DNA from: Opitutaceae bacterium
Lineage (GTDB): Bacteria; Verrucomicrobiota; Verrucomicrobiia; Opitutales; Opitutaceae
Direction of reading: 5' to 3'
Length of the DNA: 64,000 nucleotides
NCBI GenBank assembly: GCA_005799525.1
Contig: SYGN01000290.1
Span: forward strand, 17,535-81,534
How positions within the stretch are numbered: position 1 is the first letter of the stretch; every line of letters starts with the position of its first letter. Below the pieces are notes generated by a model. That model did no database searches. It was not told the DNA's origin and saw nothing but the letters and a program-made list of their open reading frames with translations. Positions 1 through 64,000 of the stretch are shown one piece after another. Made by a program: the position numbers and the translations under genes.

Positions 1-66
1 TTCGCGTTCGCCTGCTTCCTCGGGGTCGTGGGTGCGCTGACACTTTTCACCCGCGCCTTCGCATGA
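1..66 (+). CDS. C-terminal end of an upstream gene (partial, hydrophobic tail ...FAFACFLGVVGALTLFTRAFA*)
   Basis: Open frame 1 from the window edge to TGA at 64-66, with an ATGA overlap with the next gene. Confidence 0.4.
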   Translation, partial: FAFACFLGVVGALTLFTRAFA

Positions 67-1790
67 ACGCCATCGACTGGCTCGTGCTCCTCGGGACCAT
101 CCTCGGCATCGTGGCCTACGGCACGTGGCGTACGCGGCATACCGATAACCTCAGTACCTATCTGAAGGGCAATAGCACGACGAAGTGGGGCACGATCGGC
201 CTCTCCGTCATGGCGACCCAAGCGAGCACCATCACCTACCTCTCCTTACCCGGCGTCGCCTCCGAAAACGGCATCGCCTTCATCCAGAATTATTTTGGCC
301 TGCCGCTCGCCCTCATCGTCGTGTGTGCCGTCTTTCTCCCGATCTATCGGAAGCTCGGGGTGTATACGGCCTACGAATACCTCGGCCAACGTTTCGACCA
401 AAAGACCCGCCTCCTCGGTGCGGGTCTCTTTGTGCTGCAACGCGGTTTGCAGGCGGGCATCACGATCTACGCGCCCGCCATCATTCTCGCGACCGTCCTC
501 GGTTGGCGGCTCGACGTCACCATCGTCTGCACGGGCCTGCTGGCCATTATTTACACTGTCACCGGTGGCAGCGCGGCGGTCCACCTCACGCAGAAATGGC
601 AAATGGCCGTGATCTTCGGCGGCATGGTCACCGCGTTCGTGGTGTTGCTTACGAAGCTTCCTGCGGACGCGCTCCACATTGCCGGTGCGATGGGCAAGCT
701 CAACGCCGTCGATTTCACGCCCGATCCCAAGCTCCGCTACACGGTGTGGACCGGTATCCTCGGTGGCTTTTTCCTCTCGTTGTCCTACTTCGGCACCGAC
801 CAATCCCAGGTGCAGCGCTACATTGGTGGTGCGCGCCTGCGCGAGGGTCGCCTCGGTCTGATGTTCAACGCGGTCCTGAAGATCCCGATGCAGTTCTTCA
901 TCGTGATCCTCGGTGCGCTGCTTTTCGTGTTTTACCAGCTCCAGCCCGGCACGCCCGTCCTCTTCAACCAAACCGTGTGGCAACAGCAGATCAACGGTCC
1001 GCAAGGCGCCGCGTTCCGTGCCATCGAGGAGAAACACGCCGTGCTGCACGCCGACAAACAGACGAAAATCCGCGCGTGGGTGGCGGCTCACGAGAGCGGC
1101 GATGCTCCGGCGGAAGCCGCCGCGCGCGCCGCTCTGACGGCTGCGCAAAAAGCCTCGCTCGCTGTGCGCAACGAAGCGCGCGACACGTTGCAGGCGGCCG
1201 ACCCCGCAGCCAAGAAGACGAAGGATTCCGACTACGTCTTCATCTCGTTTATCCTGACGCAGCTCCCGCACGGCCTGATCGGACTCCTCCTCGCCGTGAT
1301 GTTTTCCTCCGCGCTCTCGTCGAAAGCCGGCGAACTCAACGCCCTCGGCACGACCTCGACAATCGACCTTTGGCGTCATTTTCGCCCGCTCGCCGCGCAC
1401 GACGAGGTGCGCAACGTCCGCGTCGCCAAGTGGCTCACCGCCCTTTGGGGATTTTTCGCCATCGGCTTCGCGCTGTTCGTGAGTTTCGCGGAAAATCTCA
1501 TCGAAGCACTGAACATCGTCGCCTCGATTTTCTATCCGGCGCTGCTCGGTGTATTCGTCGTGGCGTTCTTCCTAAAACACGTAAAGGGCTCCGCAGTTTT
1601 CTGGGCCGCCATCGCTGCGCAGAGTGTGGTCCTGGTGATTTTCTTTTTCGGCAAAGCCTACCCCGCTTGGGAAATCGGCTATCTGTGGCTCAATCCCATC
1701 GGCTGTGCGGCGTGTGTGGTGCTCAGTCTTGGCCTGCAGATCATGATCGATGAGGAGCCCAGAAATTTAACCACGGATGAACACGGATAG
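63..1790 (+). CDS. Sodium:solute symporter (SSS family)
   Basis: 575 aa polytopic protein with SSS-like motifs (STITYLSLPGVASENG, AYEYLGQRFDQKTRLLGAGLF, YTVTGGSAAVHLTQKWQ). Confidence 0.9.
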   Translation: MNAIDWLVLLGTILGIVAYGTWRTRHTDNLSTYLKGNSTTKWGTIGLSVMATQASTITYLSLPGVASENGIAFIQNYFGLPLALIVVCAVFLPIYRKLGVYTAYEYLGQRFDQKTRLLGAGLFVLQRGLQAGITIYAPAIILATVLGWRLDVTIVCTGLLAIIYTVTGGSAAVHLTQKWQMAVIFGGMVTAFVVLLTKLPADALHIAGAMGKLNAVDFTPDPKLRYTVWTGILGGFFLSLSYFGTDQSQVQRYIGGARLREGRLGLMFNAVLKIPMQFFIVILGALLFVFYQLQPGTPVLFNQTVWQQQINGPQGAAFRAIEEKHAVLHADKQTKIRAWVAAHESGDAPAEAAARAALTAAQKASLAVRNEARDTLQAADPAAKKTKDSDYVFISFILTQLPHGLIGLLLAVMFSSALSSKAGELNALGTTSTIDLWRHFRPLAAHDEVRNVRVAKWLTALWGFFAIGFALFVSFAENLIEALNIVASIFYPALLGVFVVAFFLKHVKGSAVFWAAIAAQSVVLVIFFFGKAYPAWEIGYLWLNPIGCAACVVLSLGLQIMIDEEPRNLTTDEHG

Positions 1791-1879
1791 ACACGGATTC
1801 GATTCTGCTGGAAGGAATTTGTTTTTCACGAGATCGCGGTGTTCTAGCCGTGCGCATCCGTGTCCATCTGTGGTTAAAA
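1765..1879. repeat. Dispersed inverted repeat, TTTAACCACGGATGAACACGGAT ... ATCCGTGTCCATCTGTGGTTAAA
   Basis: Complementary arms about 1766-1798 and 1855-1877; the left arm overlaps the end of the symporter CDS. Confidence 0.8.
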
Positions 1880-1892
1880 ATCATTATCACGC

Positions 1893-2672
1893 ATGAGTGC
1901 CGCGCCCGTCCTCTGCTTCGGCCAGCAGCCTTGTGGATTTTTCCCGCGACGCTTTCTCTATGCGAAATTCGTGACCGCGCGGAAACTCCAGGCTAAGCTG
2001 GGTGGCGAAATCGTTTTCTTCTGTCACGACAGCGACCACGATCCGCGGGAAACCCAGACTACGCTGCGCCATCGCAAGACGGATGTGCCGCTCGCGATGA
2101 ACTTCGCGTTTGAGCACAAGCTGCAGCGGAAATTTTCTCCGCTGCACCTCAAGCGCATTCCCGCCGGTTGGCGTGAGAATACCGCCCGCCAACTCGGTGC
2201 CTACGTCGCGCCGCCCTTGGTTGAAGCGTTCAAGACGAATCCCGCCACGACTGCGGGGGACTTCTGCCTCGAGATGTATCGCCGCATGGGACTGCTCGAA
2301 GGCATTCGGGTCGTGCGTTCGAGCGACCCCGCGGTGCGCATGACGGCGTGCGCTATCACCGAGTGTTTCGTGGATGTACCGCATCAGGGTGAAATCGTCC
2401 GCGCGCGGCTGCTCGACGGCGCGTTGAAGCTCCACGAAGGTGGCGATGCCTACACGACGCTTCCGTGGGTGCCGTTTACGAAGGCGCAGGTGAGCCCCAC
2501 GCGCGATTCGCGCCTCGGCTGGATGCAGTCGGTGATCCACTGCACCCACTACATTGCCGGAATGGGCGAACAGGCTTACTTGAACAAAGCGGATTCACCG
2601 GACATTACGTTCGTCCCCCGCGACCCCATTGACCGCTCCGATGAAGCCTACGCCGAAATCTCCTCCCTCTGA
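1893..2672 (+). CDS. Compact BshC-like protein (putative bacillithiol cysteine-adding enzyme family)
   Basis: 259 aa; FGQQPCGFF...KFVTARKLQAKLGGEIVFFCHDSDHDPRET resembles BshC GGQQ...GEDHDxDE; HYIAGMGEQAYL resembles BshC IAGPGExxYW; lies directly upstream of bshB1-bshA. Confidence 0.6.
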   Translation: MSAAPVLCFGQQPCGFFPRRFLYAKFVTARKLQAKLGGEIVFFCHDSDHDPRETQTTLRHRKTDVPLAMNFAFEHKLQRKFSPLHLKRIPAGWRENTARQLGAYVAPPLVEAFKTNPATTAGDFCLEMYRRMGLLEGIRVVRSSDPAVRMTACAITECFVDVPHQGEIVRARLLDGALKLHEGGDAYTTLPWVPFTKAQVSPTRDSRLGWMQSVIHCTHYIAGMGEQAYLNKADSPDITFVPRDPIDRSDEAYAEISSL

Positions 2673-3381
2673 CAGTCCCCTCCTCCTCGCCTTTGGCGCG
2701 CATCCCGACGACCTCGAATTTGGTTGTGGTGGGGTGATCGCCCGCGAGACGCAGGCAGGGCACGCCGCGCACTTTATTGTCTGCTCACGTGGTGAAGCGG
2801 GGACGCATGGCACCCCGGCGCAACGCACGGCCGAGGCGAAAAAATCGGCCGCGCTCCTCGGTGCCACGCTTGAGTTCGTCGAACTGGGCGGCGATGCGCA
2901 CATGGAGTATCGGCTCGCCCATGTGCTGACATTTGCCGCGATCATTCGCCGGGTGCGGCCGCGTATGGTGCTGGCACCGACGATCGTTGAAAACCAACAC
3001 CCCGACCACGTCGTCGTCGGCCGCATGGTGCGGGACGCCGCGCGTCTCGCCCGCTATGGCGGCGTCGCGGAGGTCATTAAGATCAAGCCGCACGCCATCG
3101 AGCAGTTGATGTTTTACGCGGTGACGGTCGAAGCCGAACCCGCCGATCGTTCGGCGATGTTGATGGATGTATCCGACCCCGACGTGATCGCGGCCTGGAC
3201 GGCGTCGATGGACGCCCACGCCTCGCAGGCGAAGACGCGGCGCTACGTCGGCTTGCACCTTGCGCGCGCCAAGATGCATGGCGTGCGTGGCGGTGCCGGC
3301 CACGCGATCCAGCTTTTCCCTAACGACCCGCTCGTGTGCAGTTCGCTCGCGTCGCTCGGTCGCGGGGCGCGGCAATTCTGA
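2641..3381 (+). CDS. bshB1: BshB1-like N-acetylglucosaminyl-malate deacetylase (LmbE/PIG-L family)
   Basis: AHPDDLEFGCGG motif, HPDH motif, next to bshA; alternative start at 2629. Confidence 0.8.
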   Translation: MKPTPKSPPSDSPLLLAFGAHPDDLEFGCGGVIARETQAGHAAHFIVCSRGEAGTHGTPAQRTAEAKKSAALLGATLEFVELGGDAHMEYRLAHVLTFAAIIRRVRPRMVLAPTIVENQHPDHVVVGRMVRDAARLARYGGVAEVIKIKPHAIEQLMFYAVTVEAEPADRSAMLMDVSDPDVIAAWTASMDAHASQAKTRRYVGLHLARAKMHGVRGGAGHAIQLFPNDPLVCSSLASLGRGARQF

Positions 3382-3382
3382 C

Positions 3383-4534
3383 ATGGCCGCCCACCGCCCG
3401 CTGAAGATCGGCATCACCTGCTACCCCTCGGTCGGCGGCAGCGGAATCTTGGCCTCGGCCCTCGGTGTGGAACTTGCGGAGCGCGGCCACGAGGTGCACT
3501 TCATCAGTTATGGCCGGCCGTTTCGCCTCCCCGCGAAGGCGCCGCGGTTATTTTTCCATCCGGTCGTGATCAACGACTACGGCCTCTTCAAATACCCCGA
3601 CTACACGCTGCCGCTCTCCGTGAAGATGGCCGAGGTCAGCCGCGACTACGGGCTCGACGTATTGCACGTCCATTACGCGGTGCCACACGCTACGGCGGCG
3701 ATCCTCGCGCGCTCGATGCTGCCGGCGGGCAAGAAGCCGCGGGTGGTCACGACCCTCCACGGCACCGACACCACGCTGCTTGGCCGCGACGCTGGTTACG
3801 GTCCGGCGATCAGCCATGCGCTCGCGCAGTCCGACGCGGTGACGACGGTTTCGGAATTTTTGCGCCGCGAAACCGAGCGACTGCTGAGTGTGAAGCGTCC
3901 AATCGACGTCATCCATAATTTCTTCGACCCGAAGAAACCCACGCGTTCGCGCGCCGTCGTGCGGCGCGAACTTGGGCTCGGCAAAAAGACGATGATCTTG
4001 CACGCCTCCAATTTGCGTGCACCCAAACGCATCGATCTGCTGCTGGAGGCAGTCGCGCGGGTGCGTCCGGCCGAGGCATTCAAGCTGGTGATCCTCGCGG
4101 GCGGAGATTTCGCGCCATTCGAAGACGACGTGCGGCGGCTGGGTCTGGGTGACCGGATTGTTTTGCGGCAAAACGTGGCGGAGATTGAGGACTACTTTCA
4201 GGCGGCCGACGTCGGCTTGTTCACGTCGGAGTCGGAGAGTTTTTGCCTGAGTATTTTGGAAGCGATGAACTTTGGTTGCCCCAGTGTGGCGACCGCCGTG
4301 GGTGGCATTCCCGAAGTCGTCGAGACCGGCAAGTCCGGTCTGCTCGTGCCCTTCGGTGACGCGGACGGCCTCGCCCGCGCGCTGGAGTCATTGATCGCCA
4401 ATCCCGCGCGCCGGCGTGCCATGGGCCAGGCCGCGAAGCAGCGCGCCCGCGCGCTGTTTTCCGCGGCCAAGATCGTGCCGCGCTACGAAGCGCTCTACCG
4501 CCGCGTGTGCTCGGTGCGGGGTTGCTGCGAGTGA
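3383..4534 (+). CDS. bshA: N-acetyl-alpha-D-glucosaminyl L-malate synthase BshA (GT4)
   Basis: KIGITCYPSVGGSGILASALGVELAERGHEVHFIS, LHVHYAVPHA, SESESFCLSILEAMNFGCPSVAT; ATG at 3383. Confidence 0.88.
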   Translation: MAAHRPLKIGITCYPSVGGSGILASALGVELAERGHEVHFISYGRPFRLPAKAPRLFFHPVVINDYGLFKYPDYTLPLSVKMAEVSRDYGLDVLHVHYAVPHATAAILARSMLPAGKKPRVVTTLHGTDTTLLGRDAGYGPAISHALAQSDAVTTVSEFLRRETERLLSVKRPIDVIHNFFDPKKPTRSRAVVRRELGLGKKTMILHASNLRAPKRIDLLLEAVARVRPAEAFKLVILAGGDFAPFEDDVRRLGLGDRIVLRQNVAEIEDYFQAADVGLFTSESESFCLSILEAMNFGCPSVATAVGGIPEVVETGKSGLLVPFGDADGLARALESLIANPARRRAMGQAAKQRARALFSAAKIVPRYEALYRRVCSVRGCCE

Positions 4535-4663
4535 CGACGAGTGCGGATGGGTGGAGCGCGTTGCCCCATTCTGCGGTCCGCATCGATTACGATGCGCGCG
4601 AGCTCGGAGTGTAGCCGTGCCGGCACGACAGCGACCGGAAGTCGCTCGCGACGTGCGAAAACG

Positions 4664-4689
4664 AAAAAGGGCCGGTCAGAGACCGGCCC
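4664..4689 (-). terminator. Rho-independent terminator downstream of the PFK gene
   Basis: GGGCCGGTC-TCT-GACCGGCCC stem followed by TTTTT on the minus strand. Confidence 0.85.
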
Positions 4690-4719
4690 TGCTGCAAACC
4701 AGAATCAGGTTTGCTTGGC

Positions 4720-5976
4720 TCAGACCTCGTAGGCTGGGAGCACCTTGTCCACCCGTACTTTTTCGAGGCGGGCGAAGACGGGCACGCCGCCATCGTGAGG
4801 CAACACGATTTCACCCTGGATCAGGGGCTGGGCGTAGCGGAGGAACTGGAAGTTCATGCTGGTGCCGTCCTCATTGATCCACTCGCGGGGGAGTTTCTTG
4901 ATCGAGTTGGCCACCTCGCTGAGGGGCGTGAGGCCGGTCTCGCAGGAGTAGGCTTCTTTGTCGCCGCGCAGGAGGGTGACCATCTTGTCGGTCTCACCGG
5001 CGATGGCGGCTTCCACGGCGGCTTCGCCGGCCATGAAGGCTTCGTCGGCATCGGTCTTGGAGGCGGAGTGGGCGGCGCAGCGTTGGAGCAGGCCGGGTTT
5101 CGCGACGCGGACCTTGGCGCCCGGGACATTGGCGCCGATGATTTCGGCGAGGGCGTCGCCGGCACCACCGAGCTGGGCGTGACCAAAGGCGTCCGTGGCG
5201 GCGTTGGCGGCCACGTAGTTGCCGTTCTCATCGACGAGGCCCTCGGCGACGACGATGAGACAGAACTTCTCGCGCTTGAGGATGCGCTTTACGTCTTCGA
5301 TGCACTTGGCCTGATCGAACGGGATCTCGGGAAGGTAGATGAGGTGGGGCGGATCTTGCGGGTGATCCTTACGCTTGGCGAGGGCGGCTCCAGCGGCGAT
5401 CCAGCCGGCGCTGCGACCCATGACCTCGATGATGGAGACGAGGTCGCCCTGACCCATGGCCTCGTTGTCGGCGGCGACTTCGCGGACGCTGGTGGCGATG
5501 TATTTGATGGCGCTGGCGTAGCCGGGGCAGTGGTCGGTGCCGGGCAGGTCGTTATCGATGGTCTTCGGCACGCCGATCACGCGGAGCTCGTAGCCCTGGG
5601 CCTGGGCGAGCTTGGAGATTTTGTCGGCGGTGTCTTGGGAGTCGTTGCCACCGATATAGAAGAAGTAGCGGATGTTGTGGGCCTTGAAGACCTCGAGGAC
5701 GCGATCGAAGTCGGCCGGTTTCTTGAGTTTAAAACGGCAGGTGCCGAGGGCGGCGCCGGGCGTGTATTTGAGCGCGCGGATTTGCTGTTGAGACTCCGCA
5801 GCGAGATCGATCAGGTCCTCTTGGAGGATGCCGAGCACGCCGTTGAGCGTGCCGTAGATCTCTTCGATGCATTCATGGTTCAACGCTTCCGCGATGAGGC
5901 CCGCGACGCTGGCGTTGATAACAGAGGTGGGGCCGCCGGACTGGCCTACCAAGACATTTCCTACGAGTTCAGCCAT
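4720..5976 (-). CDS. Pyrophosphate-dependent-type 6-phosphofructokinase
   Basis: VGQSGGPTSVINAS, YIGGNDSQDTADKIS, GVPKTIDNDLPGTDHCPGYASA, MGRSAGW; start set at MAELVGN. Confidence 0.9.
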   Translation of the reverse strand: MAELVGNVLVGQSGGPTSVINASVAGLIAEALNHECIEEIYGTLNGVLGILQEDLIDLAAESQQQIRALKYTPGAALGTCRFKLKKPADFDRVLEVFKAHNIRYFFYIGGNDSQDTADKISKLAQAQGYELRVIGVPKTIDNDLPGTDHCPGYASAIKYIATSVREVAADNEAMGQGDLVSIIEVMGRSAGWIAAGAALAKRKDHPQDPPHLIYLPEIPFDQAKCIEDVKRILKREKFCLIVVAEGLVDENGNYVAANAATDAFGHAQLGGAGDALAEIIGANVPGAKVRVAKPGLLQRCAAHSASKTDADEAFMAGEAAVEAAIAGETDKMVTLLRGDKEAYSCETGLTPLSEVANSIKKLPREWINEDGTSMNFQFLRYAQPLIQGEIVLPHDGGVPVFARLEKVRVDKVLPAYEV

Positions 5977-6171
5977 GACAGTTATTGATAAAGGATTAAA
6001 GAGAACGTGAGCGGCCAAGAAAGCGTGGCGGCTCGGGGGGATGCAAACTCAAATTTCCCGATGACGGGAACCGGACGGATTTTAGGACCGTGAGGGCCAC
6101 CGGTGGACGCGGCGTCTTTTAGCGGGAAAAAAATGCGGGCACCGGGGACGTGCCGGCGCACCGCTGGATGG

Positions 6172-6315
6172 GCTAAGCCGTGGCGATGCCGTTGAGGGCT
6201 AAGCGTTGAGTGCTGAGAGATCGCTCATCAGAGCGGAAATGCGCGCGACCACGCGTGGATGCCCCATTCACCGTGGGTAGTGCTCTCTGCTCTCGACGGA
6301 GTCTCTGCGGCTTAG
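6172..6315. repeat. Dispersed intergenic palindromic repeat, copy A (GCTAAGCCG...GTTGAG...CGGCTTA)
   Basis: Nearly full-length match to 26332-26472; self-complementary ends; abuts the purB stop codon. Confidence 0.8.
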
Positions 6316-7763
6316 AGCAACCGGCCTGGTCGATAGTCCGCCGCGCCCTTGTGTTTGCGGGCGAGTGGTTTCACATCGTCGACGAAGGCATCGACTTGAT
6401 GAGGTGCGGCGCCGACGAAACGGGCGTTTTCCGAGAGAATGGCGACGAGGGCTTTCTTGCCGAGGCCGAGACGTTTGTCGCCGGCGAGACGGGAGAGCAG
6501 ATCGGCGTCGCCCCCGGAGCGCAGCGCCTTGGCGGCGGCGAGGGCGTGTTCCTTGATGGCTTCGTGGGTGGTTTCGCGACCGGCGCCACGCTTGACTGCT
6601 TCCATGAGAATCGTGGTCGTCGCGAGGAACGGGAGGTTGCGTTCGTTTTCGACGGCGATGGCGGCCGGGAAGGCCTCCATTTGGCGCAGCACGGTGAGGT
6701 AAGTTTCTAGCAGGCCGTCGATCGCGAAAAACGCGTCCGGCAGCGCAATCCGCCGCACGACGGAGCAGGATACGTCGCCCTCGTTCCATTGGTGGCCGGC
6801 GAGTGCGCCGGTCATCGTCACGTAACCAGAGAGGATCGTGGAAAATCCGCAGATGCGCTCGCAGTTGCGGGCGTTGACCTTGTGCGGCATCGCCGACGAC
6901 CCGACCTGGCCGGGCTGAAACCCTTCGGTGACCAAGCCTGCGCCCGCCATGAGGCGGAGGGTCGTGGCGAAACTCGCGGCCGCGGCGCCGAGCTGGTGCA
7001 GCGCCGTGACGACTTCAAAGTCGAGGCTGCGCGGGTAGACTTGGCCGACTGCGCCGAGCGAGGCGTGGAAACCGAGATGTTTGATCACGCGCGACTCCAG
7101 CTGGTCGACCTTGGCGGTGTCGTTGCCGAGCAGAGTGAGCTGATCGAGCTGCGTGCCCACGGCGCCCTTGAGGCCGCGGACGGGGTAACGTTCGAGGAGT
7201 TCCTCGATGCGCGCGAAGGCAATCTGCAGCTCTTGACCGAACATCGCGAGGCGTTTGCCGAGCGTGGTGGGCTGGGCCGGGACGTTGTGGGTGCGCCCGG
7301 TGATCATCAGGTCGCGGTGCGCCTCGGCCTGGGTGGCGAGCGCGAGGAGCGCGGCGGCGGCCTTAAAGCGGACGAGTTTGAGGGCGCTGAAAATCTGGAG
7401 TTGCTCGACGTTTTCCGTGAGGTCGCGGCTGGTGAGTCCGAGGTGGATAAACTGGCGTTTCGCGAGTTCGGAAAATTCTTCGATGCGCGCTTTCACGTCG
7501 TGGAGGGTGATGCGTTCGCGTTTCGCGATGGCGACGAGATCGATGGCGGATTTGACGCGCTCGTAGTCCTTGATGGCGTCGGCGGGGATCGGCACGCCCA
7601 GATCGCGCTGGGCCTTCATTACAGCGATCCAGAAATCGCGCTCGAGGGCGACGCGGCCGTGCTGCGACCAGATGGCCTTCATGGCGCCCGAGGCGTAGCG
7701 TTCGGCGAGGACGTTGGGGATGGCGGCGGAGGCGGAGGATGCGGATTCGTTGGAAGCGTTCAC
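6312..7763 (-). CDS. purB: Adenylosuccinate lyase
   Basis: HLGLTSRDLTENVEQLQI, GSSAMPHKVNARNCERICG signature, 483 aa. Confidence 0.9.
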   Translation of the reverse strand: MNASNESASSASAAIPNVLAERYASGAMKAIWSQHGRVALERDFWIAVMKAQRDLGVPIPADAIKDYERVKSAIDLVAIAKRERITLHDVKARIEEFSELAKRQFIHLGLTSRDLTENVEQLQIFSALKLVRFKAAAALLALATQAEAHRDLMITGRTHNVPAQPTTLGKRLAMFGQELQIAFARIEELLERYPVRGLKGAVGTQLDQLTLLGNDTAKVDQLESRVIKHLGFHASLGAVGQVYPRSLDFEVVTALHQLGAAAASFATTLRLMAGAGLVTEGFQPGQVGSSAMPHKVNARNCERICGFSTILSGYVTMTGALAGHQWNEGDVSCSVVRRIALPDAFFAIDGLLETYLTVLRQMEAFPAAIAVENERNLPFLATTTILMEAVKRGAGRETTHEAIKEHALAAAKALRSGGDADLLSRLAGDKRLGLGKKALVAILSENARFVGAAPHQVDAFVDDVKPLARKHKGAADYRPGRLL

Positions 7764-7824
7764 GGGAAAAAGGTTTGAGTAAGCGGTCGCGTGGAGGGTT
7801 GGCGACGGGAAAAACGGGCGGCGC

Positions 7825-8014
7825 GCGGCATGGGTGGGGCAGTGTCAAAGTCGTTCCGCCAATCATTCCTCTTTCTCTTTATCTTTCTCATTCGTCCGGG
7901 CTCCGGCTCGGAGAGGCTTGTCGGCCGGAGAGAGAGATTACGAGAAAGAGGAAAGAGAACGATTACTGGGCGCGCGACCGACTTTGACGCCGCCCCAGCG
8001 GCATGGGTTGGGGC
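7825..8014. repeat. MITE-like long imperfect inverted repeat with flanking direct repeats
   Basis: Arms GTGGGGCAGTGTCAAAGTCG (7834-7853) and CGACTTTGACGCCGCCCCAGC (7978-7998); internal CTTTCTC/GAGAAAG complementarity; GCGGCATGGGT(T)GGGGC at both ends. Confidence 0.7.
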
Positions 8015-8040
8015 GGAGTTTTTACCGGCCAAGTAATTCC

Positions 8041-8134
8041 AATGCGCGTCCGAGATTGAACGAACACCGGTTTTTGGGCGCCTGCTTGCAGGCGATTCAA
8101 GATGTGAAAATCGCCCGCAAGCAGGCTCCTACCC
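8041..8134. repeat. REP/BIME-like repeat, copy 1
   Basis: GCCTGCTTGCAGGCGATT ... AATCGCCCGCAAGCAGGCTCCTACC; flank CGAACACCGGTTTTTG shared with the copy near 36127-36242. Confidence 0.8.
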
Positions 8135-8237
8135 TCAAGCCCGGCTAAGCTAATCTTGAACGTAACGTGGAACAAGGTGCGAACACGATCTTGCCCGTTA
8201 CACGCGGTTAAAGAAGTGGCCCCACGTTTCAACGCCG

Positions 8238-9335
8238 CTACGCCGCCAGGCAGCGGACGGCCAACTCACGGAGGACTTCTTCCTGCTCGTGGGGGCGCTG
8301 GACGATTGCTTCGAAGGCGAAGAGGAAATCCTGCTGGTTGTCGATCAGGCGTCGCAGGTTCGGGAGCTTGGCACCGCTGGCGAGTTTGCCGACATACCAC
8401 GCGTTTTGGCTGAAGAGATTGTAGGAACTCTTTTCCGTCGCTCCGACGAACTTCGCGGCGTGGCTCGCTTGGGCTTTCGGCATGCCGTCGAGGCCGCGTG
8501 GGCCCAGACGGCAATCGCCGGAGTCGATCAGCGCGCGGACTTGGAGTAAGATGCGGTTGCGATTTTGCAGGGCGCTGATGACCGGGCGCGCGTCCCCGCC
8601 CGTGAAAAAATGGCGGCGCAGCGCGGCGAGCGTCCACTGCAGATCGCCGCTGAAAAATGCTTCCGCCGCTTCGAAGAAATCGCCCTCGGCGGTGTTGGCG
8701 GTGAGCTCAGCGACGTCGATTTCTTCGATGGCCGCGCCTTCTTTGGCGTGGGTGGCGAGCTTTCGGGTTTCCTCGACGAGGAGGCGGGTGTTGGCGCCGA
8801 CTTTGGCGAGGAGCAATTCAATGGCGCCGAGAGCGAATGTTGCGTCGAGCGAGCGCGCCTCGGCGAGCACGACCCCGGCGAGGGCGGCGGCGGCGTTGTC
8901 ACCATCGCCACCGGCGAGGGCGTAGTCGGCGTTTTTCTCGCACCACTTGGGAAACGAGCGGCGTTTGTCGATGGGCGCGGCGGTGATCAGGACGGCGGTT
9001 TCTTCGGGATTCAGCGACTCGAGGATCTGTTGCAGATCCTCGACGAGTCTGAGGGTGCTCTCAGCGCGGCCGGTGCCGGTGTCGGCCAGAAAATTGATAT
9101 CCTTGAACCACACGACGCGCTTGCCGCCGAACATCGAGACCGTCTGCACGCTCTCGCGGAAACGATTCACCGCGGCCTCGACTTCGCCGACGTTGCCGGA
9201 GAAACCGCTGATGACTTCGCGGGCATACTCGTCGGTGACCTCGGCGGCCAAGGCGTCGAAACGTTCCTTGCCGAGGCGGCCGACGAGAAAATCGTCGGAG
9301 CCGCCGACAAAGGTAAATTTTTTCGCGGGCGTCAT
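8238..9335 (-). CDS. holA: DNA polymerase III delta subunit
   Basis: MTPAKKFTFVGGSDDFLVGRL..., RVVWFKDINFL, SLNPEETAVLITAAPIDKRRSFPKW; overall HolA-like architecture. Confidence 0.75.
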   Translation of the reverse strand: MTPAKKFTFVGGSDDFLVGRLGKERFDALAAEVTDEYAREVISGFSGNVGEVEAAVNRFRESVQTVSMFGGKRVVWFKDINFLADTGTGRAESTLRLVEDLQQILESLNPEETAVLITAAPIDKRRSFPKWCEKNADYALAGGDGDNAAAALAGVVLAEARSLDATFALGAIELLLAKVGANTRLLVEETRKLATHAKEGAAIEEIDVAELTANTAEGDFFEAAEAFFSGDLQWTLAALRRHFFTGGDARPVISALQNRNRILLQVRALIDSGDCRLGPRGLDGMPKAQASHAAKFVGATEKSSYNLFSQNAWYVGKLASGAKLPNLRRLIDNQQDFLFAFEAIVQRPHEQEEVLRELAVRCLAA

Positions 9336-9427
9336 GGATCGGGGGATTTGGTCGAGAAGCGGCGGCGGGCGCACGAAAAAAATCGCCACGCGCCGGGCCC
9401 GGCCCGAAGCTCCGACTCGAATTCGTG

Positions 9428-11134
9428 ATGGTTTCTCCTGAAAACTCCGACCTCTGCGCCGCCGACTCACCCTCGTGGACCCGAGATTTACTGCTCCTGA
9501 CGCTCGCGTTTGGCGCCCTGTTTTTCTTTCGCTTGGGGAGTTATCCGTTGAGCAATCCCGACGAAGGGCGCTATGCGGAGATCCCGCGCGAGATGGTGGC
9601 GAGCGGCGACTATGTGACGCCGCGGCTCAATGGCGTGGTTTATTTCGAGAAGCCGCCGCTGGTGTATTGGACGACGGCGGTGTGCCTGAAACTCTTCGGG
9701 CCGAGCGAATGGTCGATGCGGGCGACGCCGGCGTTGTTTGCGCTCGCGGGGGTGTTGCTCACCTATGCGGCGGGGCGACGGTTGCATGGGCGCGAGGCGG
9801 GGTTGCTGGCGGCGGTGGTACTCGGGACGTCGATCCTTTGGTTCGCCATCGCGAGGATAATGCTGCTCGACATGGCGGTGTCGGTGTTGATGAGCGCGAC
9901 GCTGTTTTGTTTTATTCTGGGCGTGCGCGAAGCCCCGGGTGTGCGGCGGCGGTGGTGGTTCTACGGGCTCTACGCGAGTGCGGCGTTGGCCACGCTGACG
10001 AAAGGGCTCATCGGGTTTCTCGTCACGGGTGCGGTGATGTTCTTGTGGTTGCTGATTTTCAACCAGTGGAAACGGCTGCGGCCGCTGCATCTGCCGAGTG
10101 GAATCGCGCTGTTTCTTTTGATCGTGGCACCGTGGCACCTCTTGGCGGCGCAGGCTAACGAGACGTGGGCGCACCGCTATTTTGTCTACGAACACTGGGA
10201 GCGCTTTACTACGCCGGCGGCATCGCGCCCGGGTGCGTGGCATTATTTTATCTGGATTGTGCTCGCGGGGCTGATCCCGTGGACGGGTTTTTTGTGGTCG
10301 GCGGTGCGCGCCGCGGTGCGCGGCGGTTGGGCGAAGAAAAATGAAAATGCCGATGCGTGGTTCTTCGTGGTCTGGATCGCGTTCATCTTTTTGTTTTTCT
10401 CCAAGTCGCACTCTAAGCTCGCGCCCTACATCGTGCCGATTTTTCCGGCGCTCGCAGTGGTGATCGGCGGTTGGCTGGCACCGGCGTTGCGGGCCGAAGA
10501 CGGTGCGAAGCGGATGCGGGTCGGGCTCGGCGGGTTTGCCTTTTTCTGCGGCTTGTTGGCGCTCGCGTTGTGTGTGGTGGTGATGCATCCGGCGCTCGTG
10601 CGGATGTCCGGCGAGCAGGCGCTCGCGCTGCAGATCCCCGCGTTCACGATGGCGGGGGTGCTGCTGATCGGGGGGATTATCACGCCGTGGTTGGCGAAGG
10701 TGCGCGGGGTGCGCGTGGCGGTGACGGGGCTCGTGACGACCATGGCGCTGTTTTTTCTGATCCTGACATTTGCCGCGCCCCATATCGCTAAGCCCGGCAC
10801 CCGGGCGCTCGCGGAGATGGTCACGGCGCGGGCGAAACCCGGTGACCGCGTGCTGCACTACCACGAGTTTTTCCACGACTTCACGTTTTACGCGCGGCGC
10901 GTGGTGGATGTGGTGGCGTTTAAGGGTGAACTCGAACTGGAGGAAGATGCCGTGGCGCGGGCGAGTGGGCGCTTTATGGAAGAGCCGAAATTTCGCGAGC
11001 TTTGGGCGGGTAGTGGTCGGGTGTGGGCTGTCGCGCGGAAGAAAGATCTCAAACTCCTCTTCGGCGATACGACGTTCCGTTATCATTTGATCGGGGAAAC
11101 CCGGGATCACAGCTTGTTGAGCAATCAACCCTAG
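9428..11134 (+). CDS. arnT: ArnT-like glycosyltransferase (GT83/PMT family)
   Basis: FRLGSYPLSNPDEGRYAEIPREMVASGDYVTPRLNGVVYFEKPPLVYW signature, polytopic; followed by arnB/C/A/D-like genes. Confidence 0.85.
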   Translation: MVSPENSDLCAADSPSWTRDLLLLTLAFGALFFFRLGSYPLSNPDEGRYAEIPREMVASGDYVTPRLNGVVYFEKPPLVYWTTAVCLKLFGPSEWSMRATPALFALAGVLLTYAAGRRLHGREAGLLAAVVLGTSILWFAIARIMLLDMAVSVLMSATLFCFILGVREAPGVRRRWWFYGLYASAALATLTKGLIGFLVTGAVMFLWLLIFNQWKRLRPLHLPSGIALFLLIVAPWHLLAAQANETWAHRYFVYEHWERFTTPAASRPGAWHYFIWIVLAGLIPWTGFLWSAVRAAVRGGWAKKNENADAWFFVVWIAFIFLFFSKSHSKLAPYIVPIFPALAVVIGGWLAPALRAEDGAKRMRVGLGGFAFFCGLLALALCVVVMHPALVRMSGEQALALQIPAFTMAGVLLIGGIITPWLAKVRGVRVAVTGLVTTMALFFLILTFAAPHIAKPGTRALAEMVTARAKPGDRVLHYHEFFHDFTFYARRVVDVVAFKGELELEEDAVARASGRFMEEPKFRELWAGSGRVWAVARKKDLKLLFGDTTFRYHLIGETRDHSLLSNQP

Positions 11135-11135
11135 T

Positions 11136-12302
11136 ATGTCCGCCTTTGCTGCCACTGCCGCCACACCCCACCTGCCGCTCACGCGCCCGACGATCGACGA
11201 GGAGACGATCGCGGGCGTCGCCGACGTGCTACGTTCCGGCTGGATTACGTCGGGGCCGAATGTGAAGGCGTTGGAGGCGAAACTTTCCGAGTATTGCAGC
11301 GGGCGGCCGGTGCGCGTTTTTAACTCGGGAACCTGCACGATGGAAATCGCGCTGCGCATCGCGGGGGTCGGCCCGGGTCACGAGGTCATCACGACGCCGC
11401 TCTCGTGGGTGGCGACGAGCAATGTGATCCTCGAAGTCGGCGCGCGACCGGTGTTCGTCGACATCGATCCGGTGACGCGGAACATCGATGTGAACCGGAT
11501 CGAGGCGGCGATCACGCCGGCGACGCGGGCGATCATCCCGGTCGATCTCGCGGGTCTGCCGGTGGATCGCGATCCACTCTACGCCATCGCGAAAAAACAC
11601 CACTTGCGGGTAGTGGAAGACGCCGCGCAGTCCTACGGTACGACATGGAACGGGAAACGTATCGGTGCCATCGGCGACTTGGTGTCGTTCAGTTTTCATC
11701 CCAATAAAAACGTCACGACGATCGAAGGCGGCGCGCTCGTCATGAACACCGAAGTCGAAGCCAAGCTGGCCGAACAATACCGATTGCAGGGTGTGGTGCG
11801 GTCAGGTTTCGACGGCATGGAGGTCGAGATAGTCGGCGGAAAATTTAACCTCACGGATGTCGCCGCACGGGTGGGGCTCGGGCAGTTGCCGCGCATTGAC
11901 GAATTCAACGGGAAACGCCGCGAACTCGCCCGCGCTTATTTTGAGTTGTTCGCGCGGCCGGCGGTGCGCGCCTTGGGGTGGGGGCTCCCGGTAGCAGATT
12001 TTCAGCAAACGAACTGGCACATGTTTCAAGTCGTGCTACCCGAGGCGCGTCTGACAATCAAGCGGGCGGAGGTGATGGCCAAGCTGCACGCCGCCGGCAT
12101 CGGCTCGGGCGTGCATTATCCGGCGATCCATCTCTTTGCGGTCTACCGCCGTCTCGGTTGGAAGGACGGAGACTTTCCGTTGGCGGAGGCGATCTGTCGT
12201 TCGATTCTGACGCTCCCACTTTTCCCGGCGATGACTCGCGCTGATGCGGAACGGGTGGTCGACACGCTGGCCGAGATTGTGTCGGCTCACTTGCACTCAT
12301 GA
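11136..12302 (+). CDS. arnB: DegT/DnrJ/EryC1/StrS aminotransferase (ArnB-like)
   Basis: RSGWITSGPNVKALE, EDAAQSYGTTWNGKRIGAIGDLVSFSFHPNKNVTTIEGG (PLP Lys region). Confidence 0.85.
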   Translation: MSAFAATAATPHLPLTRPTIDEETIAGVADVLRSGWITSGPNVKALEAKLSEYCSGRPVRVFNSGTCTMEIALRIAGVGPGHEVITTPLSWVATSNVILEVGARPVFVDIDPVTRNIDVNRIEAAITPATRAIIPVDLAGLPVDRDPLYAIAKKHHLRVVEDAAQSYGTTWNGKRIGAIGDLVSFSFHPNKNVTTIEGGALVMNTEVEAKLAEQYRLQGVVRSGFDGMEVEIVGGKFNLTDVAARVGLGQLPRIDEFNGKRRELARAYFELFARPAVRALGWGLPVADFQQTNWHMFQVVLPEARLTIKRAEVMAKLHAAGIGSGVHYPAIHLFAVYRRLGWKDGDFPLAEAICRSILTLPLFPAMTRADAERVVDTLAEIVSAHLHS

Positions 12303-12321
12303 TGGGACCGACCAAGCCAAA

Positions 12322-12353
12322 CTATCCCCTGCAAGCAGGCTCCTCCCACAAGC
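12322..12353. repeat. REP-like half element
   Basis: CCTGCAAGCAGGCTCCTCCCAC matches the REP core. Confidence 0.6.
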
Positions 12354-12394
12354 CCTGAGTGGGCTCGGCCAGCGACGCCCCTACGCCTTGTTCC

Positions 12395-13354
12395 ATGAGT
12401 GCCACCCCGACCATTCCGCTCTCGATTGTCATCCCGATTTACAATGAGGAGTTGAATCTCCCCACGCTCTTCGCGCGCCTCTATCCGGTGCTCGATGCGC
12501 TGGGTCGGCGCTACGAGATCGTCTTCACCAACGACGGTAGCGCGGACCGCTCCTTCGCATTATTGCAGGCACAACATGCGGCACGACCCGACGTGACGCG
12601 GGTGATTGATTTTAACAGCAACTACGGTCAGCACATGGCGATCATGGCGGCGTTTGAGCGGGCGCGCGGTGAGGTGATCGTGACCTTGGATGCGGATCTG
12701 CAGAATCCGCCCGAGGAAATCCCCAAGCTGCTCGAAAAAATCGGTGCGGGGCACGATTACGTGGGAGGCTTTCGGATCAACCGCCAGGATTCGCTCTTCC
12801 GCACCTGCGCTTCGCGCTTGATCAACTTCGTGCGCGAAAAAACCACGAGCATCGAAATGACCGACCAAGGGTGTATGCTCCGCGCCTACAAACGTGAGAT
12901 CGTTGAGGCCATCGTGAGGAGCGGTGCGATCAACACGTTTATCCCCGCGCTCGCGTACAGCTTCGCGGGCAATCCGGCGGAAGTCGGCGTGAAGCACGAA
13001 GAGCGGCACGCGGGTGTGTCGAACTATTCGTTCTACAGCCTGATTCGGCTGAACTTCGATTTGATCACGGGTTTCTCTTTGGCGCCGCTGCAGTATTTCA
13101 CGATGTTCGCCGGACTGAGTGCGGCCGGAAGTTTCTTGCTCGTGCTGATTCTGGCCTATCGTCGGCTTTTCCTCGGGGCGGAAGCGGAAGGCATCTTCAC
13201 GTTGTTCGGGATTCTGTTCTTCCTGTTGAGCGTGGCGATGATCGGCATCGGACTGATCGGTGAATACGTCGGCCGCACCTACCAAGTCGTGCGTGCGCGC
13301 CAGCGCTACCACGTGCGGGAAACGTTGGAGACGAAGAGCGAGGGTTCCCAGTGA
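12395..13354 (+). CDS. arnC: GT2 undecaprenyl-phosphate sugar transferase (ArnC-like)
   Basis: LSIVIPIYNEELNLPTLF, TLDADLQNPPEEIP, two C-terminal TM segments. Confidence 0.85.
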   Translation: MSATPTIPLSIVIPIYNEELNLPTLFARLYPVLDALGRRYEIVFTNDGSADRSFALLQAQHAARPDVTRVIDFNSNYGQHMAIMAAFERARGEVIVTLDADLQNPPEEIPKLLEKIGAGHDYVGGFRINRQDSLFRTCASRLINFVREKTTSIEMTDQGCMLRAYKREIVEAIVRSGAINTFIPALAYSFAGNPAEVGVKHEERHAGVSNYSFYSLIRLNFDLITGFSLAPLQYFTMFAGLSAAGSFLLVLILAYRRLFLGAEAEGIFTLFGILFFLLSVAMIGIGLIGEYVGRTYQVVRARQRYHVRETLETKSEGSQ

Positions 13355-13358
13355 GATC

Positions 13359-13676
13359 ATGAATTATGCCGTCGTTTACACCAAGCAGGCGCAGACCGAG
13401 TTGCTTAGGTTTCCCGATAAGATTTAACGGTAACTCGCGACCAAGATTTCGCGTCTGCAGCCCGGCTTTACTGGCGATATCAAAAAACTGCAGGCCACGG
13501 ACAACGTCTATCGTCTTCGGTCGGGGGATTTCAGGATTCTGTTTGAAGTCGAAGGATCAACCTTTGTTATCCGCACCATCCGTGATCGAAAGGAAGCCCA
13601 TGAACAAGCCCGCCCTAAAAGAAACCCTCTCGCAGATTCAGCGGCAGCGCGGAGCGCTTGCCAAGGTGCGGGCTGA
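13359..13676 (+). pseudogene. RelE/ParE-family toxin interrupted by two in-frame TAA codons
   Basis: One frame reads MNYAVVYTKQAQTELLRFPDKI-TAA-R-TAA-LATKISRLQPGFTGDIKKLQATDNVYRLRSGDFRILFEVEGSTFVIRTIRDRKEAHE...; absent from the ORF track. Confidence 0.75.
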
Positions 13677-13809
13677 AGCTGAGGACTTGGAAGACTGCCT
13701 CGCCATTTTGGAGGCCCGTGCGAGAGATACTGGCGAACGGCTGCCGATGGCCGCCGTGCATCGCCGGGTCGCGGGGGCGCGGCGTTCCGGTGCGGTTGCC
13801 GTGAAGTGA
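13600..13809 (+). CDS. Putative antitoxin of the RelE-like toxin
   Basis: 69 aa; ATG overlaps the toxin frame; EDLEDCLAILEARARDTGERLPMAAVHRRV resembles RelB-type C-termini. Confidence 0.55.
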   Translation: MNKPALKETLSQIQRQRGALAKVRAEAEDLEDCLAILEARARDTGERLPMAAVHRRVAGARRSGAVAVK

Positions 13810-14729
13810 GCGCCAAGCCCCGCATTTTGTTTTTCGGTTATAGCGAAGTCGGCTTTTCGTGTTTGTCACTGCTCTTGGAGCGCGGAGACAATATCGTGGC
13901 GCTCATCACCCACGAAGATAATCCCTTCGAGAAGATCTGGTTCAAGACGCCGGCGGTGGCTGCCCGCGAAAAAGGGATTCCCGTTTACACGCCGGAGTCG
14001 GTCAACACTCCTGAGTGGCGGGAAAAAATCGCGGCGCTCCGGCCCGATCTGATTCTATCGGTTTACTACCGGCACATGATCGGGACCAAGCTTCTCACCC
14101 TCCCACCGCTCGGAGCTTGGAACCTGCACGGTTCGCTCCTGCCAAAATACCGCGGTCGCGCGCCCATCAACTGGGCGGTGCTCCACGGCGAAGCGCGCAT
14201 GGGCATGACGCTGCACCGCATGGTGAAGTCGGCCGACGCCGGCGCGATCGTCGATCAGGACGGCGCGGACATCGGTCCGCGCGACACTGCGGAGCAGGCG
14301 TTTCGCAAAGTGCTTCCCTGCGCGCGTCGCGTGCTCGCTCGGCAGATCGATGCGCTGCTCGCAGGCATGGCGACGGAAACGCCGCAGGACGAGGCTCAGG
14401 CGAATTATTTTGGCGGGAGAAAACCTGAGGACGGGCGGATCGTTTGGACGCAGACTTCGCGGCAAATTTTCAATTTGATCCGCGCGGTGACTGATCCGTA
14501 TCCCGGGGCGTTCGCGGAGATCAGCGGGGCGCGGTTGATGGTATGGTGGGCGGAAATGGATACGCCGGCGACGCACGCGATGGCGGTCCGGCCGGCGGCG
14601 GCGGGAGCGGTGTTGTCGCTCGTTCCGCTGGTCGTGGCGACGGGTGATGGAGCGATCGAATTGACGAAGACGGAGTGGCGGGGCGGGACGGCACCGGCGG
14701 ACTGGCAAGCCGGACAAAGGCTCGCCTAA
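13806..14729 (+). CDS. Formyltransferase (ArnA N-terminal domain-like, stand-alone)
   Basis: LSVYYRHMIGTKLLTLPPLGAWNLHGSLLPKYRGRAPINWAVLHGE; GTG start overlapping the antitoxin stop. Confidence 0.85.
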   Translation: MSAKPRILFFGYSEVGFSCLSLLLERGDNIVALITHEDNPFEKIWFKTPAVAAREKGIPVYTPESVNTPEWREKIAALRPDLILSVYYRHMIGTKLLTLPPLGAWNLHGSLLPKYRGRAPINWAVLHGEARMGMTLHRMVKSADAGAIVDQDGADIGPRDTAEQAFRKVLPCARRVLARQIDALLAGMATETPQDEAQANYFGGRKPEDGRIVWTQTSRQIFNLIRAVTDPYPGAFAEISGARLMVWWAEMDTPATHAMAVRPAAAGAVLSLVPLVVATGDGAIELTKTEWRGGTAPADWQAGQRLA

Positions 14730-14770
14730 CCGAAACGTTTCCTTCCAAGTTCAGGTTCAAATCATACCTC

Positions 14771-15808
14771 ATGCCTCTTAAAATTCTCATTCTCGGCGTC
14801 AACGGTTTTATCGGCAGCTCGCTCACGCGGGCCATTCTCAAACAGAAAGATTGGGAGGTCTACGGCATGGATATCGGCTCCCATAAATTGGAGGACAGCT
14901 TGGGCAATCCGCGCTTCAAGTTCGTCGAGGGCGATATCACGATCAACAAGGAGTATATTGAGTATCATGTGAAGAAGTGCGACGCGGTCATCCCGCTCGT
15001 TGCGATCGCGAATCCGATCCAATACGTGAAGGATCCGTTGCGCGTTTTCGAACTCGATTTCGAGGCCAACCTCGCGGTCGTCCGCTACTGCGCAAACTAC
15101 AAGAAACGCATTATCTTTCCGTCGACGTCCGAAGTCTACGGCATGAGCGCGGACGCCAAGCTCGACGAAGCGACGACGAGCCTCGTCTATGGACCGATCG
15201 AGCGGCAGCGCTGGATTTATGCGTGCTCGAAGCAGCTGTTGGACCGCGTGATTTATGCCTATGGCGTGCGCGACAACGTAGATTACACGCTGTTCCGTCC
15301 CTTCAACTGGATTGGGCCGCAGCTCGACGATGTGATGGAGCCGAAGGAGGGTAGCTCGCGGTTGTTCACGCAGTTTATCTCGAACGTGATTTTCAAGAAG
15401 CCGCTGCAGCTCGTGGACGGTGGCAAGCAGAGCCGTTCGTTTACCTTCATCGACGACGGCGTCGACGCGCTGCTGCGCATTATTGAGAACAAAAATGGCT
15501 GTGCTTCACGGCAGATTTTCAACATCGGCAATCCGCGCAACGACGTGAGCGTGGCGGAGCTCGCGAAGATGATCATCACGGCGTTCAAGGATTATCCGGA
15601 CTACGCGGAGCATGTGCAGGCGGCCAAGACGGTGGTCGTGCCGTCGGGAAAATATTTCGGGAAATATTATCAGGATATCCAGAAGCGCGTGCCGTCGATC
15701 GCGGCGGCGAAGAAACACCTCGGGTGGACGCCGAAGGTGGGATTGAAGAAGGCGATCAAGCTGACGCTCGATTATCACCTCGCGCACAAGGATTATCAGC
15801 TGGAGTGA
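14771..15808 (+). CDS. NAD-dependent epimerase/UDP-glucuronate decarboxylase (ArnA C-terminal domain-like, stand-alone)
   Basis: KILILGVNGFIGSSLTRAIL, YEIDIGSH-like region, FPSTSEVYGM, YACSKQLLDRVIYAY. Confidence 0.87.
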   Translation: MPLKILILGVNGFIGSSLTRAILKQKDWEVYGMDIGSHKLEDSLGNPRFKFVEGDITINKEYIEYHVKKCDAVIPLVAIANPIQYVKDPLRVFELDFEANLAVVRYCANYKKRIIFPSTSEVYGMSADAKLDEATTSLVYGPIERQRWIYACSKQLLDRVIYAYGVRDNVDYTLFRPFNWIGPQLDDVMEPKEGSSRLFTQFISNVIFKKPLQLVDGGKQSRSFTFIDDGVDALLRIIENKNGCASRQIFNIGNPRNDVSVAELAKMIITAFKDYPDYAEHVQAAKTVVVPSGKYFGKYYQDIQKRVPSIAAAKKHLGWTPKVGLKKAIKLTLDYHLAHKDYQLE

Positions 15809-15835
15809 GCGAGTCGCGAGGTCGGCGCTCGGTTG

Positions 15836-15890
15836 CGGGCGATTCGGGTCCAAGTGATTTTCCATCGCCCGCCAGCGGGCTCCTACTTCC
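15836..15890. repeat. REP-like element upstream of the arnD-like gene
   Basis: GCGGGCGATT ... ATCGCCCGCCAGCGGGCTCCTAC inverted arms. Confidence 0.65.
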
Positions 15891-15896
15891 AAACCC

Positions 15897-16799
15897 ATGC
15901 GCCTTGTGCTCAAAGTTGATGTCGATACCGACCGCGGCACGCGCGAGGGTGTGCCGAATCTCGTGGCGGACTGTCGCGAAGCCGGGGCGCCGGCGTGTTT
16001 CTTGTTTTCGCTGGGACCGGACCAGACTGGGCGGGCGATCAGCCGCGTGTTTCGGCCCGGTTTTTTCCAGAAAGTTAGTCGTACGAGTGTCGTGCAGATT
16101 TATGGGCTGCGCACGCTGCTCAACGGCACCTTGCTGCCGGCGCCGCAGATCGGACGTCGCAACGCGGCGGTGATGCGGAGCGTGCGCGACGCGGGTTACG
16201 AGGTCGGCATCCACTGTCACAATCACTACCGCTGGCAGGATTATTTGGAGCGGATGTCACTCGCGGAAGTGCGCGAAGAGCTGGTCGCGGCGCGGGCGGA
16301 GTTTTTGCGGATTTTCGGTACGGAAGCGCAGACGGCGGGCGCGCCCGGCTGGCAGAGCAACGCCAAGAGCCGCGAGGTCTACGACGAGGTGACTCTGCTC
16401 TATGCGAGCGACACGCGGGGCGGGGCGCCGTTTTTCCCGCGCATCGGCGGGAAGGTTTTCAGGACGTTGGAGATTCCGAGCACGCTGCCGACCTTCGACG
16501 AGCTGATGGGGCGGCCGGAATATCCGGATAACAAGCTTGTCGCGCACTATCTTGGCCTGATGAAGGCGGATGCGGCGCGCACGCAGGTGTTTACGTTGCA
16601 CGCGGAGATCGAGGGCATGGGGCGGAGAGGGTTGTTCCGGGAATTGCTCGGGGCGTGCTCGGTTGAGGGCGTGGAGTTTATCCGGATGGATGACTATGCG
16701 CGCGAACTGCTGGCCAACCGGGCGGCGATCCCGGTGCGCGATCAGGTGATGGCGGAGATCGACGGCCGCTCGGGCGTTGTCGCGGTGCAGGCGGCGTGA
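15897..16799 (+). CDS. arnD: Polysaccharide deacetylase-like (ArnD-like deformylase)
   Basis: LRLVLKVDVDTDRGTREGVPNL, EVGIHCHNHYRWQDYLERMS, AGAPGWQSN. Confidence 0.82.
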   Translation: MRLVLKVDVDTDRGTREGVPNLVADCREAGAPACFLFSLGPDQTGRAISRVFRPGFFQKVSRTSVVQIYGLRTLLNGTLLPAPQIGRRNAAVMRSVRDAGYEVGIHCHNHYRWQDYLERMSLAEVREELVAARAEFLRIFGTEAQTAGAPGWQSNAKSREVYDEVTLLYASDTRGGAPFFPRIGGKVFRTLEIPSTLPTFDELMGRPEYPDNKLVAHYLGLMKADAARTQVFTLHAEIEGMGRRGLFRELLGACSVEGVEFIRMDDYARELLANRAAIPVRDQVMAEIDGRSGVVAVQAA

Positions 16800-16909
16800 A
16801 GCAGGACGGGTGGCGAGCGGTGGGGAGTTCCGCCTTCAGGCGGGTATCGGGCGAAGCTCGGAACCGCCTAAAAGAGAGACTCCGAACTCGGCGGACGAGA
16901 GCGGTGGGA

Positions 16910-18100
16910 TTACTTTTCGATCCGACGGAAGAGCCACACGCCGAGCGAGAGAAAAATCACGTTGGGTAGCCAGAGCAGGACGTCGGGGTGGTATTCGGGG
17001 TGGCGGTCGAGCCAGCCGACCATGACGGTGAGGACATAGTAGCCGAGCGCGAGGCCGACGGCCAAGCCGAGGTTGGCGCTCGTTTCGCGGCGTGAAACAC
17101 GAATGCCGAGGGGGACGCCGATGAGCGCGAAGGCGAGGACAGAGAGCGAGAGCGTATATTTTTCCTGAATTGTCAGGCGGACCTTCATCTCCGCCCGCGC
17201 GTGATCCTTTTCTTTGCCCGGCACGATCGGTTCCGCGGCGACCTTGCCGAGTTCAACCTGAAGTTCGTCGAAGGTCATCCACTTCAATTTTTGACCACGG
17301 GCGTTGCCGCGATTGTAGAGTCGGTCGAGGGAAAACCGGATCGGCTCGGTTTCACCGACCAACCCCAGGCCCGAATCTTCCTCGGTGAATTTCTCCGGGT
17401 TTTTCGCGTAACGTTTTTCCACTACAGCTGAGGACAGTCGTGCGACGATTTCGTTCGTCGTTGGGTCGTAGTCGACCCGACCGGAGGCGGCGCGGACAAA
17501 CTCGGTGACGCGGCGTTCTCCGTCGAGTTTCCAGATCCAGACGTCGCGCAGAACCGTGCCGTGTTTCTCTCCGACGTAGATGACCATGCGCGGAAAATCG
17601 CGGATGAACGTTTTCGGGACGATGGCGGCGAGCGGGTTGGTGCGGATGGCATCGTCGAGTTCCCGGTGGTATTGCACGCGGGCGCGTGGCATGGAATCGA
17701 AGTTAATGTAGAGGCCGAGGGCGGTGCCGAGGGTGCCGATGATGAAAACAGGCCGGGCGATGCGAAACAGACCGAGGCCCGAGGCCCGCATGGCGGTGAT
17801 CTCGCTGTCAGCGGAGAGGCGACCGAGCGTGAGGAGGACGCCGGTGAGCATGCCCATGGGCAAAGCGAACGAGACAACGAAGGGCGCCAGCAAGCCGACG
17901 AGTCGTGCAAAGGTGCCGAGCGAGAGTTGGTCGGCGAGGACGTAGCCGAGCAGGTCTTTGACGGCGTTACCCAGAATCATCACGAAGGCGAAGAGGCCGA
18001 CCGACGCCGCGCAGGTGAACAGCACGCTTTTGAAAATGTGGCGGTCGAGAAGATTCAAGGGAGAGCGAAAGGTGATCGCAGACGGACCGGCGGCGGACAA
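16910..18100 (-). CDS. LptF/LptG-family LPS export permease
   Basis: LLDRHIFKSVLFTCAASVGLFAFVMILGNAVKDL, C-terminal TM cluster with YTLSLSVLAFALIGVPLGIRVSRRETSANLGLAVGL. Confidence 0.85.
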   Translation of the reverse strand: MSAAGPSAITFRSPLNLLDRHIFKSVLFTCAASVGLFAFVMILGNAVKDLLGYVLADQLSLGTFARLVGLLAPFVVSFALPMGMLTGVLLTLGRLSADSEITAMRASGLGLFRIARPVFIIGTLGTALGLYINFDSMPRARVQYHRELDDAIRTNPLAAIVPKTFIRDFPRMVIYVGEKHGTVLRDVWIWKLDGERRVTEFVRAASGRVDYDPTTNEIVARLSSAVVEKRYAKNPEKFTEEDSGLGLVGETEPIRFSLDRLYNRGNARGQKLKWMTFDELQVELGKVAAEPIVPGKEKDHARAEMKVRLTIQEKYTLSLSVLAFALIGVPLGIRVSRRETSANLGLAVGLALGYYVLTVMVGWLDRHPEYHPDVLLWLPNVIFLSLGVWLFRRIEK

Positions 18101-18116
18101 GGCGGTTCGCCGAAAA

Positions 18117-18836
18117 CTAGAAATCTAGGGAAAGCTGGGGGCTGGAGTCGGCGGCGGCTCGGTCGGCGGAGGCTGGGGCGAGGCAGTCGGGGCCTTCGTG
18201 GCGAACGTTACTGACGTAGGTGCTGACGGCGAATTTCGTGACGGCGTCGGCGGGCGGGATGCCGAGGAGCGGGGCGAGCTGGGCGGGTTCGCTGATCGCC
18301 GGATCAAGCCAGGCTTCGCAGGTGGCGGCGGTGAGGATGACCGGCATGCGATTGTGGATGGGGCGCATGAGATCGTTGGGTTCGCCGGTGATGAAGGCGC
18401 AGGTCTCGCGCGTCGTGCCGTCGGGAGCGTACCACGTGTCCCAGAGGCCGGCAAAGCCGAACGGGTCGTGGTCGTTGAGACGGAAGAGCCACGGTTTTTT
18501 CGCGCGGCCGATGGTCTCCCATTCGTAAAAACCGGAGGCGGGAATGACGCAGCGCCGCGTGCGGAGGGCGTCGCGGAAGGAGGGTTTGACGGCGACGGTG
18601 TCGGCGCGGGCGTTGACGAGGGGCGGGCCGTCGGCGGATTTCGCCCACGAGGGGACGAGGCCCCACCGCAGAAGCGCGGATTCGTTTTTGGTCGAGAGGC
18701 GTGCGCGGCGGACAATGGGAATAGCGGTATTGGGCGCGATATTGTAGCGCGAGGCGTAGTCGGCGGGTACGGCGATCCCGAGGCGCGCGAGGATGTCGCG
18801 GTAGTGTTGCTCAAGGAGAACGTAGCGGGTGCACAT
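18117..18836 (-). CDS. SOS response-associated peptidase (SRAP/YedK/HMCES family)
   Basis: MCTRY N-terminus (Cys2), RYNIAPNT, NARADTVAVKPSFRDALRTRRCVIPASGFYEW, HNRMPVIL; start 18836. Confidence 0.9.
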   Translation of the reverse strand: MCTRYVLLEQHYRDILARLGIAVPADYASRYNIAPNTAIPIVRRARLSTKNESALLRWGLVPSWAKSADGPPLVNARADTVAVKPSFRDALRTRRCVIPASGFYEWETIGRAKKPWLFRLNDHDPFGFAGLWDTWYAPDGTTRETCAFITGEPNDLMRPIHNRMPVILTAATCEAWLDPAISEPAQLAPLLGIPPADAVTKFAVSTYVSNVRHEGPDCLAPASADRAAADSSPQLSLDF

Positions 18837-18845
18837 CGGGGGAAG

Positions 18846-18932
18846 TTTGCAGGGGAAAGGGAAAGTGAGAGTGAAAGAGAAAGTGAAGGTGAGAGTGAGA
18901 GTGAAAGCAGGGCGCTGAGAGCAAAAGCAAAT
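18846..18932. repeat. Homopurine low-complexity tract with imperfect GTGAGA/GTGAAA hexamers
   Basis: GGGGAAAGGGAAAGTGAGAGTGAAAGAGAAAGTGAAGGTGAGAGTGAGAGTGAAAG on the + strand. Confidence 0.7.
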
Positions 18933-18958
18933 CTCAGACGGGGAGGATACCGCGGGAC

Positions 18959-20059
18959 TCAGAAGAGACTCAACTGCTCGCCGCCGGGGCAGCGGAAGGC
19001 GGCGGTGGAGAGCGGGTGGTGCTCTTGGTTCAAGCCGGCACGGCGCGTGGTGGCGCGGAAGAGAGCGCGGATTTGGTCGGCGAAGATGCCTTCGCCTTTC
19101 AAGCGCGTGCCCCATTCGCTGACGTTGAGCTGGCCGCCGCGCATTTCGCGGATGCGTTCGAGGATGCGGGCCTTTTTGGTCGGTGCATGGTTGTCGATCC
19201 ATTGGAGAAACACGTCTTTCACGGCGTGCGGCAGGCGGAGGACGATATAGCCGGCGCGGGTCGCGCCAGCGGCGGCGGCAGCGCCGAGGATGGCGGGCAT
19301 TTCGTGGTCGGTGAGGCCGGGGAGTATCGGCGCGACCATGACGCCGGTCGGAATGCCGGCGGCGGTGAGTTCGCGGATGGCGCGGAGGCGAGCGGCGGGA
19401 CGGGAGGCGCGGGGTTCGAGTTTGCCGGCGAGCTCGGTGTCGAGGGTCGTGATGGAAACGTAGACGGCGGTGGCTTGGTGGCGGGCAAGTTCGGCGAGGA
19501 GGTCGCGGTCGCGGGTGACGAGGGCGTTTTTGGTGACGATGGAGATGGGCTGGCGAAATTCGACGCAGACCTCGAGGCAGCTGCGGGTGACGCGAAAGTG
19601 GCGTTCGGCGGGTTGATAGCAGTCGGTGACACCGCTCATCGCGATGCTTTGCGGCGCCCAGCGCGGAGAAGAAAGTTCGGCGCGGAGAAGTTCGGGCGCG
19701 CGAGTTTTCACCATGATCTTCGTTTCGAAATCGAGGCCGCTGCTCCAGCCAAGATACTCGTGGTAGGGGCGGGCGACGCAGTCGGCGCAACCGTGTTCGC
19801 AGCCGCGGTAGGGATTGAGACCGACGGTGAACGGGATGTCGGGGCTGTCGTTTTTCGTGAGGAGGGATTCGGTGCCGTCGACGAAGAACTGTGTGCGGGG
19901 GTGCGGGCGCGCGGCGTCGGTGCCATCAGGGTCGGAGGAGAGCGAGGCGAGATAGTCGGGGTCGGGCGTGAGGAGGAGCGGCTCGAAACGGTTGGGCGGA
20001 TTGGTGTGCGCGCCGCGGCCGTGGATGGGGGCGAGGGGATGGGGCGGCGTGGCGGACAT
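18959..20059 (-). CDS. PA0069-family radical SAM protein
   Basis: NPYRGCEHGCADCVARPYHEYLGWSSGLDFETKIMVK, CX3-type Cys arrangement, SGVTDCYQPAERHFRVTRSCLEVC. Confidence 0.87.
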   Translation of the reverse strand: MSATPPHPLAPIHGRGAHTNPPNRFEPLLLTPDPDYLASLSSDPDGTDAARPHPRTQFFVDGTESLLTKNDSPDIPFTVGLNPYRGCEHGCADCVARPYHEYLGWSSGLDFETKIMVKTRAPELLRAELSSPRWAPQSIAMSGVTDCYQPAERHFRVTRSCLEVCVEFRQPISIVTKNALVTRDRDLLAELARHQATAVYVSITTLDTELAGKLEPRASRPAARLRAIRELTAAGIPTGVMVAPILPGLTDHEMPAILGAAAAAGATRAGYIVLRLPHAVKDVFLQWIDNHAPTKKARILERIREMRGGQLNVSEWGTRLKGEGIFADQIRALFRATTRRAGLNQEHHPLSTAAFRCPGGEQLSLF

Positions 20060-20115
20060 GGGTGGACGTTACTGAAAAACGTGGCTGCGCCAGCGTGATT
20101 CGCTTTGTTGAGAGG

Positions 20116-20964
20116 ATGTCGCGCAACCAAGCTATCTCCGTCGTCGGGCTGACTCGTCACGATGGTGCCGGGGCTGGAGCGTTGGTCGACGATGCTTTGG
20201 CGGTGGAGGAGCCGATGGAAATCCGGGTCGGCGGACGCAGTGTGGCCGTCGTGATGCGCACGCCGGGGCACGATCGGGAATTGGCGGCGGGATTTTTGGT
20301 GACGGAAGGGATTTTGCGGAGGAGGGAGGACGTGTTGGATATGGTGTATTGCGCGATGAAGCGGGAGGGCGGTCCCGCCTGTCACGAGGCGGGCCACGGG
20401 GAGGCGCGGGAGAATATCCTCGATGTGTTGTTGGCGCCGGGGGTCGCGGTGGACTGGTCGCGGCTCACGCGGAATGTGTTCACTTCGTCGAGCTGCGGGA
20501 TTTGCAGCAAGGCGAGTATCGAGGCGGTGCGCGGGCAATTTCCGGCGATCACGGAGACGTGGAGACCGATGCGCGCGGTGCTGGCGACGCTGCCCGAACG
20601 GTTGCGGGTGGCGCAGGCGGGATTTGCGGCGACAGGCGGGCTACATGCGAGCGGGCTGTTTGCGTCGGGAGGCGAGTTGATCGTGGCGCGGGAGGATGTG
20701 GGGCGGCACAACGCGCTCGACAAGGTCGTGGGCCATGAGTTTTTCGCAGAGCGATGGCCGCTCGGCGGGCGCATCTTGCTCGTGAGCGGTCGGGTGAGTT
20801 TCGAGATCATGCAAAAGGCGCTGGCGGCGGGAGTGCCCTGGGTGGCGGCGATCTCGGCGCCGACGAGTGCGGCGGTCGAATTTGCCCGGGCGAGCGGGCA
20901 GGGGCTGGTGGGCTTTCTGCGGGGTGAACGGATGAATGTTTACGCGGGCACCTTGGCGGAGTGA
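20116..20964 (+). CDS. fdhD: Formate dehydrogenase accessory sulfurtransferase FdhD
   Basis: [16 protein letters not shown] (CxxC), [33 protein letters not shown]. Confidence 0.9.
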
Positions 20965-21003
20965 GGGTGTCGCAGTCGCCTCGAACGAAACGAAACCCAA
21001 TTT

Positions 21004-21042
21004 TTTAACCACAGAGTACACGGATGAAACGGATGCACATTC
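21004..21042. repeat. Partial copy of the AACCACGGATG family
   Basis: TTTAACCACAGAGTACACGGATGAAACGGATGCACATTC. Confidence 0.55.
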
Positions 21043-21923
21043 AGCAATTAGGCGGCGGCTTTGGGGGCAGGGCAGCAGGGGCGGCCTGGTGGTCCGCGGT
21101 ATGGTTTTTCGTGGTGGTGGCGGGCGCGGTGCGGGCGGCGGAAAGCGAGACGATGGCTGACCGGACGTTGAAGAATATTGCGGAGAAACAGCGGGAGATT
21201 TTCGCGGCGGCGGAAAAAAGAGGCGACAAGCTCGATCAGGAAGCGTTTCGCACACAGGTGCAGTCGCTCACGCATGAGTATGAGCGGCTGTTGCGGGACA
21301 ATCCGAAGTTCGCGCACGCGGCGGCGGCGTATGGCGGGCTGCTCGGAAAAGTCGGCCTGCGCAAGGAGGCGGCGGCGATGCTGCTCAAGGCCAACCAACT
21401 CGACAGCGACATCCCGTTTGTGAAAAACCAGCTCGGCGGTTACCTCGCGGAAGAGGGCAAGCCGTTGGAAGCGGCGCCGTATTTTCTCGCGGCGATCAAG
21501 CTCGCGCCGGACGAACCCATTTACCACTACCAGCTGGCGACGCTCCTCGTGGAGGCGCGCGACGATTTTCTCCGCAGCGGCGAGTGGACGCGGGCGACGC
21601 TCGATGAGGCGATGACCCATGGATTCAAACGTGCGGCAGAGTTGGCGCCGGAGCGATTCGAGTTCGGTTACCGGCACGCGGAGTCGTTCTACGATTTGGC
21701 GAAACCCGATTGGCCGGCCGCGCTCAAGGCTTGGGCGGCGCTGGAAGAAAAGGCGCCGACGGCCATTGAGCGGCAGACCATGCGGCTCCACGCGGCCAAT
21801 GTGCTCATGAAACAGGGCAAGCCGGACTACGCGCGGACCTTGCTTGGGACGGTGGACGAGCCCGCGCTGCAGGGGCAGAAGCAAAAGCTCGTTGCCCAGC
21901 TCGTGGAAACTGCGAAGAAGTGA
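21024..21923 (+). CDS. TPR-like secreted/membrane-anchored protein
   Basis: N-terminal hydrophobic segment; repeated helical AAAYGGLLGKVGLRKEAAAML...PFVKNQLGGYLAEEGKPLEAAPYFLAAIKL. Confidence 0.6.
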   Translation: MKRMHIQQLGGGFGGRAAGAAWWSAVWFFVVVAGAVRAAESETMADRTLKNIAEKQREIFAAAEKRGDKLDQEAFRTQVQSLTHEYERLLRDNPKFAHAAAAYGGLLGKVGLRKEAAAMLLKANQLDSDIPFVKNQLGGYLAEEGKPLEAAPYFLAAIKLAPDEPIYHYQLATLLVEARDDFLRSGEWTRATLDEAMTHGFKRAAELAPERFEFGYRHAESFYDLAKPDWPAALKAWAALEEKAPTAIERQTMRLHAANVLMKQGKPDYARTLLGTVDEPALQGQKQKLVAQLVETAKK

Positions 21924-22597
21924 GCGCTATGGATTTTGGTATCACACCCGCCGACCTGCGCGCCGGGCTCATTTTCTACCTTTTGCTCTTCAGCTGTCTC
22001 GTGCTGAGGGCTTATTCTCAGGCGTGGCTGGCCGACCGTCTCGGCGACCCTACGCCCCGCGACGAGGGCCGCGTGACGCTTTATCCTTTGCCGCACCTCG
22101 ACTTGTTGGGATCGGTAATCTTGCCGTTGATTTGTATTTTTTTCCTCCAGCCCCGGTTGGGTCAGATCAATTTCTTCCTCGCGTGGACCAATCCGGTGCC
22201 GATCAATCCGGCAAATTTTAAGAACCCCCAGCGGCACTATCTTTTCACGCAGCTGGGCGGCTGCGGCATGAGCGTGGTGCTCGCGTTGCTCTCGGCGGTG
22301 GTCGGAGGAATTTCTTTTCACTACGACCAGCGGTTCGCGGAAATTTTCGGCACGCTCATCGGCATCAACGCCATGCTCATTGTGCTGGATATGCTGCCGG
22401 TTCCGCCGTTGCCCGGGGCGATGCTGCTGCGGCACTGGGGGTTTATGTCCGAAGAACGTTTTTGGCAGGTGGCGCGTTGGAGTGGCCTCGTGTTCATGAT
22501 CGCGATCAACATTCCTCCGATCCGCACCGCGTTGGGCATTTTGATTGCGCTGGTGGCTTTGCCCTTCGGTTGGCTGTTTGAGGTGATTGCGCGATGA
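21920..22597 (+). CDS. Site-2-protease/M50-like membrane protein with degenerate catalytic motifs
   Basis: RAYSQAWLADRLGDPTPRDEGRVTLYPLPHLDLLGSVILP and NPVPINPANFKNPQRHYLF align with S2P/YwhC-like proteins, but HExxH is replaced. Confidence 0.7.
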   Translation: MSAMDFGITPADLRAGLIFYLLLFSCLVLRAYSQAWLADRLGDPTPRDEGRVTLYPLPHLDLLGSVILPLICIFFLQPRLGQINFFLAWTNPVPINPANFKNPQRHYLFTQLGGCGMSVVLALLSAVVGGISFHYDQRFAEIFGTLIGINAMLIVLDMLPVPPLPGAMLLRHWGFMSEERFWQVARWSGLVFMIAINIPPIRTALGILIALVALPFGWLFEVIAR

Positions 22598-23508
22598 GCG
22601 CGGTCCGCGGTGCGCGGCCGGTCACGCTGGGTGACTGGGTGACGTTTGCCGAAAAACTCTATGCGCGTGAAAAGCTGGCGCTCGGCCAGATCGCGACGAA
22701 TGCGCACGACGAGTCCCTTTATTTGGTGCTCACCGTGCTCAAGCTGCCGCTCGACAGTGAGGCGCGGGTGTTGAAGAAAACACTGACGGCGGCGCAGGCT
22801 GCGGCGGTCAAGGAGATCCTGCACCGCCGGGCGATGGAGCGAGTGCCGGCGGCGTATCTCACGCGCGAAGCATGGCTGGGTGGGCAACGATTTTACGTCG
22901 ACGAACGCGTGATCATCCCGCGTAGCTATTTTGTCGAGATCATCGCGCAGCAGCTCGACGCGTGGCTGCGGGCGCCGGAGAAAGTGCGGCGGGTGGTCGA
23001 TGTGTGCACGGGGTCGGGATGTCTCGCGATTTTGTTGGCGCAGCATTTTCCGCGGGCGAAAGTGGATGCGTTGGATTTGTCGGCGGACGCACTGGAAGTG
23101 GCGAAGATCAATATCGCCGCGCACGGCTTGACGAAGCGGGTGAAGTTGTGGGCGAGCGATGTGTTCGACGGCGTGCCGGAGGTGAAGGGGCGGAAGTATG
23201 ATGTGATTCTGAGCAATCCGCCCTACGAGCCGAGTGCGCACGTCGACGCGCAGGCGCCGGAGTTCGCGGCTGAGCCGCGGATGGCGCACGACGGCGGGCG
23301 CGATGGCTTGGAGATCATTCGGAAGCTCCTGCGGCAAGCGCGCACGCGGCTGACTCACGAAGGGCTCGTGCTGATCGAGGTCGGCGGGCTGTGCGCGGCG
23401 ATGGACAAGGAGTTTGCCGCGTTGGAGCCCCATTGGCTGCACACGGAAGATGGCGCGGATTGCGTGTGCGTGATCCACGCGGCGCAACTGGCGAAGTGGC
23501 GAGGGTGA
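22594..23508 (+). CDS. N5-glutamine methyltransferase, PrmB-like
   Basis: VIIPRSYFVEIIAQQL, CTGSGCLAILLAQHFP, SNPPYEPSA. Confidence 0.83.
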   Translation: MSAVRGARPVTLGDWVTFAEKLYAREKLALGQIATNAHDESLYLVLTVLKLPLDSEARVLKKTLTAAQAAAVKEILHRRAMERVPAAYLTREAWLGGQRFYVDERVIIPRSYFVEIIAQQLDAWLRAPEKVRRVVDVCTGSGCLAILLAQHFPRAKVDALDLSADALEVAKINIAAHGLTKRVKLWASDVFDGVPEVKGRKYDVILSNPPYEPSAHVDAQAPEFAAEPRMAHDGGRDGLEIIRKLLRQARTRLTHEGLVLIEVGGLCAAMDKEFAALEPHWLHTEDGADCVCVIHAAQLAKWRG

Positions 23509-23553
23509 GGAGCGAGGGAGTTGCGCGGTGAGCTCGCCTTCGCGGGCAGCGAT

Positions 23554-23958
23554 TTATTTCTTTTCGTCGGCCTTGCGCGTGGGCAGGCCGGCGGCGGTCC
23601 AGTCCTTAAAGCCGCCGACGCTCGACGCTTTGACGCCCTCCTTGTTCAGCGCGGCGGCCACGGTGCCGGCGCGACCGCCGCTGCGGCAGTAGAGGATCAC
23701 CTGCTTACCCTGTTGCTTTGCGAGAAATTCTTTCCAGAGCTTTTTGTCGCCGTCGAAATCGCTCTTGGGGAGCAGCGTGGCGGGCGTGGCAACGCCGGTG
23801 TCAGCCCATTCGAAAGCTTCGCGACAGTCGACGAGCACGGCCTTGCCCTCGGCGACGAGTTTCGCGGCGTCCTGCGGGGCGATCTTGGGCGCTTCCGCAG
23901 CGAAGGAACGGGACACGAGGGCGAGCAACAGCGCGAAGGCGGGAAGGATTTTTTTCAT
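23554..23958 (-). CDS. Exported rhodanese-like domain protein
   Basis: Signal peptide MKKILPAFALLLALVSRSFAA; VILYCRSGGRAGTVAAAL. Confidence 0.85.
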   Translation of the reverse strand: MKKILPAFALLLALVSRSFAAEAPKIAPQDAAKLVAEGKAVLVDCREAFEWADTGVATPATLLPKSDFDGDKKLWKEFLAKQQGKQVILYCRSGGRAGTVAAALNKEGVKASSVGGFKDWTAAGLPTRKADEKK

Positions 23959-24243
23959 AGGAGGTAGCAAGAGTGGGCGAGTTTGACCCGAGGGCAAGCC
24001 GGCGAGGAGCCAGCGGCGGTAGGTAACTCACCGCGTGGGGTTGGCGAGGCCAGAGGCGGCGAAGAGCGTGGGGAGCGTGCGGGACGAGACTGACGGGTTG
24101 AGTAGGGAGCGATGAGAGGAGCGCGCGCGGGGTCTTCCGCCACGCCTACCTGCGAGCGGGTGCGCCGCTCAACCGAGCGTAAGGCGAAGTGAGCGAGCCG
24201 TGTCGTCATAAATCAAGTACACCGCACTCTGCGGGTTGATGCC

Positions 24244-24849
24244 TCAGCGAGCCAAGTCGTAGAGGGCGTAGCCCGCGAAGAGGTTCGGAAGCGCACGGCA
24301 GGGGGAGTGCCAGTCGCCGGCGAGGTGGGCGCGGCGGGCGATGTGGATTTTCTTCGCGGCGCAAAAATGTTCAAAGTCGGCGATCGTCACCGGATTCGCA
24401 GGACGGCTCTCGAACCATTCGGTCGTGTAGACGGGGTTCCGCAATTTTCGTCCGCGCAGGAGCATATCGACGCGGTTTTTCCAGAAGCCGTGGTTCACGA
24501 AGCCGACCGTCAGGGCGCGGCCGACGCGGAGTGCTTCGGTGATGACGGCCGTGGGGTCGCCGAGTTCGTGGACGGTGCGGGAGCAGATGACGCGGTCGAA
24601 ATGTTTGTCGGGAAAGGCCGCCATGAATTCCGTCATGTCGCCTTGATAGGCCGCGAGACCGCGGCGGACACAGGTGGTGATTTTCGCGAGCTCGAGGTCC
24701 ACTCCGACGGCGGAGACTTTTTTCGTTTGCACGAGGTAGTCGAGGAGTACGCCGGGACCACAGCCGAGGTCGAGGACGCGGGTGTTGGGCTCCACCCAGT
24801 CACCGATGATCTCCATGTCGACCGTGCGTTTTTCGACGAGTTTGGTCAT
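24244..24849 (-). CDS. metW: MetW-like methyltransferase
   Basis: VLDLGCGPGVLLDYL, CSRTVHELGDPTAVITEALRVG; adjacent to metX. Confidence 0.85.
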   Translation of the reverse strand: MTKLVEKRTVDMEIIGDWVEPNTRVLDLGCGPGVLLDYLVQTKKVSAVGVDLELAKITTCVRRGLAAYQGDMTEFMAAFPDKHFDRVICSRTVHELGDPTAVITEALRVGRALTVGFVNHGFWKNRVDMLLRGRKLRNPVYTTEWFESRPANPVTIADFEHFCAAKKIHIARRAHLAGDWHSPCRALPNLFAGYALYDLAR

Positions 24850-24990
24850 GGCAGGGAAAACCGGACGGAGCAGGGCCCCACGGAACTCACGGGAAAAAAT
24901 GTGGCGGAGATGGAGGGGGAAACGCGAAAGGGACGAAGGCGGACCACTCGCTGGCGCTCGCGGCTACGGGGGACGGCGGGAGGTGTGCGG

Positions 24991-26196
24991 TCAGATCGCA
25001 TAGTCGAAGACGTAGGGTTGGTCGCGTTCGATCCAGGCGCGGACGAGGCCGTAGAGTTCCTCGGATTCGAGCAGGAACGAATCGTGGCCGAGATCAGTGG
25101 AGAGTTCGGCGTAACTGGCGCGTTTGCCGGCACGCAGGAGCGCGAGAGTGAGCTGGCGATTTTGCTCGGGAGGGAAGAGCCAGTCGCTGGTGAAACCGAC
25201 GATGAGGGTCTCGGCCTCGACGGCAGCGAAGGCCTGCTCGAGCGTGCCGTGGGCGTGGGCGAGATCGAACTGGTCGAGGGCGCGGGTGATGTAGAGATAC
25301 GAGTTGGCGTCGAAGCGGTTGATAAAACTCTGGCCCTGGTGGCGCAGGTAGCCCTCGACTTCGAACTGAACGTCGAAGGTGTAGGCGTCGCCGTTGGCGG
25401 TGTTTTTTTTGCGGCGGCCAAACTTGCGGTCCATCGACGCATCGGAGACGTAGGTGATGTGGGCCATCATGCGCGCGATCGCGAGGCCGACGCGCGGGCC
25501 GGCGTCTTTGGTGTAGTCGCCGCGGTTCCAGGCGGGATCTTGCATGATGGCCTGGCGGCCGACCTCGTTGAAGGCGATGGCTTGGGCGCTCTCGCGGCCC
25601 GTGGTGGCCATGCCGAGGACGCGGCGCGTGAAGCGCGGGTAATCGGTTGCGAAGCGTAGGGCTAACATGCCGCCCATTGAGCCGCCGATGACGCCGTGGA
25701 GTTCGACGATACCGAGGTGGTCGAGGAGGAGTTTCTGGGCGCGAACCATGTCGCCGATGGTGACGAAGGGAAATAAAATGCCGTAAGGGCGGCCGGTTTC
25801 GGGGTTGGACGAGGAAGGGCCGGTGGACCCCTGGCAGCCGCCGAGGACGTTGGCGCAGACGACGAAGAAGCGGCGGGTGTCGACGGCTTTGCCGGGGCCG
25901 ATGAGGTTGTTCCACCAGCCGGGTTTTTTGTCGGCAGGAGTGTGCCAACCGGCGCAGTGGTGATCGCCGCTGAGGGCATGGCAAATGAGGACGGCGTTGT
26001 CGCGGGTGGCGTTCAGCGTGCCGTAGGTTTCGTAGCGGAGCTGGAAACCGGAAATGCTTTGGCCGCTGCGGAAGGAGAACGGTTGCGCGTAGATGAAATC
26101 GCGGGGCGATACGAGGCCGACCTCGCCGGGCGCGAGGTGCCGCGGCGTGGTTTCCGCGCCGGGTGCGGATGGCAACGTGTCGATGTCGTCGGTCAT
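24991..26196 (-). CDS. metX: Homoserine O-acetyltransferase
   Basis: YETYGTLNATRDNAVLICHALSGDHHCAGWH, LHGVIGGSMGGMLALRFA, C-terminal DLGHDSFLLE. Confidence 0.92.
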   Translation of the reverse strand: MTDDIDTLPSAPGAETTPRHLAPGEVGLVSPRDFIYAQPFSFRSGQSISGFQLRYETYGTLNATRDNAVLICHALSGDHHCAGWHTPADKKPGWWNNLIGPGKAVDTRRFFVVCANVLGGCQGSTGPSSSNPETGRPYGILFPFVTIGDMVRAQKLLLDHLGIVELHGVIGGSMGGMLALRFATDYPRFTRRVLGMATTGRESAQAIAFNEVGRQAIMQDPAWNRGDYTKDAGPRVGLAIARMMAHITYVSDASMDRKFGRRKKNTANGDAYTFDVQFEVEGYLRHQGQSFINRFDANSYLYITRALDQFDLAHAHGTLEQAFAAVEAETLIVGFTSDWLFPPEQNRQLTLALLRAGKRASYAELSTDLGHDSFLLESEELYGLVRAWIERDQPYVFDYAI

Positions 26197-26331
26197 CGGG
26201 GGGTGAGAACCAACCCGCAGTAGGTCGGCGACGCAAGGGAGCCGCGGGGTTATGACGCGGGGGGGGCGGAGGTAAACCGGTGGTTACCCGAACGGGAACA
26301 GGGCGCTCGATGGGGTGAGGAGCTAAGCCGT

Positions 26332-26472
26332 ATCGATGCCGTTGAGAGCGAAGCGTTGAGAGCTGAAAGCGCGATCTCCAGCGCTGAAATGCGCGCGACC
26401 ACGCGTGGATACCAGATTCACCGTTTGGTTTTGCTCTCAGCTCTTGGCTCTCGACTGAATTTCTACGGCTGA
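26332..26472. repeat. Dispersed intergenic palindromic repeat, copy B
   Basis: Matches 6172-6315, including the exact core AAATGCGCGCGACCACGCGTGGAT. Confidence 0.8.
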
Positions 26473-26488
26473 GTGGGCTGCGGGGCGA

Positions 26489-27241
26489 TCACGCCTGCGC
26501 GGCGGCGCTGAGCGATTCGTCCATCTCTTCGTTGGAGAACACATGCTGGACATCGTCGAGCTCATCGAGGTCGTCGTGGAGCTGTACGAGGGACCTCGCG
26601 AGAGGGAGGTCGGTCACGGGGACGGTCGTCACGGGGATGTAGGCGATTTCGGAGCTGTCGGGCTTGAGCCTTTGTTGCTCGAGAGCGTGGGCGACCTTAT
26701 CAAAACTGTGGATACCGCAGCGGATTTCGTAGCCCTGCTCGCTGGTGAGGATGTCGTCGGCGCCGGCTGCGAGGGCGATTTCCATGAGGGCGTCTTCTCC
26801 GATTTTTCCCTGCGCGACGAGAAATTGGCCGGCGTGCAGAAACTGAAACGACACGGCGCCGGTGCTGGCGAGGTTGCCGTCATGGCGGGCGAAGGCGGCG
26901 CGGATATCTTTCGCGGCGCGGGTTTTATTGTCGGTGGTGGCTTGCACGACGAAGGCGACGCCGCCGGGGCCGTAGCCCTCGGAGGTGATTTCTTCGTAGA
27001 TGACGCCGGGGATTTCGCCGGTGCCCTTCTTGATGGCGCGGTCGACGTTTTCGGCGGGCATGTTGGCTTCGCGGGCCTTGAGCATGAGGGTGCGGAGGCG
27101 GGCGTTGCCGTCGGGATCGCCGCCGCCAGATTTGGCGGCGAGGGTGAGATCACGGGAGATGCAAGAGAAGACTTTGCCGCGCCGGGAGTCGGTGACGGCC
27201 TTGAGCCGTTTCACCTTGGACCACTTGTTGTGTTTGGCCAC
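26489..27241 (-). CDS. yebC: YebC/PmpR family regulator (TACO1 family)
   Basis: MAKHNKWSKVKRLKAVTDSRRGKVFSCISRDLTLAAKSGGGDPDGNARL. Confidence 0.92.
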   Translation of the reverse strand: MAKHNKWSKVKRLKAVTDSRRGKVFSCISRDLTLAAKSGGGDPDGNARLRTLMLKAREANMPAENVDRAIKKGTGEIPGVIYEEITSEGYGPGGVAFVVQATTDNKTRAAKDIRAAFARHDGNLASTGAVSFQFLHAGQFLVAQGKIGEDALMEIALAAGADDILTSEQGYEIRCGIHSFDKVAHALEQQRLKPDSSEIAYIPVTTVPVTDLPLARSLVQLHDDLDELDDVQHVFSNEEMDESLSAAAQA

Positions 27242-27333
27242 CGGACGACGTTGAGAGCTGAGGGTTGAGCGTTGAGCGCCGGAGATCGAACGCGACGAAG
27301 GTCCGAGAGGCGGCCCGCCGATGAGCAGCGGTC

Positions 27334-29148
27334 CTACTTCTTCTTCGGCGTCACGTTTTTCACGGGCTTGCCGCCGGGGCTGACCGTGGCAACGTCGGGG
27401 GTGAGGGGTTCGTCTTTCATGCGGTTGATCACGAGCTGTTGGATGATCGTGAAGAGGCCGTTGACGGTGGAGTAGAGGGAGAGGGCGCAGGAGAAGGTGT
27501 AGCAGAAGAGCGTGAAGATGATCGGCATGAACTGCATCATCTTGGCTTGGGCGGGGTCCATGGAAGGCGTCGGGGTGAGACGCATTTGGAAGACCATAGT
27601 GGCGCCCATGAGCAGGGGCATGATATTGATCGGCAGGCCGAAGACGTGGCCGATCGTGTCGCTGGCGGCGAGGTCGGTAGCCCAGAGGAAGGGCGAGAAG
27701 CGCAGCTCGGCCGTGCTCTGGAGCATGGTGAAGAAGCCCATGAAAAACGGGATCGTAATGAGAATGGGGAGACAGCCGCCGACGGGATTTACCTTGTTAG
27801 TCTTGAACAGCGCCATGGTGGCTTCCTGCTGCTTGCGAGGGTTGTCTTTGTATTTTTCCCGGACGACCTGGAGTTCGGGTTGGAGTTTCGCCATCCGCTT
27901 AGCGGACTTGGAGGCGGCGAGAGTGAAGGGCACAAAGATGATCTTGAGCGTGAGCGTGGTGAGGATGATCGCGATGCCCCAGTTATCAGAGAGGCCGTGG
28001 ATCCACGTCATCAGCGTGAGGAGGATTTGGCTGAAATATTTAAAGAAGCCGAAGTCCATGACCTTGTCTTGGTCGGCCTTGAAAATCCCAGCTTGGGCGA
28101 GCCGCGCGTATTCTTTCGGACCGACGTAAAGGCTGGAGGCGAGTTTCACCTCGGCATTGGGCTCGAGGGCTTTCACGTCGAATTGAGCGTAGCCGGCCAC
28201 GCCATAGGCGGAGGGATTGTCGTCGGGCAGGTCGGCGAGCAGTTTGACGCGGCGAGTCACCAAGCCGGCGGCGGGTTCGTCGGGCGTGAGGATGGCGGTG
28301 AAGAACTGATTCTTGACGGCGGCCCAAGTGAGCAGACCAGGGCTGGTGACGGAGGACTTGGAGTCGTGGGAGCCGATCCCGAAAAAGCCGCTGCTCGATT
28401 CAAGTTCGGAGCGTAGAATGAAGTGCTGGCTTTCGGCGCTAGAGTAGCCGGTGGAGAGTTGGAGGCCCGGGTCGTCTTTGCCAGTTGGGGCAGAGGTGCC
28501 GAGCGCGAGCGCGATCTTCATGGGCGCGGCGGGCTTGTCGGAGACGTTGCGAATCGTCGTCTCGTGGCGCAGTTGATACGGGTCGGTCTTGTCGCTCTCG
28601 TCCGGAGGCAAGGTGTAACGGCGGGTGACTTCGAGGCGGCCGTCGAGGACGGCGCGGTAGACGACTTCCGAGGAAGATTGCGAAACACGTTCGAAGCGGG
28701 AGCTGCGGTCGAGGCCAGGAAAGTCGACGAACGCGAGCATGGGGTCGGCGTGCAGCTCGTTAAAAATGAAGGGAGTGGAGCCGTCCAGCTCGGCGGGGTA
28801 GATCAGGCGGTCCTTCGCGTCGCGTTTTTTCAGGGCCACGTCGCGGATGGCGCCACCGGAATCGGTGAAGTGCACTTCAATGTAGCTGTTGCTCAACGTG
28901 GTGACCTTGGCGGTGGAGGAGTCGGCGCGCGCGGCGGCGAACGCGGGGTTGACCGCCGATGCAGGGGCCGACGTGGGCGCGGTGTTGGCCGCAGACGCGT
29001 TGGCGTCGCCGGTGGCTGTGCCGGCTGGGGCGCTGGCGGCGGGCGCCGGGCGCGGTGGGGGCGGAGGAGCGGATTGCTGCATCCAAAACATGAAGGCGAT
29101 GGCGGCGGCGATGAGGGCCACGCCGATGACGGTATTCTTTTTGTCCAT
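27334..29148 (-). CDS. yidC: Membrane protein insertase YidC
   Basis: MDKKNTVIGVALIAAAIAFMFWMQ start; LGTSAPTGKDDPGLQ; C-terminal Oxa1 domain KMMQFMPIIFTLFCYTFSCALSLYSTVNGLF. Confidence 0.93.
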   Translation of the reverse strand: MDKKNTVIGVALIAAAIAFMFWMQQSAPPPPPRPAPAASAPAGTATGDANASAANTAPTSAPASAVNPAFAAARADSSTAKVTTLSNSYIEVHFTDSGGAIRDVALKKRDAKDRLIYPAELDGSTPFIFNELHADPMLAFVDFPGLDRSSRFERVSQSSSEVVYRAVLDGRLEVTRRYTLPPDESDKTDPYQLRHETTIRNVSDKPAAPMKIALALGTSAPTGKDDPGLQLSTGYSSAESQHFILRSELESSSGFFGIGSHDSKSSVTSPGLLTWAAVKNQFFTAILTPDEPAAGLVTRRVKLLADLPDDNPSAYGVAGYAQFDVKALEPNAEVKLASSLYVGPKEYARLAQAGIFKADQDKVMDFGFFKYFSQILLTLMTWIHGLSDNWGIAIILTTLTLKIIFVPFTLAASKSAKRMAKLQPELQVVREKYKDNPRKQQEATMALFKTNKVNPVGGCLPILITIPFFMGFFTMLQSTAELRFSPFLWATDLAASDTIGHVFGLPINIMPLLMGATMVFQMRLTPTPSMDPAQAKMMQFMPIIFTLFCYTFSCALSLYSTVNGLFTIIQQLVINRMKDEPLTPDVATVSPGGKPVKNVTPKKK

Positions 29149-29254
29149 TACGAGAAAGTGGTGAAGGAGGGCGGCGCGTGAGGCGCGGTGCAGGCGAGAG
29201 GGAGGAATGGAGAGATCGAGAGACGGAGAGAGGCGGAGCGTCAGCGTGGTCAGC

Positions 29255-29563
29255 TTAGGCCGTGATGCGGGTGCAACGGGGAGTGCGCCGGGGTGGCACC
29301 GGATCGTGGCCGCCGGGGTGCAACGGGGTGCACTTGAGTAGGCGGACGACGGTGAGCGCGGCGCCGATGAGTGCACCGCGTTCGCGCACGGCATCGGCGG
29401 CGTAGTGGGAGCAGGTCGGGGAAAACCGACAGCCGAAGGACGGACCAAACAGCACGGGCAACGCGGGCGAGAGAATGCGTTGGTAAAGTGTGATCAGCAG
29501 GAGCAGCGCGTGCTCGGGGAGGCGCACGCAGACACGAAAAAGGGAAAAAATGCGCGCGCTCAT
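29255..29563 (-). CDS. yidD: YidD membrane protein insertion efficiency factor
   Basis: LLLLITLYQRILSPALPVLFGPSFGCRFSPTCSHYAADAV. Confidence 0.9.
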   Translation of the reverse strand: MSARIFSLFRVCVRLPEHALLLLITLYQRILSPALPVLFGPSFGCRFSPTCSHYAADAVRERGALIGAALTVVRLLKCTPLHPGGHDPVPPRRTPRCTRITA

Positions 29564-29949
29564 GCGGCGGGCGGGGCGGGCGGGCGGGGCGGGGGGATTT
29601 GGGCGCAGGCGTCGGAGAATTTTTTCGCGAGCTCAGGGATTGGCAGGTGTTGGGTTGCCGCGCGGGCGATGAGCATCAGGTCACAACCCGACGGCACGAG
29701 GTGTTGGTGCTGGCGAAACGTCTCTCGGAGGCGTCGTTTGGCGCGGTTGCGGCGGACGGCGTTGCCGACGGCAGCGGTTGAAGCGATGACACAGACGCGC
29801 GGCAAGTCCGGAGCGACCGTGAGGTCAGGCGCAATGTCGCGGTGCTTCCACCACACGGTGAACGCGCGGCAATCGACACGGCGACCCTGTTCGCGGACGA
29901 CGCGGATGTCGCTCTGGCGGCGCAGGTGCTGCTCAGGGCGGAAACGCAT
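29560..29949 (-). CDS. rnpA: Ribonuclease P protein component
   Basis: FRPEQHLRRQSDIRVVREQGRRV, GNAVRRNRAKRRLRETFR motif. Confidence 0.9.
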   Translation of the reverse strand: MRFRPEQHLRRQSDIRVVREQGRRVDCRAFTVWWKHRDIAPDLTVAPDLPRVCVIASTAAVGNAVRRNRAKRRLRETFRQHQHLVPSGCDLMLIARAATQHLPIPELAKKFSDACAQIPPPRPPAPPAA

Positions 29950-30027
29950 GAGGGCGTGGCTCGGCGAGCGCGCGTCACTGGGGCCCACTCGCTGGGGCGG
30001 GTGGCGACGGACGAAAGCCGGCTGGGC

Positions 30028-30165
30028 TTAGACGACCGTCAGGCGCTTGCGACCTTTGAGGCGTCGGGCGCGGATGACTTTGCGTCCGCCGGGAGTGGCC
30101 ATGCGGGCGCGATAACCGATCTTGCGGGCGCGTTTCTTACGGTGTGGGCGGAATGTTGGTTGCAT
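30028..30165 (-). CDS. rpmH: 50S ribosomal protein L34
   Basis: [45 protein letters not shown], 45 aa. Confidence 0.96.
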
Positions 30166-30967
30166 GGCTTTTGTACAAAAAGAGAGCGGAAACTGTCGGA
30201 CGCGGCAGGGGGTGTCAAGGGCGGCGTTTGTTTGGTCGCTTTTTTGATCGTTTCCACGGGGTGTCAAAGTCATCGGAGGGGAGCTTTGGCGCTGGTGAGG
30301 TGTCGACGGCAAGCGACTGAGGCGGAGCGGGGCCACGGCGGAGCACGGGGCGAAGGACGCCATCAAAGGTGCTCGGAGCAACGCGCGGAGCGATTTTGGC
30401 GCGGTGCGGCGCACGTGGACAAAGCGCCGTCACGAACGGCGCGGGGCAGCTCCCATGAAACAGCTGCTTTTTGAAGAGGCTACATGGGATGAAAAAGAGG
30501 AGTGGGTTTATGCGTGACGAGAGTGATCCAATCCGCGACGGCCCGAAGGGTGAACAAGGTTGAGTAAACTCCCATACGGGGTCGGCACGACTGCCTAAAT
30601 TAGTGTCCATTTTTTCGAGGTAAGCCCAGTTCCGGCTGACCGAGGTGGGGTGGGCTGGGGGCGCGGAGGGAAGCGTGAGGTGCAGGGATAAGTCTTCCTA
30701 TCGAAGAGCGGCCGATGCACGTGGCGACCGGTATTTTTTCGGACGGTCATCTTTTGGCCGAAGTGGGGACGGTCTCACTTAGACCGGACTCTCCGTGCCC
30801 GGGGGGAATTCGCACGGATGTCGTCGGGCGGGATGCACCGAAAGTGCGCCGCCAAGCGACGGGAAACGGACGACGGGGAGCGAGATTAGGAGCGGCACGC
30901 CCGCCGCCCGACGGACGACGGACGCGGGAGATCAGAAACGACACGCCGACGAGCGGCAGCCCTACCC

Positions 30968-30996
30968 AAAAAATTCACCCCCCGAGGTGAGGGGGG
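30968..30996 (-). terminator. Intrinsic terminator downstream of thrS
   Basis: Minus strand CCCCCC-TCACCTC-GGGGGG followed within a few nt by TTTTTT. Confidence 0.7.
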
Positions 30997-31011
30997 CGCA
31001 CCGGCCCGGTC

Positions 31012-32931
31012 TCACGCGTTTTTCTTGTCCGGCAGAGCGCGGGTCGAAACTTCGGTTTTCAGTTTCGCAACGAACGCGTCGAGCGAGATCACGCCCTCGT
31101 CGCCCCGAGCGCGACTGCGGACGGACACACTTTGCGTCTCAGCTTCCCTATAGCCCATGACGAGTGTGTAGGGGACCTTGTCGAGTTCGGCGCGGCGGAT
31201 CTTGCCGCCGAGTTTGTCGGAGTGTTCGTCGATGGTGGCGCGGAAACCCTCGGCCTTGAGGCGAGTGAGAAACGCGCGCGCGTAGTCGTTGAGATTGTCG
31301 CTGATGGGGACGAGGCGCACCTGTTCGGGCGCGAGCCAGGCGGGGAAGTCGCCACCGAAGTGCTCGATCAGGACGCCGCAGAAACGCTCCATCGAGCCGA
31401 AGGGCGCGCGGTGGATCATGACGGGGCGGTGCTTGGCGTTGTCGGCGCCAATATAGCTGAGGTCGAAGCGCACCGGGAGTACATAGTCCACCTGCACGGT
31501 GCCGAGCTGCCATTCGCGGCCGATCACGTCCTTGATGACGAAGTCGATCTTGGGTCCGTAGAACGCGGCCTCGCCGGGCTCCTCAGTGAACGGCACGCAG
31601 AGGGATTTTGCGGCTTCGCGGCAGGCGGCTTCGGCTTTGTCCCATTGTTCGGGGTTGCCGGCAAATTTCTTGCCGTCGGGATCGCGGAGGCCGACGCGCA
31701 CGCGATAATCGGTCATGCCGAGGGTGGTGAGAACGACCTTGACGAGGGCGAGACAGCCGAGGACTTCGGCGGCGACCTGTTCCTCGGTGCAGAAGAGATG
31801 GGCGTCGTCTTGGGTGAAGCCGCGGACGCGGGTCATGCCGTTGAGCTCGCCGGATTGCTCCCAGCGATAAACCGTGCCGAACTCGGCGAGGCGTACGGGG
31901 AGGTCTCTGTAACTGTGCGGCTGGGACGCGAAAATTTTGATGTGATGCGGGCAGTTCATCGGTTTCAGCATGAAACCGTTGAGGAGCTTGTCGTCGGGCA
32001 GCACACGGTCGGGTGAGATGGTTTCCTTGCCGGTCCGAGCATTGATCTGCGCGGCTAGTTGGGCGGACACGCCATCAAGGCGCGCAAAGGCTTCGGCGCA
32101 GGAGCAGCCTTCACTGAGGGCTTTCGCGAGCGACTCGTTTTCGAAAACCGGCGGGAACTGCGACTCCTTGTAAAAAGGGAAGTGGCCGGAAGTTTTGTAG
32201 AGTTCGAGCTTACCGATGTGCGGCGTGAAGACCTGCGAGTAGCCCTGCTTGCGGAGCTCGCCACCGATGAAATCCTGCAGCTCCTGGCGGATGATGGAGC
32301 CATTGGGCGTCCAGAGGATGAGGCCCTGGCCGACGTCTTCGTCGATGTGAAAAAGTTTTAGTTCCTTGCCGAGTTTGCGGTGGTCGCGGGCCTTGGCCTG
32401 CTCGGTGCGCTCGAGATGTTGGGCGAGTTCGTCCTTCGTCGGAAACGCCGTGCCGTAGATGCGTTGGAGCTGCTTGTTCTTCTCATCGCCACGGTGATAC
32501 GCGCCGGCGATGGAAAGGAGTTTGAAGGCTTTTAGCTTGGACGAGTAGCGCACGTGCGTGCCGGCGCAGAGATCCAAGAACTCGCCGTTTTGGTAAAACG
32601 AAATCTTCTCCCCCTCGGGGATGTCGGCGAGACGGCCGAGTTTGTAGCGCTCTTGGCCGCGCGACTTGATGATCTCGACGGCTTCCTCGCGGGAGACTTC
32701 TTTGCGGTCGAAGCGCTGGTTTTCATCGGCGACCTTCTTCATCTCGGCCTCGAGTTTTACGAGGTCATCGGCGGTGAGTTTGTGGTCGAGATCGATGTCG
32801 TAGTAGAACCCGGCGTCCGTGGGCGGACCGATGTCGAGCTTGGCATCAGGGAAGATGCGGAGAATGGCGGTCGCGAGGATGTGCGAGGCCGAGTGGCGGA
32901 GTTCTTCGAGAGGAGACATGACGTGGGACAT
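31012..32931 (-). CDS. thrS: Threonyl-tRNA synthetase
   Basis: HSASHIL, CAGTHV, KPMNCPHHIKIFA, RGFTQDDAHLFC; start MSHVM or the internal M. Confidence 0.93.
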   Translation of the reverse strand: MSHVMSPLEELRHSASHILATAILRIFPDAKLDIGPPTDAGFYYDIDLDHKLTADDLVKLEAEMKKVADENQRFDRKEVSREEAVEIIKSRGQERYKLGRLADIPEGEKISFYQNGEFLDLCAGTHVRYSSKLKAFKLLSIAGAYHRGDEKNKQLQRIYGTAFPTKDELAQHLERTEQAKARDHRKLGKELKLFHIDEDVGQGLILWTPNGSIIRQELQDFIGGELRKQGYSQVFTPHIGKLELYKTSGHFPFYKESQFPPVFENESLAKALSEGCSCAEAFARLDGVSAQLAAQINARTGKETISPDRVLPDDKLLNGFMLKPMNCPHHIKIFASQPHSYRDLPVRLAEFGTVYRWEQSGELNGMTRVRGFTQDDAHLFCTEEQVAAEVLGCLALVKVVLTTLGMTDYRVRVGLRDPDGKKFAGNPEQWDKAEAACREAAKSLCVPFTEEPGEAAFYGPKIDFVIKDVIGREWQLGTVQVDYVLPVRFDLSYIGADNAKHRPVMIHRAPFGSMERFCGVLIEHFGGDFPAWLAPEQVRLVPISDNLNDYARAFLTRLKAEGFRATIDEHSDKLGGKIRRAELDKVPYTLVMGYREAETQSVSVRSRARGDEGVISLDAFVAKLKTEVSTRALPDKKNA

Positions 32932-32998
32932 AGCGGGAAGGGGAGGAAAAGTTGAGAGCTGAGAGTTGAGCGCAGACAATCCAGGAGCGAAAGGCAGA

Positions 32999-34369
32999 TC
33001 AGGCTTTTTTGTGAGGTTCCAGTTTGTAATCGGTTTTGCTGTCGAGCATCGACCAGCCGGCGGCGGTGAGTTCCTTGCGCAGGGCGTCGGCAGTGGCGAA
33101 GTCCTTGGCTTGTTTCGCGGCCCAGCGTGTGGTGGCGAGGGCGGTGATGGCGGCGGGAACTTGGGCTTTCGGCGCGGTGGGAGCGGTGAGGTCGAAACCG
33201 AGCGCGAACATCGCTCGATCAAACAGCGCCGCATTTACATCGCTGGGTTTGCGATGATTTATCGCCGTGAACAGTGCGCCCAACGCGGCGGGCGTGTTGA
33301 GGTCGTCGTGGAGTGCTGCGACGACAGAAGCGTAGACATTCACCAACCCGGTTGAGTCAGCCATGGCGGCGCGAAACGTGCGAAGGGTGGACAGCGCGCT
33401 CTCCGCCGCGCGCAGCGAATCGAGCATAAAGTTGAGCTGCTTGCGTGGGTGCCCCATGAGCAACGCATAGCGGACGGCCATCGGTGAGTAGCCCTTTTCG
33501 ACGAGGTCGGTGAGCGTGTAGTAGTTCCCCTTGCTCTTGCTCATTGTGGTGCCCTCAACGAGGAGGTGCTCGCTGTGATACCAGTGGTGCGCGAAGGTCG
33601 TGCCGTTGCAGCATTCGCTCTGGGCGATCTCGTTTTCGTGGTGCGGGAAGAGCAGGTCCACACCGCCGGAGTGGAGGTCGATAGTGTCGCCAAGGAGCGA
33701 CTTGCTCATCGCACTACACTCGATGTGCCAGCCGGGGCGGCCTGCACTCGCGCCGCGCGGGCCGGGCCATTTCACGTCGCCGTCTTCCTCGGGCTTGTAG
33801 GCTTTCCAGAGCGCAAAGTCCGACACGGAGTCTTTGTGGTCGGCGTCGGCGACGATGTTGGTGATCTTGAGCTCGCGCTCTTTGATGCGAGACAGGGCTC
33901 CGTAGCCGGGGAACGACTCGAGTTTGAAGTAGACGGAGCCGTCGGCGGCGCGGTAGGCGTTACCTTTTTCCATCAACACCTCGATCATGTTCACCTGTTC
34001 CTTGATGTAGCTGGTGGCGGTGGGTTCGGCGTGGGGGCGCTGGCAATTGAGCGCGTCGCAGTCGGCGTGGAATTTGTCGGTCCACTTTTTGGTGATCTCG
34101 GCAAGCGGCCGTTTTTCATTTTGGGTCTGGCCGATGGTGCGGTCGTCGACGTCGGTGAGGTTGCGGACGTGCTTCACTTTATCGGCGCCGAATTCGAGTT
34201 CGAGGAGGCGACGAAGTACGTCGTTGACGACGAAAGTGCGGAAGTTGCCGATGTGGGCGGGGGCGTAGACCGTCGGGCCGCAGTTGTAGAAACGGAAGAC
34301 GCCGTCGGGGTGAGCCGGGGTGAGCAGCTTAAGGGTGCGCTCTAGAGAATCGAAAAGATGAATAGGCAT
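32999..34369 (-). CDS. cysS: Cysteinyl-tRNA synthetase
   Basis: [46 protein letters not shown]. Confidence 0.95.
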
Positions 34370-34382
34370 GAACTAGATTTGA

Positions 34383-34473
34383 AACCGCTAATCCTCGCTA
34401 ATTGGCACGAAGAAAGAAAGGGCTGGCTACATTTTTTTGAAGATTAGCGTGAATTAGCGGGGATTAGCGGTTA
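34383..34473. repeat. ATTAGCG-type inverted repeat
   Basis: AACCGCTAATCCTCGCTAATT versus AATTAGCGGGGATTAGCGGTT, near-perfect complementary arms. Confidence 0.8.
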
Positions 34474-34498
34474 ATTCCATGCCTTCCTTCCACGCACC

Positions 34499-35509
34499 AT
34501 GCCCGACCCCTTCAAGCTCGAGTTGTCTCATCGTCCGCGGCGACTGCGTCGCACGGCCAGTTTGCGCGCGATGGTCGAGGAAACTGTGCTGCGCCCGGCG
34601 GATTTTATCGCGCCGCTGTTCGTGGTGGACGGCAAAGGACCGCCCGAGGCGATCGCGTCGATGCCGGGGGTGTTTCGGCTGAATATCAAGGACCTCGTGA
34701 AAGAGTGTCGCGCGCTCGCGAAACTCGGGGTGCCGGCGGTGGCACTGTTTCCGAAACTCGATGCGAGTTTGAAGGACGATGAGGGCACGGAGGCGCTGAA
34801 CGAGGAAACGCTCGTGCTGCGAGCGGTCCGGGCGGTGAAGAAGGCGTTGCCGCAGATGACGGTGATCACGGATGTCGCCCTCGATCCTTACACGAGCCAC
34901 GGGCATGACGGCGTGCTCACTGCGGCTCGCGATGACGTCGCGAACGATCGGACCGTCGGCATTTTGGCGAAAATGGCGGTGCTGCAAGCGCAGGCTGGCG
35001 TGGATTTGGTGGCACCGAGCGACATGATGGACGGGCGGGTGGGGGCGATTCGCCGGGCGCTGGATGCGGCGGACTTCACGGGCGTGGGCATTATGGCGTA
35101 TTCGGTGAAGTTTGCCTCGGCGTACTACGGTCCGTTTCGCGATGCGGTCGGCAGCGCGAAGGCGGCGGGCACAAATTTACTGAGCAAGGCGACCTATCAG
35201 ATGAATCCGGCGAACCGCCGCGAGGCTTTGGTCGAGGCCGCGCTCGATGTGGCCGAAGGTGCGGACATCATTATGGTGAAACCGGCGGGACCCTATCTCG
35301 ACATCATCCGCGACGTGCGTAACGCGACCCAGAAGCCGATCGCGGCGTATCAGGTTTCCGGAGAATACGCGCAGCTGCACGCGGCGGCAAAAATGGGGTG
35401 GTTGGATCTGCCGCGCACGCGCCACGAGTCGTTGCTCGCGATCAAGCGCGCGGGAGCGGATATGATTTTGACGTATTTCGCGAAGGCGATGGCGGCGGAA
35501 CTGCGCTAA
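34499..35509 (+). CDS. hemB: Delta-aminolevulinic acid dehydratase (porphobilinogen synthase)
   Basis: RPRRLRRTASLRAMVEET, DVALDPYTSHGHDGVL, PSDMMDGRVGAIR, KPAGPYLDII. Confidence 0.95.
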   Translation: MPDPFKLELSHRPRRLRRTASLRAMVEETVLRPADFIAPLFVVDGKGPPEAIASMPGVFRLNIKDLVKECRALAKLGVPAVALFPKLDASLKDDEGTEALNEETLVLRAVRAVKKALPQMTVITDVALDPYTSHGHDGVLTAARDDVANDRTVGILAKMAVLQAQAGVDLVAPSDMMDGRVGAIRRALDAADFTGVGIMAYSVKFASAYYGPFRDAVGSAKAAGTNLLSKATYQMNPANRREALVEAALDVAEGADIIMVKPAGPYLDIIRDVRNATQKPIAAYQVSGEYAQLHAAAKMGWLDLPRTRHESLLAIKRAGADMILTYFAKAMAAELR

Positions 35510-35781
35510 TTGGCACGGGCTTTCCGGCCCCGCTGATGACCATCGCCTTCTCCGGAGGATGCAGATTCAGCGAGACAATATCGGCTGCTCTTGCTCCGAA
35601 CGCTTGGTCGGTGCTCACCACGACGAGCAGTGGCGTTGCCTGTCCGGGGAATCGGCATGGCCAGCAGGCTTGCCTGATCGAGACGACTCGGGAGACGCGC
35701 AGAAGCTGACCGCGAGCAAGGGGACACTCAGTCAGGAATCAGTCAGGGGGATTTCGGAGACGTCTTGTTGTAGAAATACAC

Positions 35782-35811
35782 AACCCGCTAAGCCCTTCGG
35801 CAGAGCGGGTT
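35782..35811 (-). terminator. Hairpin downstream of tRNA-Phe, possible terminator
   Basis: AACCCGCT...AGCGGGTT stem; weak U-run on the minus strand. Confidence 0.4.
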
Positions 35812-35816
35812 AAGGA

Positions 35817-35892
<76 letters not shown>

Positions 35893-36126
35893 CCAAGCGG
35901 AAGCGCGAACAAACGCGGAGGTATCCGGCGCGTCAACGGGAATTTCCGGTTGAATGTGCGCCTGAGTGAGCAGCGAGGGAAACCGAGCTACCTGCTCACG
36001 TGACAGGCGCGAAGCTCTGCGCAGCGGCGCGGTTTCCGCAGAGTTTCAATGAAGCAAAATCCACGACCGCGAAGCCCTGGGTTGGTTATTCCACTACGCT
36101 TCCAATACTAGACTGAGTTGCCTGGA

Positions 36127-36242
36127 GGTAGGAGCCTGCTTGCAGGCGATTCAGGACGTGGTCCGTCGGTGAAAGTTAAAATCGCCTGCAAGCAGGCTCC
36201 GACAAAAAAGCGGTGTTCGTCTCATGTTGAACGCGGATTGGA
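36127..36242. repeat. REP/BIME-like repeat, copy 2 (inverted relative to copy 1)
   Basis: GGTAGGAGCCTGCTTGCAGGCGATTC ... ATCGCCTGCAAGCAGGCTCCGAC, then CGGTGTTCGTC...GAACGCGGATT (reverse complement of the copy 1 flank). Confidence 0.8.
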
Positions 36243-36252
36243 ATTAGCGTGG

Positions 36253-37416
36253 TTATGATGGCACTGGCACGAAGACGGCGCAGACCGGTTGCGGGACTGC
36301 GAGGAGGGGGCCGGTCGGGGTGAGACGGCCGGATTTTGGGTCGATGCGGAAAACGGCGACCGTGTTGCTGTCTTGATTCTCCGCGAGGAGCCAGGTGCCG
36401 GTGGGGTCGAGGGCGAAGTGGCGCGGGGTTTTGCCGAGGGTGGAGTGATGGTCAATCAGCGTGAGTTTCCCCGAGGTCGCGTCGACGGCATAGGCGACGA
36501 TGGTGTTGTGGCCGCGGTTGGAGCCGTAGAGGAATTTGCCACTGGGGTGGATTTGGACCTCGGCGGTGCTGGTGCCTTTCGCGACGGATTCGCCGGGCGG
36601 TAGCGTCGAGATGGTTTGGAAATCGGTGAGGGTGCCGAGCGCGGCATCGTAGCGGCAGGCGGTCATCGTGCAGAGCATTTCGCTGATGACGTAGGCGAAT
36701 TTTCCAGTCGGGTGAAACGCGAGGTGGCGCGGGCCCGAGCCAGGTGGGAGCGAGGCGGACGCGGGGGTGTGCGCGGAGAGTTTTGCGGTGGCGGGGTCGA
36801 GGGCATAGAGGAGGACGCGGTCGAGGCCGAGGTCGGGGACGAGGGCGAAGCGGTTGTCGGGGGAGACGACGATCTGGTGGGCGTGCGGGGCGGCTTGGCG
36901 GGGGAGATTTACACTGGAGCCGGTGTGTTGGCTGACGGACCCGAGGGCACCGAGGCGGCCGTCAGGTTGTAGGGCGATTCCGGAGACGCCACCACCACCG
37001 TAGTTGGCCACCAGCAGCGTACGGCCGGTGGCATCGATGGAGAGGTGGCACGCGCCGGAACTCCCGTGAGTTTGTTGGTTGACGAGGGTGAGGGCGCCGG
37101 TGGCGGCGTTGAGGGCGTAGGCGCTCAGGCCGGTGCCGGGGGTGCGGGTGGAGTCGACGCTTTCGTCCAGGGCGTAGAGAAATTTTCCGTTCGGGTGGAG
37201 CGCGAGAAAGGCCGGGTCTTTAGTTTCGGCGGCGAGTTCGGCGGGCGAGAGGCGTCCGGTGGCGACGTCGAGGCAGGAGCGGTAGATGCCTTTGCTCGGG
37301 GCTTTGGTGTAGGTGCCGAAGTAGACGAAAAATTCTTTTTCGGCAGCGAGGCTGCTGTTAGCAAACGCGAGAGCGGCTAGGCTGGAGGTGAGCGTGCGAG
37401 GAAAGCGGAGGGACAT
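36253..37416 (-). CDS. Lactonase family beta-propeller protein (6-phosphogluconolactonase-like)
   Basis: Signal peptide; FVYFGTYTKAPSKGIY, ALHPNGKFLYALDE, GPRHLAFHPTGKFAYVISE. Confidence 0.85.
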   Translation of the reverse strand: MSLRFPRTLTSSLAALAFANSSLAAEKEFFVYFGTYTKAPSKGIYRSCLDVATGRLSPAELAAETKDPAFLALHPNGKFLYALDESVDSTRTPGTGLSAYALNAATGALTLVNQQTHGSSGACHLSIDATGRTLLVANYGGGGVSGIALQPDGRLGALGSVSQHTGSSVNLPRQAAPHAHQIVVSPDNRFALVPDLGLDRVLLYALDPATAKLSAHTPASASLPPGSGPRHLAFHPTGKFAYVISEMLCTMTACRYDAALGTLTDFQTISTLPPGESVAKGTSTAEVQIHPSGKFLYGSNRGHNTIVAYAVDATSGKLTLIDHHSTLGKTPRHFALDPTGTWLLAENQDSNTVAVFRIDPKSGRLTPTGPLLAVPQPVCAVFVPVPS

Positions 37417-37498
37417 GGGAGGGATCGGATTGGGGGAAGCGGGGGCGGGGGAGGGGAAGGGTGGGTGAAATCTCGTCGGTAATAAATGACGGACCTAC

Positions 37499-39148
37499 TC
37501 ACCAAGTGAGTTCGAGGATACGGCCGGGGTTCAGCGGGCGGCTGCCGTGTTTACCGACGGGGCGGGTGTATTCGATGATGTAGAGTTTTTTGCCGGCTTG
37601 GAGGAAATCGATGGGGCGGGCGAGGGGAGCGAAGAACGTATTCACCCGGGCTTCGTAGACGCCGGCCGGATTGCGCTGCAGCTCGACGGCGAGGATGTCG
37701 TAGCCGTAGCTGTCGTCTTTGAGGAAATTACCGAAACGGCCGATCAAGAATTTGCCACGGAGGTTGGCGGGCCACTCGGGGCCGCAGAACACCATGCCGG
37801 CGGGGGATGAATGCGCGTCAAATGTGGCGATCGGTTTTTCGGGCGAGCCGCCGGCGGCGGGTCCGAAGTTGCGGATGGCCGGTGTGACGACGAGCCCGGC
37901 CGGAACGTCGGGAGTGTAAGGGTAGGGTTTTTCGGAGGCGGGGGCGTCGGCGTATTGGTAGGGGAACCCGTAGTGTTTGCCGCGTTCGACGAAGTCCAGC
38001 TCCTCGGGGTAGTGGGCGTCGGGGCCGTTGCTGACGCTGAAGAGTTCTTGCCGGTCGTTCCAGGCGAAGCTCCAAGCGTTGCGGATGCCGCGGGCGAATA
38101 CTTCGATCTTGGGCACGTCGATCGTTGGGTCGATGCGCCAGATGGCGGCGGTGTAGTCGGTCTCGCCGCCTTTCCAGTAGACGGTGTCGTTTTTGAAAAT
38201 GCCGCCATCCACTTCACCGCCGTCGGTGCGGGCACCGCTACTGACGTAAATCATCCCGTCCGGGCCCTCGGCAATGTGACAGACCCCGTGGTTGTAATAG
38301 CTGAAGCCCCACGGATAGCTGGTGCGGAGCCAGGCGGACATTTTCTGCGGGACGCCGGTCGAATCGAGTGGCTCAGAGCGGAAAATGACGACGCGGTTTA
38401 CGTGGTGCGGCTGCTCGGAGATACGCTGATTGGTAACGAGGTAGAGGCGTTTCTTCGAATCGATCGTCATGCCGAGAACGCTGAGGTTGCCGGCCGCCAG
38501 TTCGGCGTAGTCTTTAGCGGCGAGGACGCGGGCGAGGTTTCCGGTGGCGGGTTCGAGGCGGTAAAGATCGCCGCTATTGTTGAGCACGAGGATCCAATCC
38601 ATGCCGGGCACCGTCGCGAGTTTCAACCCGTGGACGGGGAGGCGGACGACCTCCCGGAGTTGATAGCCTGCGGGCGCATTCGGCAGGGGCGCGAAGGGAT
38701 CGTTCTGCGCTGAATCGGTGGCAGCGAGAACGGTGCGGACCTTTTTGACTTCGGCCGCGGTGACGGGTTCGCCGTGATTGCCCCAAGCATTGCGAGCGTA
38801 GGTCAGGACGTCGGCGATCTGCTGGTCCTCCATGGCGGCGGGCGCGGGCATCACGCCTTGGTATTCGGTGCCGTTAACGACGAGGGGGCCGCTGATGCCT
38901 TGGATCGCGATGCGAATACTGCGTTCTTTGTCAGCCATCAAAAAATCGGACTTAGCGAGGGGAGGAAAAATACCCTTGATGCCCTCGCCATTGGCCTGAT
39001 GGCACGCGGCGCAGTTGACGAGAAAGAGTGCCGCGCCAGCGCCAGCGGGTGCCGCGACAGCGCCAGCGGGAGGTGCGGCGGAGACGGCGAGTGGGACTGA
39101 CAGCGAGGCCGAGAGGGCGAAGCCAAGAGCGAGCGTGCGGGGTAGCAT
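37499..39148 (-). CDS. Exported c-type cytochrome fused to a glucose/sorbosone dehydrogenase-like beta-propeller
   Basis: Signal peptide; CAACHQANGEGIKGIFPPLAKSDFL heme motif; propeller EVFARGIRNAWSFAWNDRQELFSVSNGPD. Confidence 0.8.
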   Translation of the reverse strand: MLPRTLALGFALSASLSVPLAVSAAPPAGAVAAPAGAGAALFLVNCAACHQANGEGIKGIFPPLAKSDFLMADKERSIRIAIQGISGPLVVNGTEYQGVMPAPAAMEDQQIADVLTYARNAWGNHGEPVTAAEVKKVRTVLAATDSAQNDPFAPLPNAPAGYQLREVVRLPVHGLKLATVPGMDWILVLNNSGDLYRLEPATGNLARVLAAKDYAELAAGNLSVLGMTIDSKKRLYLVTNQRISEQPHHVNRVVIFRSEPLDSTGVPQKMSAWLRTSYPWGFSYYNHGVCHIAEGPDGMIYVSSGARTDGGEVDGGIFKNDTVYWKGGETDYTAAIWRIDPTIDVPKIEVFARGIRNAWSFAWNDRQELFSVSNGPDAHYPEELDFVERGKHYGFPYQYADAPASEKPYPYTPDVPAGLVVTPAIRNFGPAAGGSPEKPIATFDAHSSPAGMVFCGPEWPANLRGKFLIGRFGNFLKDDSYGYDILAVELQRNPAGVYEARVNTFFAPLARPIDFLQAGKKLYIIEYTRPVGKHGSRPLNPGRILELTW

Positions 39149-39239
39149 GCGTGCGTGGGTAGGGGAGCGACGGGGTGGGTCAAATCATTACGCGAGATGA
39201 GCCTCGTAATACGGAAGCCCTCCCGCTACTTGACTGGAG

Positions 39240-39902
39240 ATGCCCCAAGACCCCAACGCTTATTTCGACCAAGCCGTCCTTGACCAAATTGAACATAGCC
39301 CGATCGGGGCCGTGCCGTTTACGCCGACCTATCAGGACGCGCTGAAGCGCCTCTACGCCTCGCATCAGGCCTACGCTCACGCCGACCACAAGAACGGCCA
39401 CGTCACCGCGCGGTCACTCGCCAAGCTGCCGCATTTTCAGGCAAGGAATCTTGAGGAGCTCATCGCGGGACGGATCGGGGCCGACGCGCTGGAAACCAAC
39501 GGGAGCATTTATGACCGCTACGTGCAGTCACTGCCCGCAGCCGTGCGGGTGCGGGCGGAAGGCTTCCGGAAAGCGGTGGCGGGCAAAGTCGCGCATCACC
39601 GCACGAAGCATGTCGGTGACGATAAAGTCAGCGTTGCGCACGATCCGATCCACACGCTGTTTCTCGTGCCGGGGACCGGGCCCCATCCCGGTTTGCCGGG
39701 TAATTATCTGCATGGAGCGGCGGTCCAACTGCGCGCGAGCGCGGACAGCCCGTGGTCCGTGCACCTGCGTGATTCCGACGATGGTGACGCGTTATTTGAG
39801 TCAGTGACCATGGCCGAGTGTTTGGCGAAGTTGGTCGAGGTGCTGGAGAGCGCGCCCTTCAACATGAACGAGCTCGAGGCTTTGGGGTTCACGCTCAAGT
39901 GA
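39240..39902 (+). CDS. Hypothetical protein, 220 aa
   Basis: Clean ORF (MPQDPNAYFDQAVLDQIEHS...), good intergenic fit, no family recognised. Confidence 0.6.
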   Translation: MPQDPNAYFDQAVLDQIEHSPIGAVPFTPTYQDALKRLYASHQAYAHADHKNGHVTARSLAKLPHFQARNLEELIAGRIGADALETNGSIYDRYVQSLPAAVRVRAEGFRKAVAGKVAHHRTKHVGDDKVSVAHDPIHTLFLVPGTGPHPGLPGNYLHGAAVQLRASADSPWSVHLRDSDDGDALFESVTMAECLAKLVEVLESAPFNMNELEALGFTLK

Positions 39903-39932
39903 GGGGTCTCGCGCGCCAAGCCGGGTGAACGT

Positions 39933-41018
39933 ATGACGCTCGCCGAACTTGGGTGGACCGACACCCTCGCCAACGCCTTTGTGGCTCTCGGGCTCGCGGG
40001 GCTCGAGCCCGCGCGCGTGGTGTGCGAACTCCGGAGGAATTTTTATGCCGTCCACACGGCCTCGGGCGAGGTGCTGGGCGAGTGTGGCGGGGGCTTTTTC
40101 CATGTGGCGCGAACCCCGGATCAATTTCCGGCGGTTGGAGATTGGGTGGCCGTGAAGCGGCGCGAGGGCGAGCAACGGGCCGATATTCACGCGGTGCTGC
40201 CGCGGCGGACAAAGTTTTCGCGCCGAGCTTCGGGCTCCGAGGAGATCGAGCAAATTGTCGCGGCGAACATCGACACCGTCTTCCTCGTCAGTGGGCTGGA
40301 CCGGAATTTTAATCCCAAACGTATCCAACGATTTTTGGTTGCGGCGCACGACAGCGGTGCCGCGCCGGTGATCATTCTGAACAAGTCCGATGTGTGCGAC
40401 GACGCGGACGCCGTGAAGCGCGAAGTCGAAGTGCTGGCCCCGGGCGTGCCAGTCCTCACCACGAGCACGACGACGCGGAAGGGATTGAAGGCGCTCGCCG
40501 TGACGTTTGCGAAGCCGGGGCACACGGTGGCGTTTATCGGTTCATCCGGCGTCGGGAAATCCAGTCTCATCAACGCGCTCGCCCGCGATCCGGATGCGCT
40601 GCCGACTGGCGAAGTGCGGGAGAAAGACAGCAAAGGGCGTCACACGACCACTCGGCGTGAACTCATGCAGACGCCATCCGGTGCGCTCGTGATCGACACG
40701 CCGGGGATGCGCGAACTGCAACTTTGGGGCGTGGAAGAAGGGATCGAGGAAGCGTTCGCGGACATCAAGGCGCTCGCCCTGACCTGTCGTTTTACTAACT
40801 GCGGTCACACCAACGAGCCCGGCTGCGCGGTGCGCGCAGCGCTGGCGGGCGGCGCGTTAGCGGCGGCGCGTTTCGACGCGTATCGGAAACTCAAAGCCGA
40901 GAAAACGGCCGGCGCCCCGAAACCGCGTAAGCCGAGCGCGCTCGCCAGCCGACCGAGTTGGAAACAGAAAGCCGAAGGGCAAAAACCGTTTCGGCACCGG
41001 CAGCATCAAGACGGTTGA
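39933..41018 (+). CDS. rsgA: Ribosome small subunit-dependent GTPase A
   Basis: Circularly permuted GTPase: NKSDVC ... GSSGVGKSSLINAL ... DTPGMRELQLW ... CRFTNCGHTNEPGC Zn motif. Confidence 0.93.
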   Translation: MTLAELGWTDTLANAFVALGLAGLEPARVVCELRRNFYAVHTASGEVLGECGGGFFHVARTPDQFPAVGDWVAVKRREGEQRADIHAVLPRRTKFSRRASGSEEIEQIVAANIDTVFLVSGLDRNFNPKRIQRFLVAAHDSGAAPVIILNKSDVCDDADAVKREVEVLAPGVPVLTTSTTTRKGLKALAVTFAKPGHTVAFIGSSGVGKSSLINALARDPDALPTGEVREKDSKGRHTTTRRELMQTPSGALVIDTPGMRELQLWGVEEGIEEAFADIKALALTCRFTNCGHTNEPGCAVRAALAGGALAAARFDAYRKLKAEKTAGAPKPRKPSALASRPSWKQKAEGQKPFRHRQHQDG

Positions 41019-41398
41019 GGCGCTGCCAACGCCGGGGTCGCGGGCGCGGCGGGTGCCGGGCTCGCGGCGGGCAGGGATGTTTGGTTTGCGACGACGGGAG
41101 CAATCACGTATGGAATGCGGTGCGCGGGCTTAGCGGTAATCTCAAGGTAGACCTCCGAGGCGCCCGCGGTCACGACGAGGTCGATGGCTGCCCCCATCTC
41201 GTTTAAAAGCTGCGTTTCCGACGTGGCCGCGCTGGCGCCGACCCGACAAGCGAACTCCCAAAGATCGAATCCCTCGGGCAGCGTCTTGCGGCGTTCGCGT
41301 TTCACGTATTTGCGCACATTGTGTTTGATGGACTCGACAACACGGGCATCCGCTTTGCCGGGCGCGTGGAGAGAAAATGTCTTTTTCATTTGAGCCAA
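41006..41398 (-). CDS. Small conserved protein (DUF6172-like)
   Basis: MKKTFSLHAPGKADARVVESIKHNVRKYVKRERRKTLPEGFDLWEF; convergent overlap with rsgA. Confidence 0.55.
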   Translation of the reverse strand: MAQMKKTFSLHAPGKADARVVESIKHNVRKYVKRERRKTLPEGFDLWEFACRVGASAATSETQLLNEMGAAIDLVVTAGASEVYLEITAKPAHRIPYVIAPVVANQTSLPAASPAPAAPATPALAAPQPS

Positions 41399-41700
41399 CG
41401 ACAGTGAAGAAGGTCGCTGCGGGAGAGGAGCATTAATCGAGGAATATTTTTCCGTGGCCGGATTGTGGCGGCGGAATCACCCTAGGCGGCGTGTGCGTTG
41501 GGCGTTTTGATCGTTACAAGATGCTGCAGGATAACTAGTTATTGGAGCTATACGACGGTGGAAAGAATAGGCGTCGTGTTTACAGCACGCGGGCGATTGA
41601 ATGATTCTCCCATCCAAGAACGAATCAAAAAATCTGACACTGCGCTAAGTCCCGCCACTCCGGTGGGTGCCCCGCAAGTTCCTTGGGAGGTATTGCAATC

Positions 41701-41925
41701 ATGAGAGACGATTATCTGCAGGCCGCATTGAAAATGATCGATGACCCGAACATTCTCGTGAACGTCATCTCGCGCCGAGTGAAGCAGCTGAAACGTGGCA
41801 ACCGCGCGTTGGTGGAATCGCTCGAAAAACTTTCCCCGGAAGATACCGCACTCCGCGAGATCATGGAGGGCAAGATCAGCTACGAGCTGGCGACGAAAGA
41901 AACGCTCGTCCACGGCGGTCGCTGA
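41701..41925 (+). CDS. rpoZ: DNA-directed RNA polymerase omega subunit
   Basis: MRDDYLQAALKMIDDPNILVNVISRRVKQLKRGNRALVES... Confidence 0.78.
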   Translation: MRDDYLQAALKMIDDPNILVNVISRRVKQLKRGNRALVESLEKLSPEDTALREIMEGKISYELATKETLVHGGR

Positions 41926-42138
41926 GTTTTGGAAATCAATCATGCCAAGGCGATCAAACGGAATAGCGGTCCGCGCGGATTACGGGTCTGCGCGGATTCC
42001 CCCTTGCTCGTTCTTAAGAATCAGAGTGAAGCGACGGGTGTTGCAGGAGGATCAGTCACCAAGTATCGCGCCTAGAAGCCGTCGTTCGGACCTGAGGTTC
42101 CCGTAGTGAACGACGGTAATTAGTCCCAGATAAATCAT

Positions 42139-42240
42139 ATGGCCAAATCACAAAACTCCAAGAAGCAGACCGAAAAAGCCCGGGCGAAAACCCCGGCTGA
42201 GAAGAAGGCCGTCAAGGCTACCAAGAAGACGAAAGCCTAA
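42139..42240 (+). CDS. 33-aa lysine-rich basic small protein
   Basis: ATG...TAA encodes MAKSQNSKKQTEKARAKTPAEKKAVKATKKTKA; followed by a strong terminator. Confidence 0.55.
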   Translation: MAKSQNSKKQTEKARAKTPAEKKAVKATKKTKA

Positions 42241-42280
42241 AGAGTTTCGTTTCTTTCGACCGATTAGTCGGTCCATTACT

Positions 42281-42314
42281 AACGGCACAGCGAATCGCTG
42301 TGCCGTTTTTTTTG
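42281..42314 (+). terminator. Rho-independent terminator
   Basis: ACGGCACAGCG-AAT-CGCTGTGCCGT followed by a T-run. Confidence 0.93.
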
Positions 42315-42468
42315 TCGGGTTGAACAGGTCATCGCGTCCCGATGCGATGTGGCTGTATTTGTTTTTCAGCGACCGGAGAGAAACGCGTTGGTGAATCCCC
42401 GTCATCGGCCCAAATTCTGCTTCCCGGGAGGAAGTGCTCTCGCTACAGATATCTCTTTTCAGACCAAC

Positions 42469-44457
42469 ATGACGCTCCAGACGCTCCTCCTTGCCAAAGC
42501 AGCCAACCAAGCACGCGGCCTCGCGATCGACGCCGTGCATGCTTGTTCCTCCGGCCACCTCGGCCTGCCCCTCGGCTGTGCCGAGATCGGCGCCGTGCTT
42601 TTCGGGCACGCGCTTTCGCACAACCCGGCGCGACCACGCTGGCTCAACCGCGATCGTTTTGTCCTCTCAGGTGGCCACGGCTCGATGTTTCTCTACAGCT
42701 GGCTCCACCTCAGCGGTTACGATCTGCCGATCGAGCAGGTGGCAAAATTTCGTGCGCTGCACAGCACGACCCCCGGCCACCCGGAGTTTCACGAGACCCC
42801 CGGCGTCGAAGCCACCACCGGCCCGCTCGGCCCAGGGATCGGCAACGCGGTCGGCAGGGCGTTGGCCGGCCAGATGGCCGCAGCGCGTTTCAACACGCCG
42901 GAACACGAGATCTTTAATTATCACGTCGTGGCCCTCGCGGGTGACGGTTGTATGCAGGAAGGCGTCGCGATGGAGGCGTGTGCTTTCGCCGGCCACCAGA
43001 AACTCGACAACCTGATCCTGTTTTACGACTCCAACGACGTCACGCTCGATGCGATGGCAAGCAAGACGCAGAGCGAGAGTGCGGCGCAGCGCTTCAAGGC
43101 GATTGCGTGGGATGTGCAAACCATCGACGGGCACGATCTCGCCGCCATCCTCAAGGCCTTCAACCGGGCCAAGCGGAGTCGGAGCGGCAAACCTCAGTTC
43201 ATCATCGCAAAAACCATTATTGGCAAAGGCATCGCCGAAGTGCAGGGCACCGCCAAGGGCCACGGAGAGGGTGGCGCAAAATTTTCCGCCACCGCCCGCG
43301 CGTCGCTCGGCCTCCCCGCCGACCAGCATTTTTTCGTGAGCGACGATGTCCGCGCTTACTTCGCCAGCCACAAGGACCGCCTCGTGCGCTCCTGCAACAA
43401 GTGGCACAAAACTTACAAAGCGTGGGGCGCGGCCAATCCCGAGAAGTCCGCCCTCCTCGACTCGCGCGACACGACTCCGAGCGCCGCTGTGCTCCTTGAG
43501 AAAATCCCACTGTTTCCCGGCGATGCGAAACTCGCGACGCGTGCGGCCGGTCGCGACGTCCTGCAGCCGCTCGCGGCCGCGCTACCGTTGCTCATCGGCG
43601 GAAGCGCGGACCTTTACGGTTCGACGCTCAACTACATCGCAGCCGAGAAGGATTTCGACGACACCAATCGCTCCGGTCGCAACATCCGCTTCGGTATCCG
43701 CGAACACGGTATGGCGGCCATTGCCAACGGCGTCGCCTACGATGGTCTCTTTCGTCCGAGCATCGCGACCTTCTTGGTGTTTGCCGATTACTCGCGGCCA
43801 GCGATGCGGATCGCGGCGTTGGCGAAGCTCCCGGTTGTCTATATCTACACACATGATTCCGTCGGCGTCGGCGAAGACGGACCGACGCACCAACCCGTTG
43901 AGACCATCTCTGGGCTCCGCGTAATTCCCAATCTCGATGTCATCCGCCCCGGTGATCCCGAAGAAACCGCCGGTGCCTTCGCGGCTGCGCTCGCGCGCAC
44001 CGACGGTCCGACGCTGCTCGCTCTAACCCGCCAGAATCTCCCGACTCTCAACGAAATCCCTGTGACCTCCCGTCGCGAGGGCGTGCTCAAGGGCGGCTAT
44101 GTTGCCGTGCCGGAATCTGCGCCGCTCACTCACATCCTCATCGCGACCGGCAGCGAACTCCAACTCGCGGTCGCCGCCTCCAAAACCCTCGGTGCCGGCA
44201 CGCGCGTCGTGTCGCTGCCCTGCACCTCACGCTTCGACCGTCAGTCGGCTCAGTATCGCGAGAGCGTGCTGCCGTCGTCGTGCCGCAAGCGCATCGCTGT
44301 CGAGGCAGGAGTCACCGTACTCTGGCATAAATACGTCGGCTTAGCCGGCAAAGTGGTCGGCATCGATCGCTTCGGTCTGAGCGCGCCGGCTCCTACGATC
44401 TTTAAGGAACTCGGCATCACGACCGAGGCCGTGGTGACCGCCGCTCAGGCACTCTAG
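42469..44457 (+). CDS. tkt: Transketolase
   Basis: [51 protein letters not shown]; start at [10 protein letters not shown]. Confidence 0.92.
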
Positions 44458-44485
44458 TGCGCCGGCTTTTCTGTCGTAATCTCCG

Positions 44486-44511
44486 GGCCCGCCTTCGCCG
44501 GCGGGCCTTTT
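44486..44511 (+). terminator. Rho-independent terminator after tkt
   Basis: GGCCCGCC-TTCGCC-GGCGGGCC-TTTT. Confidence 0.85.
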
Positions 44512-44655
44512 CCCTGTCTGGTTCGCAGGTATCATCGCAGCGCAGTGCAGCGCGTTACTGCCGACCAAGCATGTCCCCGGGGGAAGCCGGCAGGGGACGT
44601 TTATCCGGAAATCTTGCAGTGAAACGGGACGGTTAGATCAACGCTTGCAATCATC

Positions 44656-44669
44656 GTTAGCCCCCTAAC
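44656..44669. promoter_or_regulatory. Short palindrome GTTAG-CCCC-CTAAC upstream of marR, putative operator
   Basis: Inverted repeat about 27 bp upstream of the MarR ATG. Confidence 0.3.
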
Positions 44670-44695
44670 TGTTTGCCTCTTTACTTTATTTTCCG

Positions 44696-45292
44696 ATGCC
44701 GCTTCTTCTGCTCAAAGACCTTCCTCGTTACGAGTGTTTGCTGAAATCAGCGAAGGAATTTCCGGACCTCGATCCGTCGGCGGCTGAGGCCTATCTTCAC
44801 TTGCTGCGTGCGGGCGACGACGCGTTTGGCGTTTCCCAGCGGAATCTCGATGCCCACGGAATATCCCAAGGACGATTCTGTGTGTTGATGCTGCTGTGGC
44901 GCAGCGTGCATTTGTCGGCGACCGAATTGGCCGGCGCGAAGCCCTGCGGGGATGGTCCGCGGACTCCAGCCGAGTTGGCCGAAGGAGCGAATGTCACGCG
45001 GGCCACGATGACGGGCCTGATCGACACTCTGGAGCGCGACGGCTTCGTGAAACGGGAACCTGACCCAGTCGACCGTCGAATGCTGTCCGTCCGCCTCACC
45101 GCGAAGGCGGAGCGATTTCTCCATGATTTTCTGCCCGGCCATTTCCGAACGACAGCTCGGATCATGACCACGTTGAGCGAATCCGAGCGAAAGACGCTCG
45201 TCCGGTTGCTCACTAAAATCTCTACCCAAGCCGCTGAAATGGTCGGCGGTCCCGCCCCGGTGGCGGCCGAACCCTGCCTTACCGCTTTCTGA
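44696..45292 (+). CDS. MarR family transcriptional regulator
   Basis: EGANVTRATMTGLIDTLERDGFVKREPDPVDRRMLSVRLTAKAERFL. Confidence 0.88.
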   Translation: MPLLLLKDLPRYECLLKSAKEFPDLDPSAAEAYLHLLRAGDDAFGVSQRNLDAHGISQGRFCVLMLLWRSVHLSATELAGAKPCGDGPRTPAELAEGANVTRATMTGLIDTLERDGFVKREPDPVDRRMLSVRLTAKAERFLHDFLPGHFRTTARIMTTLSESERKTLVRLLTKISTQAAEMVGGPAPVAAEPCLTAF

Positions 45293-45317
45293 TTCTTCAC
45301 CCTCAAACCTATCTGCC

Positions 45318-46457
45318 ATGTTTAAAAAAGTTTTCGTCTACATCGCGACCGTCTTCGGTCTGCTCGTTGTGATCGTCGCGCTCGGCGGCACCAAGAAACT
45401 GCAGTTCGCGGCGATGGGTGCGGCGGGCGCAGCCTTCGATCCTCCGCCCGAAACGGTCACGGCCCAGGCCGCGACCAAAGAAACGTGGGAGAATGTCCTG
45501 ACTGCCAACGGCTCCGTGGCTCCGGTGCAGGGCGTGATGGTCGGCGCCGAGGTGCCCGGAAAAGTGGTCTCGATCAATTTTGAGTCGGGTACCAATGTCG
45601 CGGTAGGTGATTTGCTCGTACAGCTGGATGTGAGCACGGAAAATGCCCAGTTGCGCGCAGCCGAGTCCGTCGCTGACTTGGCGAAAATCAATCTTGGCCG
45701 CGCTCGCGAATTGCGCGAGAAGGGCACCAACGCCAGCTCCGATCTCGACGCGGCCGAAGCGCAGGCGAAGCAAGCCGCCGCCGCTGCGGACAATCTTCGG
45801 GCGGTGATCGCCAAGAAGAGTATTCGAGCTCCATTTACCGGACGGCTCGGAATCCGGCTCGTGCAACTGGGCCAAATTCTGAGGGACGGTGAGTCCGTCG
45901 TCACGCTACAGACGGTCGACCCGATCTATACCAACTTCGCGCTGCCCCAGCAATTCCTCGCGTCGCTCAAAGTGGGCGAGAACGTGCGCCTCACGACGGA
46001 TGCTTCGCCGGGTGAGACGTTCGCAGGAAAGATCACGGCGATTGCGCCGGAGATCGATGCGGTCACTCGGAATATCCGCATTCAGGCGACGTTTGCCAAT
46101 CCTGCGGCCAAACTCCGCAGCGGCATGTTCGGTTCGGTGGCGGTGCTCCTGCCGTCAACCGGCTCCAGCCTCGTCATTCCATCCACGGCGATTCTCCATG
46201 CTCCCTACGGTGATTCGGTGTTTGTGATTACCGAGGGGAAAAACGCGAAGACGGGCGCGGCCGAGAAGTCCATTCGCCAACAGTTCATCCGCGTCGGGAC
46301 CGCCCGCGGCGATTTTGTCACGGTGGTTGCCGGCCTTAAGCCCGGGGAGTGGGTCGTCACGACCGGGATCTTCAAGCTCCGTCCCGGTATGTCCGTCATC
46401 GTCGATAACGCCCTCGCTCCCAAGGCTGAACTCGCGCCGAAGCCGGCCAATTCTTAA
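45318..46457 (+). CDS. RND efflux periplasmic adaptor (membrane fusion protein)
   Basis: PVQGVMVGAEVPGKVVSINFESGTNVAVGDLLVQLD; RAPFTGRLGIRLVQLGQIL. Confidence 0.92.
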   Translation: MFKKVFVYIATVFGLLVVIVALGGTKKLQFAAMGAAGAAFDPPPETVTAQAATKETWENVLTANGSVAPVQGVMVGAEVPGKVVSINFESGTNVAVGDLLVQLDVSTENAQLRAAESVADLAKINLGRARELREKGTNASSDLDAAEAQAKQAAAAADNLRAVIAKKSIRAPFTGRLGIRLVQLGQILRDGESVVTLQTVDPIYTNFALPQQFLASLKVGENVRLTTDASPGETFAGKITAIAPEIDAVTRNIRIQATFANPAAKLRSGMFGSVAVLLPSTGSSLVIPSTAILHAPYGDSVFVITEGKNAKTGAAEKSIRQQFIRVGTARGDFVTVVAGLKPGEWVVTTGIFKLRPGMSVIVDNALAPKAELAPKPANS

Positions 46458-46503
46458 GCGAATTCGTTGCGCCCTGCCTCTGCTGCGTGTGCCCGCACCG
46501 ACC

Positions 46504-49500
46504 ATGAAATCTTCCTTTACCGACCTGTTTATCAAGCGTCCTGTCCTCGCGATTGTGGTAAATCTTGTGATTATCCTCGCGGGTTTACAGGCCTACCGTT
46601 CGCTCAATATCCGCCAGTATCCGCGCAGTGACAACGCCACCGTCACGGTCTCGACGGTGTATGTCGGCGCCAATGCCGAGCTTGTGCGCGGTTTCATCAC
46701 GACACCGCTCGAGCGGGTCATCGCCGCGGCCGATGGGATCGACTATGTCGAGTCGAAGAGCCTCCAGGGTTTTTCGTTCATCAGCGCGCGATTGAAGCTC
46801 AACTACGAACCCACGAAAGCACTCGCCGAGATCAGCGCCAAGGTGAATCAGGTCCGCAACGACCTTCCGCCCGAGGCCGAGATTCCTTCGATCAGCGTAC
46901 AGTCGGCGGATTCACAATTTGCGTCGGCCTACTTGAGCTTCGCATCGGACATTCTCTCGCAGAGCGAGATCACCGATTACTTGATCCGCGCCGTGCAACC
47001 TCGTTTGTCGGCCGTGCCTGGCGTGCAGCGGGCGGAAATCCTCGGCGCGCGCACGTTTGCCATGCGGATCTGGCTTAAGACCGAGCGCATGGCGTCGCTT
47101 AATATTAGTCCGTCGCAGGTCCGCGCCGCCCTGGCCTCAAATAACTATCTGGCGGCAATCGGGTCGACCAAGGGTGCCTTTGTGCAGGTAAATCTCACGG
47201 CCAACACCGATCTGCACTCGGCCGCCGAGTTCAAGCGCCTTGTCATCCGGCAGAGCGGCGACACCACGATTCGGCTCGAAGACATCGCCGATGTGGTGCT
47301 CGGGTCGGAAGACTACGACACGCAGGTGCGCTATTCCGGCCAGACGGCGGTGTTCATGGGCATCTTCCCATTGCCGCAGGCGAATACCATCGACGTCGTC
47401 AAGCGAGCCCGCGCCGAACTGGAGTCGGTCAAAAAAGATCTTCCGAACGGCCTCGAAGCCCGCATCGGTTATGACGCGTCGAGATACATCAGCAACGCCA
47501 TTCACGAAGTGACCGTGACGCTCATTGATACGCTGTTGATCGTGGTGGTCGTGATCTTTCTTTTCCTCGGTTCGGTGCGCTCGGTCATTGTACCCATTCT
47601 CGCGATTCCTGTTTCGCTCATTGGTGGTCTGTTTCTCATGCAGATTTTTGGTTTTACGATTAATTTGCTGACTCTTTTGGCCATCGTTCTTTCGGTCGGT
47701 CTCGTCGTGGACGATGCGATTGTCGTCGTCGAAAATGTCGAACGCCACTTGCGGAACGGGCTCAAACCGCTCGACGCCGCGCTGCTCGGTGCGCGCGAAC
47801 TCGTCGGACCGGTGATCGCCATGACGCTCACCCTCTCAGCCGTTTACGCGCCCATTGGTCTTCAAGGTGGCCTCACGGGTTCGCTCTTCCGCGAGTTTGC
47901 GCTCACGCTGGCCGGAGCCGTGACGATTTCCGGGATCGTGGCACTCACGCTCTCGCCGATGATGGCGGCGAAACTTCTGCGCGGTGGCGATCACGCCGAA
48001 AAGGGCTTCCAGGGGTTCGTCAACCGCCGTTTCGACGCGGTGCGTCATGCCTACAGCCGGGTCCTCGATGGCACGCTGCGCCACCGTCCTGCCGTCTACC
48101 TAGTTTGGTTCGTGGTGACTGCGCTCACGCCGATCATGTTTATGTTTTCACCTGCCGAGTTGGCCCCGGCCGAGGACCAGGGCGTTATTTTTGGAATTCT
48201 GACCGGTTCGGCGAACGCCACGACTGACCAGAAAATGATTTATACCAAGGCGGTCGAGAGTGCTTTTCTCGGGACGAAGGAAACGGAGTTTTCTTTTCTG
48301 CTCACGTTCGGCGGCGCAGCGGGCGCGGTCGGTGGGGCTGACGGGTTTGGCGGTATGGTGCTGAAGCCGGGTTCGGAGCGAGACCGCAACGTCTTCGAGG
48401 TGATGCCGGAAATTCAGCAAAAACTGAGTGCGATTCCCGGTATGCAGGTTTTTGCGACAACGCCGTCCGCCCTGCCGGGCGGGAGCAATTTTCCTGTCGA
48501 ATTTGTCATCGCATCGACGGCCGATGCGGAGCGTCTCCTCGGATTTGCCCAGCAGATTCAAGCGAAGGCCGCCGCGAGCGGAGTGTTTGCGTTCCCTCCG
48601 CTGATCGATCTGAAGGTCGATCAACCGCAGGCGGAAATCATCATTGATCGTGAGAAGGTCGCCGCGCTGGGCCTTAACCTCGCGCAAGTCGGTGCCGATC
48701 TCGGCTCCGCACTGGGCGGCAATTTCGTCAATCGCTTCAATATCGCCGGTCGGAGCTACAAGGTCATTCCGCAGGTCGCGCGGAGTGAGCGCCTCAATCC
48801 CGAGCAGCTGCTCGACCTCTACGTGACCGGACCCAGTGGACAGGTGGTGCGCTTGAGCAGCATCGCCACGATTCAGAATAAAACCGTCCCGCGTTCGCTC
48901 AATCGGCTGCAGCAGCTCAATGCCGTGAAGATTTCCGGCGTCACTACCCGCACGCTTGATCAGGCGTTACAGGTGCTGGAGGAAGCGGCGCGTGAGGTGC
49001 TGCCTCCGGGCTGCGTCATCGACTACACGGGCGAGTCGCGCCAGCTGCGTACCGAAGGTAACAAGTTCCTCCCTGCATTCATGCTCGCGGTCGTGCTGAT
49101 TTTCCTCGTGCTCGCGGTGCAGTTTAATTCGTTCCGCGATCCGATGGTGATTCTCGCTGGCTCCGTGCCGCTCGCGATGTTTGGCGCCCTGATTTTCACC
49201 GTTCTGAAAATGCCAAATCCGAATATGCCTTTTTGGACGACTGGCTGGACGACCACGATGAACATCTATGCCCAAGTCGGCCTGGTGACGCTCGTCGGCC
49301 TGATTGCGAAGAACGGTATCCTCATCGTTGAATTTGCGAACCATCTCCAGAAGGAGGGTAAATCAAAGCTCGAAGCAGTCCGTGAGGCCACGCTGACCCG
49401 GCTTCGGCCAATCCTGATGACTTCTGTCGCGACTGTCGCCGGTCACTTCCCGCTAACGCTGGTCACAGGCGCCGGCGCCGCCGCGCGCAATAGTATTGGT

Positions 49501-49665
49501 CTCGTCCTCGTCGGCGGTATGGCGATCGGGACGGTCTTCACGCTGTTGATCTTACCGTCTGTTTATATTCTTCTAGCCCGCAACCATTCGCACGATCGCG
49601 CGCCTGTCCCGGTGGGCGCTCCTCGTCTCGATCCCGCAATCCCGGCTCCCGCCGCGTCTCAATAA
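46504..49665 (+). CDS. RND efflux transporter permease (AcrB/HAE1-like)
   Basis: MKSSFTDLFIKRPVLAIVVNLVIILAGLQAYRSLNIRQYP; VLSVGLVVDDAIVVVENVERHL. Confidence 0.94.
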   Translation: MKSSFTDLFIKRPVLAIVVNLVIILAGLQAYRSLNIRQYPRSDNATVTVSTVYVGANAELVRGFITTPLERVIAAADGIDYVESKSLQGFSFISARLKLNYEPTKALAEISAKVNQVRNDLPPEAEIPSISVQSADSQFASAYLSFASDILSQSEITDYLIRAVQPRLSAVPGVQRAEILGARTFAMRIWLKTERMASLNISPSQVRAALASNNYLAAIGSTKGAFVQVNLTANTDLHSAAEFKRLVIRQSGDTTIRLEDIADVVLGSEDYDTQVRYSGQTAVFMGIFPLPQANTIDVVKRARAELESVKKDLPNGLEARIGYDASRYISNAIHEVTVTLIDTLLIVVVVIFLFLGSVRSVIVPILAIPVSLIGGLFLMQIFGFTINLLTLLAIVLSVGLVVDDAIVVVENVERHLRNGLKPLDAALLGARELVGPVIAMTLTLSAVYAPIGLQGGLTGSLFREFALTLAGAVTISGIVALTLSPMMAAKLLRGGDHAEKGFQGFVNRRFDAVRHAYSRVLDGTLRHRPAVYLVWFVVTALTPIMFMFSPAELAPAEDQGVIFGILTGSANATTDQKMIYTKAVESAFLGTKETEFSFLLTFGGAAGAVGGADGFGGMVLKPGSERDRNVFEVMPEIQQKLSAIPGMQVFATTPSALPGGSNFPVEFVIASTADAERLLGFAQQIQAKAAASGVFAFPPLIDLKVDQPQAEIIIDREKVAALGLNLAQVGADLGSALGGNFVNRFNIAGRSYKVIPQVARSERLNPEQLLDLYVTGPSGQVVRLSSIATIQNKTVPRSLNRLQQLNAVKISGVTTRTLDQALQVLEEAAREVLPPGCVIDYTGESRQLRTEGNKFLPAFMLAVVLIFLVLAVQFNSFRDPMVILAGSVPLAMFGALIFTVLKMPNPNMPFWTTGWTTTMNIYAQVGLVTLVGLIAKNGILIVEFANHLQKEGKSKLEAVREATLTRLRPILMTSVATVAGHFPLTLVTGAGAAARNSIGLVLVGGMAIGTVFTLLILPSVYILLARNHSHDRAPVPVGAPRLDPAIPAPAASQ

Positions 49666-49670
49666 TTTCC

Positions 49671-51008
49671 ATGCAACGCCTTCGTTACTCGCTCACGTTC
49701 GCCACTGCGTTCGCCCTCGGCCTCGCCCCGCTGAGCGCGCAGCCGTCCCCGCAATTCCCCGTGCCCCCGCAGCTCGATCTGAAAGGCTCGCTGGGCTTCG
49801 CGATCGAGAACAACTTCGCGATCCGCCAGGCTAGGGAGCGCATCCGCCAGCAGGACGGCGTGGTCGTGGAAGTGTCGGCCCGGCAGATTCCTTCCGTCGC
49901 CGCCAACGCTTCCTACCAGCAAAACGACCGGGATATTTCCGGGGGATTCCCGGCCTCCGACCGCGCGTGGGCGATCAACCTCACTGCGTCGCAGGTGCTC
50001 TACGCTGGTGGCGGCGTGAAGGCGTCCGTGCGGAGTTCCCAGCTCATCCGCGAATCCGCCTTGCTCGACCTTCAGGCGACGATTAACGACGCGCTGCTTC
50101 TCGTACGCACCAACTATTACGCCGTCCTCCTCGCCCGGGAAAAAATCACGGTCCAAGAAAAGAACCTCGAGCTCCTGCAGGAACAGTTGAAGACCGCGAG
50201 CGATCGCTTCAACGCCGGCACTATTTCGAGTTTCGAGCGCCTCCGCGCCGAGGTCGCCGTCGCCAACGCCAAGTTCCCACTCATCACTGCGGGAAACGAT
50301 TTCCGGCTCGCCGTCGAGTCACTGCGCCAGTCGCTCGGCTTCACCACCAACCTCCCCGACCAAATTGACAAGCTGCCGGTCTTCCTCGGCACGCTTGAAT
50401 TCTCGCCGACGACGTTTGACTTGGTCGCCGCGCTCGAAGCCTCGCGCGCCAAACGTCCCGAGCTGCAACGGCTGGCCAGGCTCGCCGCTTCGCGCGAGCA
50501 GACGCTCACGGTGGCGGGGGCGAACGCACTCCCGCACGTTTCTGCATTTGGAGGCTGGGAACTGCGCAAGGGCACGGGTAACGCGTTCCGGGAGTCCCAC
50601 GACGGCTGGCGGATTGGCGTGCAATCGCAGTGGAATATTTTCGACGGGCGCGCGACTGCCGGTCGCGTGGCGCAGGCGCGCTCCGTGCTGGAGCAAACCA
50701 AACTCTCGCTCGCCGAGTTCCAACTAGCCGCCGACGTGGAGGTGCGTCGCGCGTTTTCCCAATGGCAACAGGCGGTCGAACTCGCCGACGCCTCGAAAAA
50801 AGTGGTCGCGCAAGCCGAGGAAGCCGTGCGCCTCGCGACCGCTCGTTACAACGCCGGCACGGCGACGCAACTTGACGTGCTCTCCGCGCAAGTTGATTTG
50901 ACCACCGCCCGCACGAATCAGCTGCAAGCTTACTATACCTACAATGTCGCTGTCGCCAGTGTGCGCAAAGCAATGGGGCAGCCCGATGAATTTGTGACGA
51001 CGCCGTGA
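49671..51008 (+). CDS. Outer membrane efflux protein (TolC family)
   Basis: Signal peptide; ARQIPSVAANASYQQN; repeated coiled-coil helices; downstream of the RND pump. Confidence 0.9.
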   Translation: MQRLRYSLTFATAFALGLAPLSAQPSPQFPVPPQLDLKGSLGFAIENNFAIRQARERIRQQDGVVVEVSARQIPSVAANASYQQNDRDISGGFPASDRAWAINLTASQVLYAGGGVKASVRSSQLIRESALLDLQATINDALLLVRTNYYAVLLAREKITVQEKNLELLQEQLKTASDRFNAGTISSFERLRAEVAVANAKFPLITAGNDFRLAVESLRQSLGFTTNLPDQIDKLPVFLGTLEFSPTTFDLVAALEASRAKRPELQRLARLAASREQTLTVAGANALPHVSAFGGWELRKGTGNAFRESHDGWRIGVQSQWNIFDGRATAGRVAQARSVLEQTKLSLAEFQLAADVEVRRAFSQWQQAVELADASKKVVAQAEEAVRLATARYNAGTATQLDVLSAQVDLTTARTNQLQAYYTYNVAVASVRKAMGQPDEFVTTP

Positions 51009-51123
51009 CGCTGGGGCTCCGTGGGTCGAGGCCAGCGCAATTTGCCGGAATTCCGGCGTCGAATAATTTCTTCGCACCCAATCTGCAACCCATGCCAGCC
51101 TGCGATGTCATGGTCCCCCGTTC

Positions 51124-54100
51124 ATGAAGAAATCGGTCCGGCGTCGCCTCATCGCTGGTGTTGTGCTGGTCGTCGTGGTCCTGCTGGTGGGTGTCCTTGC
51201 GCTTACCTCAGGGGTGCAAACCTGGGCCGCCCGTAAGGCACTGGCTGGCCAGCCGGGACTGAAAGGAACGTTGGGAGAAGTTGCCGTCGGATTCCAGTCC
51301 GTGGTGGTCAACAATCTCGAATTGGAACAAGCTGGCGCGGTGATCGTGCTACCGTCCCTCACGGCCGAGCTATCGGTCGTGGATGCGTGCTTGAATCAAA
51401 AGATTTCTCTCCGGCGTCTGGTGGCGAAGGGCTGGAAGCTGGATCTGACCGCTTATAAACTCGCTGCGACCGCAGCGAAATCGTCTCCTGCGGTCGCATC
51501 GGTTTCCGCATCGGCGGAGGTTGCCGTGCGCGTTTTTCAAGGTGTGTTTGCACAAGCTGCATTACCTTTTGATCTGACGGTCGATGGCGTTGAACTTGAA
51601 GGCGACGTCAGGTTGCCACCTGCGCCCGGGATGACTGCCGGTCGCGCGCACGTCGTGCTGAAGGGCGGAGGTTTGAGCTCGGGCCGCGAGGGCACGTTTG
51701 TTTTTGATCTGGCCGTGGAGCTCAAGGGTGACGAGGTGACGGTCAACGCGCTCAAGATTTCCGGGCGTTTTATCGCGGCGATGGATACGCCCCGCACGTT
51801 TGCCCTTCTAGCGACCCAGGTGGAGGCCGCTGCGACGGGCGCTCAGTTTCCCAATGGAGTGAAGCTGGCAGCTGATCTTGCTGCCGCGCGCGCCTCCACG
51901 GGGGAAAGCTACGCGATCTCGCTCTCTGACGGTGCCCGCCTCCTCGCTGGTCTCAAAGCAGAACTCCCCTTTGGCAGCCGCCACCTTTCGGGCACTTGGA
52001 AACTGGACCTGCGTGATACCGATCTTTCTCCCTTCGCGCTCGGGCGATCGCTGCCCCTGTTCACGTTGGCCGGAGCCGGAGGGCTCAACGTTGAAACGAC
52101 CACCAGCGAAGTGCAGGCAACGGGAACGTTGGTCGCTTCGGCGGACAAACTCGGTGTCGTCCAAGCCGAACTAGCATCCCTCGGTCCGGTCAAGTTGACC
52201 GCGGAATTCGATTTGTCCCACGGCGGTGATAGCCTGCGGGTTGAGCGCCTCAGGGCTGCGTTTGCCGGGGTCCAACCGGTCGCCAGTGTACAATCACTCC
52301 AGCCCTTCGAGTTCAATTCCAAGAGCGGCGAACTCAAGGTTGCGGACCCGACCGGCGACCTGCTGGGACTCGCGTTGCACGGCCTGCCGCTGGCGTGGGT
52401 CCAGCCGTTTCTCAAGGATGTTACTTTTTCCAGAACTGACCTTCGGGGTGAGTTGGTCGCCAAGGCGCGCGGCGGCGGATTTTCACTTCGCTCGAAATCG
52501 CCGCTGACGGTCGCAGGTGTTTCGTTAGCCCAAGTCGGCAAACCCATATTTAACGGTTTGGATATGTCGCTCACGGCGGCGTTTGAGTACACCCCGCAGG
52601 GCTGGCAAGCGGAGGTGTCACCGCTCACGGCCACAAGCGGTTCAGCGGGGGTCTTGACGCTCGAGGGCAAGGTCGGTCAGCTCCAGGGTGAGGGTCAGCC
52701 CATCAAGTCTACCGGGAGATTTTCGATTAATTTTTCTGAGGCACTGCGACAACCGGCGCTGGCAGAGAAAATAACGCTGACGGCGGGTACCGCAGCCGGC
52801 GACTTCATCGTGAGTCTCGCGGCGAAAAGTGAAATCGAAGCGAATATCGCGCTTACGAACCTCGCAATTGACGCGGAAACATCGCAACAAAAACTTCCAT
52901 CGCTGAGTGCCGGCCTGCGGGTGGATATCTCCGCCGATCGGGTCTTGTCCCTGCGGGTGCCGCTGATCATCGAGCGGGACGGACGAAAATCAGATCTTAC
53001 CTTGGCGGGCACCGCGACACCCGAAAAGTCGAGTCTCGTGGTTGACGCCCGTGTCACGAGTGAGCGGTTCGTGATCGACGATGCCCAGGTTCTATCTGTG
53101 CTCTTGAGGGTCACGCCGCCGACGCCGTCGTCGGTTGGAGCGGTGACGGCCTCTCGCGATAACGCCCCGCCGTGGGCGGGGATTCGTGGCCAAGTCCAGC
53201 TTGCACTAAAACAGGTGGTTTACTCCGATACTTTTCTGGTCAGCGACGTTGCAGGCACCGTTAGCCTCGAGGCTGGCGGTGCGAAAATAGTGAATTTCCG
53301 CGCTGGGCTCGGGGACGGCGCCGAAGCCAAAGTGAACGGCGCACTGACGTTCGACGCAAAATCAGTCACGCCCTATGCACTGGCCGCCGACCTCGCGTTG
53401 CGCGAATTCAATCCGGGCTCGCTCTTTCGAACCTTCAGCCCGGGGCAACCCGCGACGGTCGAAGGTAAATTTGCGGTCGCGAGCCAGCTCGTCGGTCGTG
53501 CGGCGTCTCTGGGCGACCTCGCCGCGTCCACGCAAGGAGATTTTCAACTGGCGAGCAAGGGCGGCGTGTTTCGTGGCCTGCCGATGAGTTACTCGGCCAA
53601 GGTAGAGACGGCCGGAAAAATTGCCGCCGGGGCCGCCGCGATTGGTAGTATCCTTGGCTCGGTGACCGGGAAAAAAGACATCGCCGATATTGCGAACAAG
53701 GCCCAAGCGGTCGCTGAGATCTCCAAGACGCTGACAGCGATTCCCTACGACCAGCTCAATCTGGTCTTTACATGGGACGAAGCGATGAACACGACCCTCA
53801 AGGACTTTTCCCTGATCGCGCCCGAACTCCGGCTCTCTGGGGGTGGAGCGATCATGGCCCAGCCCGGCACGGGCATCCTAGAGCAACCGCTCAACCTAGA
53901 GTTGAGTTTGCGCGGCAGAGGCCGAACGGCGGATTTGCTCAAATATCTTGGCAAACTTGAAGCAACGACCGACGAACTCGGCTACGCCCCGTGTACGCTG
54001 CCGTTGAAAGTGGCCGGGACGTTGGCTCGGCCCGACACGACTGAACTCAATCAAGCGATGGCCGCTCTCGCGCTCGAGAAATCGGGTGTGACCGAGAGAG

Positions 54101-54141
54101 CGTCGGAGCTTTTCAATAAACTGATTGGCGGCGGGAAGTAG
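51124..54141 (+). CDS. Large AsmA/TamB-superfamily-like membrane-anchored protein
   Basis: 1005 aa, one N-terminal TM, long beta-rich repetitive body, C-terminal DUF-like domain (LNLELSLRGRGRTADLLKYLGKLEATTDELGYAPCTLPLKVAGTLARPDTTELNQ). Confidence 0.6.
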   Translation: MKKSVRRRLIAGVVLVVVVLLVGVLALTSGVQTWAARKALAGQPGLKGTLGEVAVGFQSVVVNNLELEQAGAVIVLPSLTAELSVVDACLNQKISLRRLVAKGWKLDLTAYKLAATAAKSSPAVASVSASAEVAVRVFQGVFAQAALPFDLTVDGVELEGDVRLPPAPGMTAGRAHVVLKGGGLSSGREGTFVFDLAVELKGDEVTVNALKISGRFIAAMDTPRTFALLATQVEAAATGAQFPNGVKLAADLAAARASTGESYAISLSDGARLLAGLKAELPFGSRHLSGTWKLDLRDTDLSPFALGRSLPLFTLAGAGGLNVETTTSEVQATGTLVASADKLGVVQAELASLGPVKLTAEFDLSHGGDSLRVERLRAAFAGVQPVASVQSLQPFEFNSKSGELKVADPTGDLLGLALHGLPLAWVQPFLKDVTFSRTDLRGELVAKARGGGFSLRSKSPLTVAGVSLAQVGKPIFNGLDMSLTAAFEYTPQGWQAEVSPLTATSGSAGVLTLEGKVGQLQGEGQPIKSTGRFSINFSEALRQPALAEKITLTAGTAAGDFIVSLAAKSEIEANIALTNLAIDAETSQQKLPSLSAGLRVDISADRVLSLRVPLIIERDGRKSDLTLAGTATPEKSSLVVDARVTSERFVIDDAQVLSVLLRVTPPTPSSVGAVTASRDNAPPWAGIRGQVQLALKQVVYSDTFLVSDVAGTVSLEAGGAKIVNFRAGLGDGAEAKVNGALTFDAKSVTPYALAADLALREFNPGSLFRTFSPGQPATVEGKFAVASQLVGRAASLGDLAASTQGDFQLASKGGVFRGLPMSYSAKVETAGKIAAGAAAIGSILGSVTGKKDIADIANKAQAVAEISKTLTAIPYDQLNLVFTWDEAMNTTLKDFSLIAPELRLSGGGAIMAQPGTGILEQPLNLELSLRGRGRTADLLKYLGKLEATTDELGYAPCTLPLKVAGTLARPDTTELNQAMAALALEKSGVTERASELFNKLIGGGK

Positions 54142-54341
54142 TGAGATCGGGGCTGGCGGCTGTGGTTGGTCCCTCGCGGCTTACGGCGTACGGATGGCGC
54201 CGCCAGCTTGCTCTGCGCGTTGTTTCGCCCCGCAGGCGGGGAGTCATGCTCGCTGCCTCGTTTCCAGCATGGTCCGCAGCGGCGCATTGCCGGGAAACGA
54301 CGGAGGTTGATTTTCCGCGCGGTCGTGGAGAACGTTCGACC

Positions 54342-55322
54342 GTGATCGCCTCCGTCGCATTTCGAAAATTCAAAGCGCTGCGGGAAACGAGCCTGACGCT
54401 GCTGCCGTTTAACCTCGTCATCGGTCCCAATGGCAGCGGTAAGACGAGTCTCATCCAAGCTCTGCTGCGGTTGCGGACACTTTCGAAGCTGCCGTTGGCG
54501 GAAGGGGAACAGCGGACGGACGGACCGGAAATAGAATTTCGTTTTTTTCCGCCGCATGATTCGGTGCAGGCGCGATTGGGGTGCAGGTCGGAGGTGGTGT
54601 GCGATTTGTTGCAAGTGATCCCGCCTGATGCGCCCGATTGGCCGACGTTGCGGGAGCGCGTGGGACATATCCGCAGTTATTTTTTTGATCATTACGCGAT
54701 GGCGGAACCATCGTCAGCAAAGACCGGTGCGGAACTCTCCTCCAACGGCGGGACTCTGGCGGCGGTCCTCGGAGGATTGCGCCGACGTGCGCCGGTGGAG
54801 TTTGCGGCACTCGTCGCGGAAGGGGTGCGGCTGTGGCCGGAGTATGTGGGCTTAGAGGTGGCCGAGAGCGACGGAGGCGTGGTGGAGTTTTCCATGCGCC
54901 TGGTGGATGGCGGGCTCGTCTCGGCCGAGAATCTCTCGCAGGGCACGCTCTATTTGCTAGCCATGCTCGTCATCGCGTTCGAACCGGATCCGCCGGCGGT
55001 GCTGTGTATCGAGGAGATCGACCGCGGGATTCATCCGCGCTTGCTGCGCGAGGTGCGCGATGTGCTCTACCGGCTGAGTTACCCAAAGTCGTTCGGACTC
55101 GCGCGGCAGGCGGTGCAGGTGATTGCAACGACGCATTCGCCCTACTTGCTCGACTTGTTCCGAGACCATCCAGAGGAAATCGTCATCGCGCAGAAGCAGG
55201 GAACGGTGGCGCGCTTCGAACGGCTCGCGGATCGTCCGGATATCAAGGAACTGCTCATCGAAGGCTCCCTCGGCGACATGTGGTTCAGCGGTATTCTTGG
55301 GGGCGTCCCGGACGAGCGATGA
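54342..55322 (+). CDS. Compact ABC-type AAA ATPase (AAA15/AAA21, RecF/OLD-like)
   Basis: FRKFKALRETSLTLLPFNLVIGPNGSGKTSL (Walker A), LSQGTLYLLAML (signature), VLCIEEIDRGIHP (Walker B), ATTHSPYLLD (H-loop); GTG start proposed. Confidence 0.82.
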   Translation: MIASVAFRKFKALRETSLTLLPFNLVIGPNGSGKTSLIQALLRLRTLSKLPLAEGEQRTDGPEIEFRFFPPHDSVQARLGCRSEVVCDLLQVIPPDAPDWPTLRERVGHIRSYFFDHYAMAEPSSAKTGAELSSNGGTLAAVLGGLRRRAPVEFAALVAEGVRLWPEYVGLEVAESDGGVVEFSMRLVDGGLVSAENLSQGTLYLLAMLVIAFEPDPPAVLCIEEIDRGIHPRLLREVRDVLYRLSYPKSFGLARQAVQVIATTHSPYLLDLFRDHPEEIVIAQKQGTVARFERLADRPDIKELLIEGSLGDMWFSGILGGVPDER

Positions 55323-55960
55323 AAGTCGCGTTGCTCAGTGAATCGCCCGCCGATGAGGCGGTCTTGCGCGTGCTTGTTGAGGCGGTGTTGGGAGCGCCCC
55401 CGAAATTCGTGGCACCGGGGTTGCGGGCGCGGGGATGGCCGAATGTCGCCCAAGTCTTGCCGGCGGTGATCCACCATTTGCATTTCAACACCGACACCGA
55501 TGCGCTCGTCGTCAGTTGCGACTCGGACGACACGGTGGTGCATACGGCGGCGCACAACGCCCCGGGTTATTATCATCCGCACTGCCGGATGTGCCAGTTG
55601 CGCGGGATATTTCACCGCACGACCAAGAAATTTCCGGCGGCGCGGGGGCGCTCCCGTGTCCTCCGCGGCGTCGGCGTGGCGGTGCCAGCCCTAGAAGCGT
55701 GGCTCCTCTGTGGCCGCGATCCGCAGGTGAGCGAGGCGCTGTGGATCGCTGGGCAAGAGCAGCGGGCGCAGCCCTATTCGCGGGCGGAACTGAAATGGCG
55801 AGCGTATGGCACGGATCGGCCGAGCCTGGCGCACGAGATCCGCTGTTCGTTACACGAGCTGGAGCGCCACCGCCGGGATACGCGCAGGTTGGAGAATGAT
55901 TTTCCCGGATTCGCGGAACTAGCGTCGGATTTGCGGGAATGGAGCAAAAGGGTCGGCTGA
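55319..55960 (+). CDS. TOPRIM/DUF4276-like partner protein
   Basis: ATGA overlap with the ATPase; ESPADEAVLRVLVEAVLG (acidic Glu region) and DALVVSCDSDDT (DxD-like) plus HPHCRMC. Confidence 0.55.
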   Translation: MKVALLSESPADEAVLRVLVEAVLGAPPKFVAPGLRARGWPNVAQVLPAVIHHLHFNTDTDALVVSCDSDDTVVHTAAHNAPGYYHPHCRMCQLRGIFHRTTKKFPAARGRSRVLRGVGVAVPALEAWLLCGRDPQVSEALWIAGQEQRAQPYSRAELKWRAYGTDRPSLAHEIRCSLHELERHRRDTRRLENDFPGFAELASDLREWSKRVG

Positions 55961-56052
55961 TTTCGGCGTCGTGGCCCGGGTCGGCAGGATATTCCGCTCC
56001 CATAAAAAGCTTGGAAAATTCGCCGAATTCACCGGCATACGGGATTGCGACC

Positions 56053-58287
56053 ATGACTTACCCCATTTTTCGCCGGCGTTCGCAGCTGCCCTATTTTCTC
56101 GAGCTCATCGCCAGCGTAGTGGCACGCACGCTCTATCGCGTTCGCAGCAGCGGAGCGGAGAATATTCCGGTCGCGGGAGGCGTGCTCCTCATCGCCAATC
56201 ACATTTCCTATGTCGATGTGATCGTTCTGCAGATGTCGTGTCCGCGACCGATCCGGTTCGTGGGTCACCAAGGACTCAAACGGAATCCGTTTTTCAATTG
56301 GTGCTTCGAAATCAGCGGTTCCATTCCGATCTCGTCTGAGCTGCCCCGTTCGGGCCTGAAGGCGGCCGTGGCCGCACTCACGGCCGGCGAAGTGGTGTGC
56401 GTGTGTCCGGAAGGCCAAATCTCGCGCACGGGACAGCTGATGAAGATTCAGCGCGGTTTCGAGGTGATGGCGCGGCAGGCGAATGTCCCGGTGGTCGCGG
56501 CCGCCATCGACGGTTTGTGGGGCTCGGTGTTTTCGTTTGCAGGCAATAAATACCTCTGGAAATCGCCGCGGCTGCTGCCGACGCCTGCGTTTATCGCCTT
56601 CGGCCGAGCCACGCCTCCGGAGGAAGTGAGCCTGAGTTGGGCGAGGCGGGAACTGCTGGATCTGGGGCGCATCGCGTTTGAGGAACGTCCGGTGCTGAAG
56701 CGCCACCTCGGTCGCGAGTGTGTTCGTGCGATCACGAAACACCCCTGGCGAGTGCAAGTGATCGATCGCACGGTGGGGCGGCGTGAGCTGACCTGCGCCC
56801 AGCTCTATGCAGTGGTGGGAGCGCTGGCGGGGCGGATTCGCGCGACGGTGCCCGAGCACCGGGTCGGGGTGGTGCTGCCACCCGGGGCTGGAGCATTTAT
56901 CGCGAATCTGGCGGTCATGGCGGCGGGCAAGATTCCCGTTAACTTGAATTTCACGACGGCCCGCGTGGCTTTGGAAGCCAGTCTCAAGTTGGGGGGCATT
57001 GTGACGGTGCTGAGTGCCGATGCGGTGCGGGCGAAGCTGCCCAATTTCCCGTGGCCGGAGCGCACGCTGGATCTCAAGGCCGAGATCGCAGCGTGCGGCG
57101 GCAAGCGGGCGCTGCTGCCGTGGTTGCTGGCTGCGTGGGTGCTTCCGAACCAATGGTGCGCGGATCTCCTGCGTTTGCCGCGGCGCGGCGATCGGGACGA
57201 GGCAGGGTTGTTGTTTACGAGCGGAAGCTCGGGAGAACCGAAGGGAGTCGTGCTCACGCATCGCAATATTTTGGCGAACTGTGCGCAGATTTCATCGCTC
57301 TCCATTCTGCCCGCAACCTGTTCGCTCCTCGCGTGCCTGCCGGTGTTTCACAGTTTTGGTTTCACAGTCACACTGTGGTATCCGCTGCTGCGGGGTTGCC
57401 ACGTCGTGACGGTGCCCAGTCCGCTCGACACGAGGAAACTCATCGACGCGATCGCCGAGGAAAAAGCCACGGTGCTCTTGGGTGCGCCGACATTTATTCG
57501 CCCCGTACTGAAGAAAGCGTTACCGGCGGAGCTGCGCAGTCTCGATTTGGTGGTCACGGGTGCGGAGAAGTTAACCGACGATCTTGCCCGGGGGTTCTTG
57601 GAAACGTTCCACATCGACATCATGCAGGGCTACGGGCTCACTGAAACGACCCCCGCGGCGAACATCAACCAGCCGCATCCACCGGTGGTCGTTGCAACCA
57701 ACGAGCCGCAAGTCGGTAAGCGTCCCGGAGCGGTCGGCCGGATGATGCCGGGCATGACGGCCCGGATTGTCGATCCGGAGACATGGCGCGATTTACCGAT
57801 GACCGAGACGGGCATGGTGCTCTTCCGTGGGGCCAACGTGTTCGCAGGCTATCTGCACGACCCGGAGAAAACGCGGGCGGCGTTTCACGACGGATGGTTT
57901 ATCACGGGCGATCTCGGACGGTTCGACGATGACGGGTTTCTATTTATCGAAGGCCGACTGTCGCGTTTTTCAAAAATTGGCGGTGAAATGGTGCCGCACG
58001 GCAATGTGGAGAATCGGATTATCGAGCTCTTCGATCTCGACCAAAGTGCGGGCTACGTCGCGGTGGTGATGGGTGTGCCCGATGCGGCCAAAGGGGAGTC
58101 GCTGGTGTTGCTGACGACGTTGGCCCTCACCTCCACGGAGGTGCGCGAAAAATTGCTCGGCGCCGGCTTGCCGGGGTTGTGGGTGCCAAAAATAGTGGAG
58201 CGGGTGGAGAAAATACCGGTGCTCGGAACCGGAAAACTGGATCTCAAGGGCTGTCGCGAACTGGCGTTAGCCGTTACGAAAGCCTGA
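56053..58287 (+). CDS. Acyltransferase-AMP-ligase fusion (Aas-like)
   Basis: PlsC domain (NHISYVDVIVLQ, PEGQISRTGQL) then acyl-CoA/ACP synthetase (LLFTSGSSGEPKGVVLTHRNI, GYGLTETTPAANIN, TGDLGRFDDDGFLFIEGR). Confidence 0.9.
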   Translation: MTYPIFRRRSQLPYFLELIASVVARTLYRVRSSGAENIPVAGGVLLIANHISYVDVIVLQMSCPRPIRFVGHQGLKRNPFFNWCFEISGSIPISSELPRSGLKAAVAALTAGEVVCVCPEGQISRTGQLMKIQRGFEVMARQANVPVVAAAIDGLWGSVFSFAGNKYLWKSPRLLPTPAFIAFGRATPPEEVSLSWARRELLDLGRIAFEERPVLKRHLGRECVRAITKHPWRVQVIDRTVGRRELTCAQLYAVVGALAGRIRATVPEHRVGVVLPPGAGAFIANLAVMAAGKIPVNLNFTTARVALEASLKLGGIVTVLSADAVRAKLPNFPWPERTLDLKAEIAACGGKRALLPWLLAAWVLPNQWCADLLRLPRRGDRDEAGLLFTSGSSGEPKGVVLTHRNILANCAQISSLSILPATCSLLACLPVFHSFGFTVTLWYPLLRGCHVVTVPSPLDTRKLIDAIAEEKATVLLGAPTFIRPVLKKALPAELRSLDLVVTGAEKLTDDLARGFLETFHIDIMQGYGLTETTPAANINQPHPPVVVATNEPQVGKRPGAVGRMMPGMTARIVDPETWRDLPMTETGMVLFRGANVFAGYLHDPEKTRAAFHDGWFITGDLGRFDDDGFLFIEGRLSRFSKIGGEMVPHGNVENRIIELFDLDQSAGYVAVVMGVPDAAKGESLVLLTTLALTSTEVREKLLGAGLPGLWVPKIVERVEKIPVLGTGKLDLKGCRELALAVTKA

Positions 58288-58314
58288 GCGAGGAAACCTC
58301 AGAATTCTGGAATC

Positions 58315-59289
58315 GTGCGGATCGATTGTCACGTCCACGTCGTCGGCAATGGCACCGGGGGCACGGGCTGCCGGTATCATCCCCGCGGGGTCACGAGCTA
58401 CGGCGCGCCGTTCATGCTGCGTGGTGTTGGGCTGCCGCGGAGTGCGCTCACCGGTGATCTCGACGGGCTCTACGCCGAGCAGTTGCTGCGGTTCGTGCGG
58501 GCATCGTCGCTCGACGCCGCGGTCATCCTTGCGCAGGACGAGCCACGCCGCGACGACGGCTCGATCATCGAGGGAGCGGGGTCGTTTTACGTGCCCAACA
58601 GTTTTGTGCTGCGGCTCGCGCGGGAGCATCCTGAATTCCTACCGGCGGTATCGATCCACCCGGCGAGGCGTGACGCGATGGATGAGCTGGAGCGCTGCCT
58701 CGGTGAAGGTGCGGTCATGTTGAAATGTCTGCCGAACTGCCAGAACATCGACTGGAACGACCGGCGCTACTCGGGGTTTCTCGAACGTATGGCGGAGAGC
58801 GGCCTGATCTTGCTCGCGCACACGGGGAGCGAACGCACCTTACCCGTGATTGCGCCGAGACTCGCTGATCCGCGCGTGCTGACGCGGGCGCTGGAGATCG
58901 GCGTCACCTGCATTGCGGCGCACAGCGGAACCGGCATGATGTTGGTCGATCCCGACTATTTCGAGGTGTTCGCGGAGATGACGCGGCGCTTTTCACGACT
59001 TTACGGGGACAACAGTGCGCTGGCGGCGGCAAACTTTCGGCTCCGGCCGATTGCGTTGCAGCGCCTGCTGGAGCCCGAACTGGCGGCGCGGATACTGCAC
59101 GGTAGCGACGTGCCCGTGCCGGTGACCGGCGCCGTCCTGTGGGCGCTCGGCATGCTGAGTTGGCGGGAGTGGCGGGCGACCGCGCGGCTGGCCAACCCGG
59201 TGGAGCGCGACGCGCAGATCAAGCGCGCGCTCGGTTTTGGCGAGGACACGTTTACGCGGCTGGCCGGATTGTTGCGGAAACGGAATTAG
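58315..59289 (+). CDS. Metal-dependent amidohydrolase-like TIM-barrel protein
   Basis: MRIDCHVHVVG, LLAHTGSE, YGDNSALA, HGSDVPVP; GTG start. Confidence 0.8.
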   Translation: MRIDCHVHVVGNGTGGTGCRYHPRGVTSYGAPFMLRGVGLPRSALTGDLDGLYAEQLLRFVRASSLDAAVILAQDEPRRDDGSIIEGAGSFYVPNSFVLRLAREHPEFLPAVSIHPARRDAMDELERCLGEGAVMLKCLPNCQNIDWNDRRYSGFLERMAESGLILLAHTGSERTLPVIAPRLADPRVLTRALEIGVTCIAAHSGTGMMLVDPDYFEVFAEMTRRFSRLYGDNSALAAANFRLRPIALQRLLEPELAARILHGSDVPVPVTGAVLWALGMLSWREWRATARLANPVERDAQIKRALGFGEDTFTRLAGLLRKRN

Positions 59290-60491
59290 GCCCGACGCAA
59301 CGCGGCGACGTAGAAACCGTCGGTATTGTGCGCGGCGGGCAAGATCGCCAGACCGACACTGCGGGGCGCGGCCCCAAAGGGACGCACGGGCGGTTCATGG
59401 GTGAACTCGCTGTGTGCCGCGAGAAATGCAGTGACCACGTCTTCATTCTCCAAGCGGCTCAGAGAGCACGTCGCGTAGATGAGGCGACCGTCGGGGCGCA
59501 CGAGCGCCGAGAATTGATGGAGCAACGCGACCTGCTTTTCGGCGGCGGTGCTGACTTGGCCGGCACTGGTCGTCCACCTAAGATGCGGTGCGCGGCGCCA
59601 CGTGCCCGTGCCACTGCACGGCGCGTCGACGAGGACGCCGTCGTAAGTACCCGTGGCGGGCAGGGTGGGGAGGACCGAGATTGTCGTAGCGCGGGCACGG
59701 GTGGCGCGGATTTCGAGTTCGCGCAGCGCCGAGGCGCGGATGTCATGCGCATCGACGTGCCCTTTTGGGCCGAGTAACGATGCGAGCTGGAGGGTCTTTC
59801 CGCCGGCGCCGGCGCAGGCGTCGAGCCAGCGTCCGCCCGGGGCGATGCCAGTCGATTCCAAGATGAGCTGGGAACCGAGGTCTTGGACTTCGCAGAGCCC
59901 CTGAGTCCAGGCATCGGACTTGGTGACGTCGGCTTCAGCGAGAACTTCGAGGGCGCCGGAGAGAACGGGCGAGCGGCGCGTGGGCCACTGTTTCGTGTTG
60001 AATTCGGCGACGACGCGCGCGGCGTCTTTTGTTTGCAGTCGGAGCCAGAGCGGAGCGCGCGTGTGCAACGTGTCGAGGTTGGGCACCACGGCCGCTTCGG
60101 CACAGTGGCGGGTGAGCCAAGCGGGGAGCAAGGTGTCGGGGCTGGCACCGAGGTGGCTGGCTTTGGCGGATACAGCGGCGGGGCACACCGGCCAGTCGCC
60201 ACAGAGTGCGGCACGGTAGGCCCGCGTGGCGGGCAAATCGGCGGCGAGCCAAGCGACGGCTTTGGCGGCGCGGTCAGGGTCGGTGTCGAGCAGAGGTTCG
60301 ATCCACGGGAGGAACCGCAACGTGGTGTAGATCAGCTCGCGGTAAAGGCGTCGGTCGCGCGAACCGAAGGAGCGATTGGCCGCAAACAGTTCGGAGATGC
60401 CCGCGGGAAGATTCGTGTCGGTGTGCCAGTTGGGGCGCAGGGCGGCGAGAAGGCGGAGGAAGATTTTTTGCTGGCTGCCGGTGAGACTCAT
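59286..60491 (-). CDS. RsmB/NOL1-NOP2-Sun family RNA m5C methyltransferase
   Basis: LDACAGAGGKTLQLASLLGPKGHVDAHDI, DAPCSGTGTWRRAPHLRW, YATCSLSRLENEDVV. Confidence 0.9.
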   Translation of the reverse strand: MSLTGSQQKIFLRLLAALRPNWHTDTNLPAGISELFAANRSFGSRDRRLYRELIYTTLRFLPWIEPLLDTDPDRAAKAVAWLAADLPATRAYRAALCGDWPVCPAAVSAKASHLGASPDTLLPAWLTRHCAEAAVVPNLDTLHTRAPLWLRLQTKDAARVVAEFNTKQWPTRRSPVLSGALEVLAEADVTKSDAWTQGLCEVQDLGSQLILESTGIAPGGRWLDACAGAGGKTLQLASLLGPKGHVDAHDIRASALRELEIRATRARATTISVLPTLPATGTYDGVLVDAPCSGTGTWRRAPHLRWTTSAGQVSTAAEKQVALLHQFSALVRPDGRLIYATCSLSRLENEDVVTAFLAAHSEFTHEPPVRPFGAAPRSVGLAILPAAHNTDGFYVAALRRA

Positions 60492-60497
60492 AGGTGG

Positions 60498-62585
60498 TCA
60501 GAAACCTCGGGCTTGGATTTGCACGTTGAGGCCGAAATGGCTCTCGCGGCGGGGGCCCGAATAGAGGCTGACGATGTAGGACACCAGCCAAGTGTTGCCG
60601 AGATTTTGAGAGAGACCGTAGGCCTGCTCGTTGAAGCGGCGTTTGCGGGCGTCGTAGTGGAGTCGGGTCAGGCTGTCGTAGGTCTCATTGAGCCGTACCC
60701 GGGCGTCGAGTTGGTAGTCTTGGATTTCGCCGCGCAGAAAATTATTGGAGAAACGCGCGGACCACACTGCGCCGTCGCGCAGGGTGATGCCGGAATTGAA
60801 TTCGCGGAGCGTGAAGTTCTGCGGCGCGAAGCTCTGGTAAACATCGATCGAGACCCAGGCGGCGGGAGCCAGCGCGAGTTCAGTGTGGACTTCGGAGACG
60901 TCGCGCTCACCGGGCGCGCGCTGAAAGCGAAAATCGTTGGCGATGTTGAACGTCAGGAGGTCGCGGGAGCCGTGGACCGGGTCGCGGGTTTGGAGCGTGT
61001 TGTCGAAACCGATACGAAGCGTGTTGGTGGCCGTGAGATCGTCGAGGTTGCGCTGGTCACCGAGGCCGAGGGGTTGGAGGTAGGTGGCGAAAGTGCGGCG
61101 GTCGATCGCGGCGATGTAGCCCGCGCCCTTGCCGGCCTCGGGAATATAGCGGTAGCTCATCCGGGGGGTGAGGAGATGGCGCAGGCCGTCGATCTTCCAG
61201 CGTGGATTTTTGTAGTCCCACGTCGCACTGGAACGGAGCGCTGCGTCGAAGCCGACTTCGCCGAGAGTGCGGGTGGTGTTGCCGATGGGGGTGATGCCCG
61301 TGGGATTGGCGTAGTGAGTCACGCGGGCGCCGGCGACTGGGCTAAACGACAGCCAGTCTCCGCGCGTGAACGGTCGCGACAGCGAGTAATCGGCGTCGAG
61401 CCGGTTGGAGCTGAGCCGTGGACCGCCGAGGGATGGGGCCTCGCGCAACACGGCGACGCTCGCACTGAAGCGATCGTAGAAGCCGTTGCCTACCGCCCGC
61501 GGCAGCAGGTCGAAGCGCAGTTCGGGCAGACGCTCCTGCACACGTTGAAACGAATTCGGCTGGAAGCGCGCGAAGAGCGAGACGAGGGTGTTGACGCCCG
61601 CGTAAGTGGCTTCGACGAAGGTGTCGGGTTCCTGCACGGGAAAAAATGCGCGGGGGCGGAAGTCGCGGAGGATTTCGGAGTCTTTCCACCAATTGAGTTG
61701 CGCGGTGAGCGAGAGGTTTTCAGCGAGTTTTTGTTCGTGCTGCCATTCCACGTAGCCGCGGTTTTCCGGCACCGGGTGGCCCAGCGTGTCGAATTTCTTG
61801 TCGCCATGGTCGTTGATGTAGCCGGTCCGAAAGAAGCCGCGAAGAACGGGGTCGCTCGTGGCGCCGGGGACGCGGCCGTAGCTCCCGGATGGGCCGAATA
61901 TCACTCCGCGGGCCGAATAAACTCCGAGGTCGCCCCCGAGGCGCACAGGGGTCGCCGTCGGTAGCTGAAGTCCGGCTTCGGCGAACGCGCCAAGCGACGA
62001 GCGGTAGCCGCCGTTGAACGTCGTGAAAGCGACGAAGGGTTGTTTGAGGTCCTGCTGGAAACGCGGGAAGGGCAGGGGCTGCGCGTGGCCGATGCCGACG
62101 CGGATGTTTTCGCTCCGGAGGCGTTGACCTGGGGCGTAGATGATCTCGTCGGCGCGAAAGGTCGGCTGCCACGGGCCGGGTTCGCCGTAGGTGACGGTCG
62201 CATGGGTCAGGATAATCTCTTTGAGGGTGCCGGAGGCGGCGTCGGCCTCGGCGTAGTAGGGATGTGCGCCGAACCGGACGCGCTCGGCCGTGAAACTCTG
62301 ATCGCGTCGTCGGATGACGATTTTATCGGCGAGCAGGCGGATTTCGAGACGGGTGAAGACGGCGTGACCGATTGCGGTGATGGTCGCCGTCTCGGAGTTG
62401 TGGCGGATCTCGTCGGCGGTGATGAGCGTAATCCCGTCGGTAGCGCGGGCTTTTCCCCGCAAGACGTTTTCTTTGGTCTTGCCGTCGAACTCGGATGTTT
62501 CCGCGGTCAGGACGAGTTCCTGCTGCGCCTGAAGCCAGGGCGCGGCGAGAGCGATGAGGACGAAAAGTACGAGACGGCGAATCAC
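60498..62585 (-). CDS. lptD: LptD/OstA-like outer-membrane LPS-assembly protein
   Basis: Signal peptide VIRRLVLFVLIALAAPWLQAQ (GTG start proposed), OstA-N-like DGKTKENVLRGKARATDGITLITADEIRHNSETATITAIGHAVFTR, beta-barrel body ending in F. Confidence 0.8.
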   Translation of the reverse strand: MIRRLVLFVLIALAAPWLQAQQELVLTAETSEFDGKTKENVLRGKARATDGITLITADEIRHNSETATITAIGHAVFTRLEIRLLADKIVIRRRDQSFTAERVRFGAHPYYAEADAASGTLKEIILTHATVTYGEPGPWQPTFRADEIIYAPGQRLRSENIRVGIGHAQPLPFPRFQQDLKQPFVAFTTFNGGYRSSLGAFAEAGLQLPTATPVRLGGDLGVYSARGVIFGPSGSYGRVPGATSDPVLRGFFRTGYINDHGDKKFDTLGHPVPENRGYVEWQHEQKLAENLSLTAQLNWWKDSEILRDFRPRAFFPVQEPDTFVEATYAGVNTLVSLFARFQPNSFQRVQERLPELRFDLLPRAVGNGFYDRFSASVAVLREAPSLGGPRLSSNRLDADYSLSRPFTRGDWLSFSPVAGARVTHYANPTGITPIGNTTRTLGEVGFDAALRSSATWDYKNPRWKIDGLRHLLTPRMSYRYIPEAGKGAGYIAAIDRRTFATYLQPLGLGDQRNLDDLTATNTLRIGFDNTLQTRDPVHGSRDLLTFNIANDFRFQRAPGERDVSEVHTELALAPAAWVSIDVYQSFAPQNFTLREFNSGITLRDGAVWSARFSNNFLRGEIQDYQLDARVRLNETYDSLTRLHYDARKRRFNEQAYGLSQNLGNTWLVSYIVSLYSGPRRESHFGLNVQIQARGF

Positions 62586-62755
62586 GCGCGCAGCAAAGGT
62601 GGCGCTTCTGGGGCAAGCAAGCTTCCGCGGCGGCGCGGCGCGTGGTCGGGCAGTTGCCGCGGGGGATATTTCTGGCGGCTCGAAATACGGGCTAGACCAC
62701 ACCTTGCTCGCGTCACACGTTAAGCTAGGTCTATTCGCCCAACACTTTCGACCGC

Positions 62756-64000
62756 GTGATTATTTCCAAAGCCGACCTCTCCGCCCTGCTCCAGGCGAAA
62801 CATGCCACGCCCCACTCTGTGCTCGGCATGCATCCCCTGACGCGGAACCGGAGCCAAGGTGTCGTGGTGCGGGCGTTTTTGAGCGGCGTCGCGGCCTGTG
62901 AAGTGGTGGAGCTCGACGCCCAGCCGCCGCAGGCGCACCCGATGAAGTCGGTGGCTGCGGAAGGCGTTTTCGAGGTCTTCATCGCCAAGCGACCGACGGT
63001 CTTCCGCTACCAACTACGGGCTACTTACGCGAACGGCGAAATCTGGCAGTTCTTCGATCCCTACTGCTTTCTGCCGACGCTCGGGGATCAGGATCTGTTC
63101 CTGTTCAATGAGGGTAATGAACATCGGGTCTACGACAAACTCGGTTCTCACCTGCGCACCCTTGGTGGCGTGCCCGGAGTTTCGTTTGCCGTGTGGGCAC
63201 CGTCGGCGTCGAGGGTTTCGGTCGTCGGCAGTTTCAATCGCTGGGATGGTCGCTTTCATCCGATGCGCGCGCTCGGCGCGTCGGGGGTGTGGGAGTTGTT
63301 TGTGCCGGGCCTCGGCGAGGGCGAGCTCTACAAATTTGAAATCCGCGATCAGCGTGGCGGTCTTTTGACCAAGACGGATCCGTATGGCACTTGCTTTGAG
63401 CCGCCACCGAACAACGCCGCGATCGTCTGCAACACCGCGAAATTTCAGTGGAGCGATGGCGCGTGGATGGATCAGCGTCGCGCGCAGGCCGGTCAGCTCG
63501 ACCGGCCGATGTCGATTTACGAAGGTCACCTCGGCTCGTGGAAACGTAAACCCGAGGATGCTGACCGCCCCCTGACGTATCGGGAATTGGCGGTGCAACT
63601 CGCCGACTACGCCGTCGACATGGGCTTCACGCATATTGAGGTGATGCCGTTGGCGGAACATCCGTTCGACGGTTCGTGGGGTTATCAGGTCACGGGCTTT
63701 TACGCGCCCACCCACCGCTTTGGGACGCCCGAGGATTTCGCGTGGTTTGTCGACCACCTGCACAGCCGCGGGCTTGGGGTGATTCTCGACTGGGTGCCCG
63801 CCCATTTTCCCCGCGACAGTTTTGCCCTCGCGGAATTTGACGGCACGCATCTCTACGAACACGCGGATCCCCGCCAAGGTGCCCACATGGATTGGGGAAC
63901 GCTGATTTTTAACTACGGCCGCAATGAAGTCCGCTGTTTCCTGATCGCTAATGCGCTCGCGTGGCTCGAGCGCTATCACCTCGACGTCCTGCGCGTCGAT
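62756..64000 (+). CDS. glgB: 1,4-alpha-glucan branching enzyme, 3' truncated by the window
   Basis: GTG start; [69 protein letters not shown]; not in the ORF track because no stop codon is reached. Confidence 0.93.

What the first reader, a model, noticed from the sequence alone, without database searches (positions are those of the whole stretch)
54342..55960. Compact ATPase + TOPRIM-like two-gene cassette: candidate defence system
Gene 1 is a short ABC-type AAA ATPase with Walker A, signature, Walker B (EE) and H-loop but no long coiled coil. Gene 2 overlaps it by ATGA and has an N-terminal ESPADE segment plus VVSCDSDDT, matching the Glu and DxD pattern of TOPRIM-fold nucleases, with an additional HPHCRMC insert. 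OLD, Gabija and PARIS (AriA/AriB) defences pair this ATPase class with TOPRIM or nuclease effectors. The pair is tucked between unrelated lipid/envelope genes, as expected for a small cargo module.
Basis: partly seen in the sequence, partly recalled or inferred. Interest (0 to 1): 0.68.

Follow-up and report, generated by a model that had tools for sequence, protein, structure and literature searches.

The report
Fixed ATPase–TOPRIM-like pair in Opitutaceae
Two overlapping genes encode an ATP-driven switch protein and a probable nuclease of a kind otherwise listed among candidate anti-phage systems, but in this bacterial family the pair is inherited with the chromosome at one fixed place, is strongly conserved, and has been lost only as a unit.

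Summary
Gene 1 (54342-55322) is a 326-aa AAA_21 ABC-type ATPase. Gene 2 (55319-55960, ATGA overlap) is a 213-aa protein with no direct family hit. A divergent Planctomycete relative of gene 2 matches DUF4276 over its full length (E=3e-5) and the PADLOC HEC-01B models. Profile comparison puts D68 and E126 in register with DUF4276, and a confident AlphaFold model (pLDDT 93) has the same element order. These residues are invariant in 53 Opitutaceae copies, as is a putative zinc insert H-x3-H-x9-C-x2-C.

The 'small cargo module' reading fails. The pair is single-copy, in 115 of 172 Opitutaceae genomes (32 of 40 genera), in a conserved neighbourhood (RND–TolC–AsmA / pair / acyltransferase–AMP-ligase). 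Its distances track the flanking genes (r 0.76-0.92); dN/dS is 0.07-0.20. No plasmid, phage or viral copy was found. Six genomes show clean empty sites lacking both genes.

Most likely it is an ATP-gated TOPRIM-like nuclease pair of the HEC-01 kind, working like PARIS/split OLD, kept as a resident, dispensable immune module. A domesticated host role, as shown for the vertically inherited OLD-family protein Cran1, is the main rival. New variant of a known kind; function untested.

The parts
54342..55322 (+). Gene 1: AAA_21-family ABC-type ATPase, 326 aa, GTG start
   Evidence: Pfam AAA_21 1e-30; best PADLOC hit HEC-01A 2.2e-35, AriA 1.3e-31; homologues begin at the same residue
54423..54446 (+). 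Walker A GPNGSGKT (residues 28-35)
   Evidence: G28, N30-K34 invariant in 22 homologues
54933..54947 (+). ABC signature LSQGT (residues 198-202)
   Evidence: S199 and G201 invariant
54996..55022 (+). Walker B with double Glu, AVLCIEEID (residues 219-227)
   Evidence: E224, E225, D227 invariant
55125..55139 (+). H-loop ATTHS (residues 262-266)
   Evidence: T263 and S266 invariant, H265 nearly so
55263..55310 (+). C-terminal motif GSLGDMWFSGILGGVP
   Evidence: strongly conserved; a similar motif ends the Planctomycete copies
55319..55960 (+). Gene 2: DUF4276/HEC-01B-like TOPRIM-type protein, 213 aa; start codon overlaps the gene-1 stop (ATGA)
   Evidence: no direct family hit; linked to DUF4276 through L133, hhalign and model
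55340..55357 (+). ESPADE: putative catalytic E8 (end of strand 1) and D12
   Evidence: invariant in 53 of 53 Opitutaceae copies and in the outgroup copies
55520..55531 (+). DSDD: putative metal-binding D68-x-D70 (end of strand 3)
   Evidence: D68 invariant everywhere; D70 invariant in Opitutaceae, Asn in several Planctomycete copies
55541..55594 (+). Putative zinc insert H75-x3-H79-x9-C89-x2-C92
   Evidence: all four residues invariant in 53 of 53 Opitutaceae copies; not in the DUF4276 alignment; lost in one Planctomycete copy, L132
55673..55708 (+). GVAVPALEAWLL: putative E126, matches the DUF4276 'HEFEALLF' motif
   Evidence: E126 and W128 invariant; aligned by hhalign

Best explanation
The two genes encode one functional unit: an ABC-type ATPase and a TOPRIM-like, metal-dependent nuclease of the DUF4276 type, i.e. 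a divergent pair of the HEC-01 kind. By analogy with PARIS (AriA/AriB) and OLD, the ATPase is inferred to dimerise on ATP, hold gene 2 in check, and free or fire it when a trigger binds; gene 2 would then cut nucleic acid (tRNA or DNA). In Opitutaceae the module is a resident, vertically inherited and non-essential chromosomal system, most likely used for phage or mobile-element defence. Shown here: the pair, its motifs, the family relationship, the fixed locus, purifying selection and loss as a unit. Inferred: complex formation, gating, nuclease activity, trigger and defence role.
For: Gene 1: AAA_21; top PADLOC families HEC-01A and AriA. Gene 2: divergent relative L133, itself downstream of an AAA_21 ATPase with an overlap, matches DUF4276 at E=3e-5 over 185 residues and HEC-01B at 1.3e-5. 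HEC-01B models recognise DUF4276 proteins. hhalign to DUF4276 gives Prob 52%, P 1.5e-4 with D68 and E126 aligned, against 8% for RloB and 6% for an unrelated control. The order of secondary-structure elements matches a DUF4276 model. Best BFVD fold match is an RloB-like protein, prob 0.93 but E 0.011. All 26 genomes with gene 2 also have gene 1. Strong purifying selection. Both genes are absent together at six clean empty sites, so the pair is a dispensable unit.
Against: Most defence systems are patchy, mobile and fast-evolving. This pair is syntenic, vertical and slow-evolving, and lies beside envelope genes, not defence genes. No phage, plasmid or viral copies were found. No PDB fold match to gene 2 is significant. 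The direct window-to-DUF4276 link is weak and depends on intermediates.
Confidence: 0.5

Rival explanations
1. A domesticated pair: the same ATPase-TOPRIM machinery now serves a host function (DNA repair, replication stress, chromosome or cell-cycle control, tRNA turnover) and not defence, as reported for Cran1.
For: Lineage-restricted vertical inheritance in a fixed locus; dN/dS similar to a neighbouring rRNA-methyltransferase-like gene and an amidohydrolase; precedent: the vertically inherited OLD-family protein Cran1 acts in the cell cycle and is apparently not antiviral (PMC12796447).
Against: Complete loss of both genes in several lineages shows it is dispensable; the nearest catalogued relatives are candidate defence genes.
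Confidence: 0.32
2. A recently acquired mobile cargo module.
For: Two compact overlapping genes next to unrelated envelope genes.
Against: Same locus in many genera; gene tree mostly groups by genus; distances follow the flanking genes; GC and GC3 like the neighbours; no phage, plasmid or viral copies.
Confidence: 0.04
3. Gene 2 is a TOPRIM-like, zinc-stabilised nucleic-acid-binding or regulatory protein without nuclease activity, and the pair is a sensor or remodelling complex.
For: Unusual H-x3-H-x9-C-x2-C insert next to the DxD; D70 is Asn in several Planctomycete copies.
Against: E8, D12, D68, D70 and E126 are strictly invariant in 53 Opitutaceae copies, as expected of an active site.
Confidence: 0.14

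Closest known systems
HEC-01 (PADLOC candidate system: HEC-01A AAA_21 ATPase + HEC-01B DUF4276 protein)
   Same: Two genes, same order; AAA_21 ATPase with HEC-01A as top hit; gene 2 linked to HEC-01B/DUF4276 through an intermediate. A canonical pair is seen in a related family (L186, 2202-3386 and 3389-4051).
   Different: Gene 2 itself matches no HEC-01B model; extra zinc-like insert; RGWP motif; fixed chromosomal locus and vertical inheritance.
PARIS (AriA/AriB)
   Same: Split ABC-type ATPase and TOPRIM nuclease; AriA is the next best PADLOC family for gene 1.
   Different: AriB is of another family (DUF4435, per PMC9122126 and own knowledge); no hit for gene 2; no phage-satellite or hotspot context.
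RloB (PF13707)
   Same: Same sequence pattern E...DxD...E-x-W; best BFVD fold hit for gene 2 is RloB-like.
   Different: hhalign to RloB is hardly better than the unrelated control (8% vs 6%), below DUF4276 (52%).
Cran1 (vertically inherited OLD-family protein of Sulfolobales)
   Same: OLD-related ATPase + TOPRIM machinery, lineage-restricted and vertically inherited.
   Different: Cran1 is a fused, apparently essential archaeal protein; the present pair is split and dispensable.

Membership tests
HEC-01 | HEC-01A-type AAA_21 ATPase | tested here: met
   HEC-01A is the top PADLOC hit, 120 bits, E=2.2e-35; PADLOC's own cut-off was not available, and AriA scores nearly as high
HEC-01 | Adjacent HEC-01B (DUF4276) protein by HMM | tested here: not met
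   Gene 2: no hit at E<=1. Only relatives such as L133 (1.3e-5) and L085 (5e-4) score
DUF4276 (PF14103) | Pfam hit over the gathering score (30.2 bits) | tested here: not met
   Gene 2: no hit; divergent homologue L133 24.8 bits, E=3e-5, full length
DUF4276 (PF14103) | Same fold order and conserved acidic residues in register | tested here: met
   hhalign P 1.5e-4 with D68 and E126 aligned; same order of secondary-structure elements in both models; models were not superposed
PARIS | AriB of the DUF4435 type | tested here: not met
   No Pfam or PADLOC hit for gene 2
PARIS | ABC-type ATPase of the AriA kind | tested here: inconclusive
   AriA 1.3e-31, but HEC-01A and generic AAA_21 score alike
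OLD / Gabija GajA | ATPase and TOPRIM fused in one chain | tested here: not met
   Two separate ORFs
TOPRIM nuclease fold | Match to a solved TOPRIM structure | tested here: inconclusive
   No significant Foldseek PDB match; GajA rank 39, E=0.15; strand-end E and DxD positions fit
Defence system | Protection against phage | not testable with these tools
   needs an experiment

The most novel reading that the evidence does not exclude
A bacterial family has fixed an ATPase-TOPRIM-like 'defence' pair in one chromosomal locus for a host function: a bacterial counterpart of Cran1 made from a HEC-01-like module, with a zinc-bearing TOPRIM-like variant.
Probability: 0.28. Interest if true: 0.7.

Novelty: new variant of a known kind. 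Interest (0 to 1): 0.42.

Why it matters
It links a sequence-orphan family to DUF4276 TOPRIM-like proteins and gives a case of an ATPase–TOPRIM-like pair that is inherited vertically and lost cleanly, so defence and domesticated roles can be compared between congeneric genomes with and without it.

Tried and rejected
Direct Pfam, NCBIfam and PADLOC searches of gene 2: no hit. PDB sequence search of gene-2 profiles: only chance ARF GTPase matches. Foldseek against PDB: generic alpha/beta matches only. RloB and DUF4435 were tried as alternative parents: RloB hhalign hardly better than control; DUF4435 too rare in the phylum for an alignment. Mobile-cargo reading rejected. The AcylAMP dN/dS values are void (wrong frame used) and not used. 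A first gene-2 frame was off by one base. No paper in the library mentions DUF4276.

Full report
Observation. Gene 1 occupies 54342-55322 (GTG start; homologues start at the same residue) and gene 2 occupies 55319-55960, sharing ATGA. Pfam places gene 1 in AAA_21 (1e-30). Among PADLOC models HEC-01A (2.2e-35) and AriA (1.3e-31) lead. Gene 2 has no hit in Pfam, PADLOC or NCBIfam.

What gene 2 is. A search of the phylum of the Planctomycete genome with the family profile found five more genomes with a match besides the L085 genome; in the four whose matches span most of the protein, the gene lies directly after an AAA_21-like ATPase gene. The most divergent, L133, matches DUF4276 over residues 7-191 at E=3e-5 (below the gathering score) and HEC-01B at 1.3e-5. 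HEC-01B models recognise ordinary DUF4276 proteins strongly. Profile comparison of the gene-2 family with a DUF4276 alignment gives Prob 52%, P 1.5e-4, with D68 and the EAWLL glutamate aligned to their DUF4276 counterparts; RloB gives 8% and an unrelated control 6%. Foldseek gave no significant PDB match; the best BFVD match is an RloB-like protein (E=0.011, prob 0.93). The TOPRIM-like assignment therefore rests on family linkage and motif position, not on a solved structure.

Conservation. In 53 Opitutaceae copies E8, D12, D68, D70, E126 and the putative zinc ligands H75, H79, C89 and C92 are invariant. In two Planctomycete outgroup copies D70 is Asn, and one further copy lacks the zinc insert. 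The ATGA overlap is found in 23 of the 29 loci where it could be measured. dN/dS against relatives in the genus is 0.07-0.14 for gene 2 and 0.14-0.20 for gene 1, near neighbouring housekeeping genes.

Distribution and inheritance. Gene 2 is in 115 of 172 Opitutaceae genomes (32 of 40 genera), nearly always once. It was not found elsewhere in the sampled class or phylum, though six of 392 genomes of the Planctomycete phylum have a match. All 26 relatives with gene 2 also have gene 1. The neighbourhood RND–TolC–AsmA / pair / acyltransferase–AMP-ligase recurs across genera. The gene-2 tree groups g1, g16, g52, g53, g54 and g3, with some scatter in g7 and g19. Pair distances correlate with flanking-gene distances (r 0.76-0.92, 0 of 2000 permutations reach it). 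Six genomes (G023, G033, G233, G031, G305, G025) have AsmA directly followed by the acyltransferase gene with about 100-630 bp between, while congeners (G308, G239, G028) carry the pair at that point. The simplest reading is ancestral presence with repeated loss of the whole pair; repeated gain at one site is not formally excluded. No plasmid, phage or viral relatives were found.

Function. AriB is a two-metal TOPRIM tRNase of PARIS (PMC12409363), and PARIS has been proposed as a split 'class 4' OLD system (PMC10568477). By analogy the pair should be an ATP-gated nuclease. Several HEC systems have shown antiviral activity (PMC12988326), but I found no statement that HEC-01 is among them. Cran1 shows that a vertically inherited OLD-family protein can have a cell-cycle role and not defence (PMC12796447). 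Here dispensability favours an accessory role such as defence; fixed locus and slow evolution favour domestication. I put defence slightly ahead.

Noticed in passing
L086:8675-10890, L057:10896-14081; also L055, L065, L067, L068, L079, L080, L087: In many relatives a MarR-family regulator and membrane proteins DUF2157, GDYXXLXY and/or DUF2339 lie between gene 2 and the acyltransferase gene; in G033 these are missing together with the pair.
   Followed up: partly
L186:645-4051 (G051): A canonical AAA_21 + DUF4276 (HEC-01-type) pair beside what looks like a SIR2-like gene, in another family of the same order.
   Followed up: partly
L185:3367-4371 (G044): An orphan ATPase about 43% identical to gene 1, without a TOPRIM-like partner, after a release-factor (prfA-like) gene.
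   Followed up: partly
L053: RND, TolC and AsmA are only 56-69% identical to the window while the pair and downstream genes are 86-92%, suggesting replacement of the upstream block.
   Followed up: no
PADLOC model PDLC04143 (seen with L114 and L116): This 190-position model is labelled HEC-01A but is the best match of DUF4276 proteins (L114, L116); the label looks swapped.
   Followed up: no
L043 (G352): The gene-2 copy of this g19 genome groups with g15, away from the two other g19 copies; transfer or MAG contamination.
   Followed up: no
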